Position numbers and translations under genes: made by a program
The notes under the pieces: model-generated
Told to the model about the DNA's origin: nothing
What the model saw: the letters and a program-made list of their open reading frames with translations, nothing else
The model's database searches: none
Shown: positions 1 to 41,130 of the stretch, piece by piece
Layout: each line of letters starts with the position of its first letter
Position numbering within the stretch: position 1 is the stretch's first letter
From: a virus
DNA: 41,130 bases
Reading direction: 5' to 3' (one strand)
IMG/VR virus record: IMGVR_UViG_3300019884_000003
Location: 1-41,130 of that record

Positions 1-136
1 ACGTATATGTCGTATTGTGTTAATTCATTTATTTAAATTTATTTTTGTTTGAATTTGATGGAATTTTTTATTGATTAAGTTGATTTAGTTTATATTTAAA
101 TTGATTAAAATAACGGAGCGTAATTAGTAACTTAAA

Positions 137-426
137 GTGACGGGGCTCTATATTCAAACGCTTCAGTGGGTCGATGCTCGCGCTGGCGGGTGGTGTATAT
201 CCATACGTATCGATTAATATCAATCTCTGTTCGGTCCGGATAGGACAGTGCATTAGCGCTGGTCAGAACCTATTTGCAAAATGTATAAGGCGCTGTGTCC
301 ACATTGGACGGTGGGATTTTATTAGTGTAACTCTGTGCCCGATGGCCGAAAGATTGAAGATCGTCACTGGACTTTTTTGATTACCGACCGTCACAATTAC
401 TTTTAGTGACGAGTAACTAATTGTAG
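137..426. repeat. GTGACG repeats and inverted repeat in the ITR
   Basis: The hexamer GTGACG occurs at 137-142 and 406-411, and in reverse (CGTCAC) at 362-367 and 389-394. The last two copies (389-394 and 406-411) form an inverted repeat with an 11-nt spacer. Just beyond, TAACTAATTGTAG at 414-426 is repeated exactly at 1993-2005 in the control region outside the ITR. Iterated short sites near a terminus suit binding by a replication or telomere protein, but no such protein is identified. All are mirrored in the right ITR. Confidence 0.4.
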
Positions 427-541
427 CGATCGAAATATTTCCATGTCTCGAATACAACAAAACCAAACATTGATTTATTTTAATTCATTGTAAGGACCGA
501 AAGAATGTGTTGCAGCGCAACAAGAATTAATAAGGGTGGAC

Positions 542-616
542 GTGGGGTCAAAAGGTAGGGCCAAACCATACTGCATATTAGAGGTTACCTCCATATTGCA
601 ATATAGTCTGACCCCA
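542..616. other. Long hairpin with palindromic core in the ITR
   Basis: Nine-base arms GTGGGGTCA (542-550) and TGACCCCAC (608-616) enclose an imperfect palindrome centred on GAGGTTACCTC near 585. In the right ITR this structure lies just downstream of the primase-helicase stop codon, so it could serve as a transcript end there, although no T-run follows. It could also be a protein-binding palindrome for end processing. Confidence 0.4.
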
Positions 617-640
617 CCCCTTATACCTGCCCCCACCCCC
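612..640 (-). other. G-quadruplex-like tract, left ITR
   Basis: The minus strand carries G5-T-G5, a 9-nt loop, then G4-T-G4: four G-runs of at least four. The mirror copy is at 40491-40519 on the plus strand. In both arms the G-rich strand runs 5' to 3' toward the nearest end, the orientation of telomeric G strands. The 9-nt middle loop is longer than the usual 7-nt search limit. Confidence 0.5.
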
Positions 641-652
641 GGGGGGTTAAAT

Positions 653-1121
653 CTATTGCCGCCCTAAGGTAATTCCCCGATACCCATTTACCCCGTGCAA
701 TATAGCTGCGCGCATTACAGATTGCTTTGTGTCAACGCACGCCGCAGTAAATGATTCATAGAATCGCTGAGCTGACATCTGATGAAATCCATTCATCGCT
801 GCCCATGTCGCATACGCCGCGTAGATCTCCGTGCGCGCTGTAAACGCTCGGCCCTCAAAGCTAACTCTCTCTTCGATGAAGCCTCGCATTGGATCAGCCT
901 CCATCTTGAAACGCTCAGTGGCGCTGGCGACGGATGGCGGAATGGCGAACGACCCACGTCGCATGACTTGCTGTAGACCACCAACCGCGCCCCTCAGTAG
1001 CCCCTGTAAATTCCTAGGAGAGGTGAGCCTGTCTATGAGGAGGGTGTCAGCTTTGCCAGCCGGGAAAAAGGCGCTGAACGGGACAACGACCCAACGGCTG
1101 AAGAAACCCTCTGTGGTGTCC
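653..1121 (-). pseudogene. Truncated 3' copy of the primase-helicase gene in the left ITR
   Basis: This is the reverse-strand duplicate of the last 156 codons of the prim-pol/helicase encoded at the right end (codons 622-777). It includes the stretch beginning TTEGFFSRW and the same stop codon. Reading can be extended to an ATG at 1153 through 32 bases of unrelated left-end sequence, giving a 166-codon frame. That start has no good ribosome site, and the Prim-Pol domain and Walker A are absent, so it is probably a dead fragment made when the ITR arose. Expression as a separate C-terminal domain protein cannot be excluded. Confidence 0.85.
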
Positions 1122-1190
1122 CTGATGTGGGTATGTTGCAAAGTCTGGCGCATCGGGTATCATGCGCTCATCCGAACGGAGGATAGCCGG

Positions 1191-1712
1191 ATGTTTGATG
1201 CACTAGAAGGGCTGCTCATTGACCGTGGCGATATAATCGAGCAACGTCGATTGATCGTTAAAGGCAAGCGGCTCAATCCGGTATTCCATATCGGCGCACC
1301 TCGTGAGCGGCCGAATGGTCCCGGACAAGCAACCAATACTCCCGTAACCAATCCAGCAAGGAAAGGCAAGGTAGATCTAATCATGGATCTCATGGCAGAT
1401 CAGGAAGTTGACCTCGCGGTAGGCAATTGGACTGACGAGATGGGCAATCCTGCTGCGGCACCCGCTGACGCGGATGTTGCATGGACTGTGGATGAGGAAG
1501 GCGCTGCGTTCGTCGAACTTGTTGCCAACGACGTTCAGGGCGGTATCACCGCTGGCGCGCTTGGTGGCCTTGGCTCAGCCATCGTTACTGGCACCGTGAA
1601 CACCAACGGTCGCGTCGTGACCGGTGACTTTCTCGTGAACGTGGTTGCGGGCCTGGGTGAGCGTTTCGAGGTCACCGCTGGTGAGCCGCGCGAGCGTACC
1701 CCGGACGCGTAA
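1191..1712 (+). CDS. Hypothetical protein, Ig-like C-terminal half
   Basis: A 173-residue protein of unknown function. The ATG at 1191 is preceded by GGAGG at 1178-1182 with an 8-nt gap, the best ribosome site in the area. Other in-frame ATGs at 1383 and 1392 would leave only the second half. The N-terminal 60 residues are charged. From about residue 65 the pattern (MADQEVDLAVGNWTDEMGN, then alternating hydrophobic stretches) resembles small Ig-like beta domains seen in phage proteins; that is a resemblance, not an assignment. The frame stays open upstream into the ITR, so the original gene may have been longer and cut by ITR formation. A strong terminator follows at 1730. Confidence 0.7.
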   Translation: MFDALEGLLIDRGDIIEQRRLIVKGKRLNPVFHIGAPRERPNGPGQATNTPVTNPARKGKVDLIMDLMADQEVDLAVGNWTDEMGNPAAAPADADVAWTVDEEGAAFVELVANDVQGGITAGALGGLGSAIVTGTVNTNGRVVTGDFLVNVVAGLGERFEVTAGEPRERTPDA

Positions 1713-1729
1713 TTGATTTAACGCAAGAC

Positions 1730-1767
1730 AACTCCCCCTCTCGTTGCAAGAGGGGGAGTTCTTTTTG
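1730..1767 (+). terminator. Rho-independent terminator
   Basis: Perfect 12-bp arms AACTCCCCCTCT (1730-1741) and AGAGGGGGAGTT (1749-1760) enclose a 7-nt loop, followed by CTTTTTG. It lies 17 nt after the stop of the 1191-1712 gene and also after the stop of the converging minus-strand gene at 1796. Confidence 0.9.
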
Positions 1768-1770
1768 TCC

Positions 1771-1787
1771 AAAGTAATTGTTAAGTT
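1771..1787 (-). promoter_or_regulatory. CTTAACAATTA motif, reverse copy
   Basis: The minus strand reads AACTTAACAATTACTTT, matching the dispersed motif found ahead of several + strand genes (for example 11667 and 32006). It lies between the stop of the minus-strand gene at 1796 and the terminator, with no minus-strand gene downstream, so its role here is unclear. Confidence 0.4.
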
Positions 1788-1795
1788 AATTAACG

Positions 1796-1921
1796 TTAAC
1801 GGTTGGCGTGATCGCGCAACCAAACCGCAACGCCTGCCGACACCATGCCCGTGGTGATCGTGCCTAGGAACACCAGCGTCCCTAGCAAATTGATTATGGT
1901 CTGCGCCTGGTCAGCTGTCAT
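1796..1921 (-). CDS. Small single-span membrane protein
   Basis: A 41-residue protein read on the minus strand from ATG at 1921 (starts MTADQAQTIINLLG) to TAA at 1796. Residues about 9-34 form one hydrophobic span (LLGTLVFLGTITTGMVSAGV), followed by a short basic tail WLRDHANR. A GGGTGG stretch sits about 6 nt upstream of the start. It is the only plausible intact minus-strand gene in the window. It points away from the TGTCCG-rich control region at 2006-2224, which could hold its promoter. Function unknown; a small holin-like or membrane-remodelling role is possible but unsupported. Confidence 0.6.
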   Translation of the reverse strand: MTADQAQTIINLLGTLVFLGTITTGMVSAGVAVWLRDHANR

Positions 1922-2637
1922 AAAAAGCCACCCTAAGGGAACCGCGCGAGGCTGTCAACCAGGGCTTTTGCAAATGAATTCCTCTCGACAAATAACTAAT
2001 TGTAGTGTCCGTTTTGTCTAAACGATCTTTCGAAATGTCCGATAATTATAAAAGTTTTGCTTCACAAACTAGTTATGTCCGAATTGAATTCTTTTGCGGC
2101 TAGTACTTTTGGTTGATTAAATTCGTTCCAGGCATGAAGTAACTAAGTCATGTCCGTTTTGTATGCTCTAAAGATCGTTAACGCAGGGTACAAATTACTT
2201 TCGAGTTCCTATCAAAACCGGACATACTAGGGCAGGAATTGAATAGCAATTCCGACCCCATTCTAATTCGAATTGAATTGCCTTATGAATTGCCTGGTGA
2301 AAGGCTATTGCATTCCCCTTGCTCTCTCCCTATAGTTCTACCTATAAGTGAATAGCGCAGCGAGCCACTCCGATAAGGAAATATGGAGTAGCCGGAAGTT
2401 GAGGGAAGCGCCACCGAGAAAAGATCCCGAACGCGAGTGCTGGTACCTAGCCAGTGAAAGTGAACCACGCGGATGCGGGCACAGATACGGTGCGGAACCC
2501 AAAAACGAAGCCCGGCGAAACACCTGATCCGAGAAACCTAGATCGCTGGCAAAGAGAAACAGAAACGCTCACCACCCCTCACAGTCCGGGTGCTGAGCGG
2601 CTAGCCCTGCGCCACGTAGGGCACAAAGGAGATCGCC
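1922..2637. other. Gene-free control region of about 700 bp
   Basis: No frame here has a credible ribosome site. The left part (1980-2290) is AT-rich with the TGTCCG cluster and an inverted repeat GGAATTG/CAATTCC near 2235-2253. The right part (2300-2630) is richer in GC and open for 76 codons from 2454, but that frame lacks a ribosome site and overlaps the next gene. The position between a minus-strand gene and the + strand genes suggests divergent control, perhaps an origin. Confidence 0.5.
2006..2224. promoter_or_regulatory. Five TGTCCG sites, probable operator cluster
   Basis: TGTCCG occurs at 2006-2011, 2036-2041, 2076-2081 and 2151-2156 on the + strand, and as CGGACA at 2219-2224. Three copies continue as TGTCCG(G)TTTTG and most are preceded by A or TA. 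The asymmetric repeated site in an AT-rich gene-free region looks like an operator array for a phage or host regulator. The first copy directly follows a 13-bp block shared with the ITR (414-426). Confidence 0.5.
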
Positions 2638-2823
2638 ATGAACACCCTGATCGACTGCTCATGCAAATCGCGCGACTGCTATGACTGCCGTCGCCAAGAG
2701 ATCGACGCTACTGCACTGCTCATCATCGAGCGGGAAATGCAGTACGGCGACTCTGAGCACGCTGAGTACGTAGCCAGCGTTTACCGGTACCGGGAAATCA
2801 ATAACCTCGCAATCGAGCTCTGA
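2638..2823 (+). CDS. Hypothetical small Cys-rich protein
   Basis: A 61-residue protein with ribosome site AAAGGAGA followed by ATCGCC and ATG. The N-terminus has four cysteines in the order C8-x-C10 ... C15-xx-C18 (CSCKSRDCYDC), a spacing compatible with a small zinc site; the rest is acidic and helical. The context AGGAGATCGCCATGAACAC closely matches the start of the next gene at 2919, suggesting a shared leader. Function unknown. Confidence 0.75.
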   Translation: MNTLIDCSCKSRDCYDCRRQEIDATALLIIEREMQYGDSEHAEYVASVYRYREINNLAIEL

Positions 2824-2839
2824 TCGCCCTACGGTTGGG

Positions 2840-2857
2840 CAGCCTCTACGGAGGCTG
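2840..2857 (+). other. Stable UACG hairpin after the small Cys-rich gene
   Basis: CAGCCTC-TACG-GAGGCTG forms a perfect 7-bp stem with a C(UACG)G tetraloop. No T-run follows. It may slow ribosomes or protect the 3' end of the upstream message. Confidence 0.45.
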
Positions 2858-2890
2858 TCTAGCCGAGTGCACTCAGCGCTAAAGAAAGCA

Positions 2891-2904
2891 TTCTTTACAA
2901 TTAG
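2891..2904 (+). promoter_or_regulatory. TTCTTTACAATTAG motif upstream of the DUF2637 gene
   Basis: One copy of the dispersed motif. Here it is the right half of AAAGAA-AGCA-TTCTTT and is followed within 3 nt by the ribosome site GGGAGA. TACAAT inside the motif resembles a -10 box, which would put the transcript start almost on the ribosome site. Confidence 0.55.
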
Positions 2905-2918
2905 CTAGGGAGATCGCC

Positions 2919-3539
2919 ATGAACACGACCACCACCCGTAACGCCAACGTCGAAGACAACAAGCGTTACAAGCTCGCGAAGGTCATCGCGAAGGGCTACC
3001 TGATTGGTGCCCTGTCCATCAGCTTTAGCCACTTCATCCACGCGTTCAACAAGCTCGGCCTGTACGGGTTCGGCGCAATGAGCATGCCGATCGCGGTTGA
3101 CGGCCTGGCAATCTTCGGGGTGCTGCTACAGCACAAGAGCTTTGCCAAGGAAACCCGCACGATCGGCCGCTGGCTGCAATTGGTTTGTGGCTCGCTCAGC
3201 CTGGCAGTCAACATCTTCAGCGGATGGGGATCGCCTGGTGCGATGATCCAAGGCGCAACTTGGGTAATCATTTACATGATGCTTGAGTTGATCGTTTCGA
3301 AGATTCGCCTTGCTGCTCACGACCAAGCGGCAATTGACGCTCAGGCTGAGCTTGACGCTCAGGCCATCCTGGAAGCTGCTAGCGCTTGGATGCACGCTTG
3401 CCAGCACCCGACCACTTGCCAGAGTGCAGAGCAGTGCGCGACCAAGAACACTGCTGCTGACAAGCGTCGCCGGACGGTTAAGAGTAAGGCTCGCAAGGCT
3501 AAGGCTGAGCAGCGCGTGCTTGAGGGCATGATCGGCTGA
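2919..3539 (+). CDS. DUF2637/SpdB-like membrane protein
   Basis: A 206-residue protein with about four membrane spans (near residues 22-44, 50-68, 84-104 and 108-128) followed by an Ala/Lys-rich cytoplasmic tail. The order SFSHFIHAF, then MPIAVDGLAIFGVLL, then SLAVNIFSGWG, then a last span ending LELIVSKIR matches the DUF2637 pattern. That family is common on actinobacterial plasmids (SpdB-like spread proteins), mobile elements and phages. The tail has Cys at HACQ and TTCQ. ATG at 2919 follows GGGAGATCGCC. The gene forms its own unit, with the TTCTTTACAATTAG motif upstream and a strong terminator directly after. A membrane role in DNA movement or host takeover is inferred. Confidence 0.8.
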   Translation: MNTTTTRNANVEDNKRYKLAKVIAKGYLIGALSISFSHFIHAFNKLGLYGFGAMSMPIAVDGLAIFGVLLQHKSFAKETRTIGRWLQLVCGSLSLAVNIFSGWGSPGAMIQGATWVIIYMMLELIVSKIRLAAHDQAAIDAQAELDAQAILEAASAWMHACQHPTTCQSAEQCATKNTAADKRRRTVKSKARKAKAEQRVLEGMIG

Positions 3540-3549
3540 GCAAGGGAGA

Positions 3550-3576
3550 GGCACCCTTCGGGGTGCCTTTTCTTTT
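3550..3576 (+). terminator. Rho-independent terminator
   Basis: GGCACCC-TTCG-GGGTGCC with a stable TTCG tetraloop, followed by TTTTCTTTT. It separates the DUF2637 gene from the packaging operon. Confidence 0.95.
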
Positions 3577-3585
3577 GCCCACAAG

Positions 3586-3615
3586 TTGATCTTGTATTTG
3601 GCCTGGTGCTACACT
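3586..3615 (+). promoter_or_regulatory. Promoter for the packaging genes, probably leaderless
   Basis: TTGATC (3586-3591) and TACACT (3610-3615) are separated by 18 nt. The terminase small subunit ATG at 3625 lies 9 nt after the -10 box and has no ribosome site upstream, so the transcript would start at or next to the start codon. It sits directly after the terminator at 3550. Confidence 0.6.
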
Positions 3616-3624
3616 TCACGGCTT

Positions 3625-4089
3625 ATGGAGAGAATGACACCAGCTGTACGGGATGCCCTAATTACCGCGATAGCTTTAAGGCAAGGCACGGCTACTGAGC
3701 TTGCAGAACGCTTCAAACGGTCTGTGGCGTCACTGAAGCGCTTCGCCAGAGAGAACCACCAGGCGATAGCGCTAGCGGCTGAGCGTGGCTCTCAGCGGGC
3801 TACAGAGGGCACTGAGCCAACCCCCACGGAGTTGGATGAGCTGTGGATAACCAACAAGTTCGAGCGGCTCAAGCGCCTGCAAGATCTGGCCGAATTGCAA
3901 TTCCAGGATGCGGCGCACGGTGACCTTGTCGGCGCAGACCTGAGCACGGCGCTCAGGGAGTTTCGATCTTATCTAGCGCTGGCAGCAAACGAGCTAGGTC
4001 AACTTCTGCACCGTGGGTCCGGCGAGTCTGGCACCAACGAAATGCTCAATGTCAACATTGAGGGAATTGACATGGAGCAACTGCGTTAA
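3625..4089 (+). CDS. Terminase small subunit (probable)
   Basis: A 154-residue protein, the DNA-recognition subunit of the packaging motor. The N-terminal 45 residues read as a helix-turn-helix (TPAVRDALITAIALRQGTAT, then ELAERFKRSVASLKRFA). The remainder is helical, as in small terminases that form oligomeric rings. The gene lies directly ahead of the large subunit. The start at 3625 (MERMTP) is chosen because a -10-like box lies 9 nt before it. An alternative ATG at 3634 has GGAGAGA touching it with no spacer, and a TTG at 3586 lies in the promoter. Family assignment rests on the fold pattern and position. Confidence 0.8.
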   Translation: MERMTPAVRDALITAIALRQGTATELAERFKRSVASLKRFARENHQAIALAAERGSQRATEGTEPTPTELDELWITNKFERLKRLQDLAELQFQDAAHGDLVGADLSTALREFRSYLALAANELGQLLHRGSGESGTNEMLNVNIEGIDMEQLR

Positions 4090-4096
4090 ACAAAGC

Positions 4097-4136
4097 TTTC
4101 TTTACAATTGATTAAAGGAAACTTTCTTTACAATTT
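4097..4136 (+). promoter_or_regulatory. Tandem TTTCTTTACAATT motifs ahead of the large terminase
   Basis: Two copies, at 4097-4110 and 4123-4136, start 26 bp apart. The second is followed by GGGGATCGAA and the ATG at 4147. This is the only tandem occurrence of the motif in the window. Confidence 0.55.
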
Positions 4137-4146
4137 GGGGATCGAA

Positions 4147-5604
4147 ATGGCAACCGCGCTCAAGCGTCGACAGAAACCCGCACGACGGACGAAGACTCAC
4201 CACTACTCACCAAGGGGAGGATGCAAGGAAGTACTTGAGGCACGCGGGGAAGAGGTGCTCATCTCAGGCCCTGCCGGTACGGGCAAGAGTCGCGCCTGCC
4301 TAGAGAAACTTTATCTAGCCTGCCTGCTCACGCCAAACACCAAGGCGCTGATTTTGCGTAAGACGTTGGCCAGCCTAGGATCTACCGCCCTGGACACGTG
4401 GCGTAAATACGTTGTCAAGGAAGCTCTTGAGACTGGCGAGGTTGTGTACTACGGCGGTAGCTCAGAGGAACCGCCACAGTACCGATTCAAGAACGGGTCA
4501 CGCGTAGTGATCGGCGGACTCGACAAGCCAACGCGCATCATGTCATCCGAGTATGACATTGTGTACGTTCAGGAAGCGACAGAGATCACGGTTGAGGATC
4601 TTGAATTTATCAAGACTCGACTTCGTAACTGGGTAATGACTTTCCAGCAGCTAATCATGGACTGCAACCCAGCAGGCGACAAGCATTGGCTCAAGCTCCG
4701 TTGCAACGAAGGGCTATGCACGCTCATCGAATCTCGCCACGAAGACAACCCCCGGCTATTCGAATTGTTGCCGGATGGCACCTACCAGGTAACCAATCAG
4801 GGTGCTAAATATATCAATATCTTGGACAACCTAACCGGGGTGCGCCACAAGCGTTTGCGCCTTGGGCTATGGGTCAGCGCTGAGGGAATCGTCTATGAGG
4901 AGTTCGATCCCGCTTACCATGTGCTGCAATGGGACTTCGATGCTGAGGGTAACCGCCTGCCCCTGCCTGCCGACTGGACACGGTATTGGGTAATTGACTT
5001 CGGCATGACACACCCCTTCGTGCTCAAGTGCTACGCGGAAGATCCTGAAGACGGTTGTCTATATATGTACCGAGAGATTTACCATACCAACCGAACCGTA
5101 TTTGAGCATGCACAAACCATTCTAGATATCGTTTGCCCAGAGGTGGAAATCAAATGGCTCGATCACATCAATCGGGTAGAGCGCGTTCGTGTTGAACGCC
5201 AATGGATTGAGCCAAAACCAACGGCGATCATCTGTGACTGGGACGCTGAGGGCAGGCGCACGTTTGAGAAGGCCACTGGCCTAGGCACGCAGAATGCAAT
5301 CAAGAACGTGTATGAAGGAATCAACCTTCACAAGGAACGCCTCAAGCGCGACAAGGGAACTGGGTTAGCGCGGTTCTATCTGATGGCGGATGCGTTGGTA
5401 GAGCGCGATCAGTATCTGGTGGATAACCTGCTACCCACGTGCACGCAAGATGAGTATCCCGCGTACGTGTGGAAGGTCAGCGCCGATGGGCGGATACAGG
5501 ATGAGCCTGTCAAGCGCGATGACCACGGGGCAGACACCGATCGCTATATGACATGCTTCAAGGATTTCAAGGGTAAGGCGCGCGTCACCATCATCGATAG
5601 CTGA
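4147..5604 (+). CDS. terL: Terminase large subunit
   Basis: The 485-residue ATP-driven motor and nuclease that packages DNA into the prohead. Walker A is GPAGTGKS (41-48). The Walker B-like strand IVYVQEATE carries the catalytic acidic residues. The C-terminal nuclease domain has the expected three acidic clusters: YWVIDFGMTHPF, IICDWDAEGR and DDHGADTDRY. ATG at 4147 is preferred because GGGGATCGAA precedes it; an upstream in-frame ATG at 4108 would translate through the second TTTCTTTACAATT motif and adds a poor N-terminus. The nuclease domain is complete, so the headful, cos or terminal-redundancy packaging mode cannot be read from it. Confidence 0.95.
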   Translation: MATALKRRQKPARRTKTHHYSPRGGCKEVLEARGEEVLISGPAGTGKSRACLEKLYLACLLTPNTKALILRKTLASLGSTALDTWRKYVVKEALETGEVVYYGGSSEEPPQYRFKNGSRVVIGGLDKPTRIMSSEYDIVYVQEATEITVEDLEFIKTRLRNWVMTFQQLIMDCNPAGDKHWLKLRCNEGLCTLIESRHEDNPRLFELLPDGTYQVTNQGAKYINILDNLTGVRHKRLRLGLWVSAEGIVYEEFDPAYHVLQWDFDAEGNRLPLPADWTRYWVIDFGMTHPFVLKCYAEDPEDGCLYMYREIYHTNRTVFEHAQTILDIVCPEVEIKWLDHINRVERVRVERQWIEPKPTAIICDWDAEGRRTFEKATGLGTQNAIKNVYEGINLHKERLKRDKGTGLARFYLMADALVERDQYLVDNLLPTCTQDEYPAYVWKVSADGRIQDEPVKRDDHGADTDRYMTCFKDFKGKARVTIIDS

Positions 5605-5624
5605 TACACGGTACCAATTTTTAC

Positions 5625-5651
5625 TGTAAAGAAAACTTTCTTTACAATTAG
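5625..5651 (+). promoter_or_regulatory. Perfect palindrome with TTTCTTTACAATTAG motif
   Basis: TGTAAAGAAA-AC-TTTCTTTACA is a perfect inverted repeat of 10-bp arms (5625-5646). Its right arm is the dispersed motif, extended to TTTCTTTACAATTAG and followed at once by the ribosome site GAGGAGAGG. It reads as a dimer-binding operator overlapping a TACAAT -10 box. Confidence 0.6.
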
Positions 5652-5666
5652 AGGAGAGGAAAGGCA

Positions 5667-5972
5667 ATGACCACAATGGACGTTCCAACCGTAGGACAGT
5701 TCGTTACCCTGAGGATCGCTAAGTTCTTTGCTAGCCGAGAGAAGACCAAGGATGCTTCTGCGCCTGCATGGTTCCAAACGGTTATTAGGCTAGTGATGCA
5801 CCTCGCCGGTTTCTCGTGCTTGACGTATGCAGGCTTTATCTGGCATCCTGCCGCCGGTTTCGTAGCGGCTGGAATCTCGTGTTTTCTGCTGTCGTGGTTG
5901 ACAACGGGAAACGGTCGGCCCACCGAACCGAAAGCAGCGCAGCCCGACCCATTGATGTACGGCAGGAAGTAA
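5667..5972 (+). CDS. Membrane protein between terminase and portal
   Basis: A 101-residue protein with two hydrophobic spans (about 39-57, FQTVIRLVMHLAGFSCLTYA, and 62-78, AAGFVAAGISCFLLSWL) and a charged Pro-rich tail. Ribosome site GAGGAGAGGAAAGGCA precedes ATG. Its position between the large terminase and portal genes is unusual for a membrane protein. It follows the palindromic motif at 5625, so it may start its own transcript. No family recognised. Confidence 0.8.
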   Translation: MTTMDVPTVGQFVTLRIAKFFASREKTKDASAPAWFQTVIRLVMHLAGFSCLTYAGFIWHPAAGFVAAGISCFLLSWLTTGNGRPTEPKAAQPDPLMYGRK

Positions 5973-5976
5973 CCCG

Positions 5977-7275
5977 ATGGATGATCTGATCAGTAAGGCA
6001 TTCAGCCTGTTCAACCAGAGTGATACCCCTGTGCCCTACACAAGCTCGCGTGGGGGAAGTGGTTCCGGCGCTGCGTTGTTCAGCAGTGATTCCGGCTTAC
6101 CCATTGGTGAGCGCGCCTATGAGGCATACGGGAGCGTCGGAACCCTGTTCGCCATCGTGACCCAACTCATGAACGCTGTGTCATCAACGGAGTGGCACCT
6201 CTACCGGCGCACCTCAGTACGCGATAAGAAGCGCCGCACAGAGGTTCTCGGGCATGGCTTCATGACTGTGTGGGATCGCCCTAATGACTTCTACACGGGA
6301 GACATGCTCAGGGAGACTGTGCAGCAGCACCTTGATTTGGTTGGCGAGGGTGTGATCGTGCTGCACAAAATCGGTGGTCTGGTAATCGAGATGTGGCCGG
6401 TACGCCCGGACCGAATCCAGCCTGTCAAGCACCCGAAGAAATTCCTTGTCGGTTACGTGTACATCAGCCCGGATGGCGAGGAGGTTCCGCTTGAACTGGA
6501 TCAGGTAATTCATCTCAAGTATCCCAACCCTGCCGACCCCTACCGGGGTATGGGTCCCGTACAGACAGTACTGAATGACATTGATGCAGCCCGGTACAGC
6601 GCGGAATGGAATCGAAACTTCTTCATCAATGGTGCCAAGCCAGGCGGCATCATCGAAGTTGACTACCGCATGGAAGATCGAGAGTTCAACGAATTCATTC
6701 AGCGTTGGCGGCAACAGCATCAAGGCGTCGCGAACGCACATCGTGTTGCCGTGCTTGAAAATGCGAAGTGGGTTGACACTGCGTTCAGCATGTCGGACAT
6801 GCAATTCATTGAGCTGAGGAACCTCCCGCGTGAACTGATCCGTGAGGCGTTCGCTTTCCCTAAGCCTATGCTTGGCACCGTGGATGACGTCAACCGCGCA
6901 AACTCCGATGCGGGTAAAGAGATCCTCGCGGAGAACCACACGATCCCTCGCTTGCGCCGATGGAAGTCAGTTGTCAATACGTTCCTTCTGCCGCAGTTCG
7001 CCAACGGCAAAACGCTAGAGCTTGACTTCGATGATCCAACACCCGTCAACCATGAAGCGGTAGACCGCGAACGCAACAGCCAGACAGCAGGCGCACAGAA
7101 ACTAGTGCTATCTGGATTTGATCCTGACGACGTTACAGATGCAATGGGGTTGCCGCGTATGCGCTGGGTTGGCATACCTACCCCCGCCTACGAAACCGAG
7201 GAAGAGGAGGGGGACGGTACCGAGCAAATGACTACCCCACCAACGACAGCCAAGCGCACCAAGGTTCGCGTGTAG
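5977..7275 (+). CDS. Portal protein, HK97-like
   Basis: A 432-residue portal, the ring at the capsid vertex through which DNA enters and to which the tail attaches. The sequence follows the HK97/SPP1-type phage portal family: an early segment with tryptophan and tyrosine (SSTEWHLYRR), the GLVIEMWPVRPDRIQPV block, the VIHLKYPNPADPYRGMGPVQ block, then a long helical stem and the PKPMLGTVDDVNRANSDAGKE region. It lies after the terminase and before the protease and capsid genes, the standard order. ATG at 5977 starts 4 nt after the previous stop, with GGCAGGAAG as ribosome site. Confidence 0.92.
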   Translation: MDDLISKAFSLFNQSDTPVPYTSSRGGSGSGAALFSSDSGLPIGERAYEAYGSVGTLFAIVTQLMNAVSSTEWHLYRRTSVRDKKRRTEVLGHGFMTVWDRPNDFYTGDMLRETVQQHLDLVGEGVIVLHKIGGLVIEMWPVRPDRIQPVKHPKKFLVGYVYISPDGEEVPLELDQVIHLKYPNPADPYRGMGPVQTVLNDIDAARYSAEWNRNFFINGAKPGGIIEVDYRMEDREFNEFIQRWRQQHQGVANAHRVAVLENAKWVDTAFSMSDMQFIELRNLPRELIREAFAFPKPMLGTVDDVNRANSDAGKEILAENHTIPRLRRWKSVVNTFLLPQFANGKTLELDFDDPTPVNHEAVDRERNSQTAGAQKLVLSGFDPDDVTDAMGLPRMRWVGIPTPAYETEEEEGDGTEQMTTPPTTAKRTKVRV

Positions 7276-7290
7276 AGAGGAGGAAATACG

Positions 7291-8226
7291 TTGACACCAC
7301 ACAGCTACCGACGGATAAACGGCACGAAAGCCAAGCTAATCAACCGCATGCGTGCACTCAATCCGACGCTGGCGAATGACCTAGGCAGCCTGAAACTTCC
7401 TTGGTATCACATCCGTAATGTTGCGGATGAGGGAGGCAAAGATGATGCAGCGGCCGAAGTATTCATCTATGACGAGATTGGCGGTTCATTCGGAGTTGAT
7501 GCCAATGAGTTCATTCAGGATCTCCAGGGCATCAAGGCCGAGAACCTCACAGTGCGAATTAACTCGCCTGGTGGAAGTGTTATTGATTCCATCGCGATCT
7601 ACAACGCGCTAGTTCAGCATCCGGCCAACGTGACGACGCGAGTCGACTCAATGGCAGCAAGCGCCGCGAGCATCGTTGCCATGGCGGGAGACAACATTGA
7701 AATGATGGTCGGTTCCCAGCTCATGATTCACGATGCCATGTCGGCAGAGATGGGTAACGCAAAGGAATTGCGCGAGCTAGCTAAGTGGCTCGACATGCAG
7801 TCAGACAACATCGCATCTATCTACGCCGCACGAGGAACAAAGACAGCTGATGAGTGGCGCGCGATGATGCTTGCCGAAACGTGGATGTTCGCGGATGAGG
7901 CGGTAGAGCTAGGTCTAGCAGATTCGGTTTACACGCGTCAGGTACGGCAGGCCCTTGAGGAAGCGGGAATTGATCCCACCGAAGAGGAATCGCCTGAGAC
8001 TGAGGAAGTCAAAGACGAAATCGATGAGGGTGAGGAAGACGACGAAGAGAAGGAACCAAGCGAGGAAGAGGAAATGGAAGCGCTTGCCCTTCTGATGGCT
8101 AAGCGCCATACCCTCACCAACCGTGGTTACAAATACTCGGGCAGGAACAGAGCACCTAGCCCTTGCACCGCAAGCAATTTCGATCAGATCCACGCGAACT
8201 ATCAGCGTGTACTAAGAGGAAGGTAA
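7291..8226 (+). CDS. ClpP-like prohead protease
   Basis: A 311-residue serine peptidase of the ClpP/S14 fold that matures the capsid. The fold's glycine-rich loop is RINSPGGSVIDS (89-100). The nucleophile is Ser124 in SMAASAAS and the catalytic His is His147 in LMIHDAMS; an acidic partner lies in the following helix (168-172). Residues about 225-265 are a long Glu/Asp tract, and a basic tail follows, which may act as a scaffold or capsid-targeting segment. The start is TTG at 7291 behind the strong ribosome site GAGGAGG. Confidence 0.92.
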   Translation: MTPHSYRRINGTKAKLINRMRALNPTLANDLGSLKLPWYHIRNVADEGGKDDAAAEVFIYDEIGGSFGVDANEFIQDLQGIKAENLTVRINSPGGSVIDSIAIYNALVQHPANVTTRVDSMAASAASIVAMAGDNIEMMVGSQLMIHDAMSAEMGNAKELRELAKWLDMQSDNIASIYAARGTKTADEWRAMMLAETWMFADEAVELGLADSVYTRQVRQALEEAGIDPTEEESPETEEVKDEIDEGEEDDEEKEPSEEEEMEALALLMAKRHTLTNRGYKYSGRNRAPSPCTASNFDQIHANYQRVLRGR

Positions 8227-8230
8227 ACAA

Positions 8231-9595
8231 ATGGCTCGTGTCATACCTGCCGCGACAACCAGTGAGGAAGTTCTTGAAACTCTCACTGACCGCGCTGCGC
8301 TCAAGGCACTGATGAGCGACCCTGAGGCACACGCTGAGTGGATTGAGAATTCAATCAACGCTCGCCTCAAGGGCGATCCGAACATCATGAACCAAGCGAA
8401 AGAGCAGACCGAGAAGTTCATGATCGACTGGTTGCGTGAAAACCAGAACGACACTGAAGCGGTTGCGAAGCGCTTGAACCTCGACAACCCCAACGCTCGG
8501 GCACGCATCCGGCCGAACACGCTCTACAACAAGAACGCACTTGGTGCGCCACATGACAGCATGTTTGCCAGCGCTGCGGAATTCTTGCACACCATTTCGG
8601 AGCATGGCTTCAAGAACGATGCCACGTCGCGGAAGTTGGAAACTCTGCGAAACGATATGTCTTCGGTCAAGCCGTCTGACGGTGGCTTCCTCATCCCCGA
8701 AGTCCTCCGCGCGGAGTTGCTCCGTGTCGCACTAGAGCGCGCCGTGGTGCGTTCTCGTGCCCGTGTAATCCCCATGGATAGCCTAACTGTCCCGTTCCCC
8801 ACCGTGGATAGCACCTCGAATGTTTCGAGCGTCTACGGCGGAATCGTGGGCTACTGGACCGAGGAAGGCGCGACCCTCACGGAGTCTCAGCCGCGCTTCG
8901 GCCGGATCGAGCTACGGGCTAACAAGCTTGTGCTCTACACAGAGGTTCCGAACGAATTGATTCGGGACGCTCGCCCGAGCATGGAAGCGTTCATCGGGGA
9001 TATCTTCCCTGAGGCGATCGCTTGGTTTGAGGATGTCGCATTCTTCATCGGTGGTGGAGTGGGCGAGCCTCTCGGATTCATCAACGCGCCGGGTGCTGTG
9101 AACGTCACGCGGTCTACCACGGTTGCAGGCGCAAACGTGGAATGGGTTGACATCGCGGCAATGTATTCCCGCATGCTGCCTCAGTCGCTTGACCGCGCGG
9201 TGTGGATCGTTTCGCCGGACGTGGTTAACGGCCTGCTGCAAATGCCGTTTACCGGCTCGACAAACCCGATTCTCTTGGGTGGTGGTGGGTTCCCCTCGGG
9301 TAGCACCAGCATGCCCCTGAGCATCCTTGGTTGCCCTGTGATCGTGTCTGAGAAGGCGCGCGCCATCGGCACCACGGGTGATATCAATTTCGTCGATTTC
9401 GGGTTCTACCTGATTGGCGATCGGCAGGCGATGAGCGCGCGTCAGAGCGAGGATTTCCGCTTCGCTAACGACGTTACCGCCTTCCGTGTGATCGAGCGTC
9501 TCGACGGTCGTCCGTGGATCACCTCTCCGATCACGCCGCAGAATGGCTCTAGCAACACGCTTTCTCCGTTCGTCAAGCTGACCACCAACGCGTGA
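8231..9595 (+). CDS. Major capsid protein, HK97 fold with N-terminal delta domain
   Basis: A 454-residue capsid subunit. The N-terminal 140 residues are helical and charged, as in the scaffolding (delta) domain removed by the prohead protease. The body begins around SSVKPSDGGFLIPEVLRAEL, a typical HK97-family entry. Blocks such as VVRSRARVIPMDSLTVPFPT, VGYWTEEGATLTESQPRFGR and EPLGFINAPGAVNV follow the family order. Cleavage between the two parts by the upstream ClpP-like protease is expected; the likely region is residues 125-150. ATG follows AGAGGAAGGTAAACAA. Confidence 0.95.
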   Translation: MARVIPAATTSEEVLETLTDRAALKALMSDPEAHAEWIENSINARLKGDPNIMNQAKEQTEKFMIDWLRENQNDTEAVAKRLNLDNPNARARIRPNTLYNKNALGAPHDSMFASAAEFLHTISEHGFKNDATSRKLETLRNDMSSVKPSDGGFLIPEVLRAELLRVALERAVVRSRARVIPMDSLTVPFPTVDSTSNVSSVYGGIVGYWTEEGATLTESQPRFGRIELRANKLVLYTEVPNELIRDARPSMEAFIGDIFPEAIAWFEDVAFFIGGGVGEPLGFINAPGAVNVTRSTTVAGANVEWVDIAAMYSRMLPQSLDRAVWIVSPDVVNGLLQMPFTGSTNPILLGGGGFPSGSTSMPLSILGCPVIVSEKARAIGTTGDINFVDFGFYLIGDRQAMSARQSEDFRFANDVTAFRVIERLDGRPWITSPITPQNGSSNTLSPFVKLTTNA

Positions 9596-9610
9596 TAGGG
9601 GCTATCTGAG

Positions 9611-9901
9611 ATGTGGTTCCGGCACAGCAAGACTCGAATTGAAAACCTTGAGAATGGAATGGGGTTCGTCGTTCGCGGCGTGGCCGATGAGCGCCAAGTA
9701 ACGACATGGGAAGTTGCGTCGGTCCACCCGAACCGCAACCCTGGCACCATCGTTCTCCATGGCGGATACAAGACTGAGGATGAGGCACTGTCGGCGCTTG
9801 ACGAATTCCTTTCGGCACAGGGGATCGAGGTTGTAGCGATACAGCCTCCCGTGACCGCTGAGGAAGTCAAGGCGACTGAGGAAGAGGAAGAGGAGAACTG
9901 A
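9611..9901 (+). CDS. Hypothetical protein after the capsid gene
   Basis: A 96-residue protein with a compact alpha/beta look (FVVRGVADERQVTTWEVASV, then EDEALSALDEFLSAQGIEVV) and a very acidic C-terminus. Its stop shares one base with the next start (TGATG), indicating coupled translation with the probable decoration protein. Possibly a minor capsid or chaperone protein; no family recognised. Confidence 0.8.
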   Translation: MWFRHSKTRIENLENGMGFVVRGVADERQVTTWEVASVHPNRNPGTIVLHGGYKTEDEALSALDEFLSAQGIEVVAIQPPVTAEEVKATEEEEEEN

Positions 9902-10404
9902 TGAAGGGCCTAGGCCGGATTTTCGATATCGGGAGTGCGTTCTCTCCCGTTGACTTCAACACTTCGGATGCGGCATCAGGTCACCGCATCCACATGCGGA
10001 ACTATGACCAAATCGCGATGGTGCTGTTCAAGGGTGCCGGTACCGCTGGCGCTGACCCCGTGGTTACCGTTCAGGAACACAACGCAGCAGCATCGGGCAC
10101 GTCACAGAACCTCGCCGTTATCGATGAATTCTTCTACAAAGAGGAAGCGATTCTTGATGGCGATGAGGTGTGGACGCGCGTAACGCAGACTGCGGCGGCA
10201 ACTGCCGTCTCACTCACGATGGCTGAGGCAGAAGCAATTCTCGTGGTTGAGGTTGACTCGCAGCAGCTGAGCGCCGGTTTCGAGTGGATCAGCTTCAACA
10301 TTGCGGCAACCGTTGCCAACGCGCAATTGGTTGCTGGGCTTTACATCATGTCCGGTCTGAAGATTCAGCGCCGTCCTGATCTGCTAGCGCAGCCCAACGC
10401 CTAG
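9901..10404 (+). CDS. Probable head decoration or capsid-associated protein
   Basis: A 167-residue protein rich in Ala, Val and Thr with alternating hydrophobic residues, suggesting a beta-rich structural protein. Its place two genes after the major capsid protein and its translational coupling to the gene before suit a decoration or stabilising protein. No diagnostic motif is visible, so this is an inference from position and composition. Confidence 0.6.
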   Translation: MKGLGRIFDIGSAFSPVDFNTSDAASGHRIHMRNYDQIAMVLFKGAGTAGADPVVTVQEHNAAASGTSQNLAVIDEFFYKEEAILDGDEVWTRVTQTAAATAVSLTMAEAEAILVVEVDSQQLSAGFEWISFNIAATVANAQLVAGLYIMSGLKIQRRPDLLAQPNA

Positions 10405-10414
10405 GAGTATTCCC

Positions 10415-10831
10415 ATGGCTAAGAGCACCAAGGCGCAGCAGGTATCAACGGGTACCTCAGACAGCTATACAGACCACGAGTTGAGCGATCCTGTTCCGCC
10501 TATTCGTATTCAGCGCGCCATGCTTGGCGTGGTGCCGACAGAGGAGGTGGCATCATCAGTTGGTGGAGCCTCTACTCAATCCTCAAGGAACGAAACGACG
10601 TCAAGCGGCAAAACGAAAGCGTCCCCCCAAGCGCCTGCCCAAACGACGGAGAACCCCTCTGGAGTACAGGCGAAGGAAGCGGACTCTTCTGCCGCTTTGA
10701 CGGGTGGCGATGGCCAGGAGAATCTGAGCCAATCAGATAAGACCATCGTCAAGCCAGCACCACCGAAAAGCAGCAAAGAAAAGGCTAGGGCTACCACGAT
10801 GGATGACGACGATTTCGCAGCCCTGCAATAA
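10415..10831 (+). CDS. Low-complexity hydrophilic protein with acidic tip
   Basis: A 138-residue, largely disordered protein rich in Ser, Thr, Gln and Pro from residue 45 to 125, ending in the acidic and aromatic tip MDDDDFAALQ. A similar acidic tip is found at the end of the protein at 27201. ATG follows CTAGGAGTATTCCC. Encoded at the end of the capsid block and followed by a strong hairpin. Function unknown. Confidence 0.75.
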   Translation: MAKSTKAQQVSTGTSDSYTDHELSDPVPPIRIQRAMLGVVPTEEVASSVGGASTQSSRNETTSSGKTKASPQAPAQTTENPSGVQAKEADSSAALTGGDGQENLSQSDKTIVKPAPPKSSKEKARATTMDDDDFAALQ

Positions 10832-10845
10832 CTATTTCATTGTTG

Positions 10846-10877
10846 GTGGGGGAGTTGCTATTACAGGACTCCCCCAC
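10846..10877 (+). other. Strong hairpin at the end of the capsid block
   Basis: Perfect 10-bp arms GTGGGGGAGT and ACTCCCCCAC around a 12-nt loop, placed 14 nt after the stop of the 10415 gene. No T-run follows, so it may attenuate or stabilise rather than terminate. Confidence 0.55.
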
Positions 10878-10905
10878 TCCCCCACACGGAACGGGAATGC
10901 AGTGC

Positions 10906-11178
10906 GTGACAATGGAGCCAAGTCGAATCGCAATCGTCAAAGACCTCATTCTTTTCTTTGGTGGGCTTACCGGTATCGCTTATCAACAGATCACGGGCAA
11001 CGTAAACATCGTGTTACTTATGATATTCACGGCTATGACAGGCGTGCCAGGGCTAACGAACATTATCTCTCTGGTGCGGAATTCACCTACCGTCTCTCAG
11101 TCATTGCCTCATCCGCCGCAGTCTTCTCAGTCGGAATTGGACAGTGCCTCACCGAACTTGCCAGTAGGTGAACAATGA
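10906..11178 (+). CDS. Small membrane protein, holin-like
   Basis: A 90-residue protein with one or two hydrophobic stretches (about residues 9-50: IVKDLILFFGGLTGIAYQQI, then VLLMIFTAMTGVPGL) and a Ser/Pro/Gln-rich tail. Starts are uncertain: GTG at 10906 follows GGGAA by 8 nt; ATG at 10897 and ATG at 10912 are alternatives in the same frame. The end overlaps the next gene by ATGA. First of three consecutive small membrane proteins between the capsid and connector genes. Confidence 0.65.
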   Translation: MTMEPSRIAIVKDLILFFGGLTGIAYQQITGNVNIVLLMIFTAMTGVPGLTNIISLVRNSPTVSQSLPHPPQSSQSELDSASPNLPVGEQ

Positions 11179-11450
11179 CCGAGCGAACTGTATACGCCGT
11201 GCCAAGGAAATTCATTATCGCGTGGTTCGTTACGTTGGCTTGCATGATTGCGCTAACCGGCGCGGCAATCCAGTACTCGAACTATGCTGTTGCACAGCAG
11301 AACAATCTAGAGCGTGAGACTGATCGTGCGTGGTGTGACCTGATTGTGTTCTATACGGATTACTACCGTGAGAACCCACCACAAACTGAGCTACAGAAAC
11401 GACAGTTCGCGCTCATGGAGAAACGACGGATAGAGCTAGGGTGCCGCTGA
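11175..11450 (+). CDS. Single-span membrane protein
   Basis: A 91-residue protein with one N-terminal membrane span (about residues 13-33, FIIAWFVTLACMIALTGAAI) and a charged helical domain that would lie outside or inside the membrane. The N-in orientation is suggested by positive residues before the span. It overlaps both neighbours (ATGA before, TGATG after), so the three membrane genes are translated as a set. Function unknown. Confidence 0.75.
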   Translation: MTERTVYAVPRKFIIAWFVTLACMIALTGAAIQYSNYAVAQQNNLERETDRAWCDLIVFYTDYYRENPPQTELQKRQFALMEKRRIELGCR

Positions 11451-11662
11451 TGGAGCTAGGTACTGTTGCAGGGTTGGTTACAGCGGTTGCATCGTTGGCA
11501 ACTGCCTTGGGTGGTTTGTTGCTAGCCATCAAGGTAATCATGCCGACGCACAAAATCGTTAACCAGCAACGGACTGACATGCTTCGTTTTCAGACAGCAC
11601 TGATTAACACACTGACCTTACACGGGATTGATATCCCAGAGGATCAAAGCAGGCTCGACTAA
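11450..11662 (+). CDS. Small membrane protein, third of a set
   Basis: A 70-residue protein with one N-terminal hydrophobic span (AGLVTAVASLATALGGLLLA, about residues 6-30) followed by an amphipathic C-terminal half. ATG at 11450 overlaps the preceding stop (TGATG); an in-frame GTG at 11441 is the alternative. Similar one-span proteins are often annotated as holins or membrane anchors in phages, but no family assignment is justified. Confidence 0.7.
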   Translation: MELGTVAGLVTAVASLATALGGLLLAIKVIMPTHKIVNQQRTDMLRFQTALINTLTLHGIDIPEDQSRLD

Positions 11663-11666
11663 AAAC

Positions 11667-11680
11667 TTTCTTAACAATTA
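11667..11680 (+). promoter_or_regulatory. TTTCTTAACAATTA motif ahead of the connector genes
   Basis: A copy of the dispersed motif with TTAACAAT instead of TTTACAAT, in the 65-nt gap between the membrane-protein set and the connector gene. It lies 48 nt before the start codon, farther than most copies. Confidence 0.5.
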
Positions 11681-11727
11681 AATAAGCCCCTAACGTAGTG
11701 CCGTAGAAAGCAATCGGGAGTTGGGAA

Positions 11728-12795
11728 ATGGGCATCAAGTATGCAACCAGAGAGCAGGTTCAAAACTCTCTGGAGATAGCACATAGCGCGTGGTCTAACA
11801 CGCTGGTTGATTCAAAGCTTGAGGCTGCCTCGCGAGGTGTTGAGAAGTTCCTCCATCGTCGCTTCTATCCCGAGCTACGGACCATCCGCAAGGATTGGCC
11901 GAACAACCAATACGCGCCGCCGCGCCAAATCTGGCTTGACGATCAAGAGCTGATCTCTCTGGTAGCTCTCACCTCAGGCGGTACCTCCATCGCTACAGCG
12001 AATGTGTTCCTTCGTCGTGGTGACGACTTGGACGAACCGCCTTACTCCTATTTGGACCTAGACCTTTCGACGTCGTCAGCCCTCAGTGCCGGAACTACTT
12101 TCCAACGAAGCAATGTGATTAACGGTGTGTTCGGCTATAACGAGACGGACACCACCGTTCCGGCGCATGCGCTCTTGGGCGGAAACATCAACTCATCGGT
12201 TACCACCATGACGGTTACGCCGTCTAGTGGCGTAATTGATTTGGGTGTCGGTTCACTGCTGATGCTTGGTACAGAGCGCTTAGTGGTCACTGAGCGCATC
12301 ATGAGTGATACCACACAGAACCTCACCAACACGCTTACCGCGTCCAACGGTGACACCGTAGTAGGCGTCGCGTCCGGCGCAGCGTTTGCCCGCGATGAGG
12401 TGATCCTGATTGATGGTGAGCGCATGAAGGTGCGCGACATCGCTGGTAACAATCTAATCGTGTCGCGGTCATGGGATGGCACGGTGGTTGACGATCACAC
12501 CATCGGCGCTGATGTCTACGCCTTGCGCACGCTAACTGTCCAACGTGGCGCGCTCGGCTCTACTGCCGCCGCTCACACTGCCGCTGATCCGGTTTACACG
12601 CACCAGTATCCGGGATTGGTGAATGAGTTAACCGTTGCTGAGACAGTAGTATTGCTTGAGCAGAATTCGTCAGGCTACGCACGAACGGTCGGATCAGGGC
12701 CGAACCTTCGTGAGGCTAAGGGAGTCGGGCTAGACGATGTCCGCCAACGGTGCTGGCTTGCCCATGGGCGGAAGTCACGGAAGGGTGCGATCTAA
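11728..12795 (+). CDS. Head-tail connector (adaptor) with inserted beta domains
   Basis: A 355-residue protein. The N-terminal part (YATREQVQNSLEIAHSAWSN, then SKLEAASRGVEKFLHRRFYP) is the helical pattern of gp6/adaptor proteins that extend the portal. The C-terminal segment is basic and helical. The middle (about 125-280) carries repeated beta-rich units (TTMTVTPSSGVIDLGVGSLL and EVILIDGERMKVRDIAGNNL) not needed in simple adaptors, which are usually 100-200 residues. These may be surface-exposed decorations. Ribosome site GGGAGTTGGGAA precedes ATG. Confidence 0.75.
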   Translation: MGIKYATREQVQNSLEIAHSAWSNTLVDSKLEAASRGVEKFLHRRFYPELRTIRKDWPNNQYAPPRQIWLDDQELISLVALTSGGTSIATANVFLRRGDDLDEPPYSYLDLDLSTSSALSAGTTFQRSNVINGVFGYNETDTTVPAHALLGGNINSSVTTMTVTPSSGVIDLGVGSLLMLGTERLVVTERIMSDTTQNLTNTLTASNGDTVVGVASGAAFARDEVILIDGERMKVRDIAGNNLIVSRSWDGTVVDDHTIGADVYALRTLTVQRGALGSTAAAHTAADPVYTHQYPGLVNELTVAETVVLLEQNSSGYARTVGSGPNLREAKGVGLDDVRQRCWLAHGRKSRKGAI

Positions 12796-13190
12796 TGCCA
12801 AACTTCCGCATCAACGTCAAAGCAACCACCCGTGGCCCGATATTCAATGCGTCAACCACCAAGTCAGCAGCCAAGCGAATGATCGTGAAAATCAATGAGG
12901 CTGTAGCGCTTGAGGGTGTTGACATGGTGCGCGCTCGGCTGGATACGGTGCTGCGCAACCCTACCGGCTACTACCGCTCTCGGATTGCCGTACTGCGCCG
13001 GGAAGTCTACCGGGGTATCTGGGATCAAAATGTGGTGTACGGCGGATGGCTTGAGGGTGTTGACTCGCGCAACAGGACAACCAGATTCAAGGGCTACCGT
13101 ACTTTCCGACGCGTCAAGCAAGAACTAGATAATAGGATGGACACCATAGCTAGGCCGTTGGTTGCCGAATACGTGAGGGAGTTGAGCTAA
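12795..13190 (+). CDS. Head-tail joining protein (probable)
   Basis: A 131-residue basic alpha/beta protein. ATG at 12795 overlaps the adaptor stop (TAATG), and its own stop overlaps the next start in the same way. Size, charge and place between the adaptor and the tail terminator suit a stopper or neck protein of the HK97 gp10 kind; no diagnostic motif seen. Confidence 0.7.
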   Translation: MPNFRINVKATTRGPIFNASTTKSAAKRMIVKINEAVALEGVDMVRARLDTVLRNPTGYYRSRIAVLRREVYRGIWDQNVVYGGWLEGVDSRNRTTRFKGYRTFRRVKQELDNRMDTIARPLVAEYVRELS

Positions 13191-13666
13191 TGACTACCCC
13201 GGACGGTAGCGAGGCATGGCTAGAAGACGTCTTTGACGCGGTTGTAAGCGACGCTCAAGCGTCGGGGTACTTCGATAAGGTCAATCAGCATGAGCCGAAG
13301 CGCAAGCCCGGAAACAGGCTTACAGCGGCTGTTTGGTTGCAGAGCATCGAGCCTATTGCTCTCGCTAGCGGTTTGGCATCAACCAGTGGCCGAATCGTAT
13401 TCATACTCCGAATCTATTCCAACATGCTTCAAGAACCGCAAGACATGATCGACCCCAACATGGCTAGGGCTTGCTCCAACCTGATGCGGCGCTACCACGA
13501 TGACTTTGATTTTGGTGGTGCGATTAGGAATGTAGACCTGCTAGGCCAATTTGGTATTGCGCTCAGCGCACAATCGGGATATCTAGAGTTGGACAATGCG
13601 ATGTACCGGGTAATGGATATCCAGATTCCCTGCATCGTAAATGATATCTGGCCACAAGTTCAGTAG
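13190..13666 (+). CDS. Tail terminator (completion) protein, probable
   Basis: A 158-residue alpha/beta protein. Translationally coupled to the preceding gene (TAATG) and directly before the tail-tube gene, where the tail terminator sits in most siphophages. The segment GRIVFILRIYSNMLQEPQDM, followed by a helix and a final beta region, is compatible with that fold. Assigned by position and length. Confidence 0.7.
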   Translation: MTTPDGSEAWLEDVFDAVVSDAQASGYFDKVNQHEPKRKPGNRLTAAVWLQSIEPIALASGLASTSGRIVFILRIYSNMLQEPQDMIDPNMARACSNLMRRYHDDFDFGGAIRNVDLLGQFGIALSAQSGYLELDNAMYRVMDIQIPCIVNDIWPQVQ

Positions 13667-13680
13667 GGAGAGGAGGAAAG

Positions 13681-14418
13681 ATGGCAAAGGAATCTGGCCT
13701 AGGGGCTAATTTCTACTTGGATGGGGTAGACCTGTCCGGCGATACCGGCTCACTGGAGAGCATCAGCAAGGCACTAAATCCGATACCCCAAACGGGAATT
13801 GATAAGTCCGCCTATGAGCGCAAGGCAGGGCAGTTGTTCGGAGTGATTGACTGGACTAGCTTTTTCAATCCGACGTCGGCCCATCCGGCGCTAGCCAATG
13901 TCCCGCGTACAGATCGAATCGCGACGTACTTCCATCGCACAACGCTTGGTGCACCAGCAGCCAGCATGGTGTGTAAGCAGGTGGACTATGCGCCTAGTCG
14001 TCCGGCCGATGGCTCGCTGACAGTCAAGGTGCAGACCATCTCTAACGCTTGGTGGCTTGATTGGGGATTGAGCCTGACAGCGGGAAAGAAAACCGATGTA
14101 GGTGCGGCTAACGGAACAGGGGTGGATTTCACTGCTGGCGCTGCGTTTGGCTTGCAGGGCTACCTACAGGTGTTCGCCTTCACGGGCACCAGCGCGACTA
14201 TCAAGCTCCAACACTCCAACGACAATGCAGTTGGTGACCCTTACGCGGATGTCACCCTAGGCGGTTTCACACTCGTGACAGGAGTAACCAAGGAACGCAT
14301 TCAGACATCGCGAACGCTGCCTATCAAGCGCTGGCTGAGGGTAGTGACAACAGGCACATTCTCCAATCTCATTTTTGCCGTACAGGGCACCGTGAACAAG
14401 GCGGACTACACGATATGA
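13681..14418 (+). CDS. Major tail (tube) protein 1
   Basis: A 245-residue structural protein beginning MAKESGLGANFYLDGVDLSG, a typical actinophage tail-tube start. Residues 1-120 are the tube core. From about residue 140 an extra beta domain follows (GYLQVFAFTGTSATIKLQHS), a surface domain often appended to tube proteins. The core shares MAKE-S/T-GLG, TGID-K and FNPT blocks with the protein at 14878. Strong ribosome site GGGAGAGGAGG before ATG indicates high expression. Confidence 0.82.
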   Translation: MAKESGLGANFYLDGVDLSGDTGSLESISKALNPIPQTGIDKSAYERKAGQLFGVIDWTSFFNPTSAHPALANVPRTDRIATYFHRTTLGAPAASMVCKQVDYAPSRPADGSLTVKVQTISNAWWLDWGLSLTAGKKTDVGAANGTGVDFTAGAAFGLQGYLQVFAFTGTSATIKLQHSNDNAVGDPYADVTLGGFTLVTGVTKERIQTSRTLPIKRWLRVVTTGTFSNLIFAVQGTVNKADYTI

Positions 14419-14876
14419 CAATGACTAGGCAAATCAACCGCGTCACACCCCGGATACCAACGCAGTTCATGAAAACATATGCCGTGCGTTCGCCGCTGAA
14501 CACACACTTCCGCAGTGCCACGTGCGCCGAAATCGATTGCCCCGACTACATCCATGGCTGGTACCTCAAGATTGAGGGCACGCCTGACAACCTGATTCAC
14601 GCGGCGAAGACATCCGGCAGGCGCTTTACCATAGGCGAGCTATGGAACGGGCAAGGCGAAGCGTTCCAAGCGCTCATATTCGAGGCAGGGCAAGAGTGTT
14701 TCCGCTCATCCACACATGTCAAGTCGCTGGATCGGCCTGAGTTTTTCTTTGCAGGGCGAGGAGATCATCGTTCATTCAGCACGCGTAGGGCTATGAAGTT
14801 CGCTCGGGCTGAGCATTTCGTCGACAGTTTCGCAACACATTTGGACAGGCTGAAGCAAGACCTAGAGAGGGGCTGA
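14415..14876 (+). CDS. Hypothetical protein between the two tail-tube genes
   Basis: A 153-residue basic protein. ATGA overlap with the first tail-tube gene. Segments such as ATCAEIDCPDYIHGWYLKIE and SGRRFTIGELWNGQGEAFQA include two cysteines and several aromatic residues. No family recognised. Its location suggests a tail structural or assembly role, perhaps linking the two tube-like proteins. Confidence 0.75.
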   Translation: MTMTRQINRVTPRIPTQFMKTYAVRSPLNTHFRSATCAEIDCPDYIHGWYLKIEGTPDNLIHAAKTSGRRFTIGELWNGQGEAFQALIFEAGQECFRSSTHVKSLDRPEFFFAGRGDHRSFSTRRAMKFARAEHFVDSFATHLDRLKQDLERG

Positions 14877-14877
14877 A

Positions 14878-15279
14878 ATGGCTAAGGAAACCGGTCTAGG
14901 GTGGACAACCCTCACCGTGCAAAACGATGCGCTTGCGGCGCAGGATATCCGCAATGACATAACTAACTTGGATTTCTCTACCCCGTACAACACGCAAGAG
15001 GTAACCGGTATCGACAAGTTCGCCATGGAGCGGTTGCTGTTGCTGGCTGACTTCACCGGAACACTGAACACGGTGTTCAACCCTACCGCCAACCGCGTGC
15101 ACGATGTGTTCAACGGCGATCTTCGTATCCCACGCGTCATGGCGATTGTCATCAGCGCTCAGACGCTCAGCAATACGGTTCTCTTCACTGACTACGCGCT
15201 CACTCGTGCCGCTGGTGGTGAGTTTACGGCACAGCATCCCTTCGTACTGTCAAACGGCACGGTGCCCGCTTGGTCATAA
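14878..15279 (+). CDS. Tail-tube-like protein 2 (paralogue)
   Basis: A 133-residue protein, MAKETGLGWTTLTVQNDALA, related to the first tube protein by the start block, the VTGIDKFAMER/QTGIDKSAYER block and the VFNPTANRVH/FFNPTSAHPA block. It lacks the C-terminal beta domain of the first protein. ATG lies 1 nt after the preceding stop, with GAGAGG upstream. The pair may build a mixed tube, or one may form a tail cap or initiator ring. Confidence 0.75.
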   Translation: MAKETGLGWTTLTVQNDALAAQDIRNDITNLDFSTPYNTQEVTGIDKFAMERLLLLADFTGTLNTVFNPTANRVHDVFNGDLRIPRVMAIVISAQTLSNTVLFTDYALTRAAGGEFTAQHPFVLSNGTVPAWS

Positions 15280-15311
15280 CCAGCAACGAATAGCGCTCAG
15301 AGGAGAGAGAA

Positions 15312-15782
15312 ATGGGTTACAAACCGACTAAGAAAGTCTATGAGCTGAACTTCACAGACTTTCCCGGACTGGAGATCAGCGCAACATCTTGTGCGTTAGG
15401 GAAGCTAATGCACTTGGGAACGCTCAATATCCGAATGGATGAGCAGGATGAAGACAAGAAAATGGAGCTGTTCAATACGTTCGCAGCCTGCCTGATGTCT
15501 TGGAATATGGAGCATCCGGCACTCAATGACGGCGACGAAGTGTGTCTGGCTTGTGGTCTAGCAGAGGATGCGCCGATGCCTTGCACGGTAGATAGTTTGC
15601 TGTGCCTCGATCTTGACTTCATCATGCCAATCCTATTTGGATGGATGGCGGCAGTAAGCCGGATCAGCGTCCCAAAAGGGCTGAGTTTGAGCGATGGAGG
15701 GAGGAATATCCAAGAGGAAGCGATGAGGCTTCTAGGGCAGCATCAAAACCTCTCGACATTGCCCACGCCGAACTTGTCCTAG
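15312..15782 (+). CDS. Tail assembly chaperone, short form
   Basis: A 156-residue acidic protein made when no frameshift occurs; the equivalent of lambda gpG. It helps the tape measure and tube assemble and is not part of the virion. The ribosome site is AGAGGAGAGAGAA. The slippery heptamer at 15671-15677 lies 35 codons before the stop. Assigned from position before the tape measure and the overlapping second frame. Confidence 0.85.
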   Translation: MGYKPTKKVYELNFTDFPGLEISATSCALGKLMHLGTLNIRMDEQDEDKKMELFNTFAACLMSWNMEHPALNDGDEVCLACGLAEDAPMPCTVDSLLCLDLDFIMPILFGWMAAVSRISVPKGLSLSDGGRNIQEEAMRLLGQHQNLSTLPTPNLS

Positions 15783-15952
15783 GGTTAATGGAGCGCTTCA
15801 ATTATCCCAACCTAGCGGCAGTGTATGAAGAGGATTCGGAAATATTTTACTTGCTTGAATGCGAGTCTTACGGATACAAGCGAGACGAGAAAGAACACAT
15901 GGACGAGTTAGAGGCTGAGGCGGAAAGGCAACGGGCTAACAATGGCCAATGA
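15312..15952 (+). CDS. Tail assembly chaperone, -1 frameshifted long form
   Basis: Coding would be 15312-15677 joined to 15677-15952 after a -1 slip, giving 213 residues (122 + 91), like lambda gpGT. After SVPK the product continues RAEFERWREEYPRGSDE in the -1 frame. The second frame has an in-frame ATG at 15641 but no ribosome site, supporting frameshift rather than separate initiation. The C-terminal part ends in a charged coiled segment (HMDELEAEAERQRANNGQ), as expected for the part that binds the tape measure. Confidence 0.85.
15671..15677 (+). promoter_or_regulatory. Slippery heptamer CCCAAAA for -1 frameshift
   Basis: In the zero frame the codons read GTC CCA AAA GGG, so C-CCA-AAA fits X-XXY-YYZ exactly. 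Slippage gives CCC AAA and then AGG in the -1 frame, which is open to 15952. It lies in the overlap of the two chaperone frames. Confidence 0.88.
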
Positions 15953-17351
15953 ACTAACCATTTCCGTTGGTGCCACAGAGAACGCGTCAACCACCATCGC
16001 GGGGGTTGGCGCTGCTGCCGTACGGACAGAGCGCGTAATCGTGCAGTCAATGGGTTCAACAGAGGAAGCGTTTGACACTGCCGCCCGTTCAAGTGGCAGG
16101 TTTGGCGCGGTTATGGATAGGGCTGCTGGTGCCGCTGGCACGGCAAGCGATGGCCTGCAAGGCGTTGCCGACATCACGCAAGGCGTCAGCGACGTCATGA
16201 GCCGTGCCGCACGCAAGGCTGAGGAGTTGGCTCAGGCACAGCAAGATGTCGCGCAAGCGGCATTCGATGCAGACCAGGCATTGCAAGATCTAGACCAAGC
16301 CAATCGTGATCTAGCACAATCACAAATAGACACTGTGCAAGCTGGAATCGACTTGGAGCAGGCGCTACTAGATCAGACAACGGCGCAGAAGGATTACAAC
16401 GCTGCGGTAAAGGAATTCGGCAAAGACTCTGATGAAGCCAAGCAAGCGCAGATCGACCTGAAGCAAGCACAGAACGACGCGACACAAGCGGGTGAAGATG
16501 CCAAGCAATTCGCGGAAGACTTCGCTCAAGCGCAATTGGATGCAGAGCAGGCGGTACTAGATCACAGTCAGGCGCAAAAGGATTTGAGCGCATCACAGCG
16601 CGAGCTAGCCAATCAAGGTAAGTCGCTTAACCAGGTGTCCGAATGGGCGGGTCTGCTGTCGGGCATCCTCGGTGGGCTGGTTGGTGTCATAGGTGCGATT
16701 ACAGCGGTCCAATGGGCATGGAATGCAGCCCTACTCGCAAACCCAATCGGACTGACAATTGCTGCAATCGTGATCTTGATTGGCATCATCGTGCTGATAG
16801 CAACGAAAACAACATGGTTTCAAGACCTATGGGATTTCATTTGGTCGCACATCGGTGACACCGTAAAGAATGTGGGGGAGTTCATTAAGAACGCTTTCAA
16901 GCTAGCTGTTGACTTCGTAGTGAACTACTTCAAATTCATATTCGGCCTACCTGGCAAGCTGATTAGTTTCTTCGCGGGGGTAGGGGAAGCTGTGTCGGCA
17001 CCGTTCAAGTGGGGGTTCAACCAGATAGCTAAGTTCTGGAATAACACAGTAGGCAAGCTGAGCTTCAGTCTGCCTAGCTGGGTGCCTGGCCTAGGCGGTC
17101 TAGGGTTCTCAATGCCTCGCCTGCCTACGCTCCAACGGGGTGGCGAGATTATGCGCACGGGTGCCGTACTGGCGCACAAGGGCGAGCGAATTATGCCAGC
17201 CAGCACACGAGGGCTATTCAACGACACTGGATCAGGTGCTATGCGAATCATCGTCGAAATCGTTGGCGGACATGACAGCTTCCGCCAATTCATTAAAGAG
17301 AACGTCAAAATCTATGGTGCGGGCAGCGTCACCGTTGCCTACGATCAGTAA
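15942..17351 (+). CDS. Tape measure protein (short)
   Basis: A 469-residue protein that sets tail length and helps DNA enter the cell. Residues about 85-225 are a long Gln/Asp/Ala-rich coiled coil with repeating units (AQAQQDVAQAAFDADQALQD). Then come hydrophobic spans (about 230-285, including IGLTIAAIVILIGIIVLIAT) and a second hydrophobic helical region around 310-345. The C-terminus carries GGEIMRTGAVLAHKGERIMP, a common tape-measure end motif. At roughly 0.15 nm per residue the tail would be about 70 nm. It starts within the end of the chaperone long form (11-nt overlap). Confidence 0.88.
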   Translation: MANELTISVGATENASTTIAGVGAAAVRTERVIVQSMGSTEEAFDTAARSSGRFGAVMDRAAGAAGTASDGLQGVADITQGVSDVMSRAARKAEELAQAQQDVAQAAFDADQALQDLDQANRDLAQSQIDTVQAGIDLEQALLDQTTAQKDYNAAVKEFGKDSDEAKQAQIDLKQAQNDATQAGEDAKQFAEDFAQAQLDAEQAVLDHSQAQKDLSASQRELANQGKSLNQVSEWAGLLSGILGGLVGVIGAITAVQWAWNAALLANPIGLTIAAIVILIGIIVLIATKTTWFQDLWDFIWSHIGDTVKNVGEFIKNAFKLAVDFVVNYFKFIFGLPGKLISFFAGVGEAVSAPFKWGFNQIAKFWNNTVGKLSFSLPSWVPGLGGLGFSMPRLPTLQRGGEIMRTGAVLAHKGERIMPASTRGLFNDTGSGAMRIIVEIVGGHDSFRQFIKENVKIYGAGSVTVAYDQ

Positions 17352-17364
17352 GGAGCCTTAACAA

Positions 17365-17880
17365 ATGTTGCACCGTTACCGGACGTACAACGCTCCGATG
17401 CCGACTACAGCAGCACTCGCGTCGGTAACCACCAACACGGTTATTCAGACGCTGCTACAGCTAGCTGTGCCTGCCGGACGTGCCTTTCAGATTCCCGCGT
17501 GGGGATTCACAGTGGATGACGTGCCAGGTGCTGACGCTGTGATTGAACTGGTTGACACAGCAGCCATTGCCGCTACGGTGACCGCTCACACGTCAACAGG
17601 AATCATCAAGCTCGATAACACAATTGATACCTCGCTTGCGACACTAGGCGCTAGTGCTACGGGATACACAGCAACGGCTGAGGGAGCAATTGTGGCTACC
17701 CGCGTGCTAGACGTGGTTCGCCTCAGCTCTACCTCTGCGGAAATTACACAGAACCCCTATGAGAAGGAATGGCCATGGCACCGTATCCCTACGGTGGCAG
17801 CCTCGCGGTTCCTTCGCGTGCGCTGTACGTCCCCAACGACAGGCGTAGCCATTTCCTGCTGGATTGATTGGATGGAGTAA
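17365..17880 (+). CDS. Probable minor tail protein
   Basis: A 171-residue, mostly beta protein rich in Thr, Ala and Val (FQIPAWGFTVDDVPGADAVI) with a C-terminal segment containing several Trp residues. It lies immediately after the tape measure, where the distal tail gene is usually found, but it is shorter than typical distal tail proteins (about 250 residues) and lacks a recognisable motif. Ribosome site AAGGAGCC before ATG. Confidence 0.7.
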   Translation: MLHRYRTYNAPMPTTAALASVTTNTVIQTLLQLAVPAGRAFQIPAWGFTVDDVPGADAVIELVDTAAIAATVTAHTSTGIIKLDNTIDTSLATLGASATGYTATAEGAIVATRVLDVVRLSSTSAEITQNPYEKEWPWHRIPTVAASRFLRVRCTSPTTGVAISCWIDWME

Positions 17881-17889
17881 GCAACCGCC

Positions 17890-20850
17890 ATGCCTAAGAA
17901 GCGAATCGGTGACGTATACCCATGGGATAGGTGGTATCCCCATGGGCTAGGTCCGCTTGCGCCACTTGGGTTCAGCTCTGGTGGCGGTACGCCTGCTGAG
18001 ATCACATTCCCAACTGTGCCGTTGCGCACCAAGGCAATGATTGCGCTAGCGCCTGATTTCACGCAGCCTTATTGGACATGGAATTGGGTAGACATAACCA
18101 AAGACACTGACGGTACCTCCATCGTTCGCTGGGAACAGCAAATAGATATCACCTACGGTGGCAGGGCTAACTCAGCTACGGCGGAAGCGTCGCTATGCGC
18201 ATTCAGAGCAACCAACGATCGGCGGTTCAGTAGGCGGAATCCCTATTCCCCTTACTACAACCAGCTTTCGGAGTACACACCTATCTGGATTCAACTGGAC
18301 TACGGTCAAGGATTTAAGGATAAATACTTTGGATTTATACATGATTTCGCTAAAGCGTGGGATACGCATCGCAGTGATCCTTACGTTGATCTCACTGCTC
18401 GTGGTCCGCTCCACCGAATTGGGAAAAGCAAGCCGCTAAGGTCACCCCTTTACCGCGCCATGGTAGGCGGCATTCCCCCTATGCAATATTGGGCGATTGA
18501 GGATGGTTCGGGTGCAACGCAATTTGGCTCAGCCATGGGTGGATCGCCTGGTACTCCTGAAGTAACCTTCGTCATTGGCGATGAACAGGAAGTAGTTGTT
18601 CCGGCCGGACACACTGGAATCATAGGGTCCGTGACATCAGCCGCACTTGGGCTAGCGTCGAAAATCAATATGCCCGTTGGTGTCTACACAGACACGGGAC
18701 GATGGGTAGTGCAAGGCGCTTTCATCTCTGACGACATTGATGATGGCGAACCGGCTATAGACATGCTGATGAACAATACCGATAACTACATCATCTCTGT
18801 GTCCGACGCGTTTGACTCAGGGGTTACACAGTCATTGATTGTGGAGCTATTCACTTCAGGGGATGACATCATCTTTATAGATTCCGTATTCTTTGATCGG
18901 AATCTAGTTAGTGAGCCAATGGCGATCGTGGTATCGCTTACCGATACAGGCGCTAGTGATGAGTTCACGGCGCGCGTGCTGGATATAAATGGGATCACAG
19001 TCGCAGAGATAACCACAACGGGTGTCGGGTACACCACGCCAGCAATCATCAGCGCTACAACGGCAGGCGGCACTACAGACGGACCAAGGGTAGGCGTTAG
19101 CCACGTCGGGATATTCACTAGCACGTTGTTTGATATCGACGTTGACTCTGTGACGATCGCTCAAGCGATGGGCGGTTACGACGGAGAGCTATCCATTCCT
19201 CGCTTGCGTCGCTTGAGCGCGGAAGAGAATATTCCTTTCTTCACAGCGGGATTAGATGAAGACTCCGCGCCATGCGGGCCACAGATACCCGGTAGTTTGA
19301 TTGACACGTTTAGGGCACCTGAAAAGGTAGATGGGGGAACGATATTCGAATACAAATTCGGCATTGGCTATAAGTCACACCATGAGTACACCAACCAAAC
19401 GGTTACGTTCACACTAGACGCGAATCTAGGCCAGATACGGGACTTGGGTAGTCCGGTAGATAATGATCTAGATTTCGTCAACCAGTGGACCGTTAGCCGT
19501 GTGAACGGAAGCTCTGCAACCGTAGCGGCACGCAAGGGTGAGGCAGGCGTAACGCTCACAGACAATGAATTGCTATACCCAGGAAGCGATACCGTTTCCG
19601 CGTATGACGACAACCAGCTTGAATCAATTGCGGCGCGCTACGGCAGGCGTTCAACGGTTGATGAGGATCGCTGGCCAGCAGTGAGCTTCCACCTTGCGAA
19701 GAATCCGGAACTGATTACCGCCTGGCAAGAGTTTCCGTTTGGCGGGAGACTGCAAGCGCTGAACGTATATGAGGAGGTAGGCAACACCACGCTTGACCAG
19801 ATTCACCGGGGACATCAGGAACGCTGGAATAGCTTGGTATGGGAGGTAACTCTCAACTGCGCACCTTCCGCTACGTACAACATCATGGAGCTTGATAACG
19901 CGGTCTACGGTCGGCTAGACAGCAATAGCTCAGTGCTGGTTGATGATCTAAGTGATTCCGCTATGAGTTTCATGGTTGACACAGCGGATACAGCAGAAAT
20001 CTGGACAACCGATTCCGCAGAGTTCCCGCTAGACATAGAGCTGTACCCCGGTACCGGCACAGCAATTGCATCAGGTGGCGAGACAATCCGAATCAGCAGC
20101 GTCGCATCCTTCGCTATAGACACGTTCACCCGTAGTGAAACTGACCAGTGGGGAACCATGGACACGGGGCAGGTATGGGCATTGTTCACGGTAGGAGGTG
20201 CCCTAGCTGACTTCGATGTGTCTGGCGGGGTAGGTACGATGGTTGTGGATGGTGCCAACGAGTATCGCGTCGCCATCCTCAGTGATATTGAGGCTAACCG
20301 GATACTGAACCCAGAGGTTGCAGTCACATTCACTACTGGTGTTCCAAACGTTTCAGGTGGCTCAATCGAGCCTGGCAATTTGATTCTCCGGTACGTGAAC
20401 ACCACTAACTACTACCTCTGTCGCATTGAGGTGACCACGTCGGAATTGGTCAACATCAGCATTCACAAGCTAGTGGAAAACGTCGGAACCTTGCTCAGTG
20501 CAACGGTTACCACGACTATCACATACACGGCTCAGGCACTGCGTGTGCACTTCAATGCCTACGGGAGTACGTTGCGCGCTAAGGTGTTTGATCCGGCTAA
20601 GACTTCAGCGCACATGGTGCCTTGGCAGGTTACCGCGACAGATACTACCTTCCAAAACGCTGGCGTTGTCGGCATACGCACGGGGGTAGCGTCAGGAAAT
20701 CTAGATGTACCGATTACGCTGCTGTATGACAGCTTTGAGGTATCCACACCTCAGATATTCACAGTGGATGAGCGGTCATTGAATGGAATTGTCAAGGCGC
20801 ATAAGGCGGGAACGGTTGTGCGCGTAGCTGATATGGTGGTGATCCTATGA
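17890..20850 (+). CDS. Large minor tail protein with lectin-like domain
   Basis: A 986-residue baseplate or tail-tip protein, the longest gene in the window. The first 220 residues (IALAPDFTQPYWTWNWVDIT, then YFGFIHDFAKAWDTHRSDPY) resemble the tail-tip hub region of actinophages. Residues about 275-440 form a beta domain with a TDTGASDEFTARVLDINGIT segment. Residues about 740-950 begin IDTFTRSETDQWGTMDTGQV, the DTFTR...WGT.DTGQ.W signature of concanavalin-like jelly-roll domains that bind sugars. The C-terminus returns to a hub-like segment (VDERSLNGIVKAHKAGTVVR). Nucleotides 20108-20183 within the lectin signature are duplicated exactly at 34876. Likely a host-binding protein. Confidence 0.85.
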   Translation: MPKKRIGDVYPWDRWYPHGLGPLAPLGFSSGGGTPAEITFPTVPLRTKAMIALAPDFTQPYWTWNWVDITKDTDGTSIVRWEQQIDITYGGRANSATAEASLCAFRATNDRRFSRRNPYSPYYNQLSEYTPIWIQLDYGQGFKDKYFGFIHDFAKAWDTHRSDPYVDLTARGPLHRIGKSKPLRSPLYRAMVGGIPPMQYWAIEDGSGATQFGSAMGGSPGTPEVTFVIGDEQEVVVPAGHTGIIGSVTSAALGLASKINMPVGVYTDTGRWVVQGAFISDDIDDGEPAIDMLMNNTDNYIISVSDAFDSGVTQSLIVELFTSGDDIIFIDSVFFDRNLVSEPMAIVVSLTDTGASDEFTARVLDINGITVAEITTTGVGYTTPAIISATTAGGTTDGPRVGVSHVGIFTSTLFDIDVDSVTIAQAMGGYDGELSIPRLRRLSAEENIPFFTAGLDEDSAPCGPQIPGSLIDTFRAPEKVDGGTIFEYKFGIGYKSHHEYTNQTVTFTLDANLGQIRDLGSPVDNDLDFVNQWTVSRVNGSSATVAARKGEAGVTLTDNELLYPGSDTVSAYDDNQLESIAARYGRRSTVDEDRWPAVSFHLAKNPELITAWQEFPFGGRLQALNVYEEVGNTTLDQIHRGHQERWNSLVWEVTLNCAPSATYNIMELDNAVYGRLDSNSSVLVDDLSDSAMSFMVDTADTAEIWTTDSAEFPLDIELYPGTGTAIASGGETIRISSVASFAIDTFTRSETDQWGTMDTGQVWALFTVGGALADFDVSGGVGTMVVDGANEYRVAILSDIEANRILNPEVAVTFTTGVPNVSGGSIEPGNLILRYVNTTNYYLCRIEVTTSELVNISIHKLVENVGTLLSATVTTTITYTAQALRVHFNAYGSTLRAKVFDPAKTSAHMVPWQVTATDTTFQNAGVVGIRTGVASGNLDVPITLLYDSFEVSTPQIFTVDERSLNGIVKAHKAGTVVRVADMVVIL
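20108..20183 (+). repeat. 76-bp direct repeat, tail-gene copy
   Basis: An exact 76-bp match to 34876-34951. It begins CCTTCGCTATAG and ends GGTATGGGCATT. It encodes the DTFTR signature of the tail protein's lectin-like domain, and the reading phase is the same at both places. Confidence 0.95.
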
Positions 20851-21416
20851 CCACGCCGTTTCGCGCTGGTCAACGTTTGACAGCAGCACAACTAAATGCA
20901 CTAATTCCGGAAATGGTTTCGCTTGATGAGCAGGCACCTACCGGAACCGTGTGCACATTCTCAGCGATTAGCCAGAGCTACCGGCACTTGCGTATCGTTG
21001 GCTCAGCGCGAGGCACAACCGCAGCGACGTTTACCAACCTTTCAATGACCATAAATGGCAGTGCGCTGGCACTTTACGACGTCCAGCAATTATCCGCGAA
21101 CAACAATACCGCAACGGGTTTCCCATTCTCGTCACAAACCACTGCACTGATAGGTGAATGCGCTTCTGCAACCGCGACTGCTGGCGCGTGCTCTGTGTAT
21201 GACATTGACATTCCGAACTACCGAGACACATCATTCTGGAAGATGTGGATTAGCAAACACGGCTTATCAGTAGGCACAGGTGCAACTGCCTTGCACTCGA
21301 AACTGTGGACATGCCAGTATCGGGGTACAGCGGCGATCACATCGATTGAGCTAACTCTAGCTGCTGGCAACTTTGCCACTGGAAGTAAGTTAACACTGTA
21401 TGGTTTGCTAGCGTAA
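20847..21416 (+). CDS. Minor tail protein, receptor-tip type
   Basis: A 189-residue protein starting MTTPFRAGQRLTAAQLNALI, a common N-terminal anchor of actinophage tail fibres. It ends in a beta-rich domain with FATGSKLTLYGLLA, the typical closing strand of small fibre heads. ATGA overlap with the large tail protein. Likely host-range determinant. Cys residues at CTFSA, ECASA, ACSVY and WTCQY are numerous for a phage fibre. Confidence 0.75.
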   Translation: MTTPFRAGQRLTAAQLNALIPEMVSLDEQAPTGTVCTFSAISQSYRHLRIVGSARGTTAATFTNLSMTINGSALALYDVQQLSANNNTATGFPFSSQTTALIGECASATATAGACSVYDIDIPNYRDTSFWKMWISKHGLSVGTGATALHSKLWTCQYRGTAAITSIELTLAAGNFATGSKLTLYGLLA

Positions 21417-21430
21417 CGAGAGGAGGGGAA

Positions 21431-22123
21431 ATGAGATCACTAGCAATGCAGGCGCTAACCAATGATTACAAGGTTCGCTATCCAGGGATCGTCATTGGTG
21501 GTGTAGGCGATGACACTCATAAGCTGCATCCATCGGACCACAATGAGGATGACACAGCGGGAAGCCTAGCGGCACAAAGCGATCCGGACACCACACCCGA
21601 GCATCGGGCAATCGACGTGATGCTAGGACCTGCGTTTAATCGGACACAGGCGTTAGTGACCATCAGCGAAATCCTTGCCGATCCTGTGGACCGCGCGAGG
21701 CTGCGGTATATCAATTTCGAAAACACGCAATGGCATATGTCAACGGGCTTCCAGCCGCGCCCTAACGATGACGACCCTCACCCCACTCATATTCATTTCT
21801 CAGGATTGGCATCAAAAGATGCCGACGCAACCCCTTGGTTAGGAGCAGATATGTTCGAGCAGGCAGACCGTAATACCGCAACGGCGGACACTTGGCGGTT
21901 GCACACCATCCTAGAAAACCTACCAGCTGCTGAGTTTTCAATTCCGGGTGAGCCTGCGCCGCGCAATGAGCCCAACAAGCTCAAGGCGCAGCTTGACCGA
22001 ATGGAGGAATTGTTAGGTGAGGAGGTACCCGTCACGCTGACGGATGCGCAACTGGAAACCATCGCAACCAAGGTTGCCGACAAGCTACGGGCAATCCGCT
22101 ACGTGGCCGAAACTGAGGAGTAA
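21431..22123 (+). CDS. Endolysin, zinc D,D- or L,D-type peptidase (probable)
   Basis: A 230-residue cell-wall hydrolase. Zinc ligands of the M15/VanY-like fold are visible: His in LHPSDHNED, Asp in EHRAIDVM and His in HPTHIHFSG, in the usual H...D...H order, with QWHMSTG between. The C-terminal 70 residues are a charged helix (LKAQLDRMEELLGEEVPVTL, then ATKVADKLRAIRY), possibly for oligomerisation. Directly followed by a holin gene (2 nt apart), so a lysis cassette is likely. It could instead be tail-associated. Strong ribosome site AGAGGAGGGGAA. Confidence 0.75.
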   Translation: MRSLAMQALTNDYKVRYPGIVIGGVGDDTHKLHPSDHNEDDTAGSLAAQSDPDTTPEHRAIDVMLGPAFNRTQALVTISEILADPVDRARLRYINFENTQWHMSTGFQPRPNDDDPHPTHIHFSGLASKDADATPWLGADMFEQADRNTATADTWRLHTILENLPAAEFSIPGEPAPRNEPNKLKAQLDRMEELLGEEVPVTLTDAQLETIATKVADKLRAIRYVAETEE

Positions 22124-22125
22124 AA

Positions 22126-22365
22126 ATGAAAACCGCTAAGGCAGTTGTCGCCGGGATCGGCGGAACACTCACCGCGCTCACGGTCATGTGGGCAACGCTC
22201 AGCGTCGCGGCACAGGATGACGTGTTTGATGCTGGCGAAATCGGCACCCTTGTCACGGCTGCTGTCACGCTGGTGACTACCGTCTGGGCAGTCTGGCGCG
22301 TGCCGAACGAGGGCATGGTAGACCGGGATCAAATGGTGCGGACAGGGACAATGGGTAGCCGCTAG
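22126..22365 (+). CDS. Holin
   Basis: A 79-residue protein with two membrane spans (about 4-27, AKAVVAGIGGTLTALTVMWA, and 38-58, IGTLVTAAVTLVTTVWAVWR) linked by a short acidic loop (AAQDDVFDAGE) and a polar tail. This matches two-span actinophage holins. It opens the membrane so that the peptidase encoded 2 nt upstream reaches the wall. Confidence 0.8.
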   Translation: MKTAKAVVAGIGGTLTALTVMWATLSVAAQDDVFDAGEIGTLVTAAVTLVTTVWAVWRVPNEGMVDRDQMVRTGTMGSR

Positions 22366-22384
22366 GTGTGATGCATCTCACACC
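22365..22384. promoter_or_regulatory. CRP/GlxR-like site TGTGA-N6-TCACA, site 1
   Basis: TGTGA (22367-22371), six bases TGCATC, then TCACA (22378-22382): an exact match to the CRP-family consensus, overlapping a GGTGTGA/TCACACC inverted repeat next to the holin stop. It could also act as an RNA hairpin after the holin. A second exact site lies at 37396. Confidence 0.5.
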
Positions 22385-22670
22385 GTTTCAAGTAGAGAAA
22401 ATAATTACGGCTCACTAGGCTGGCACCAGATCAGAACGGCAACGAGGTACAGGGTCTGAAAACCCCGGTGAATCGCCCATCGTTCGCACTGGTGCCTTGA
22501 GAACTACATAGTGACCTAAGCTTTTTCTCTTGAGAGAAATACCCTTTTGGAAATTCAATCTGGGGAATCGACGTAGCCGTATTCACGGTGTCTAGGCGTT
22601 CTGCCCTACGTCGGTTCCCTTTATTGAACGGCTAGAGAGGGTCGTTCACTTAGGGAGAGGAGTAAGCACG
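22366..22670. other. Gene-free region with strong secondary structure
   Basis: 305 bases between holin and the next gene with no coding frame. Contents in order: the CRP-like site; an 8-bp closed structure GGCACCAG (22422-22429) with CTGGTGCC (22489-22496) of 75 nt overall; a palindrome TTTCTCT-TG-AGAGAAA (22524-22539); and a 13-bp stem closing at about 22564-22618 (CGACGTAG with CTACGTCG plus extension through one G-U pair). The series suggests a structured non-coding RNA or a packaging or attachment site. Confidence 0.5.
22422..22496 (+). ncRNA. Possible structured RNA, tRNA-sized
   Basis: A 75-nt segment closed by the perfect 8-bp stem GGCACCAG/CTGGTGCC, with an internal GGGT-CTGAAA-ACCC hairpin (the loop contains GAA). 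It is tRNA-like in size and in the inner loop, but there is no proper D-arm and no TTCRA T-loop, so it is not called a tRNA. A degenerate tRNA or a tRNA mimic is possible. Confidence 0.3.
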
Positions 22671-23003
22671 ATGCAGGATAGCGATTTCAATCTGCTGGAT
22701 AATCTGGCAGTCAGCTATTTCGCTCGTGATCGGCGTGCCAGCAAAAGGCACCCGGCTAGCAGGCGAGGCAGGGAGCGCAACGGAGAGGGTTTCCTCCGTA
22801 GCAAGCCAGCGCGACGCACCTACCGTACGGTGCTTCATCCTCGAATTCTGACTCAAGCGCAGCGATCCTGGACGATGGCGGATTACATCGCCGTACCGCG
22901 CGTCAACGCAATGCATGGGGCATTCAATTTCGGGGACATGCTGAACGATGATTCAATCGGCAACCTGCTGCGCATCTATGCCGTACTCAAGGGAGGTAAT
23001 TAG
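22671..23003 (+). CDS. Hypothetical protein
   Basis: A 110-residue protein with an Arg-rich centre (ASKRHPASRRGRERNGEGFL, then PARRTYRTVLHPR) that could bind nucleic acid, followed by a helical C-terminal half. Ribosome site GGGAGAGGAGTAAGCACG. First gene after the structured gene-free region. Its last base is the first base of the next GTG. Function unknown. Confidence 0.75.
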   Translation: MQDSDFNLLDNLAVSYFARDRRASKRHPASRRGRERNGEGFLRSKPARRTYRTVLHPRILTQAQRSWTMADYIAVPRVNAMHGAFNFGDMLNDDSIGNLLRIYAVLKGGN

Positions 23004-23434
23004 TGCCTACCCAGACTAGGCAGGGCGGAAGTGTAAAAGGCGCATTAGTCCTGATCGCCATACTCGGGATAGCGGCTCTCATCGTGAGCGTGAAAGGTAC
23101 GCCGCACAAGGTAGAGCTTCCGCCCGACAGTGACTTAAGGGAAACCATTACGCTTACCGTAACGTTCAATCCTTCCACCCGTAGCGGGCAGGGAATCGAG
23201 ATTCAAGCGCACGTGGAAAACGTGCTGGTTACCCCACCACGGTTGTTCATCAATCACTCACCGTGGAATCAATTGGTGACCATTCCCAAAGGTGCCGCTG
23301 TAACGCTATATGCGCTTCAGATCACCAAAGGGGATCTAGATTGCCTGATCTCGCGCAACGGCGTGACGGAGTCGCACAATCACCGCGCCGACCCCGGTTC
23401 TATCAGGTGCTACCTCAATCGTCCGGCCAAGTGA
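23003..23434 (+). CDS. Membrane-anchored protein with outer domain
   Basis: A 143-residue protein with an N-terminal anchor (about residues 13-30, GALVLIAILGIAALIVSV) preceded by basic residues, and a 110-residue beta-rich domain with two cysteines (DLDCLISR, SIRCYLNR) near the end that may form a disulphide outside the cell. GTG start at 23003 overlaps the previous stop. A surface-exclusion role is possible but unproven. Confidence 0.75.
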   Translation: MPTQTRQGGSVKGALVLIAILGIAALIVSVKGTPHKVELPPDSDLRETITLTVTFNPSTRSGQGIEIQAHVENVLVTPPRLFINHSPWNQLVTIPKGAAVTLYALQITKGDLDCLISRNGVTESHNHRADPGSIRCYLNRPAK

Positions 23435-23445
23435 GAGGCTGAGAA

Positions 23446-23547
23446 GTGGACGGGATTACCAATTTCATCATGACCGCCGTGAGTAACCCGGTGGTCGGAC
23501 TAATTCTGCTGGGAATCATCATCGGCGGAATCTTCCTAAGGAAGTGA
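23446..23547 (+). CDS. 33-residue membrane peptide
   Basis: GTG at 23446 opens MDGITNFIMTAVSNPVVGLI, which continues with LLGIIIGGIFLRK. A single span covers residues 15-30 and ends in basic residues. GAGAGGCTGAGAA supplies a ribosome site. It fits tightly between the membrane-anchored protein and the next small gene. Function unknown; similar peptides occur in phage lysis or early regions. Confidence 0.6.
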   Translation: MDGITNFIMTAVSNPVVGLILLGIIIGGIFLRK

Positions 23548-23551
23548 GCTA

Positions 23552-23692
23552 GTGAACCGTAACAGTCGCGCAAATGCGCTTCAGTGGTCCAAGGCTGCTA
23601 GGAAGCGCGTTAAGGAAACAGCAGACACCGACAAGCCGGTAACCTTCATCCGTGCTTACGCGGATGCCAGGGCAGGGCTAAAGAATTCCTGA
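23552..23692 (+). CDS. 46-residue basic peptide
   Basis: GTG at 23552, with AGGAAG about 6 nt upstream in the previous gene's end. The product is helical and basic (RNSRANALQWSKAARKRVKE), then TADTDKPVTFIRAYADARAG. Compatible with a small nucleic-acid-binding or adaptor peptide. A strong hairpin follows at 23728. Function unknown. Confidence 0.6.
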   Translation: MNRNSRANALQWSKAARKRVKETADTDKPVTFIRAYADARAGLKNS

Positions 23693-23727
23693 GTACACGC
23701 TCAGGCAGTAAGGAAAGGTGCAGAGGG

Positions 23728-23755
23728 GGGAGCGCTGCCGCAAGGGCGCGCTCCC
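23728..23755 (+). terminator. Hairpin, possible terminator
   Basis: GGGAGCGC with GCGCTCCC around a 12-nt loop, followed by only three T residues. It lies between the basic peptide gene and the gene at 23781. Confidence 0.5.
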
Positions 23756-23780
23756 TTTGCACATCTGAGAGGGAGAGAGA

Positions 23781-24500
23781 ATGAATTCTTATAACTGCCG
23801 CGACCATGGCGGTACTTTTTATATTCAGTCGCGCCGGGGACGTCCCCCGGTTAGGTGTACCGAAGACAACCCTTGCAAGCAAGATGGTGAGGGTACGCCG
23901 AAGCGGCCAAAGGTTGCCGACACACGAATTAGCAAGCTCGCGAAAGCTACCGGATTGAGAGAAGATCAAATAGTAATTACCTCGCCGGTAAAACCACCAA
24001 CCAACAAAAGCGTTGGATTAGCCCAAGCCTGTAAGGCGGAACTAGAGGCGCTTGGATGGGAAGCCAAGGGACGCGGTTGGTTTGAGGAGCCTGATGGGGG
24101 AGAGTTCCCCGGTGCGATGATGGCTCAGGTGACCGCTACGCGAGGGTCAGAGAGCCTGGTAATCACTTGGAATGACGGCAAGCTAGCCAGCCAGGATTAC
24201 AATCTCTGGCATAACCGGCGCAGCCTAAACGGCATGCCCCCGAATAAGCTCAAGTTCAACCCAGACGAGATGACTGACCGGGAATTGGTTCGCGCCATAG
24301 CCGGTATGAAAGTCACCTGGTGGAATACGCTCGGGAAGACGGAAGAGACTTTCGTCGTATCCGGCGACAGACTCTCTATCGAACACTTCTACGCCAGCAA
24401 CGGCGAGGAAGATACCGGCCGAAGGATCGTCAAATTCCTCGATCAGAACGGGAATGGCTACCGCCACTTCCACACTGAAGCACTTCTCAAGGTGGGCTAA
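23781..24500 (+). CDS. Hypothetical protein with N-terminal Cys/His cluster
   Basis: A 239-residue protein. The N-terminus (CRDHGGTFYIQSRRGRPPVR, then CTEDNPC) has C6, H9, C32 and C38-type spacing compatible with a zinc ribbon. The middle contains AELEALGWEAKGRGWFEEP and SLVITWNDGKLASQDYNLWH, which read as an alpha/beta domain. The C-terminus is also alpha/beta. This kind of protein recurs in actinophages next to small early genes; no function is assigned. Ribosome site GAGGGAGAGAGA. Confidence 0.78.
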   Translation: MNSYNCRDHGGTFYIQSRRGRPPVRCTEDNPCKQDGEGTPKRPKVADTRISKLAKATGLREDQIVITSPVKPPTNKSVGLAQACKAELEALGWEAKGRGWFEEPDGGEFPGAMMAQVTATRGSESLVITWNDGKLASQDYNLWHNRRSLNGMPPNKLKFNPDEMTDRELVRAIAGMKVTWWNTLGKTEETFVVSGDRLSIEHFYASNGEEDTGRRIVKFLDQNGNGYRHFHTEALLKVG

Positions 24501-24525
24501 TGCCCATGTAGAAAGGATCGCCATC

Positions 24526-24618
24526 ATGAAGCGCTTTATTCCTGCTGCAATGCAATTCGCTCTGCTCTACGTCGCTTTCTGGATCGTCACCATTGAGGGT
24601 TACGCTCACCCGCGATAA
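24526..24618 (+). CDS. 30-residue membrane peptide
   Basis: ATG at 24526 after GAAAGGATCGCCATC; sequence MKRFIPAAMQFALLYVAFWI followed by VTIEGYAHPR. One hydrophobic span with basic N-terminus. Ends just before the CTTATTAACAATTA motif. Function unknown. Confidence 0.55.
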   Translation: MKRFIPAAMQFALLYVAFWIVTIEGYAHPR

Positions 24619-24620
24619 AG

Positions 24621-24634
24621 CTTATTAACAATTA
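24621..24634 (+). promoter_or_regulatory. CTTATTAACAATTA motif
   Basis: A divergent copy of the dispersed motif, 50 nt ahead of the small secreted-protein gene at 24684. A CCCCC/GGGGG hairpin (24635-24659 region) lies between the motif and the gene and could act as an attenuator. Confidence 0.4.
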
Positions 24635-24683
24635 CCCCCCTGGATACCTATCCTTGGGGGTACTACCAATTTAGGAGAATCAA

Positions 24684-24872
24684 ATGAGGAAAGCGCTGAT
24701 CGCGCTGTGGCTATCTATGGCGCTACTGCTGTCTGGCGCAGACTGCCAGGGGACCAAGCCAAACCCCAAGCCTCAGCCCGGACCTAGCTGGATTGAGGGG
24801 TGCGCTAACCAGCCTGAGGGTTGCCCGCTTCAGTCGGGCGTACAGCCTGCCATCACGGAGAGCGCCAAATGA
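24684..24872 (+). CDS. Small secreted protein or lipoprotein-like
   Basis: A 62-residue protein with an N-terminal signal (RKALIALWLSMALLLSGADC). The Cys is preceded by GAD, a weak match to a lipobox. The mature part is Pro- and Cys-rich (TKPNPKPQPGP; further cysteines in EGCANQ and EGCPLQ). Possible roles include superinfection exclusion at the surface, an inference from its export signal only. Ribosome site TTTAGGAGAATCAA. Confidence 0.65.
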   Translation: MRKALIALWLSMALLLSGADCQGTKPNPKPQPGPSWIEGCANQPEGCPLQSGVQPAITESAK

Positions 24873-25036
24873 CCACGGCGGTAGCTGATCCAACGAAACG
24901 TAAGCACATATGGCAATCAGTTGTGCTCAGGGTGCACGGAGTACCTACCCCGGTCATGTCGTGTACGCGCCGGATGTGCCACGTGAAATGGTGGCCGAAT
25001 CGGAATGAGCCTCAGGCGGAATGCAAAGGACTCTAG
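24869..25036 (+). CDS. Hypothetical 55-residue protein
   Basis: ATG at 24869 overlaps the previous stop (ATGA). Basic protein with three Cys and one His (VMSCTRRMCHVKWWPNR, ECKGL), compatible with a small zinc site. Its stop abuts the GTG of the helicase gene, so it is translationally coupled to the replication module. Function unknown. Confidence 0.65.
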   Translation: MTTAVADPTKRKHIWQSVVLRVHGVPTPVMSCTRRMCHVKWWPNRNEPQAECKGL

Positions 25037-27091
25037 GTGACGATCAAACTTGAGAAGAAAGGCAGGCGTATTGAGATTCGCTCAGGCGAACCTCTACCCG
25101 GAATGAAGACCACGATCCCCGGCGCGTATCAAACTGTGTCGGGGTATTGGACCGTTCCGCTATCGCTTGAGTCATGCAAGCTGCTGCGACTTAAATTCGG
25201 TCGGCGCTTGGTTGTCGGCAATGAGTTACGCCGATGGGCTAGGGCGGTAGTCGAGTCGCGGCAATACATGTCCAAGCTCTCATCCGCCAAAGACGCAAGG
25301 CTAGAGCACCTGCCTGAGCGCGCGCCTAAGCTCGCTAAGGCAATGCGAGCGCGCACGTATCAACGGGTAGGCGTTCGGTTCGCTGCCGACAACGGGAGCG
25401 CTACGGGGATATTCGATGATCCGGGATTGGGTAAGACGCTCATCGCTTTGGGAGCAATCCTTGAGGCTGGCATACCAGGGCCGTATTTAATCATTGCCCC
25501 TAAAACCGCCTCAGACAGCGTCTGGCGACGGGAAATCATTAGGTGGTTACCCAGTGAGCACCGTGCTATTACGGTGCCTGAGATGCGCCTACAGCGGGAG
25601 CGCAAGCTACGCCTATCCCGCTACAGCCCGAAGACATGGCTGATAGTCCATCCGGAAATGGTCATGGTGCAATCCTGGTGGATATGCCAGGAAGTAGTTA
25701 CCAAGACCAAGCGCCAGCGGAATAAGCGCACGGGTAAGCGTCGCGTTCGCAAGTACGAAGAGGTATGTGGCACACGCACGGCGGAAGGCGGAAGGAATCA
25801 GCGCATCCTCAAGTGCGGGCACGTGAAGGGAAAGAAGACCAAAAAGCTATTGGTGCATGCATACCCGGCGCTCTTTGAGCGAGAGTGGGGAGCGATCATC
25901 AATGATGAGTGTCATGAAAGTCTTATCCGGCGCTCGGGTACACCTACTCAGCGGCGCAGAGGAATGGATTTGCTCAAGGTTCGGCCGGACGGAATGAAGC
26001 TGGCGCTGAGCGGAACCCCCTTTGACAGCAAGCCTCATCAGCTTTGGGGCACGCTCAATTGGCTAGACCCTGTGCAATATTCCGCCTTTACTAGGTGGGC
26101 GGAATTGTATTGGCAGAAGGGAGGCTATACCGGGTACCAGATTGGGGAGTTCCGCAAGGATCGTGAGCAAATGCTATGGGATTCCTTGTCGGCAATTGCC
26201 TTGCGCCGGACTAAAGCTGAGGTGGCTAAAGACCTACCGCCCAAGGTGTACGTAGGTTCACCGCTGACACCTAATGAACCGGATACCCCGGTAGGTGTCT
26301 GGCTTGAGATGGAAGGGAAGCAAGCTAGGGCGTACGAAGAAATGGAGAAGATCAGTATCACGGACCTTGACTCAGGCAGGCTTGAGGCAACGTCGGCACT
26401 GGCGGAACTAACCCGCTTGAAGCAATTGGCGTGCGCCTACGGCGATATTCATTCGCGCTTCGTCATGGTGCCCTGTGAGAAGAGTCAGTTCCCGCACAGC
26501 GAGTGCAAGCACGGCAGGCATAAAGAGGAACGGTTCTTTTACGTCCCATCGCTGCCCTCGAACAAATTCACATGGACGGTTGAGAGTCTTGAGGAATGGG
26601 GGTACCCGCGCAATCCGATAACCAAGGTAGTGATCGTGAGTTTCTACACGGGCATATTGGAGCTATTCCAGCAGGCCCTAGAGAAGCACTTTAAGACGAC
26701 ACCTAAGAATCCATTGTGTACGGCCATAACCGGCCGGACACCATCGAAGGACCGTCGCGCAATAATCGATCGCTTCAACGAATCCGACAATGAGCATGTG
26801 ATGCTGCTGAACGTCAAGGCTGGCGGTACGGCGATCACGCTCGACAGTGCCGATCGAATGATATTCATTAGTGAGACAAGGATTCCAGATCAGCAGAAGC
26901 AAGCGGAAGACCGTATCCATAGGGTAAGTAACCCTAGACATTGCATGTATTACTACCCTCGCTCCCTTGGGACTGTTGATGTCGGCACGGCAGTAGTCAA
27001 CCAGGAAGCAATTAGGGAAACGCACCGCTTGCTAGACCAGCGCCGGGGAGTCGATTACATGCGCCATGTGCTCGATCTCAGTCGCCGGTAA
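25037..27091 (+). CDS. SNF2-type DEAD/DEAH helicase
   Basis: A 684-residue superfamily 2 ATPase that moves on duplex DNA. An N-terminal domain (residues 1-60, with GMKTTIPGAYQTVSGYWTVP) precedes the motor. Motif I is DDPGLGKT (127-134), motif Ia LIIAPKTASDSVW, motif II NDECH, motif III ALSGTPF, motifs V and VI around KAGGTAITLDSADR and AEDRIHR. Two Cys/His insertions (CQEVV...CGTRT...CGHVK and CEKSQFPHSECKHGRH) may bind zinc. Actinophages often carry such a helicase at the head of the recombination set. GTG start at 25037 directly follows the previous stop. Confidence 0.9.
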   Translation: MTIKLEKKGRRIEIRSGEPLPGMKTTIPGAYQTVSGYWTVPLSLESCKLLRLKFGRRLVVGNELRRWARAVVESRQYMSKLSSAKDARLEHLPERAPKLAKAMRARTYQRVGVRFAADNGSATGIFDDPGLGKTLIALGAILEAGIPGPYLIIAPKTASDSVWRREIIRWLPSEHRAITVPEMRLQRERKLRLSRYSPKTWLIVHPEMVMVQSWWICQEVVTKTKRQRNKRTGKRRVRKYEEVCGTRTAEGGRNQRILKCGHVKGKKTKKLLVHAYPALFEREWGAIINDECHESLIRRSGTPTQRRRGMDLLKVRPDGMKLALSGTPFDSKPHQLWGTLNWLDPVQYSAFTRWAELYWQKGGYTGYQIGEFRKDREQMLWDSLSAIALRRTKAEVAKDLPPKVYVGSPLTPNEPDTPVGVWLEMEGKQARAYEEMEKISITDLDSGRLEATSALAELTRLKQLACAYGDIHSRFVMVPCEKSQFPHSECKHGRHKEERFFYVPSLPSNKFTWTVESLEEWGYPRNPITKVVIVSFYTGILELFQQALEKHFKTTPKNPLCTAITGRTPSKDRRAIIDRFNESDNEHVMLLNVKAGGTAITLDSADRMIFISETRIPDQQKQAEDRIHRVSNPRHCMYYYPRSLGTVDVGTAVVNQEAIRETHRLLDQRRGVDYMRHVLDLSRR

Positions 27092-27123
27092 GGCAAGCTC
27101 TTAGCTAGAACAAAAACCATCAG

Positions 27124-27152
27124 TTGACAGCAAATCGGGGTGGATGTACGTT
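27124..27152 (+). promoter_or_regulatory. Candidate promoter for the acidic protein gene
   Basis: TTGACA (27124-27129), 17-nt spacer, TACGTT (27147-27152), 48 nt ahead of the start at 27201. The -35 box is perfect, the -10 weaker. Confidence 0.45.
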
Positions 27153-27200
27153 GACCACTTCGGCCCAAAAATGGGTTTCAGAGATGAGAGGGAAACACAA

Positions 27201-27941
27201 ATGGCTACTCGCCAACCAGCACGCAAGCCAGCGCCGCGCAAGGCTGCACCTGCCAAGCGGACTGCTGCGCCAGCGGCACGCAAGAACGCTCCCAAGGCTG
27301 CACCTAAGCCGCAGCGCGCCGACGTTAGCTCTTACGCTGACAAAGCTGCCACGGACTACCACAAGGCGTTTGCGAAGTGGATTGTTACTGAGGTTGGGTA
27401 CGATCCGGAAACCGCCTCATCGAAGCGCATGGCCTTCCTCAAGGGTGTCTCGATCGCCACAGCGGCGCGTCCCGCTTTCATGGAGAGTGAATTCCTTGAG
27501 GAGTGGCGCGACAAGACCGGTACCGCCAAGCGTGGCCCCAAGCCCAAGGATGAGGATGAGGAAGCGCCTGCCCCGGCGCGTCGTCGCCGTGCGGTCGAGC
27601 CTGAGCTTGAGGAAGACGAAGACGATTTCGAGGATGCTGACGAAGACGAAGACGAAGAGGAAGACGACTTCGAAGACGACGATGAGGAGTCGGACGACGA
27701 AGACGATTTCGAGGATGACGACGAAGACGACAACGGCGAGGATGAGGAAGACGATTTCGAGGAGGAAGAGGAGGCTCCCCCCGCGCGTCGTTCTCGTGCC
27801 GCCAAGGCTGCGCCTGCCAAAGCCGCGCCAGCACGACGGGGCACGCCTGCCCGTAAGGCTGCCCCTGCAAAGGCTGCGCCTGCTGCTGCTGCCAAGGGTC
27901 GGCGCGCCAAGCCTGCCGACGATGACGATTTCCTGTTCTAA
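27201..27941 (+). CDS. Acidic-basic low-complexity protein with SSB-like tip
   Basis: A 246-residue protein. Basic Ala/Pro/Lys arms at both ends (ARKPAPRKAAPAKR; AKAAPAKAAPARRGTPARKA) flank a central folded segment (about 55-125, VSSYADKAATDYHKAFAKWI) and a very acidic tract (about 133-210, Asp/Glu repeats). The final residues DDDDFLF resemble the acidic-aromatic tip of single-stranded DNA-binding proteins that recruits partners. The gene sits between the SNF2 helicase and the Cas4-like nuclease, so a DNA-handling or scaffold role is inferred. ATG at 27201 follows GAGAGGGAAACACAA; an in-frame start at 27144 lacks a ribosome site. A strong terminator follows. Confidence 0.75.
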   Translation: MATRQPARKPAPRKAAPAKRTAAPAARKNAPKAAPKPQRADVSSYADKAATDYHKAFAKWIVTEVGYDPETASSKRMAFLKGVSIATAARPAFMESEFLEEWRDKTGTAKRGPKPKDEDEEAPAPARRRRAVEPELEEDEDDFEDADEDEDEEEDDFEDDDEESDDEDDFEDDDEDDNGEDEEDDFEEEEEAPPARRSRAAKAAPAKAAPARRGTPARKAAPAKAAPAAAAKGRRAKPADDDDFLF

Positions 27942-27959
27942 CTAAATCCCACTACTCCT

Positions 27960-27999
27960 AAAGGACAGGCACCCAACCTCCCCGGGGTGTCTGTCCTTT
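27960..27999 (+). terminator. Rho-independent-type terminator
   Basis: AAAGGACAGGCACCC with GGGTGTCTGTCCTTT forms a 15-bp stem with one G-U pair around a 10-nt loop. The A-run at the 5' side pairs with the T-run at the 3' side, so it may work in both directions. Confidence 0.8.
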
Positions 28000-28023
28000 G
28001 GGCTACCTAGGGATAGGAGAGGA

Positions 28024-29046
28024 ATGAGTTTGATAGCGTTGGTTCGCTCGCATGAGCGAATGGATTACAAGCGCTGCCCTACCAAGTGGTATTGGAAATG
28101 GCGCGTGGGGTTGGTGCCCGTGGCAAAGTCATTCGGTGCGCTCGACCTAGGTACATGGGTGCATTACGCATTTGAGCACTGGTACGGAATGGGTTACAAG
28201 CGCAACGGTGATCTAGTTGAGCATTTCCGGATCGCCGTGGATGCAGCCATCCGCAACGCGGTAGAGGCTCAAGCGCCACCGTGGGCTATCGAGCAGGCAG
28301 AGGAACTTGCCGCCCTAGGCGAAGCGATGATGATTGCCTACCAACGGTTCTACGGCGCAGACAAGTCCGTCTATGTCTTGGCGGTAGAGATCCCGCTTGA
28401 GTTCAGCATCCCTGATCCGGTTTCCGGCGAGGTGATTGCGATTCATAAGCTGAAGCCGGACATGGTTTACCGTGACCTACAGCGCGATGTATGGCTGATG
28501 GAAAACAAAACAGCCGCTCAGATTCGCACTGAGCATCTAGTGATTGACGATCAAGCCAGGCCCTACGGTGCCATGGCTGAGCGCGCGTTGCGCAAGCTAG
28601 GAATCATTGACCCTAGGGCAGAGTTCAAAGGCATCATGTACAACTTCATCCGGAAGGCGCTCCCGGATGAGCGCGAAATGAATAAGGAAGGCAAGTACCT
28701 CAACAAGAACGGGACGATTAGCAAGCGGCAACCGACCCCGTTGTTTCTACGTTATCCGGTGAAGCTGACCAGACCCGCTAAGGTGCGCACGCTTGAACGC
28801 GTTAGAGGCGAAACGGTTCTGCTTACCATGCTCACGGAATCACTGCGCAACAAGCGGATTGACCCTAGGGACCTTCCGAAGACGCCACACAGCTCATGCT
28901 CCAAGACATGCCAATTCTTCACAATGTGCGTGGCGGATGAGCAAGGTACCGATATCCGTGACATGCAAAAGAATATGTATGTACGGCAAGACCCATACGA
29001 CTACGAAGACTCGACAGATATTCCAGCCGGGTTTGAGATGGGATGA
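28024..29046 (+). CDS. Cas4-like Fe-S exonuclease (PD-(D/E)XK)
   Basis: A 340-residue nuclease of the RecB/Cas4 family. The iron-sulphur cluster ligands are visible: Cys18 in YKRCPTKWYW and Cys292, Cys296, Cys302 in SSCSKTCQFFTMC, the one-plus-three arrangement typical of Cas4 and AddB. The nuclease core has an early His (GTWVHYAFE), Asp in HKLKPDMVYRD and the E-x-K motif in WLMENKTAAQ. Such phage enzymes resect DNA ends for recombination. No CRISPR array or other cas gene is present. ATG follows ATAGGAGAGGA. Confidence 0.9.
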   Translation: MSLIALVRSHERMDYKRCPTKWYWKWRVGLVPVAKSFGALDLGTWVHYAFEHWYGMGYKRNGDLVEHFRIAVDAAIRNAVEAQAPPWAIEQAEELAALGEAMMIAYQRFYGADKSVYVLAVEIPLEFSIPDPVSGEVIAIHKLKPDMVYRDLQRDVWLMENKTAAQIRTEHLVIDDQARPYGAMAERALRKLGIIDPRAEFKGIMYNFIRKALPDEREMNKEGKYLNKNGTISKRQPTPLFLRYPVKLTRPAKVRTLERVRGETVLLTMLTESLRNKRIDPRDLPKTPHSSCSKTCQFFTMCVADEQGTDIRDMQKNMYVRQDPYDYEDSTDIPAGFEMG

Positions 29047-29049
29047 GAG

Positions 29050-29142
29050 ATGGAATTCGTGTGCCAGCAATGTAAAGGCGGCAATCACGGTGACTGTCCA
29101 GGGGACACACAGTGTGATTGTCAGCATCGGGTGCCCAAGTGA
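29050..29142 (+). CDS. 30-residue zinc-knuckle peptide
   Basis: MEFVCQQCKGGNHGDCPGDT followed by QCDCQHRVPK: Cys and His residues in the pattern C-xx-C...H-xx-C...C-x-C-x-H, compatible with one zinc. ATG lies 3 nt after the Cas4-like stop, and the stop overlaps the GTG of the Sak4-like gene (GTGA). Short proteins of this pattern are frequent in actinophage recombination operons. Likely a zinc-binding accessory peptide. Confidence 0.7.
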   Translation: MEFVCQQCKGGNHGDCPGDTQCDCQHRVPK

Positions 29143-30032
29143 GCGGGGAAAGTACCGCTGGCAAACAGTCGCGCTACGCCAAGACTGAGCGATCAGTCGT
29201 CAGCATGTCAGACTTCCAAGCGGAAATCATCCGGCTCGACCAAGGCCAATCCGAATCAATTAACGGGCTGGTCTATGGCGACTCCAATGCGGGTAAGACC
29301 ATCCTGAGCGGCACGCTACCGGAGAAAACATTCTGGTTGGTGTGTGAGCCTGGCTTCAAAACTGCCGTGCGCTCACGGCTTAATCAGGGCTTGCCCCCGC
29401 ACAAAGGAGCTAGGCGGATATCTGATTCCGCTACGGCGTGGGCTGCTGTCGAATGGCTGGAATACCGCGAGCGTTACCGCAAGCTCGATTGGATTGTTCT
29501 TGACGGCATATCCACAATGCAAGACCGGTTCCGCCTGGCCTACGCGGCTGAGGCGTTTGACATCAATCCATTGAAGCGCCAGCATCGGAACCTTCCGGAT
29601 CGCCCGGATTATTTCAATACACAGAACTTCCTCAAGTCCTGGATTCCTCGCCTGGTGGACTTGCCCGTAAACCTGCTCATCACGGCGCACGCCTACCGCA
29701 CGGACAAGGTTGAGGATGGTGATTTGCTTGTCTTCCCCGGTATCCAAGGCAAGGTAACTGAGACGGCTAACGCCATCTCAGGGCTAATGGATTTCAATGG
29801 ATACTACGCAGCGCGCCGGATGAGGCTGAAAGACGGATCATCGAAAATCATCCGGCGACTGTGGTTCGAGCAGCCCGATGAGAAATGGGGTGGTGAGGGA
29901 GTTAGGTACATCGTTGGTGAGAAATTCGATGGTGCGCTAGGTGCCTACATGGACTTCCCAACGATGCCAAGGATTCTGGCCAAAATCAACGGAGAGGAAA
30001 CCAATGCCAAGGCACAGCCCGACACGGACTAA
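29139..30032 (+). CDS. Sak4-like RecA-fold ATPase (probable recombinase)
   Basis: A 297-residue P-loop ATPase. Walker A is GDSNAGKT (47-54) and Walker B LDWIVLDGIS (116-125). Its length and layout match the phage Sak4/AAA_24 family of RecA-like ssDNA recombinases, which act with a single-stranded DNA-binding protein encoded nearby; a candidate lies at 30189. GTG at 29139 is chosen because it overlaps the preceding stop; an internal ATG at 29205 (MSDFQAE) is the main alternative. Confidence 0.82.
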   Translation: MSGESTAGKQSRYAKTERSVVSMSDFQAEIIRLDQGQSESINGLVYGDSNAGKTILSGTLPEKTFWLVCEPGFKTAVRSRLNQGLPPHKGARRISDSATAWAAVEWLEYRERYRKLDWIVLDGISTMQDRFRLAYAAEAFDINPLKRQHRNLPDRPDYFNTQNFLKSWIPRLVDLPVNLLITAHAYRTDKVEDGDLLVFPGIQGKVTETANAISGLMDFNGYYAARRMRLKDGSSKIIRRLWFEQPDEKWGGEGVRYIVGEKFDGALGAYMDFPTMPRILAKINGEETNAKAQPDTD

Positions 30033-30174
30033 CCTGAGCCTATTCGGCACTGCTGCAATCATTTGCTTCCTCGCGGTAGCAATCGCAATGCTGATCGCTG
30101 GCGCGGTTGAAGATGCCACCAAACCGCAACCAGGTTGGACACCAAGCAACGGTCCGACCGTTAGCACACGATAG
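30004..30174 (+). CDS. Small membrane protein overlapping the Sak4-like gene
   Basis: A 56-residue protein from ATG at 30004, with ribosome site GGAGAGGAAACCA located inside the Sak4-like gene. One membrane span (about 13-34, FGTAAIICFLAVAIAMLIAG) and a Pro/Thr-rich tail. It overlaps the end of the upstream gene by 29 nt in another frame. A membrane protein is unexpected inside a recombination operon. Function unknown. Confidence 0.65.
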   Translation: MPRHSPTRTNLSLFGTAAIICFLAVAIAMLIAGAVEDATKPQPGWTPSNGPTVSTR

Positions 30175-30188
30175 AAAAGGGAGAGGAA

Positions 30189-30740
30189 ATGCCGAAAGTT
30201 CGTTGGGGTATCAAGGCGAGCGATGTCGATGATTTCGACAGGGACTCGCAATACAAACCGTATGACGGTCCTGTGCCGTCTAACGGCGTGTTTCAGTTCC
30301 AAGTCAAGGTGCTCAAGTACGCCGCAGCAACGAAGGACAAGGTCGCGCAACTTCGTGTAGGGCTGGAATTGGTTCCGCGCAAGGGGCGCAAGGATGAGCG
30401 GAAGTACAGCGGTTACTTCATCATGCTTTTTGCTCCGGTAACTCCGCGTACAGGGTTCCGCTACGTCCCCTTCCTGGACGCAATCGGCGTGTCCGGCGAT
30501 GAGTTCGAGCGCAGCACCATCACGGATACTGAGGGCAACATCACGAAGATTGGCAAGTGGCGCAACGATGGCCAGGAAATCATCCTCGCAGAGTTGAAGG
30601 ATGGCGTCGATCAGAACAACAACCCCCGCAAGGAAATCGGGTGGATGGGCTACGTGCCCGAAGAGGATGACGAAGGGGATGAAGAGATCGTAGAGGAGGA
30701 CTACGAAGAGGAATATGACGAAGAGGAGGATGGATTCTAA
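30189..30740 (+). CDS. Probable single-stranded DNA-binding protein
   Basis: A 183-residue protein. The core (about 30-150) alternates beta strands (GVFQFQVKVLKYAAAT, then VAQLRVGLELVPRKG, then YSGYFIMLFAPV) as in OB-like DUF669-type phage proteins. The C-terminus is a 35-residue acidic tail ending EEEDGF, like the SSB tip used for protein partners. Position just after a Sak4-like gene supports this, because such pairs occur together. Ribosome site AGGGAGAGGAA. Confidence 0.75.
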   Translation: MPKVRWGIKASDVDDFDRDSQYKPYDGPVPSNGVFQFQVKVLKYAAATKDKVAQLRVGLELVPRKGRKDERKYSGYFIMLFAPVTPRTGFRYVPFLDAIGVSGDEFERSTITDTEGNITKIGKWRNDGQEIILAELKDGVDQNNNPRKEIGWMGYVPEEDDEGDEEIVEEDYEEEYDEEEDGF

Positions 30741-31000
30741 TGGCTGAGAAGTCAATTGAAACCATCAACGAATACGCGTTGTCGGCAGGGCAGAACATGC
30801 CCAATCATTCAACCAGCCTCGCCGGTAGGGGACACTATGTGCGCCAAGGCGTTCCCGATGTGCCGACGTTCCGTACCAAGCAAGCGGCATTCCGTTACGC
30901 CGCATACATCGTGCTCATGGCGGAAGCTCACTTGCCCGATGAGGAAGGAAGCGCTACGCATACCTTCCCGCAAGTGCTAGACGCTATATCGAATACGTAG
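30740..31000 (+). CDS. Hypothetical 86-residue protein
   Basis: Coupled to the probable SSB gene by a TAATG overlap. Mostly helical, with TFRTKQAAFRYAAYIVLMAEA in the middle; two prolines and an acidic stretch follow. Such small helical proteins often accompany phage SSBs. No family recognised. Confidence 0.72.
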   Translation: MAEKSIETINEYALSAGQNMPNHSTSLAGRGHYVRQGVPDVPTFRTKQAAFRYAAYIVLMAEAHLPDEEGSATHTFPQVLDAISNT

Positions 31001-31016
31001 GAAGGAAAGAAAAGCA

Positions 31017-31190
31017 ATGGCTGTATGTGATGTTCTGGATCTTTGTATCGAGGTAGTTACCGACCCCCACGATGAGAACACGATTCTCATTCGTGAATCG
31101 GAATACCCTGATGTGATCGTCCGTACCTCTCGGAAGAATTGGGACGCGTTCGTGGAAGGCGTCAAGCTCGGTAATTTCAACACCGTGTAA
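31017..31190 (+). CDS. DUF397-like protein
   Basis: A 57-residue protein whose second half (RESEYPDVIVRTSRKNWDAF followed by VEGVKLGNF) matches the short DUF397 signature, in which an S/T-rich strand is followed by W-x-A/F-F...G-V...G-x-F. DUF397 proteins are almost restricted to actinobacteria, where they usually sit beside XRE/WhiJ-type regulators and act as small regulators or antitoxin-like partners. No XRE partner is visible here. ATG follows GGAAGGAAAGAAAAGCA. Confidence 0.7.
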   Translation: MAVCDVLDLCIEVVTDPHDENTILIRESEYPDVIVRTSRKNWDAFVEGVKLGNFNTV

Positions 31191-31206
31191 ATCCTAGATT
31201 GATTCA

Positions 31207-31234
31207 GGGGTACCGGGTGCAAGCTCGGTACCCC
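31207..31234 (+). other. Hairpin ahead of the M23 peptidase gene
   Basis: Perfect 9-bp arms GGGGTACCG and CGGTACCCC around a 10-nt loop, between the DUF397 gene and the peptidase gene. No T-run follows, so it may be an attenuator or processing site. Confidence 0.5.
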
Positions 31235-31256
31235 ACCTCACCAGAGAGGCAAGACC

Positions 31257-32003
31257 GTGAACAGTCTCAAGCGCCTGGCAGAAGATATCGAAGAGAGTAA
31301 ACAGTTTGGCTCGCGGGTCATCCGCAGTCATAGACGGCCACCAACGGGGAACCTTCGTAAGGCAGCAGCCGCAGCAATGCTTGCGGCGGCAATGATTATG
31401 ACGCTCGCTCCCGTTGCTGGCACACCCGCTGTCAAGGTGGCCGTTGCCGCCCCTGTAGTCGACGCTGAGGGCTTGGAGATATTTGACCCCGACGTGACTA
31501 CCACCCAAGAGATCGAACGCATGAAGGAGCAAATCTCGCGGTCACGTCGCGCGGCTGTAGCTGCGCCTGCCCCCGTGGTTGTTCGAGTAGTTAAACCGGC
31601 GTGGGTTCACCCGTTGGCCAGTGGCAGAGGAGGGAATTCCTGCTACCGCACTAGCAAGCGTCCTAGCCATGGTGGTGTAGACCTAGCCCAACCATCAGGC
31701 ACCCCAATACGTTCCGTCGCGGCAGGCACTATCTACCGCAAGGCATACGAGAGTGGCGGCGCTGGCTACTACGTGACCGTTCGCCATGACGGGAATGTGT
31801 TCAGCCAGTACCACCACCTACGCGCCCATTCCCCCCTTGGTGTCGGCGCACGCGTTAGCGTCGGACAGATCATCGGTTATGTTGGCCGGACAGGCAACGC
31901 GACGGGTAACCATTTGCATTTCGAAATCCGTACAGGCTCGCTGAGTCATCGGGTAAACCCTGCAACGTTCATGCGTGCACGGGGAATTAACATCGGCTGT
32001 TAA
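31257..32003 (+). CDS. Membrane-anchored M23 metallopeptidase
   Basis: A 248-residue zinc endopeptidase that cuts peptidoglycan cross-bridges. Zinc ligands are His138 and Asp142 in SHGGVDL and His221 in NHLHF (219-221); His187 in QYHHLR is the expected catalytic histidine. An N-terminal basic stretch and one span (about 36-58, AAAAAMLAAAMIMTLAP) act as signal or anchor; a coiled linker follows. It lies in the replication half, far from the endolysin-holin pair. It may be a second lysin or a wall-remodelling enzyme. GTG start at 31257; AGAGAGG lies 6-12 nt upstream. Confidence 0.88.
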   Translation: MNSLKRLAEDIEESKQFGSRVIRSHRRPPTGNLRKAAAAAMLAAAMIMTLAPVAGTPAVKVAVAAPVVDAEGLEIFDPDVTTTQEIERMKEQISRSRRAAVAAPAPVVVRVVKPAWVHPLASGRGGNSCYRTSKRPSHGGVDLAQPSGTPIRSVAAGTIYRKAYESGGAGYYVTVRHDGNVFSQYHHLRAHSPLGVGARVSVGQIIGYVGRTGNATGNHLHFEIRTGSLSHRVNPATFMRARGINIGC

Positions 32004-32005
32004 GA

Positions 32006-32019
32006 GTCTTAACAATTAG
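32006..32019 (+). promoter_or_regulatory. GTCTTAACAATTAG motif
   Basis: A copy of the dispersed motif directly before the ribosome site GAGAGAGGAGAGG of the gene at 32035, as at 2891 and 5637. Confidence 0.5.
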
Positions 32020-32034
32020 GAGAGAGGAGAGGGA

Positions 32035-32388
32035 ATGTACCTGTTCAGGAAATCTCGCGTAAGACGAAGAGCACAAGAGACACTCCGCGAGATAGCAAAG
32101 CAAGGCAGGGTGTTGCCCCCGGCGCTCGGGACTGTGCCCTGTGAGTACATATCGCTTCCGGCGCTTGACATACCCAAGCTAGCTCAGGCGTATATAGCTG
32201 GCATGGAGGCGGAAAAGACGGATGACTGGTGCCGCTGTGAATGGATTGTCCACCCGGATGACGTCGACAAGCCCAAGGGCAGCAGGCGAAAGCGGCGCGG
32301 TGATCTGGCGTGGGATTGCCCGCTGCATACCAAAGAGGGATTCCTGATCTACTTCTTTGAATGGGTGTTCACCCGTGGCAAGAATTGA
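32035..32388 (+). CDS. Hypothetical protein with Cys/His site
   Basis: A 117-residue basic protein. DDWCRCEWIVHPDD and LAWDCPLHTKEGF contribute three Cys and two His that could bind zinc. The N-terminus is a basic helix. The final third is aromatic (LIYFFEWVFTRG). It overlaps the next gene's start. Function unknown. Confidence 0.75.
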   Translation: MYLFRKSRVRRRAQETLREIAKQGRVLPPALGTVPCEYISLPALDIPKLAQAYIAGMEAEKTDDWCRCEWIVHPDDVDKPKGSRRKRRGDLAWDCPLHTKEGFLIYFFEWVFTRGKN

Positions 32389-33007
32389 TTGGGATGAGCT
32401 AGAGCACATCGAAGACGGCAGTCAAGGATGGCGTGTAGCGCTTGCACAGGATGGTACGGGTCATGGCCTAGCTGACCTATCAGGCGTATACGTACCTGGT
32501 GAGGGAGACAACCCTCAGGCGTTCGTCATTGGGGAAGCGCCTGGCGCTCAGGAAGAGATGTTGCGCCGTCCCTTCGTTGGTCCATCGGGAAGGGTTATGC
32601 GTGACCTGATGGCCATTGCTGGTTTGTATTCCGCCTACACGCACAAAGGAGGGGAACCAAATTGCTGGCTTACCAACGTAGTCAAGTTCCGTCCACCACG
32701 GAACCGCACGCCGACTCCGATGGAAATCCGCGCTGCTCGTCCATACCTGGCTATGGAATGGGCCGCTGTAGGAAAGCCACGCGTGATTGTTCCCGTTGGG
32801 GGAACGGCGCTAACGGCCATCACGGGCAAGCCGCAATCGATTCTGATTGCAGCTGGAAAGCTCCACAAGTATCGAAGTAGGGAAGGGATTGAGCTTTGCA
32901 TTTGGCCGATGGTGCACCCCTCCTACGGGATACGCGGGGGTCCGGCAGTGCAAGAGATACTTGAGAAAGACTGGGAAACGTTCGCCGAATGGAGAAACAG
33001 GCAGTGA
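32375..33007 (+). CDS. Uracil-DNA glycosylase, family 4-like
   Basis: A 210-residue repair enzyme removing uracil from DNA. Motif A is VIGEAPGAQE (51-60), followed by RPFVGPSGRVMRDL. NVVKFRPPRNRTPTPMEI forms the next conserved block, and the second motif is HPSYG (181-185). The Fe-S cysteines of many family 4 enzymes are not apparent; only two cysteines were found. The start is uncertain: GTG at 32375 overlaps the preceding gene; an in-frame TTG at 32357 is possible. Family-internal subtype not resolved. Confidence 0.82.
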   Translation: MARIDWDELEHIEDGSQGWRVALAQDGTGHGLADLSGVYVPGEGDNPQAFVIGEAPGAQEEMLRRPFVGPSGRVMRDLMAIAGLYSAYTHKGGEPNCWLTNVVKFRPPRNRTPTPMEIRAARPYLAMEWAAVGKPRVIVPVGGTALTAITGKPQSILIAAGKLHKYRSREGIELCIWPMVHPSYGIRGGPAVQEILEKDWETFAEWRNRQ

Positions 33008-33186
33008 AATATTCCGTGCTACTGACTACATACGGCGCACATCTAGAGGTACTTAAGACATCACAAATTACTATTGATGAGGCGGACATGTCGTGCGGCC
33101 TCGCTATAGCCGTGTCGGCTACGGAAGCGCCACAAGTGCGTGATGTACGGGTAGAGATAAGGAAGCTTGATGCTACGGCTACGTGA
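33004..33186 (+). CDS. Hypothetical 60-residue protein
   Basis: GTG at 33004 overlaps the glycosylase stop (GTGA) with GGAGAAACAGGCA upstream; an in-frame ATG at 32989 would overlap further. The sequence alternates strands (KYSVLLTTYGAHLEVLKTS, QVRDVRVEIRKLD). It overlaps the polymerase start by 17 nt. Function unknown. Confidence 0.62.
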   Translation: MKYSVLLTTYGAHLEVLKTSQITIDEADMSCGLAIAVSATEAPQVRDVRVEIRKLDATAT

Positions 33187-34354
33187 CCGCTTAGCCGGAC
33201 AGCCAATAAGATTTCATTGTGCTGAAACGAAATCGGACCTTCGTGAGGTGGCGGAGTTCATCCGCCGCCACCGCGCGTTAGGCATGGACACGGAATCAAC
33301 TGGATTGAACAGCTATCAGCCAGGCTGGCAGTTGCGCACTGTCCAATATGGGGATGACGTTGACAGCTACGTTGTCCCCCAACGGTTTCGTAAATTCATC
33401 GCTTGGTCTATGCAGCAGCCAGTCAAATGGATTGGCCACAATGGACCACACGACATCCGTTGTATCGATGCGCACCTAGGCTTTGATACGGGGGTTGTCT
33501 GCGCCGGGGAAACCTACCTCCCCTCACACCATGCCGACAGCCGGAATCAACGGGAAGGCGGAATAGGCCACGGGCTAAAGGAATTGGCAATCGCGCTCAT
33601 CGATCCTAGCGCCGGTAAGTGGGAGATCGAGTTAAAGCGCGTGTTCAAGACAATCAAGGTGCCGATGCCTGGTGAGTTCTTTAAATCGGGACCAAGGAGG
33701 GGGCAGCCTAAGACCCGCAATGCCAAGCTCGGTGAGGGTTGGGGGTTGATTGACCCCATGCATCCGGCCTACATCGCTTACGCAGCAGCTGATCCGATCC
33801 TCACCTATCGCGTATGGCGGAAGTACCAACCGATTGTGCAAGAGTTCTATGACCTTTATGAGTTCGATCACAAGGTACAGATGGCATGCGATCTCTTGCA
33901 GCGCAGAGCTATCCGCCTTGACGTGCCGTACACCCGCGCATTGAGTGACGCGTTCACCACCAAGGCGGAACGTTATATCCAGCGGGCAAAGGAGTACGGA
34001 TGTACAAACATCCACAGTGGACGGAAGGTAGCCGCAACGCTGCTCGACCTAGGCGCTCGGCTGAAAGATCGCACTCCTACCGGCCAATACCAAGCCACTG
34101 ATGGCATCCTGCGCCGACTAGCCAAGGCCAGCAGTGATCCGGATATCAAGGAATTCGTTCGCTGTGTGCTGGTGGCAAAGCAATTGCTCAAGCGCCGGGT
34201 GAACTACACAGAAGCAATGCTGAGAGAGATGGATAGCGCCGGACGGGTTCACCCGAGCATCAACAGTCTAGGTGCGCGTACAACGCGTATGAGCGTCAGC
34301 AGGCCACCGCTACAGCAGTTGCCGACAAAGGACAGAGATGATGAGGAGGGGTAG
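33170..34354 (+). CDS. polA: DNA polymerase family A, N-terminal piece (exonuclease and thumb)
   Basis: A 394-residue fragment with the 3'-5' proofreading domain and the start of the polymerase domain. Exo I is Asp40-x-Glu42 in GMDTEST, Exo II is Asn91/Asp95 in HNGPHDIRCID, Exo III is Tyr204/Asp208 in YAAADP. It then follows the thumb and reaches HPSINSLGARTTRMS...RPPLQQLPTKD, the conserved lead-in to motif A. After Asp388 only RDDEEG follows before a stop, where an intact polymerase would continue with a segment such as SAAIRRCLIAD. That segment begins the second piece at 34957. ATG at 33170 follows AAGGAAGCTTG. Confidence 0.9.
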   Translation: MLRLRDRLAGQPIRFHCAETKSDLREVAEFIRRHRALGMDTESTGLNSYQPGWQLRTVQYGDDVDSYVVPQRFRKFIAWSMQQPVKWIGHNGPHDIRCIDAHLGFDTGVVCAGETYLPSHHADSRNQREGGIGHGLKELAIALIDPSAGKWEIELKRVFKTIKVPMPGEFFKSGPRRGQPKTRNAKLGEGWGLIDPMHPAYIAYAAADPILTYRVWRKYQPIVQEFYDLYEFDHKVQMACDLLQRRAIRLDVPYTRALSDAFTTKAERYIQRAKEYGCTNIHSGRKVAATLLDLGARLKDRTPTGQYQATDGILRRLAKASSDPDIKEFVRCVLVAKQLLKRRVNYTEAMLREMDSAGRVHPSINSLGARTTRMSVSRPPLQQLPTKDRDDEEG

Positions 34355-34356
34355 CG

Positions 34357-34584
34357 ATGAGCATGGGATTCAAGTTAATCCGCGAGATGACCCAAGAGGA
34401 AATGATTGAGGAACTACTTGCAGGGCAGAAAGCTCTGATGGCTGAAATGGATATGGACACGCTGAAGAAATACATAATCCACTACCGTCAAGGGCAGGTA
34501 ACCAAGAGGTTGGTTGAGGAAGCTGACCTATCTCCTGAGGCATACCCGATTGGCTTTCTAGGATTCGGGGAGGATCGTCAATGA
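34357..34584 (+). CDS. Hypothetical protein inside the polymerase split
   Basis: A 75-residue helical, acidic protein with AGGAGGGG ahead of its ATG, the strong ribosome site created at the end of the first polymerase piece. No motif recognised. It overlaps the next gene by 4 nt (ATGA), so the two inserted genes are translated together. Confidence 0.72.
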   Translation: MSMGFKLIREMTQEEMIEELLAGQKALMAEMDMDTLKKYIIHYRQGQVTKRLVEEADLSPEAYPIGFLGFGEDRQ

Positions 34585-34970
34585 AAATGAAATCCAGACT
34601 GCTGCCGTTCGCCAGCATCACTGAACGGCCATACGATCAGACACTACTGAAAGATGTTGACTGGTATACGATCCGGCCAACCTACGTACAGATGGCTGAT
34701 CTACACCTGACACAAGGTCATTGCAACATAGAGGGATTGTTCGGTAAGCGTTACTCGACTGACCCACATATCCGTGTAGTTCATTGGGATGAGCGGCTGT
34801 ACGTGGAAGACGGGCACCACCGTTTAGTAGAGCAGGCATTAGCCCGCAACGAAGTAGCGCTAGCCCGCGTGTTCACCTTCGCTATAGACACGTTCACCCG
34901 TAGTGAAACTGACCAGTGGGGAACCATGGACACGGGGCAGGTATGGGCATTCCCGTATGAAACTACTTAG
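34581..34970 (+). CDS. ParB/nuclease-like protein with tail-gene-derived end
   Basis: A 129-residue protein. Residues about 1-98 contain IRVVHWDERLYVEDGHHRLV followed by EQALARNEVALARVF, the DGHHR signature of ParB N-terminal-like domains found in DNA-binding or nuclease proteins. From nucleotide 34876 the reading continues, in the tail gene's own frame, as IDTFTRSETDQWGTMDTGQV and ends AFPYETT. Thus the normal end appears to have been replaced by an in-frame copy of a lectin-domain segment. Confidence 0.72.
   Translation: MKMKSRLLPFASITERPYDQTLLKDVDWYTIRPTYVQMADLHLTQGHCNIEGLFGKRYSTDPHIRVVHWDERLYVEDGHHRLVEQALARNEVALARVFTFAIDTFTRSETDQWGTMDTGQVWAFPYETT
34876..34951 (+). repeat. 76-bp direct repeat, polymerase-region copy
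   Basis: An exact copy of 20108-20183 in the tail gene. It forms the last part of the ParB-like gene and holds a possible GTG start (34903) for the second polymerase piece. The flanks on either side are unrelated to the tail gene. Confidence 0.95.
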
Positions 34971-35805
34971 CAGCGCAGCGATTCGCCGCTGTCTGATCGC
35001 CGATGTCGGCAAGGTGATTCTCACTGCTGACTTCAACCAGATCGAGCTACGTATTGCCGCTGGCCTGGCTGGCGAGCAAAGCCTGATCGATGCTGCCAAG
35101 CGCGGAGAGCACCTTATTAAGGCCAGCGCGGTCAAGCTATTCGGTGCCGACTACAACCCTGATCAGTACCGCTACACCAAGAACGTTACCTACGGGTGGC
35201 TATTCGGTGGCGGCGCAAAGACGCTGTCAGATCAGGCGGGTATCCCCTTCGCTGATGCAACTAAAATCGTTGGGGAGTACCAGGAAGCGTTTCCCGCTCT
35301 CACTGCATACAAGCGCAGAGAGCAGGAAGCGATCCTCAAGAGTGCGCTCACGCCAATGGAATACAAGCTGTATCGCACGCTGCGCTCTCAGATGTACGCC
35401 TGCCGGTATGACAGCAAGGAAGGGCAACTAGCTAGGGCGGCAATTCAAATCCAGATCAAGCGCTTGCTGTATCGGAAGATTGGCTATGCGATCACGCCGT
35501 TCGGTCGGCGCTTGATTGTAGATGCGCACAAGGCATACAGCGTCGTGAATTACAAAGTCCAGTCGACTGCTGCTGACCTGATGAAGCACGCGCTATTAGA
35601 TGTCATGGCAGACAAGGAATTAGCACCAACGGTGCTGCTGCTCATCCATGACGAAATCCTTGGGCAGGCTAGGAAGAGTGAGGCGGAACACATCGCACAA
35701 CGCTACGCCGAAGTCATGAGCCGAGAGTTCATGGGAGTACCGATTGCGGCTAGCGGCAAGGTATACGGCAAGTCATGGGGTCACGGATACATGGAGGGGA
35801 AATGA
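34957..35805 (+). CDS. polA: DNA polymerase family A, C-terminal piece (palm and fingers)
   Basis: The 282-residue catalytic part. Motif A is ADFNQIELR (metal-binding Asp25). Motif B is YRYTKNVTYGWLFGG (Lys75, Tyr79, Gly80). Motif C is LLIHDEI (His231, Asp232, Glu233). All catalytic residues are intact. ATG at 34957 gives MKLLSSAAIRR, but the ribosome site is weak (GGGGCAGG at about -20). A GTG at 34903 within the copied 76-bp segment is in frame and adds 18 residues. With the piece at 33170 it could form a working two-chain enzyme. Confidence 0.88.
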   Translation: MKLLSSAAIRRCLIADVGKVILTADFNQIELRIAAGLAGEQSLIDAAKRGEHLIKASAVKLFGADYNPDQYRYTKNVTYGWLFGGGAKTLSDQAGIPFADATKIVGEYQEAFPALTAYKRREQEAILKSALTPMEYKLYRTLRSQMYACRYDSKEGQLARAAIQIQIKRLLYRKIGYAITPFGRRLIVDAHKAYSVVNYKVQSTAADLMKHALLDVMADKELAPTVLLLIHDEILGQARKSEAEHIAQRYAEVMSREFMGVPIAASGKVYGKSWGHGYMEGK

Positions 35806-36107
35806 CAACGTTCAACGCACGTATGTTAGAGGGGCTGACACTCGATGCTGTTAAGGCCAAATCGCTTGCTCAGCATATGCGACTGGGTGAGGCTAACTCT
35901 CACTTCAATCCTGAAGTCTCAGCAGCCCAACGCCTAGCTACGTTGGGGGAATGCGTCGGCGCTGCGTTCAAGTATGGCGCACTAGAGCCGAACAACCCCA
36001 TGCTACAGGATCATTTGCTAGCGCTGGCAGCCTATGCGGCTACTTGGGCGGAACTACTTGACAAGGAAAATCTCTCGAACAAATTTGAATGGCTGGTGCG
36101 CCAATGA
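35802..36107 (+). CDS. Hypothetical 101-residue protein
   Basis: ATG at 35802 overlaps the polymerase stop (ATGA), preceded by GGAGGGGAA. Helical throughout (FNPEVSAAQRLATLGECVGA, then LALAAYAATWAELL). It shares its frame boundary with the next gene as ATGA. Function unknown; small helical proteins of this kind are common downstream of phage polymerase genes. Confidence 0.72.
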   Translation: MTTFNARMLEGLTLDAVKAKSLAQHMRLGEANSHFNPEVSAAQRLATLGECVGAAFKYGALEPNNPMLQDHLLALAAYAATWAELLDKENLSNKFEWLVRQ

Positions 36108-36538
36108 GTTTCGAGCGTATAGAGGTACTGACCAAGGAGCACTTTGATACCAGGCGCTACAACGGTCACCGAATCCATATGAGCGCTGCGTTGTCGGCAA
36201 GGCTCATGCAGCGGTACCAACCACCAGCGGCAGAGCGCGAGATAGACAAGCTACGAGATATCCTATACGGCGCACCATTGCTCTATCAGCTGATGGGGAT
36301 TCCGATCATCAACGATGTCGGGATAACCGATGAACTGCAATGGATTCTGGTGGACCCTACCGGCGAGGAAGTCGAGAGGGGGAGCGTTACACCTGATCAC
36401 GATGAAACCAAATGCACTGGCGAATATAAAAATTGTCAGTGTGTATGTCCGGCGTGCGTCGCCGAACATGTGAGGAGGTTCACGCATGACGACGCTTCCG
36501 CGCGGATCGTTCAAGGCGCTAATGGCACGCGTACCTAA
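36104..36538 (+). CDS. Hypothetical protein with Cys cluster
   Basis: A 144-residue protein starting MSFERIEVLTKEHFDTRRYN with ATGA overlap to the previous gene. It has a helical middle and ends with TKCTGEYKNCQCVCPACVAE, five Cys and neighbouring His suited to zinc binding. Its last 50 bases overlap the resolvase gene. Function unknown. Confidence 0.72.
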   Translation: MSFERIEVLTKEHFDTRRYNGHRIHMSAALSARLMQRYQPPAAEREIDKLRDILYGAPLLYQLMGIPIINDVGITDELQWILVDPTGEEVERGSVTPDHDETKCTGEYKNCQCVCPACVAEHVRRFTHDDASARIVQGANGTRT

Positions 36539-37142
36539 TGAGTTCCATCTAATCGTGTTCGATCCGGGCGGCACTATCGGTTGGGCGCACTTCGTACTCA
36601 ACTACAGGGCGTTTTCGCGGCCAGAGCACAAGGTGCTAGCCAACCTCCAATCGTGGGATTGTGGGGAGTTCTCAGGTACCGAGACGGCGCAACTGACATC
36701 AGCGGTAGCGCTCATCCGTCGCGCGCATTTCGAGCCTATGCCGTTCACCACAAAGATCACAGTACTGAGTGAGGATTTCGCGCTGGCACAGCTTATAGGC
36801 GGAAAGGAATTAGTTAGTCCCATCCGCATAAACGCTGTGCTCGATTGGGAATGTCAGAAGCAAGGGCTAGCACTTGAGCTTCAAGACCGTAGCCAGCGCA
36901 CACAGATTACAGCTGATCGCTTACACCTAATGGGTTTTGAGCCACCAGGGCGTAAGCGCTGGTCACCAAACGGGCCAGGGAAAGACGCGTTTGCAGCTAT
37001 GCAACACGGGGTAGTGAAGCTGCGGCGCATCAAACAATCAACGCTCTCGCGCCCGTGGAAGCTGTCTGATGGGACATCATCAAATGCAATCTGGGACTGT
37101 GCTTGTGCGAGAGGCAGGCGCTGTGATCTCACCCATCCGTGA
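36486..37142 (+). CDS. RuvC-like Holliday junction resolvase
   Basis: A 218-residue RNase H-fold nuclease. The first acidic site is Asp in LIVFDPGGTIGWAHF, followed by the second strand, VLSEDFAL with Glu, and the C-terminal helix KDAFAAMQHGVV with Asp in the D-x-x-D/A-type position. This is the arrangement seen in phage RuvC-like resolvases. It probably cuts branched DNA before packaging. ATG follows GTGAGGAGGTTCACGC. Confidence 0.82.
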   Translation: MTTLPRGSFKALMARVPNEFHLIVFDPGGTIGWAHFVLNYRAFSRPEHKVLANLQSWDCGEFSGTETAQLTSAVALIRRAHFEPMPFTTKITVLSEDFALAQLIGGKELVSPIRINAVLDWECQKQGLALELQDRSQRTQITADRLHLMGFEPPGRKRWSPNGPGKDAFAAMQHGVVKLRRIKQSTLSRPWKLSDGTSSNAIWDCACARGRRCDLTHP

Positions 37143-37157
37143 CAGGGAGGTAAATAT

Positions 37158-37400
37158 ATGCCTAGTCATCCGGTATTGGCGCACTCATCTAAGGACGCAT
37201 TAAAGATCTATCAGGAATTGGGTGAGCTTACTGAAAAAGAACTACTAGAGTTGCACCATCTCTACACCCCCGTAAGGCGTGAGGGTTACTTGCGCAGTAT
37301 CTACAGCTATCACGCGGGAGCGATCGCACGTGGCGTCTATGATCGATGGGCCGCTACGCACACTTGCAAGGCTTGTGAGCAGGCAAGCAAGGAAGTGTGA
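37158..37400 (+). CDS. Hypothetical protein with C-terminal CxxC
   Basis: An 80-residue helical protein (LKIYQELGELTEKELLELHH) ending in HTCKACEQASKEV with a Cys-x-x-Cys pair. GGGAGGTAAATATATG supplies the start. Its stop overlaps the second CRP-like site. Function unknown. Confidence 0.72.
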   Translation: MPSHPVLAHSSKDALKIYQELGELTEKELLELHHLYTPVRREGYLRSIYSYHAGAIARGVYDRWAATHTCKACEQASKEV

Positions 37401-37418
37401 CCCACATCACACTTGACA
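37396..37418 (+). promoter_or_regulatory. CRP/GlxR-like site 2 abutting a TTGACA box
   Basis: TGTGA (37396-37400), six bases, TCACA (37407-37411), then TTGACA at 37413-37418. The -10 region 17 nt further (GAGTCT) is poor. The site centre would be about 44 bp before the expected transcript start, close to the class II activator position. The gene at 37485 lies downstream. Confidence 0.5.
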
Positions 37419-37484
37419 GTAATTAACTCCCCATGGAGTCTGTGACCAGTAGCCCAGAGAGGGCACCCGAGGAAAGGTAAGATT

Positions 37485-37787
37485 ATGGCTGAGACAGCTA
37501 GCACGCGCCCGAGCCGTTCGCGTCGCCCCAAGGCGGATGCCGTTGACGGCGCTGCCCCCACCAAAGCCACGCCTGCCAAGGCGGCCAAGGCGACGCCTGC
37601 TAAGGCTGCTGCCACCAGCACAGGCGAGGATGGCCGTACCCGCGTCCCCGTGGTACTCGAATACGTTGGCGACACCAAGAGCTACGCCGTGTTCACCCCC
37701 CCGAAGTCGAGCGGTTGTGTCGGCAAGTTCTACGCGCCGCTTGGCACCGAAGAGGTCAAGGTGCTGCTCATCGGGCCGTCTGAGTGA
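37485..37787 (+). CDS. Basic Ala/Lys-rich protein with small folded domain
   Basis: A 100-residue protein. Residues 1-48 are disordered and basic with TKATPAKAAKATPAKAAATS, like histone-type or AT-hook-poor DNA-binding tails. Residues 50-100 form a beta-rich domain (RVPVVLEYVGDTKSYAVFTP) ending GTEEVKVLLIGPSE. Probable nucleoid-like or replication accessory protein. It is preceded by the CRP-like promoter region and followed by a strong terminator. Confidence 0.7.
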   Translation: MAETASTRPSRSRRPKADAVDGAAPTKATPAKAAKATPAKAAATSTGEDGRTRVPVVLEYVGDTKSYAVFTPPKSSGCVGKFYAPLGTEEVKVLLIGPSE

Positions 37788-37832
37788 CCTGCTAGGTAGC
37801 GTGTTCTTTTTGGCGATCGAAGTTCGCTACCG

Positions 37833-37882
37833 CGATATCCCCCGGTTCTAGGTCCACACCCTAGCCGGGGGATATCGTTTTA
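37833..37882 (+). terminator. Rho-independent terminator
   Basis: Perfect 13-bp arms CGATATCCCCCGG (37833-37845) and CCGGGGGATATCG (37865-37877), with an inner CTAGG/CCTAG pair, followed by TTTTAT. Just upstream, GGTAGCG...CGCTACC forms another stem (37795-37831). Confidence 0.92.
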
Positions 37883-37899
37883 TCTGGAAAGGAATAGGT

Positions 37900-38088
37900 G
37901 TGGCGACGCTGATTAGCAGGGCGCAAGGTGGACCGCGAGACGGAGTTAAGCTCATGTGCCCATCGTCGTGGGATGGCACCATAGAGCGCCCTAGAAACGC
38001 CTCAGGGCCGATTTCACGCTACCCTGGTAAGTACGTGTGGGATCACGACTTTGAAGCGTGGATTTGGCACACAGACAGAGACAGATAG
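37900..38088 (+). CDS. Hypothetical 62-residue protein
   Basis: GTG at 37900 with GGAAAGGAATAGGT upstream. The pattern RAQGGPRDGVKLMCPSSWDG, then a Tyr/Trp-rich end, is compact. It sits as a single gene between two terminators. Function unknown; similar small proteins occur in actinophage early regions. Confidence 0.72.
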   Translation: MATLISRAQGGPRDGVKLMCPSSWDGTIERPRNASGPISRYPGKYVWDHDFEAWIWHTDRDR

Positions 38089-38090
38089 CA

Positions 38091-38123
38091 AGAACCCCCT
38101 CGCTCATAAAGCGTGGGGGTTCT
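38091..38123 (+). terminator. Hairpin between the 62-residue gene and the primase gene
   Basis: AGAACCCCC (38091-38099) and GGGGGTTCT (38115-38123), with inner CGCT/AGCG. The following CTTGCGC has no T-run. It lies 3 nt after the previous stop and 22 nt ahead of the primase-helicase start. Confidence 0.7.
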
Positions 38124-38144
38124 CTTGCGCAGAGAGGAGAGGAA

Positions 38145-40478
38145 ATGGTGTACCAGCGTTCGGCGCTCCCGAAACACCGAACCGACGATAACACACCAGG
38201 GGTCAACGTCCCTAGCCCTGTGGCACTGGGATGGTCGCCCTTCCATACAGCAGCAGAGGATTACTTGCAAGCAGGCTTCCTTCCCATTCCTTTGCCATCG
38301 GGTAAGAAGTTCCCACCCCCCAAGGGAGTACCCAATGATCTGGACTATACCGAGACAACCTTAGAAGAGTGGCTTGCTGGCATCTATCGCAACGGGGACA
38401 AGCAACGGATTGACAAGGGAGCAAAGAACATTGGCACCATCGTGCCGGATGGCGTTGTCGTGTTTGACATTGACGGGCCATCGGGCAAGGAAACGCTTGC
38501 AGAGCTTGAAAATTCGCTAGGCGCACTGCCGCCTACGTGGATGACATTCCGTGGTGACGTCGACAGATATCACCTCTGGTTTGTCACACCAGGTGGGCTA
38601 ACGTGGCCGGGTAAGTTAGGGGCTGGCCTTGATATCATTTATCGTCATTACCGCTATGTGGTTGTGCCTCCGTCTGTACATCCTAACGGTAATCAATACC
38701 GATGGATCACAAACTCACGAGGTGGCGCAAGGCTTTTGCAGTATCTGCCAGCGCCCGATGAATTCGCGGACTTGCCCGAAGCGTGGCTTAGTCTCACCAA
38801 CGGCAACGGCTACGTTCGTCGCGATCGTGCGGAAGTGGATGCGCGCTTGTGGATTCAAGAGCACGGCGCTGGATCGCCCTGCCCACAAATGAAAAGGGTT
38901 GTACTGACGCATCTTAGGCTGATGCGCAAGCACGCTGATCTAGGTGGGCTACACGATGCGATGGTTAACGCTGTGTGGTCAGTGTTGGCTGAAATTAGCC
39001 AGGGACACAAAGGGGGACACGCAGCGTTAGCTAAGCTCAAATCCACATTCACCATACAAGCTGATGAGTCCGGCAGGCGCGATCCTGGTGCACCTGAGGC
39101 GGAATGGGCTAGGGCATGCGTTGGTGCCATTGAGAAAACAGCGATAGAGCGCGTGCGCCAAGGTGACCCGTGCGAGGTAGAGGAAGCGGAACGAGGTCAA
39201 GACCCTGCAAGGTTTTTCGATACCAAGCATGGACTCAAGGCGCGCTCATTACGCAAATCTGTTGAGGCTACAGGACAATTGGCTGTCGGCCCTGGTGGAA
39301 TGATTTACCGGCACACCGATGGACTATGGGTGCCTGATGGTGAGGCAGAGATCTACCGGCGCACTGAATCCCTTCTACGCCAACGATGGAGGCCAGCGCA
39401 CGCTGAGAATGTGCGGAAGGTAGTCGAGCACCGTGAGCCGTTCATCACTGATGACGGACAGGATTTGCGTTACCTGAACTTGCCAAATGGTTTGCTGGAT
39501 TGGAAATCCGGCAAGCTGTATCCGCATAATCCTTCTGTAGTAAGCACAATGCGTATCCCTGTTGAGTGGGATGACGACGCTGACTGCCCTGATATCGATG
39601 AGTTCTTTAGGCAGGTGTTCCCTGGTGACGCGATCGAGCTTGCATACGAGATCCTTGGATACATGCTTTACAACGACAACCCTTTACACAAAGCCATTCT
39701 CCTATACGGATCAGGCCGTAATGGGAAGGGCACATTTATCAGATTGGCTCGAATGCTTGTGGGGCACAGCAACATCTCAGCCGTCACCCCTCAAGCATTG
39801 GACTCTAGTCAGTTTTCGTCAGCGCAGCTTTACGGGAAGTTGGCAAATCTCGTTGGTGACGTTGACCCTCGCATCTTCAAGAGCACAGAGCAATTCAAGC
39901 AATTAACTGGTGGTGACTACATGATGGCGCAGCACAAGCACAAGAACCCTTTCACGTTCAGGTGTCGCGCGCTCATGGTCGCTGCGTTCAACGCGCTTCC
40001 CCGGACAGCGGACACCACAGAGGGTTTCTTCAGCCGTTGGGTCGTTGTCCCGTTCAGCGCCTTTTTCCCGGCTGGCAAAGCTGACACCCTCCTCATAGAC
40101 AGGCTCACCTCTCCTAGGAATTTACAGGGGCTACTGAGGGGCGCGGTTGGTGGTCTACAGCAAGTCATGCGACGTGGGTCGTTCGCCATTCCGCCATCCG
40201 TCGCCAGCGCCACTGAGCGTTTCAAGATGGAGGCTGATCCAATGCGAGGCTTCATCGAAGAGAGAGTTAGCTTTGAGGGCCGAGCGTTTACAGCGCGCAC
40301 GGAGATCTACGCGGCGTATGCGACATGGGCAGCGATGAATGGATTTCATCAGATGTCAGCTCAGCGATTCTATGAATCATTTACTGCGGCGTGCGTTGAC
40401 ACAAAGCAATCTGTAATGCGCGCAGCTATATTGCACGGGGTAAATGGGTATCGGGGAATTACCTTAGGGCGGCAATAG
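38145..40478 (+). CDS. Prim-Pol/helicase fusion (primase-helicase)
   Basis: A 777-residue replication protein. Residues about 30-200 are a bifunctional primase/polymerase domain: catalytic acids in VVVFDIDG (Asp108, Asp110), His143 in DRYHLWFV and a conserved PPSVHPNG (175-182). A middle D5-N-like region follows. The C-terminal half is a superfamily 3/D5-type helicase with Walker A GSGRNGKGT (522-530) and a Walker B-like LVGDVDPR. From codon 622 the gene lies in the right ITR, so its last 156 codons are repeated in reverse at 653-1121. It follows AGAGGAGAGGAA; ATG at 38145 is chosen for this site. Confidence 0.92.
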   Translation: MVYQRSALPKHRTDDNTPGVNVPSPVALGWSPFHTAAEDYLQAGFLPIPLPSGKKFPPPKGVPNDLDYTETTLEEWLAGIYRNGDKQRIDKGAKNIGTIVPDGVVVFDIDGPSGKETLAELENSLGALPPTWMTFRGDVDRYHLWFVTPGGLTWPGKLGAGLDIIYRHYRYVVVPPSVHPNGNQYRWITNSRGGARLLQYLPAPDEFADLPEAWLSLTNGNGYVRRDRAEVDARLWIQEHGAGSPCPQMKRVVLTHLRLMRKHADLGGLHDAMVNAVWSVLAEISQGHKGGHAALAKLKSTFTIQADESGRRDPGAPEAEWARACVGAIEKTAIERVRQGDPCEVEEAERGQDPARFFDTKHGLKARSLRKSVEATGQLAVGPGGMIYRHTDGLWVPDGEAEIYRRTESLLRQRWRPAHAENVRKVVEHREPFITDDGQDLRYLNLPNGLLDWKSGKLYPHNPSVVSTMRIPVEWDDDADCPDIDEFFRQVFPGDAIELAYEILGYMLYNDNPLHKAILLYGSGRNGKGTFIRLARMLVGHSNISAVTPQALDSSQFSSAQLYGKLANLVGDVDPRIFKSTEQFKQLTGGDYMMAQHKHKNPFTFRCRALMVAAFNALPRTADTTEGFFSRWVVVPFSAFFPAGKADTLLIDRLTSPRNLQGLLRGAVGGLQQVMRRGSFAIPPSVASATERFKMEADPMRGFIEERVSFEGRAFTARTEIYAAYATWAAMNGFHQMSAQRFYESFTAACVDTKQSVMRAAILHGVNGYRGITLGRQ

Positions 40479-41130
40479 ATTTAACCCCCCGGGGGTGGGG
40501 GCAGGTATAAGGGGTGGGGTCAGACTATATTGCAATATGGAGGTAACCTCTAATATGCAGTATGGTTTGGCCCTACCTTTTGACCCCACGTCCACCCTTA
40601 TTAATTCTTGTTGCGCTGCAACACATTCTTTCGGTCCTTACAATGAATTAAAATAAATCAATGTTTGGTTTTGTTGTATTCGAGACATGGAAATATTTCG
40701 ATCGCTACAATTAGTTACTCGTCACTAAAAGTAATTGTGACGGTCGGTAATCAAAAAAGTCCAGTGACGATCTTCAATCTTTCGGCCATCGGGCACAGAG
40801 TTACACTAATAAAATCCCACCGTCCAATGTGGACACAGCGCCTTATACATTTTGCAAATAGGTTCTGACCAGCGCTAATGCACTGTCCTATCCGGACCGA
40901 ACAGAGATTGATATTAATCGATACGTATGGATATACACCACCCGCCAGCGCGAGCATCGACCCACTGAAGCGTTTGAATATAGAGCCCCGTCACTTTAAG
41001 TTACTAATTACGCTCCGTTATTTTAATCAATTTAAATATAAACTAAATCAACTTAATCAATAAAAAATTCCATCAAATTCAAACAAAAATAAATTTAAAT
41101 AAATGAATTAACACAATACGACATATACGT
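40010..41130. repeat. Right inverted terminal repeat, about 1,121 bp
   Basis: Reverse complement of 1-1121. It begins inside codon 622 of the primase-helicase gene and continues 652 bases past its stop into an AT-rich end without genes. Ends read ACGTATATGTCG at the left and CGACATATACGT at the right. Confidence 0.95.
40491..40519 (+). other. G-quadruplex-like tract, right ITR
   Basis: G5-T-G5, 9-nt loop, G4-T-G4 on the plus strand, 12 nt after the primase-helicase stop. It is preceded by a C6 run with which the first G-run could pair, so quadruplex and hairpin forms would compete. Confidence 0.5.

Follow-up and report, generated by a model that had tools for sequence, protein, structure and literature searches.

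How does a phage replicate its DNA with a family A polymerase whose gene is broken in two just ahead of motif A? The window, that is the whole stretch of 41,130 bases analysed here, is an IMG/VR virus record carrying terminase, portal, head and replication genes, and the initial annotation had proposed that its polymerase gene is divided by a 638-bp insertion. The division is real: both open reading frames (Table 1) match polymerase profiles, and 11 further IMG/VR contigs have the same split. We consider it highly probable that these phages inherit a two-chain family A replicase, the C half of which would be translated by coupling and would assemble non-covalently with the N half. Together the two pieces provide the exonuclease and palm/fingers domains of a family A (Pol I type) enzyme with motifs A, B and C all intact. 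As had been noted, the catalytic residues are complete, with the exonuclease motifs (DTE, HNGPHD and YAAAD) in the N piece and the polymerase motifs (ADFNQIE, RYTKNVTYGWLFGG and HDE) in the C piece. The N piece matches Pfam DNA_pol_A_exo1 and positions 5-137 of DNA_pol_A, the C piece positions 139-380 of the latter, while TIGR00593 is covered from 457 to 646 by the N piece and from 648 to 887 by the C piece; on this coverage no part of the enzyme has been lost. Profile alignment places the cut at about residues 588-592 of Taq and 686-688 of E. coli Pol I (residue numbers obtained via chain offsets), in the loop joining the first part of the palm to motif A, ahead of the motif A aspartate. When modelled alone with AlphaFold, the C piece (pLDDT 88) is predicted to take the Pol I fold by itself, its top PDB matches being Taq and Klenow Pol I (E about 1e-15).

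Table 1. Coordinates of the features discussed (positions in the window unless another contig is named).
Feature	Position	Strand	Remarks
Polymerase N piece, 394 aa	33170-34354	+	ATG 33170, TAG 34354; 3'-5' exonuclease, thumb, start of palm
H, 75-aa helical protein, most constant gene of the slot	34357-34584	+	Slot homologs in relatives
P, ParB/VapB-like protein, 129 aa	34581-34970	+	PF23719 E=4e-14, PF08857 E=0.004
76-bp stretch identical to tail-gene positions 20108-20183	34876-34951	+	Self-BLAST
Polymerase C piece, 282 aa	34957-35805	+	MKLLSSA head, then motifs A (ADFNQIE), B (K75) and C (HDE)
Gene annotated R67 dihydrofolate reductase between polymerase pieces, environmental phage	L082 (MW202697) 2282-2488		

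Excising 34334-34971 does restore one open frame (...LQQLPTKDSAAIRRC...). However, with gene edges at TAG 34354 and ATG 34957 the interval is 602 bp, so that the 638 bp are merely a frame-restoring cut and not a removable insertion. Each piece has its own start, as first described, but the gene edges are slightly different; ATG 34957 is the most likely start of the C piece because relatives retain both this start and the MKLLS head.

The identical junction is found in 12 contigs: the window, L003 (detected in a first scan) and, by wider scans, L005-L009, L033, L038, L039, L062 and L069. The 11 relatives each come from a separate metagenome, all members of the clade are metagenome contigs with no cultured member known, and three other contigs (L063, L068 and L070) hold the N piece only, at their ends. 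L003 is 80% identical to the window in the N piece and 77% in the C piece, while N-piece identity in the ten other relatives is 49-65%. In every contig a stop of its own ends the N piece and a start of its own opens the C piece, and the N-to-C frame relation varies among contigs. Across the clade the N piece ends in QQLP-T-[KA]-[DN] followed by a short, mostly acidic tail (LQQLPTKD plus RDDEEG in the window; REVDAE, REEDAE and RESDE are further examples); at the start of the C piece, a head approximating M-[KR]-LLS (MKLLSSAA and MRLLSADT, for instance) precedes the IRRCLIAD region. This amounts to 2-14 non-polymerase residues in the tail and about 7-12 in the head. Intact phage polymerases display QQLPSGDWTIRR at the split place and lack both the acidic tail and the M-K/R-LL head. 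The search for intact polymerases among relatives that had been advised was carried out and returned none within the clade, the intact forms encountered being at most about 34% identical. The closest of these, from Microbacterium phage Barnstormer, Arthrobacter phage TforTroy and Mycobacterium phage Peaches (about 32-34% identical), share the domain order but are encoded by a single gene.

Both pieces are kept as separate genes in the relatives, and they are under equal, strong purifying selection, with a dN/dS of about 0.1. Between the window and L003 the ratio is 0.092 for the N piece and 0.106 for the C piece, values that are only approximate because dS is about 1.55; between L008 and L009 it is 0.069 and 0.083. 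The occurrence of the split in 11 independent contigs confirms that it is shared far beyond chance, and its retention at the same residue in twelve phages marks it as a stably inherited arrangement, neither an intron nor a sequencing error. An assembly chimera or a dead gene is extremely unlikely: the 76-bp tail-gene copy within P and a 1121-bp inverted end repeat make local assembly faults conceivable, but for the split itself a chimera is refuted by the eleven contigs from other metagenomes, and dN/dS near 0.1 on either side speaks against decay. On sequence grounds the two-chain polymerase that had been called plausible is thus well supported by the conserved split, the dN/dS values and the intact catalytic residues.

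What lies between the pieces is, by comparison, inconstant. The interval of 602 bp in the window measures 311, 799, 734, 943, 1183, 1076, 487, 266, 751, 401 and 1599 bp in the 11 relatives, and its gene content also differs in each of them. The proposal of a new type of gene-splitting element is not supported, the split being constant while the insert is not. An intron or other spliced RNA, whose removal would yield a single polymerase, had been suggested as well and is very unlikely. Excision restores the frame and introns often target phage polymerase genes, yet the sequence, length and genes of the insert vary in every relative, and the N-piece stop and C-piece start are present in all contigs. 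Furthermore, removing everything between the polymerase pieces would lose the conserved tail and head, the new ends that the flanking pieces bear. The intron covariance search recommended at the outset was run with Rfam and gave no match at E<=1 in 33000-36200, nor at E<=0.1 in six relatives. Translational bypass was not credible either for an insert that is variable and reaches 1599 bp. Rejoining at the protein level by a split intein is known for fractured phage genes such as MIJ3 PolB (PMC6892783), but the few non-polymerase residues of tail and head are too short for IntN and IntC halves and the slot proteins tested have no intein or HNH family, which leaves this option practically negligible. 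The earlier observation that the interval holds no intein, homing nuclease or transposase was upheld, and the tested slot proteins, which came from the window and six relatives, included no HNH, GIY-YIG or LAGLIDADG family.

Both genes first described in the interval, one for a 75-aa helical protein (H) and one for a ParB/VapB-like protein (P), are present. P shares 4 bp with the end of H and 14 bp with the start of the C piece. Among the slots of the relatives it occurs only in L003, where it is 55% identical and the only gene between the pieces; a role of P as the splitting element was rejected with its presence in just 2 of the 12 slots. H has homologs at E<=1e-24 in the slots of 8 of the 11 relatives and a weak one in L038 (E 3e-4), hence in 9 of 12 slots with the window, or 10 counting L038. 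It is missing from the slots of L003, whose contig is a fragment, and of L069, where it was not found anywhere in the 37.7-kb contig. AlphaFold predicts a helical hairpin (pLDDT 81); no family was found for H in Pfam, PHROGs or PADLOC, with NCBIfam matches at noise level only, and a profile built from a two-row alignment matched only its own source contigs when run against viral contigs. A defence role for H or P was discarded, with no PADLOC match. The slot of L039 holds a YspA/cpYpsA SLOG protein (PF10686), a look-alike of which lies upstream of the polymerase in L006, and further residents include several proteins without a family. Because the length and genes of the insert vary among contigs, the slot gains and loses small genes, a behaviour shared with other early phage regions.

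These observations raise the possibility of a three-part polymerase in which H is an obligate subunit or an assembly factor bridging the two chains. H-like genes occupy 10 of the 12 slots, none was found outside the slot in split-clade contigs, and H stays while other slot genes come and go. Nonetheless, H is absent from the slot of the closest relative, L003, and from the whole of L069, and it diverges faster than the polymerase pieces; we regard such a role as rather unlikely.

For the two-chain replicase, we propose that both halves are translated separately off one message, the C half being made by termination-reinitiation at the end of the small gene that happens to lie ahead of it. In the window, L003, L005, L007, L009, L033, L038, L039 and L069, the preceding ORF ends 4 to about 20 bp inside the C piece. 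Translational coupling may not hold throughout the clade, since L006, L008 and L062 have no clear overlap with an upstream gene. A sigma-70-type promoter was looked for in 32900-36200 and not found, and in most contigs there is no clear ribosome-binding site or promoter for the C piece. The halves would then join without a covalent bond into one active polymerase, the acidic tail and the M-K/R-LL head possibly helping them to assemble. The gap has evolved into a slot with turnover of small genes, H being its most constant resident. We infer coupling and non-covalent assembly from the C-start overlaps, from the lack of a clear ribosome-binding site or promoter, and by analogy with the split replicase gp43A/gp43B of the T4-like Aeromonas phages 25 and 44RR; binding of the two chains is suggested by this analogy together with conservation. 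According to PMC2988022, which cites Petrov et al. 2010, the gp43A and gp43B chains co-purify, as for phage 25, and are active in polymerisation. These proteins differ from the present case in being family B enzymes, and what separates their genes is a seg homing endonuclease or an untranslated spacer, with no changing small genes. The same paper describes the split nrdA of phage Aeh1 (mobE) and the T4 topoisomerase gene 60 (mobA), likewise essential enzymes made as two chains after an interruption; there the interruption is a homing endonuclease, whereas none was found in the window interval.

In a tree of the joined pieces and intact homologs, a quick tree with some long branches, the split polymerases of the twelve contigs fall into a single, fully supported clade, sister to intact actinophage polymerases, which shows that their cut arose once. 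Split polymerases form a second group in the tree, comprising MEP401, MW202697 and Alcaligenes phage QDWS535, and an AU test rejected forcing both groups into one clade (p=9e-7). The second group is cut right at motif A, about 16 residues further downstream than the window clade, and the interval contains a 77-aa gene in MEP401, the R67-annotated gene in MW202697 and a bare overlap, TAATG, in QDWS535. The separate groups and differing cut sites therefore point to two independent cuts within about 16 residues, each with a changeable interval. In the Methylophilales phages MEP401 and MEP402 (Zobellviridae), the polymerase was published as ORF13 and ORF15 with ORF14 between them, an arrangement left unexplained although an intron was considered (PMC10580990). 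An intron is argued against there too, because MW202697 has another insert and QDWS535 has none. Homology between MEP401 gp14 (ORF14) and H was rejected, the best score of 4.8 bits (E 1.4) being within noise.

A Pol I-type replicase may hence run as two chains over long phage evolution, in members down to about 49% identity, and the same polymerase region was cut independently at least twice. MEP401 would turn from an unexplained single report into part of a pattern that makes the testable prediction of non-covalent assembly and no splicing, and the split clade would offer natural templates for split polymerases. A bolder reading appears unlikely, namely that phage family A replicases repeatedly and stably adopt a split just ahead of motif A that leaves a standing slot, here with H as third subunit or assembly factor.

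Several further features were observed. C-piece residue 79 (35191-35193), at the O-helix position occupied by F667 in Taq, is Tyr in the window and mixed Tyr/Phe in the clade; such a mix predicts that close relatives differ in dideoxynucleotide discrimination. The N piece is preceded by a uracil-DNA glycosylase gene (32357-33007), and in L018 (2402-4852) a uracil-DNA glycosylase is fused to the N terminus of a family A polymerase in a single ORF. In L020 (about 2911-4001) and L021 (about 2923-4001), intact family A polymerases carry an in-frame insertion of ~1.1 kb right after motif A, with no Pfam intein match; the insertion is either an intein that has diverged or an additional domain.

Within P, the 76-bp direct repeat occupies the 3' end, immediately ahead of the C-piece ATG; P and the tail-protein gene read it in the same frame, and L003 lacks the matching stretch in its P gene. 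The copy may stem from recent recombination or from a minor assembly fault, the split being unaffected either way. The 1121-bp inverted repeat of the window is exact (1-1121 and 40010-41130). In the related contig IMGVR_UViG_3300049586_000042 (L083/L084), an exact inverted end of 127 bp has its inner edge at the same ...GGTGTCC site, within the primase/helicase gene, and contigs of several other relatives end close to this site, which suggests that the clade has real terminal inverted repeats rather than one artefact.

Follow-up and report, generated by a model that had tools for sequence, protein, structure and literature searches.

A 76-nt segment of a phage tail gene was found as an exact second copy near the end of a small ParB-like gene, which lies between the two genes of a split family A DNA polymerase. 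We consider it probable (roughly 0.7) that this copy is a recent, single, microhomology-type templated insertion that went in in frame and has no detected function of its own. The DNA analysed was a metagenome contig, IMG/VR record IMGVR_UViG_3300019884_000003, positions 1 to 41,130; this whole stretch of 41,130 nucleotides is called the window below.

The duplicated segment, its donor and its recipient

Searching the entire window for repeats returned three families of direct repeats, namely a run of acidic codons of low complexity, a short element of regulatory appearance and a 76-nt pair; low-complexity sequence aside, the pair was the sole long direct repeat in the record. The features concerned were the following:

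17890..20850, + strand: tail protein gene, 986 aa, holding the source copy; 26-31% identical to Streptomyces phage minor tail proteins; phrog_5313 and phrog_24476
20108..20183, + strand: source copy, where the C-terminal lectin-like domain begins (residues ~740-765), placed by identity and by a motif kept in the relatives' tail proteins
34581..34970, + strand: small ParB-like/VapB-like gene with an LYVEDGHHR motif, its C terminus now tail-derived; PF23719 (Pfam: VapB-like)
34876..34951, + strand: second, ectopic copy identical to 20108-20183; a net gain of 63 nt (21 codons) over G001

The two copies are identical at 76 of 76 nucleotides, lie in direct orientation and are 14,768 bp apart, and the 301 nt surrounding the segment, when used as a query against the record, matched at these two places only. 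The computed chance expectation for an exact 76-mer repeat in 41 kb was about 1.5e-37. Codon phase is also equal in both copies (offset 1 in tail ORF 17890-20850 and in ORF 34581-34970), and of the segment's three frames the tail frame alone is free of stops. The exact identity, shared phase and spacing of about 14.8 kb reported by an earlier sequence-only reading were thus borne out.

In the 986-aa tail protein the segment forms the beginning of the C-terminal lectin-like domain, and at the same place in the tail proteins of three relatives (G006, G004 and G005) the pattern (I/V)DTFTR / DxFxR...W...(D/T).G was recognisable. Because the relatives keep this DTFTR/lectin start in their tail proteins, sequence comparison identifies the tail gene as the source of the copy and the segment as foreign at 34876. 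There, the translation of the copy reads FAIDTFTRSETDQWGTMDTGQVWA, and the copy accounts for 24 of the 30 C-terminal residues of ORF 34581-34970, which supports the proposal that the copy forms the C terminus of the ParB-like protein.

Among relatives that have this locus, the nearest was G001 (L003; IMGVR_UViG_3300020003_000104). It has a ParB-like gene at the corresponding place, 55% identical and without the segment, and the contig is collinear with G001 on both sides of the insertion. The ParB-like protein ends in RVF-C-F-GLV-PYEATQ-stop in G001 and in RVF-T-F-AIDTFTRSETDQWGTMDTGQVWAF-PYETT-stop in the window, and the C-terminal end of a remoter homologue reads ...ARVFEV. Compared with G001, the window thus shows a net gain of 63 nt, or 21 codons, in frame and five codons ahead of the ParB-like stop. 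Searches of phage records, PHROGs and NCBIfam with the ParB-like protein matched nothing. Its structure model was poor (mean pLDDT 41), at which a disordered tail and an unmodelled one are indistinguishable; the inserted 21-residue stretch is probably unstructured.

The exact 76-mer was found in no contig of IMG/VR outside the record, and a dispersed repeat comparable to the 76-nt pair occurred in none of the six relatives (G001-G006). The zero divergence of the pair supports a recent copying of tail-gene DNA. As to the suggestion that the segment is recent or still exchanged, recency agrees with the identity of the copies, but identity does not show exchange.

The split polymerase genes and the pocket between them

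The recipient gene belongs to a set of small genes bounded by two polymerase genes:

33173..34354, + strand: polN, 3′-5′ exonuclease plus thumb and first palm part of a family A DNA polymerase; PF01612, and PF00476 positions 5-137
34357..34584, + strand: ORF of 75 aa in the pocket between the polymerase halves, with homologues in the pockets of five of the six relatives
34957..35805, + strand: polC, the rest of the polymerase domain with motifs A and C and its own ATG; PF00476 positions 139-380

With PF00476 covered from 5 to 137 by polN and from 139 to 380 by polC, no polymerase sequence is missing, and phrog_17 was covered in the same manner (652-990 and 994-1234, respectively). polN and polC occur as separate genes in seven phage contigs (the window and G001-G006; loci L003 and L007-L011), where they are 61-80% identical and where the split site is constant, after LQQLPT (variant FQQLPT) and before (I/V)RR(C/A). 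Between the window and G001, dN/dS was about 0.09 for polN (0.144/1.554) and about 0.11 for polC (0.166/1.521), dS being saturated in more distant pairs. These low ratios point to purifying selection on each half and to a maintained operon. An unsplit polymerase, in which the conserved motif that precedes the split site stands in the same open frame, was found in most of the more distant relatives in the same scan and also in Microbacterium phage Barnstormer and Mycobacterium phage Obama12.

An Rfam covariance search of the window for intron RNA gave no match, and none of the intervening small genes was recognised as a homing endonuclease. RNA splicing of the halves is disfavoured because polC has its own conserved start codon; together with the Rfam result, this makes a group I or group II intron in the polymerase gene unlikely. 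We therefore read polN and polC as predicted to encode two separate proteins rather than a spliced gene. Among the PHROGs, the N-type phrog_12241 ends and the C-type phrog_2573 begins near the same site, consistent with other split polymerases. In a structure model of polC alone, the fingers were confident and the palm strands were of low confidence, the pattern one would anticipate for a palm that depends on polN, although it is not proof. It is possible, judging from the sequences, that polN and polC constitute a natural two-subunit Pol I.

Split polymerases as such are already known; what is new here is the position of the split and the variable pocket. OM43 phages MEP401 and MEP402 also have a split family A DNA polymerase (PMC10580990; OP830906), with the exonuclease plus N-terminal part and the C-terminal part in separate genes and a small gene between them. 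In MEP401, however, the cut lies about 12 residues further on, as IKTLFLSRYGE is still part of gp13 and the start of gp15 comes just ahead of motif A, whereas here the cut precedes IRRC; the pocket genes here are also mostly more numerous and more variable than those of MEP401/MEP402. Homology of the 75-aa ORF to MEP401 gp14 was not supported (hhalign probability, 11%). According to work cited in PMC10580990, group I introns interrupt DNA polymerase genes of HMU phages. So far as that citation describes them, intron- or homing-element-interrupted polymerases resemble the present case in that the interruption lies near a conserved motif, and differ from it in that here Rfam gave no match, polC has its own conserved start and no homing endonuclease was recognised.

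The gap between the polymerase halves ranges from 311 to 1195 nt and holds differing small ORFs. A family of about 75 aa with the pattern GFK.I..M....LI.E has a pocket member in five of the six relatives; its homologue was not found in G001, and at the thresholds applied Pfam, PHROGs and NCBIfam gave no match to the window's 75-aa protein. Both the split and the pocket of small genes occur in relatives without the copy, so that the earlier description of a polymerase insertion tied to the copy did not hold.

At the downstream end of the pocket, the ParB-like stop (TAT GAA ACT ACT TAG) overlaps the polC start (ATG AAA CTA CTT AG). The overlap is arranged alike in G001, and the copy leaves the stop and the polC start in an unaltered relative frame. 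The polC start, ATG 34957, lies outside the copy, and the start codon is untouched. Across the seven genomes the polC N terminus is M(K/R)LLS or a close variant (MKLLS in the window); the start codon is ATG in five, GTG in G003, and in G005 there is an in-frame ATG a few codons upstream. The sequence-only reading had placed an alternative start of the second polymerase piece within the copy. GTG 34903 is indeed open in frame with polC, and starting there would lengthen the protein by 18 residues that are not conserved. This start is not required, and the conserved one is ATG 34957. Since two of the three frames of the segment have stops, the overlap keeps working only if the insertion is in phase and has a suitable length. 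Such in-frame placement has a chance of about 1/9, and it weakly favours a real insertion filtered by selection.

Terminal repeats and other features of the record

The window carries perfect 1121-bp inverted terminal repeats, at 1-1121 and 40010-41130. The inner repeat edge lies in this gene:

38058-40478: primase/helicase gene holding the inner repeat edge

The edge falls at ...GC/GGACACCAC... (slash, position of the edge; codons ...RTADTTEGFF). Diverged relatives have the repeat edge at the same nucleotide, G004 at both ends and G006 at the left end. The G001 contig stops 127 bases and the G005 contig 99 bases past the same edge, as if the assembler had met a collapsed inverted repeat. Unlike these stops, the contigs of G002 (L044/L045) and G003 (L046/L047) end at one homologous primase position, at about codon 777, and the repeat edge of these two may lie elsewhere. 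Conserved long inverted terminal repeats, if real, would be very unusual in a tailed phage. The outermost 100 bp of the repeat (1-100 / 41031-41130) has 17% G+C, compared with 54% for the record.

In the left part of the genome, a near-palindromic element like TAAAGAAAACTTTCTTTACAATT occurs four times at or upstream of gene starts (2880-2920, 4087-4153 and 5627-5667) and looks like an operator or promoter element. A host search via bacterial genomes gave remote matches only, in Kribbella and a Deltaproteobacterial MAG.

Origin of the copy and its meaning

The proposal of a template-switch product was judged the best explanation of the copy, which has two junctions and a distant, unchanged donor. 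During copying or repair, a nascent strand would have switched at a short microhomology onto the tail gene, with the left-edge switch point probably at CCTTCG; about 70 nt of the tail gene would then have been copied before the strand switched back a little ahead of the polC start, for which GGCATT is a possible site. The landing site would have been a pocket in which genes turn over, flanked by the two genes of a PolA that was split long ago, and the insertion may have been tolerated as it kept the frame and the overlapping ParB-like stop and preserved a coupled polC start. The switch mechanism, the role of microhomology, the translational coupling and the neutrality of the insertion are what we infer from the arrangement of the sequences.

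The exact copy with its donor still in place, and the insertion-free site seen in G001, agree with a templated insertion. At the left edge, the TTCG of CCTTCG is present at the homologous site of G001, ...GTGTTCTGTTTCGGCC... (GTTTCGG), and the first bases of the copy may therefore be pre-existing microhomology; at the right edge, GGCATT may have had the same role, although the ancestral sequence there is not recoverable. The microhomology is suggestive only, because the junction ancestor is deduced from G001, in which the ParB-like protein shares just 55% identity with that of the window. Among the genes of the phage are those for an AAA_24 ATPase, a PD-(D/E)XK nuclease and an SNF2 helicase, and these could favour recombination events. 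Microhomology-mediated templated insertions (MMBIR or template switching) are described for eukaryotic cells (PMC8421209, PMC11724301). The copy resembles those insertions in being a short exact copy of a distant sequence with two junctions, possible microhomology of a few bases and an unchanged donor, and differs from them in that the recipient is a phage genome.

Since the copy is carried by one genome only, its recency and its reality rest on one assembly. The main rival is accordingly a library or assembly artefact, in which a chimeric molecule or a mis-joined path set tail sequence between the ParB-like gene and polC. The single occurrence, the zero divergence, a length of 76 nt near the common k-mer size k=77, and a source that is a metagenome contig whose segment is in no other contig of the collection all fit such an error. 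Nevertheless, the contig is collinear with G001 on either side of two separate clean junctions, and the segment is in frame and leaves the gene open, as an artefact would be expected to do about one time in nine. Furthermore, the relative contigs that stop exactly 127 or 99 bases into the collapsed repeat suggest a k well above 76 for such data, although the window's own k may differ. Taking these points together, we regard an artefact as unlikely.

If the insertion is real, it might have been co-opted, either as a useful C-terminal tail of the ParB-like protein or through an altered polC initiation region (e.g., GGGGCAGG shortly upstream of ATG 34957). Its in-frame position immediately upstream of the polC start and its unchanged peptide would suit this, but the peptide comprises only the first ~24 residues of the lectin domain and no fold, G001 and other relatives do without it, and DNA identity signals recency rather than selection, which makes co-option improbable. 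It is very improbable that the pocket is a hot spot that captures pieces of its own genome in frame, so that small genes would evolve by grafting and tune the second polymerase subunit. Least credible is a dedicated recombination or diversification element, serving as a donor of tail variation or as an inversion or deletion joint, even with two perfect copies of which one lies in a protein of host-recognition type. The direct orientation rules out the inversion joint that had been suggested, as recombination could only delete or duplicate 14.8 kb, and exchange would remove tail, nuclease and polymerase genes with it. Nor did the idea of a source of tail variation survive, since the copies are identical, no reverse transcriptase (PF00078) was found in the record, and the relatives have no such repeat or second copy. 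A diversity-generating retroelement was rejected likewise, as the 100% identical repeats show no differences at template adenines and PF00078 is lacking.

A templated insertion thus remains the preferred reading. If real, it would be a fresh example of a phage gene gaining a new end by copying a fragment of an unrelated gene, caught before divergence. Of greater value than the copy is its setting, a phage lineage whose replicative polymerase is predicted to be produced as two proteins while the small genes between them change; the conserved split polymerase and, separately, the conserved inverted terminal repeats merit more attention than the copy. This lineage offers a way to test whether a split Pol I is reconstituted in nature.
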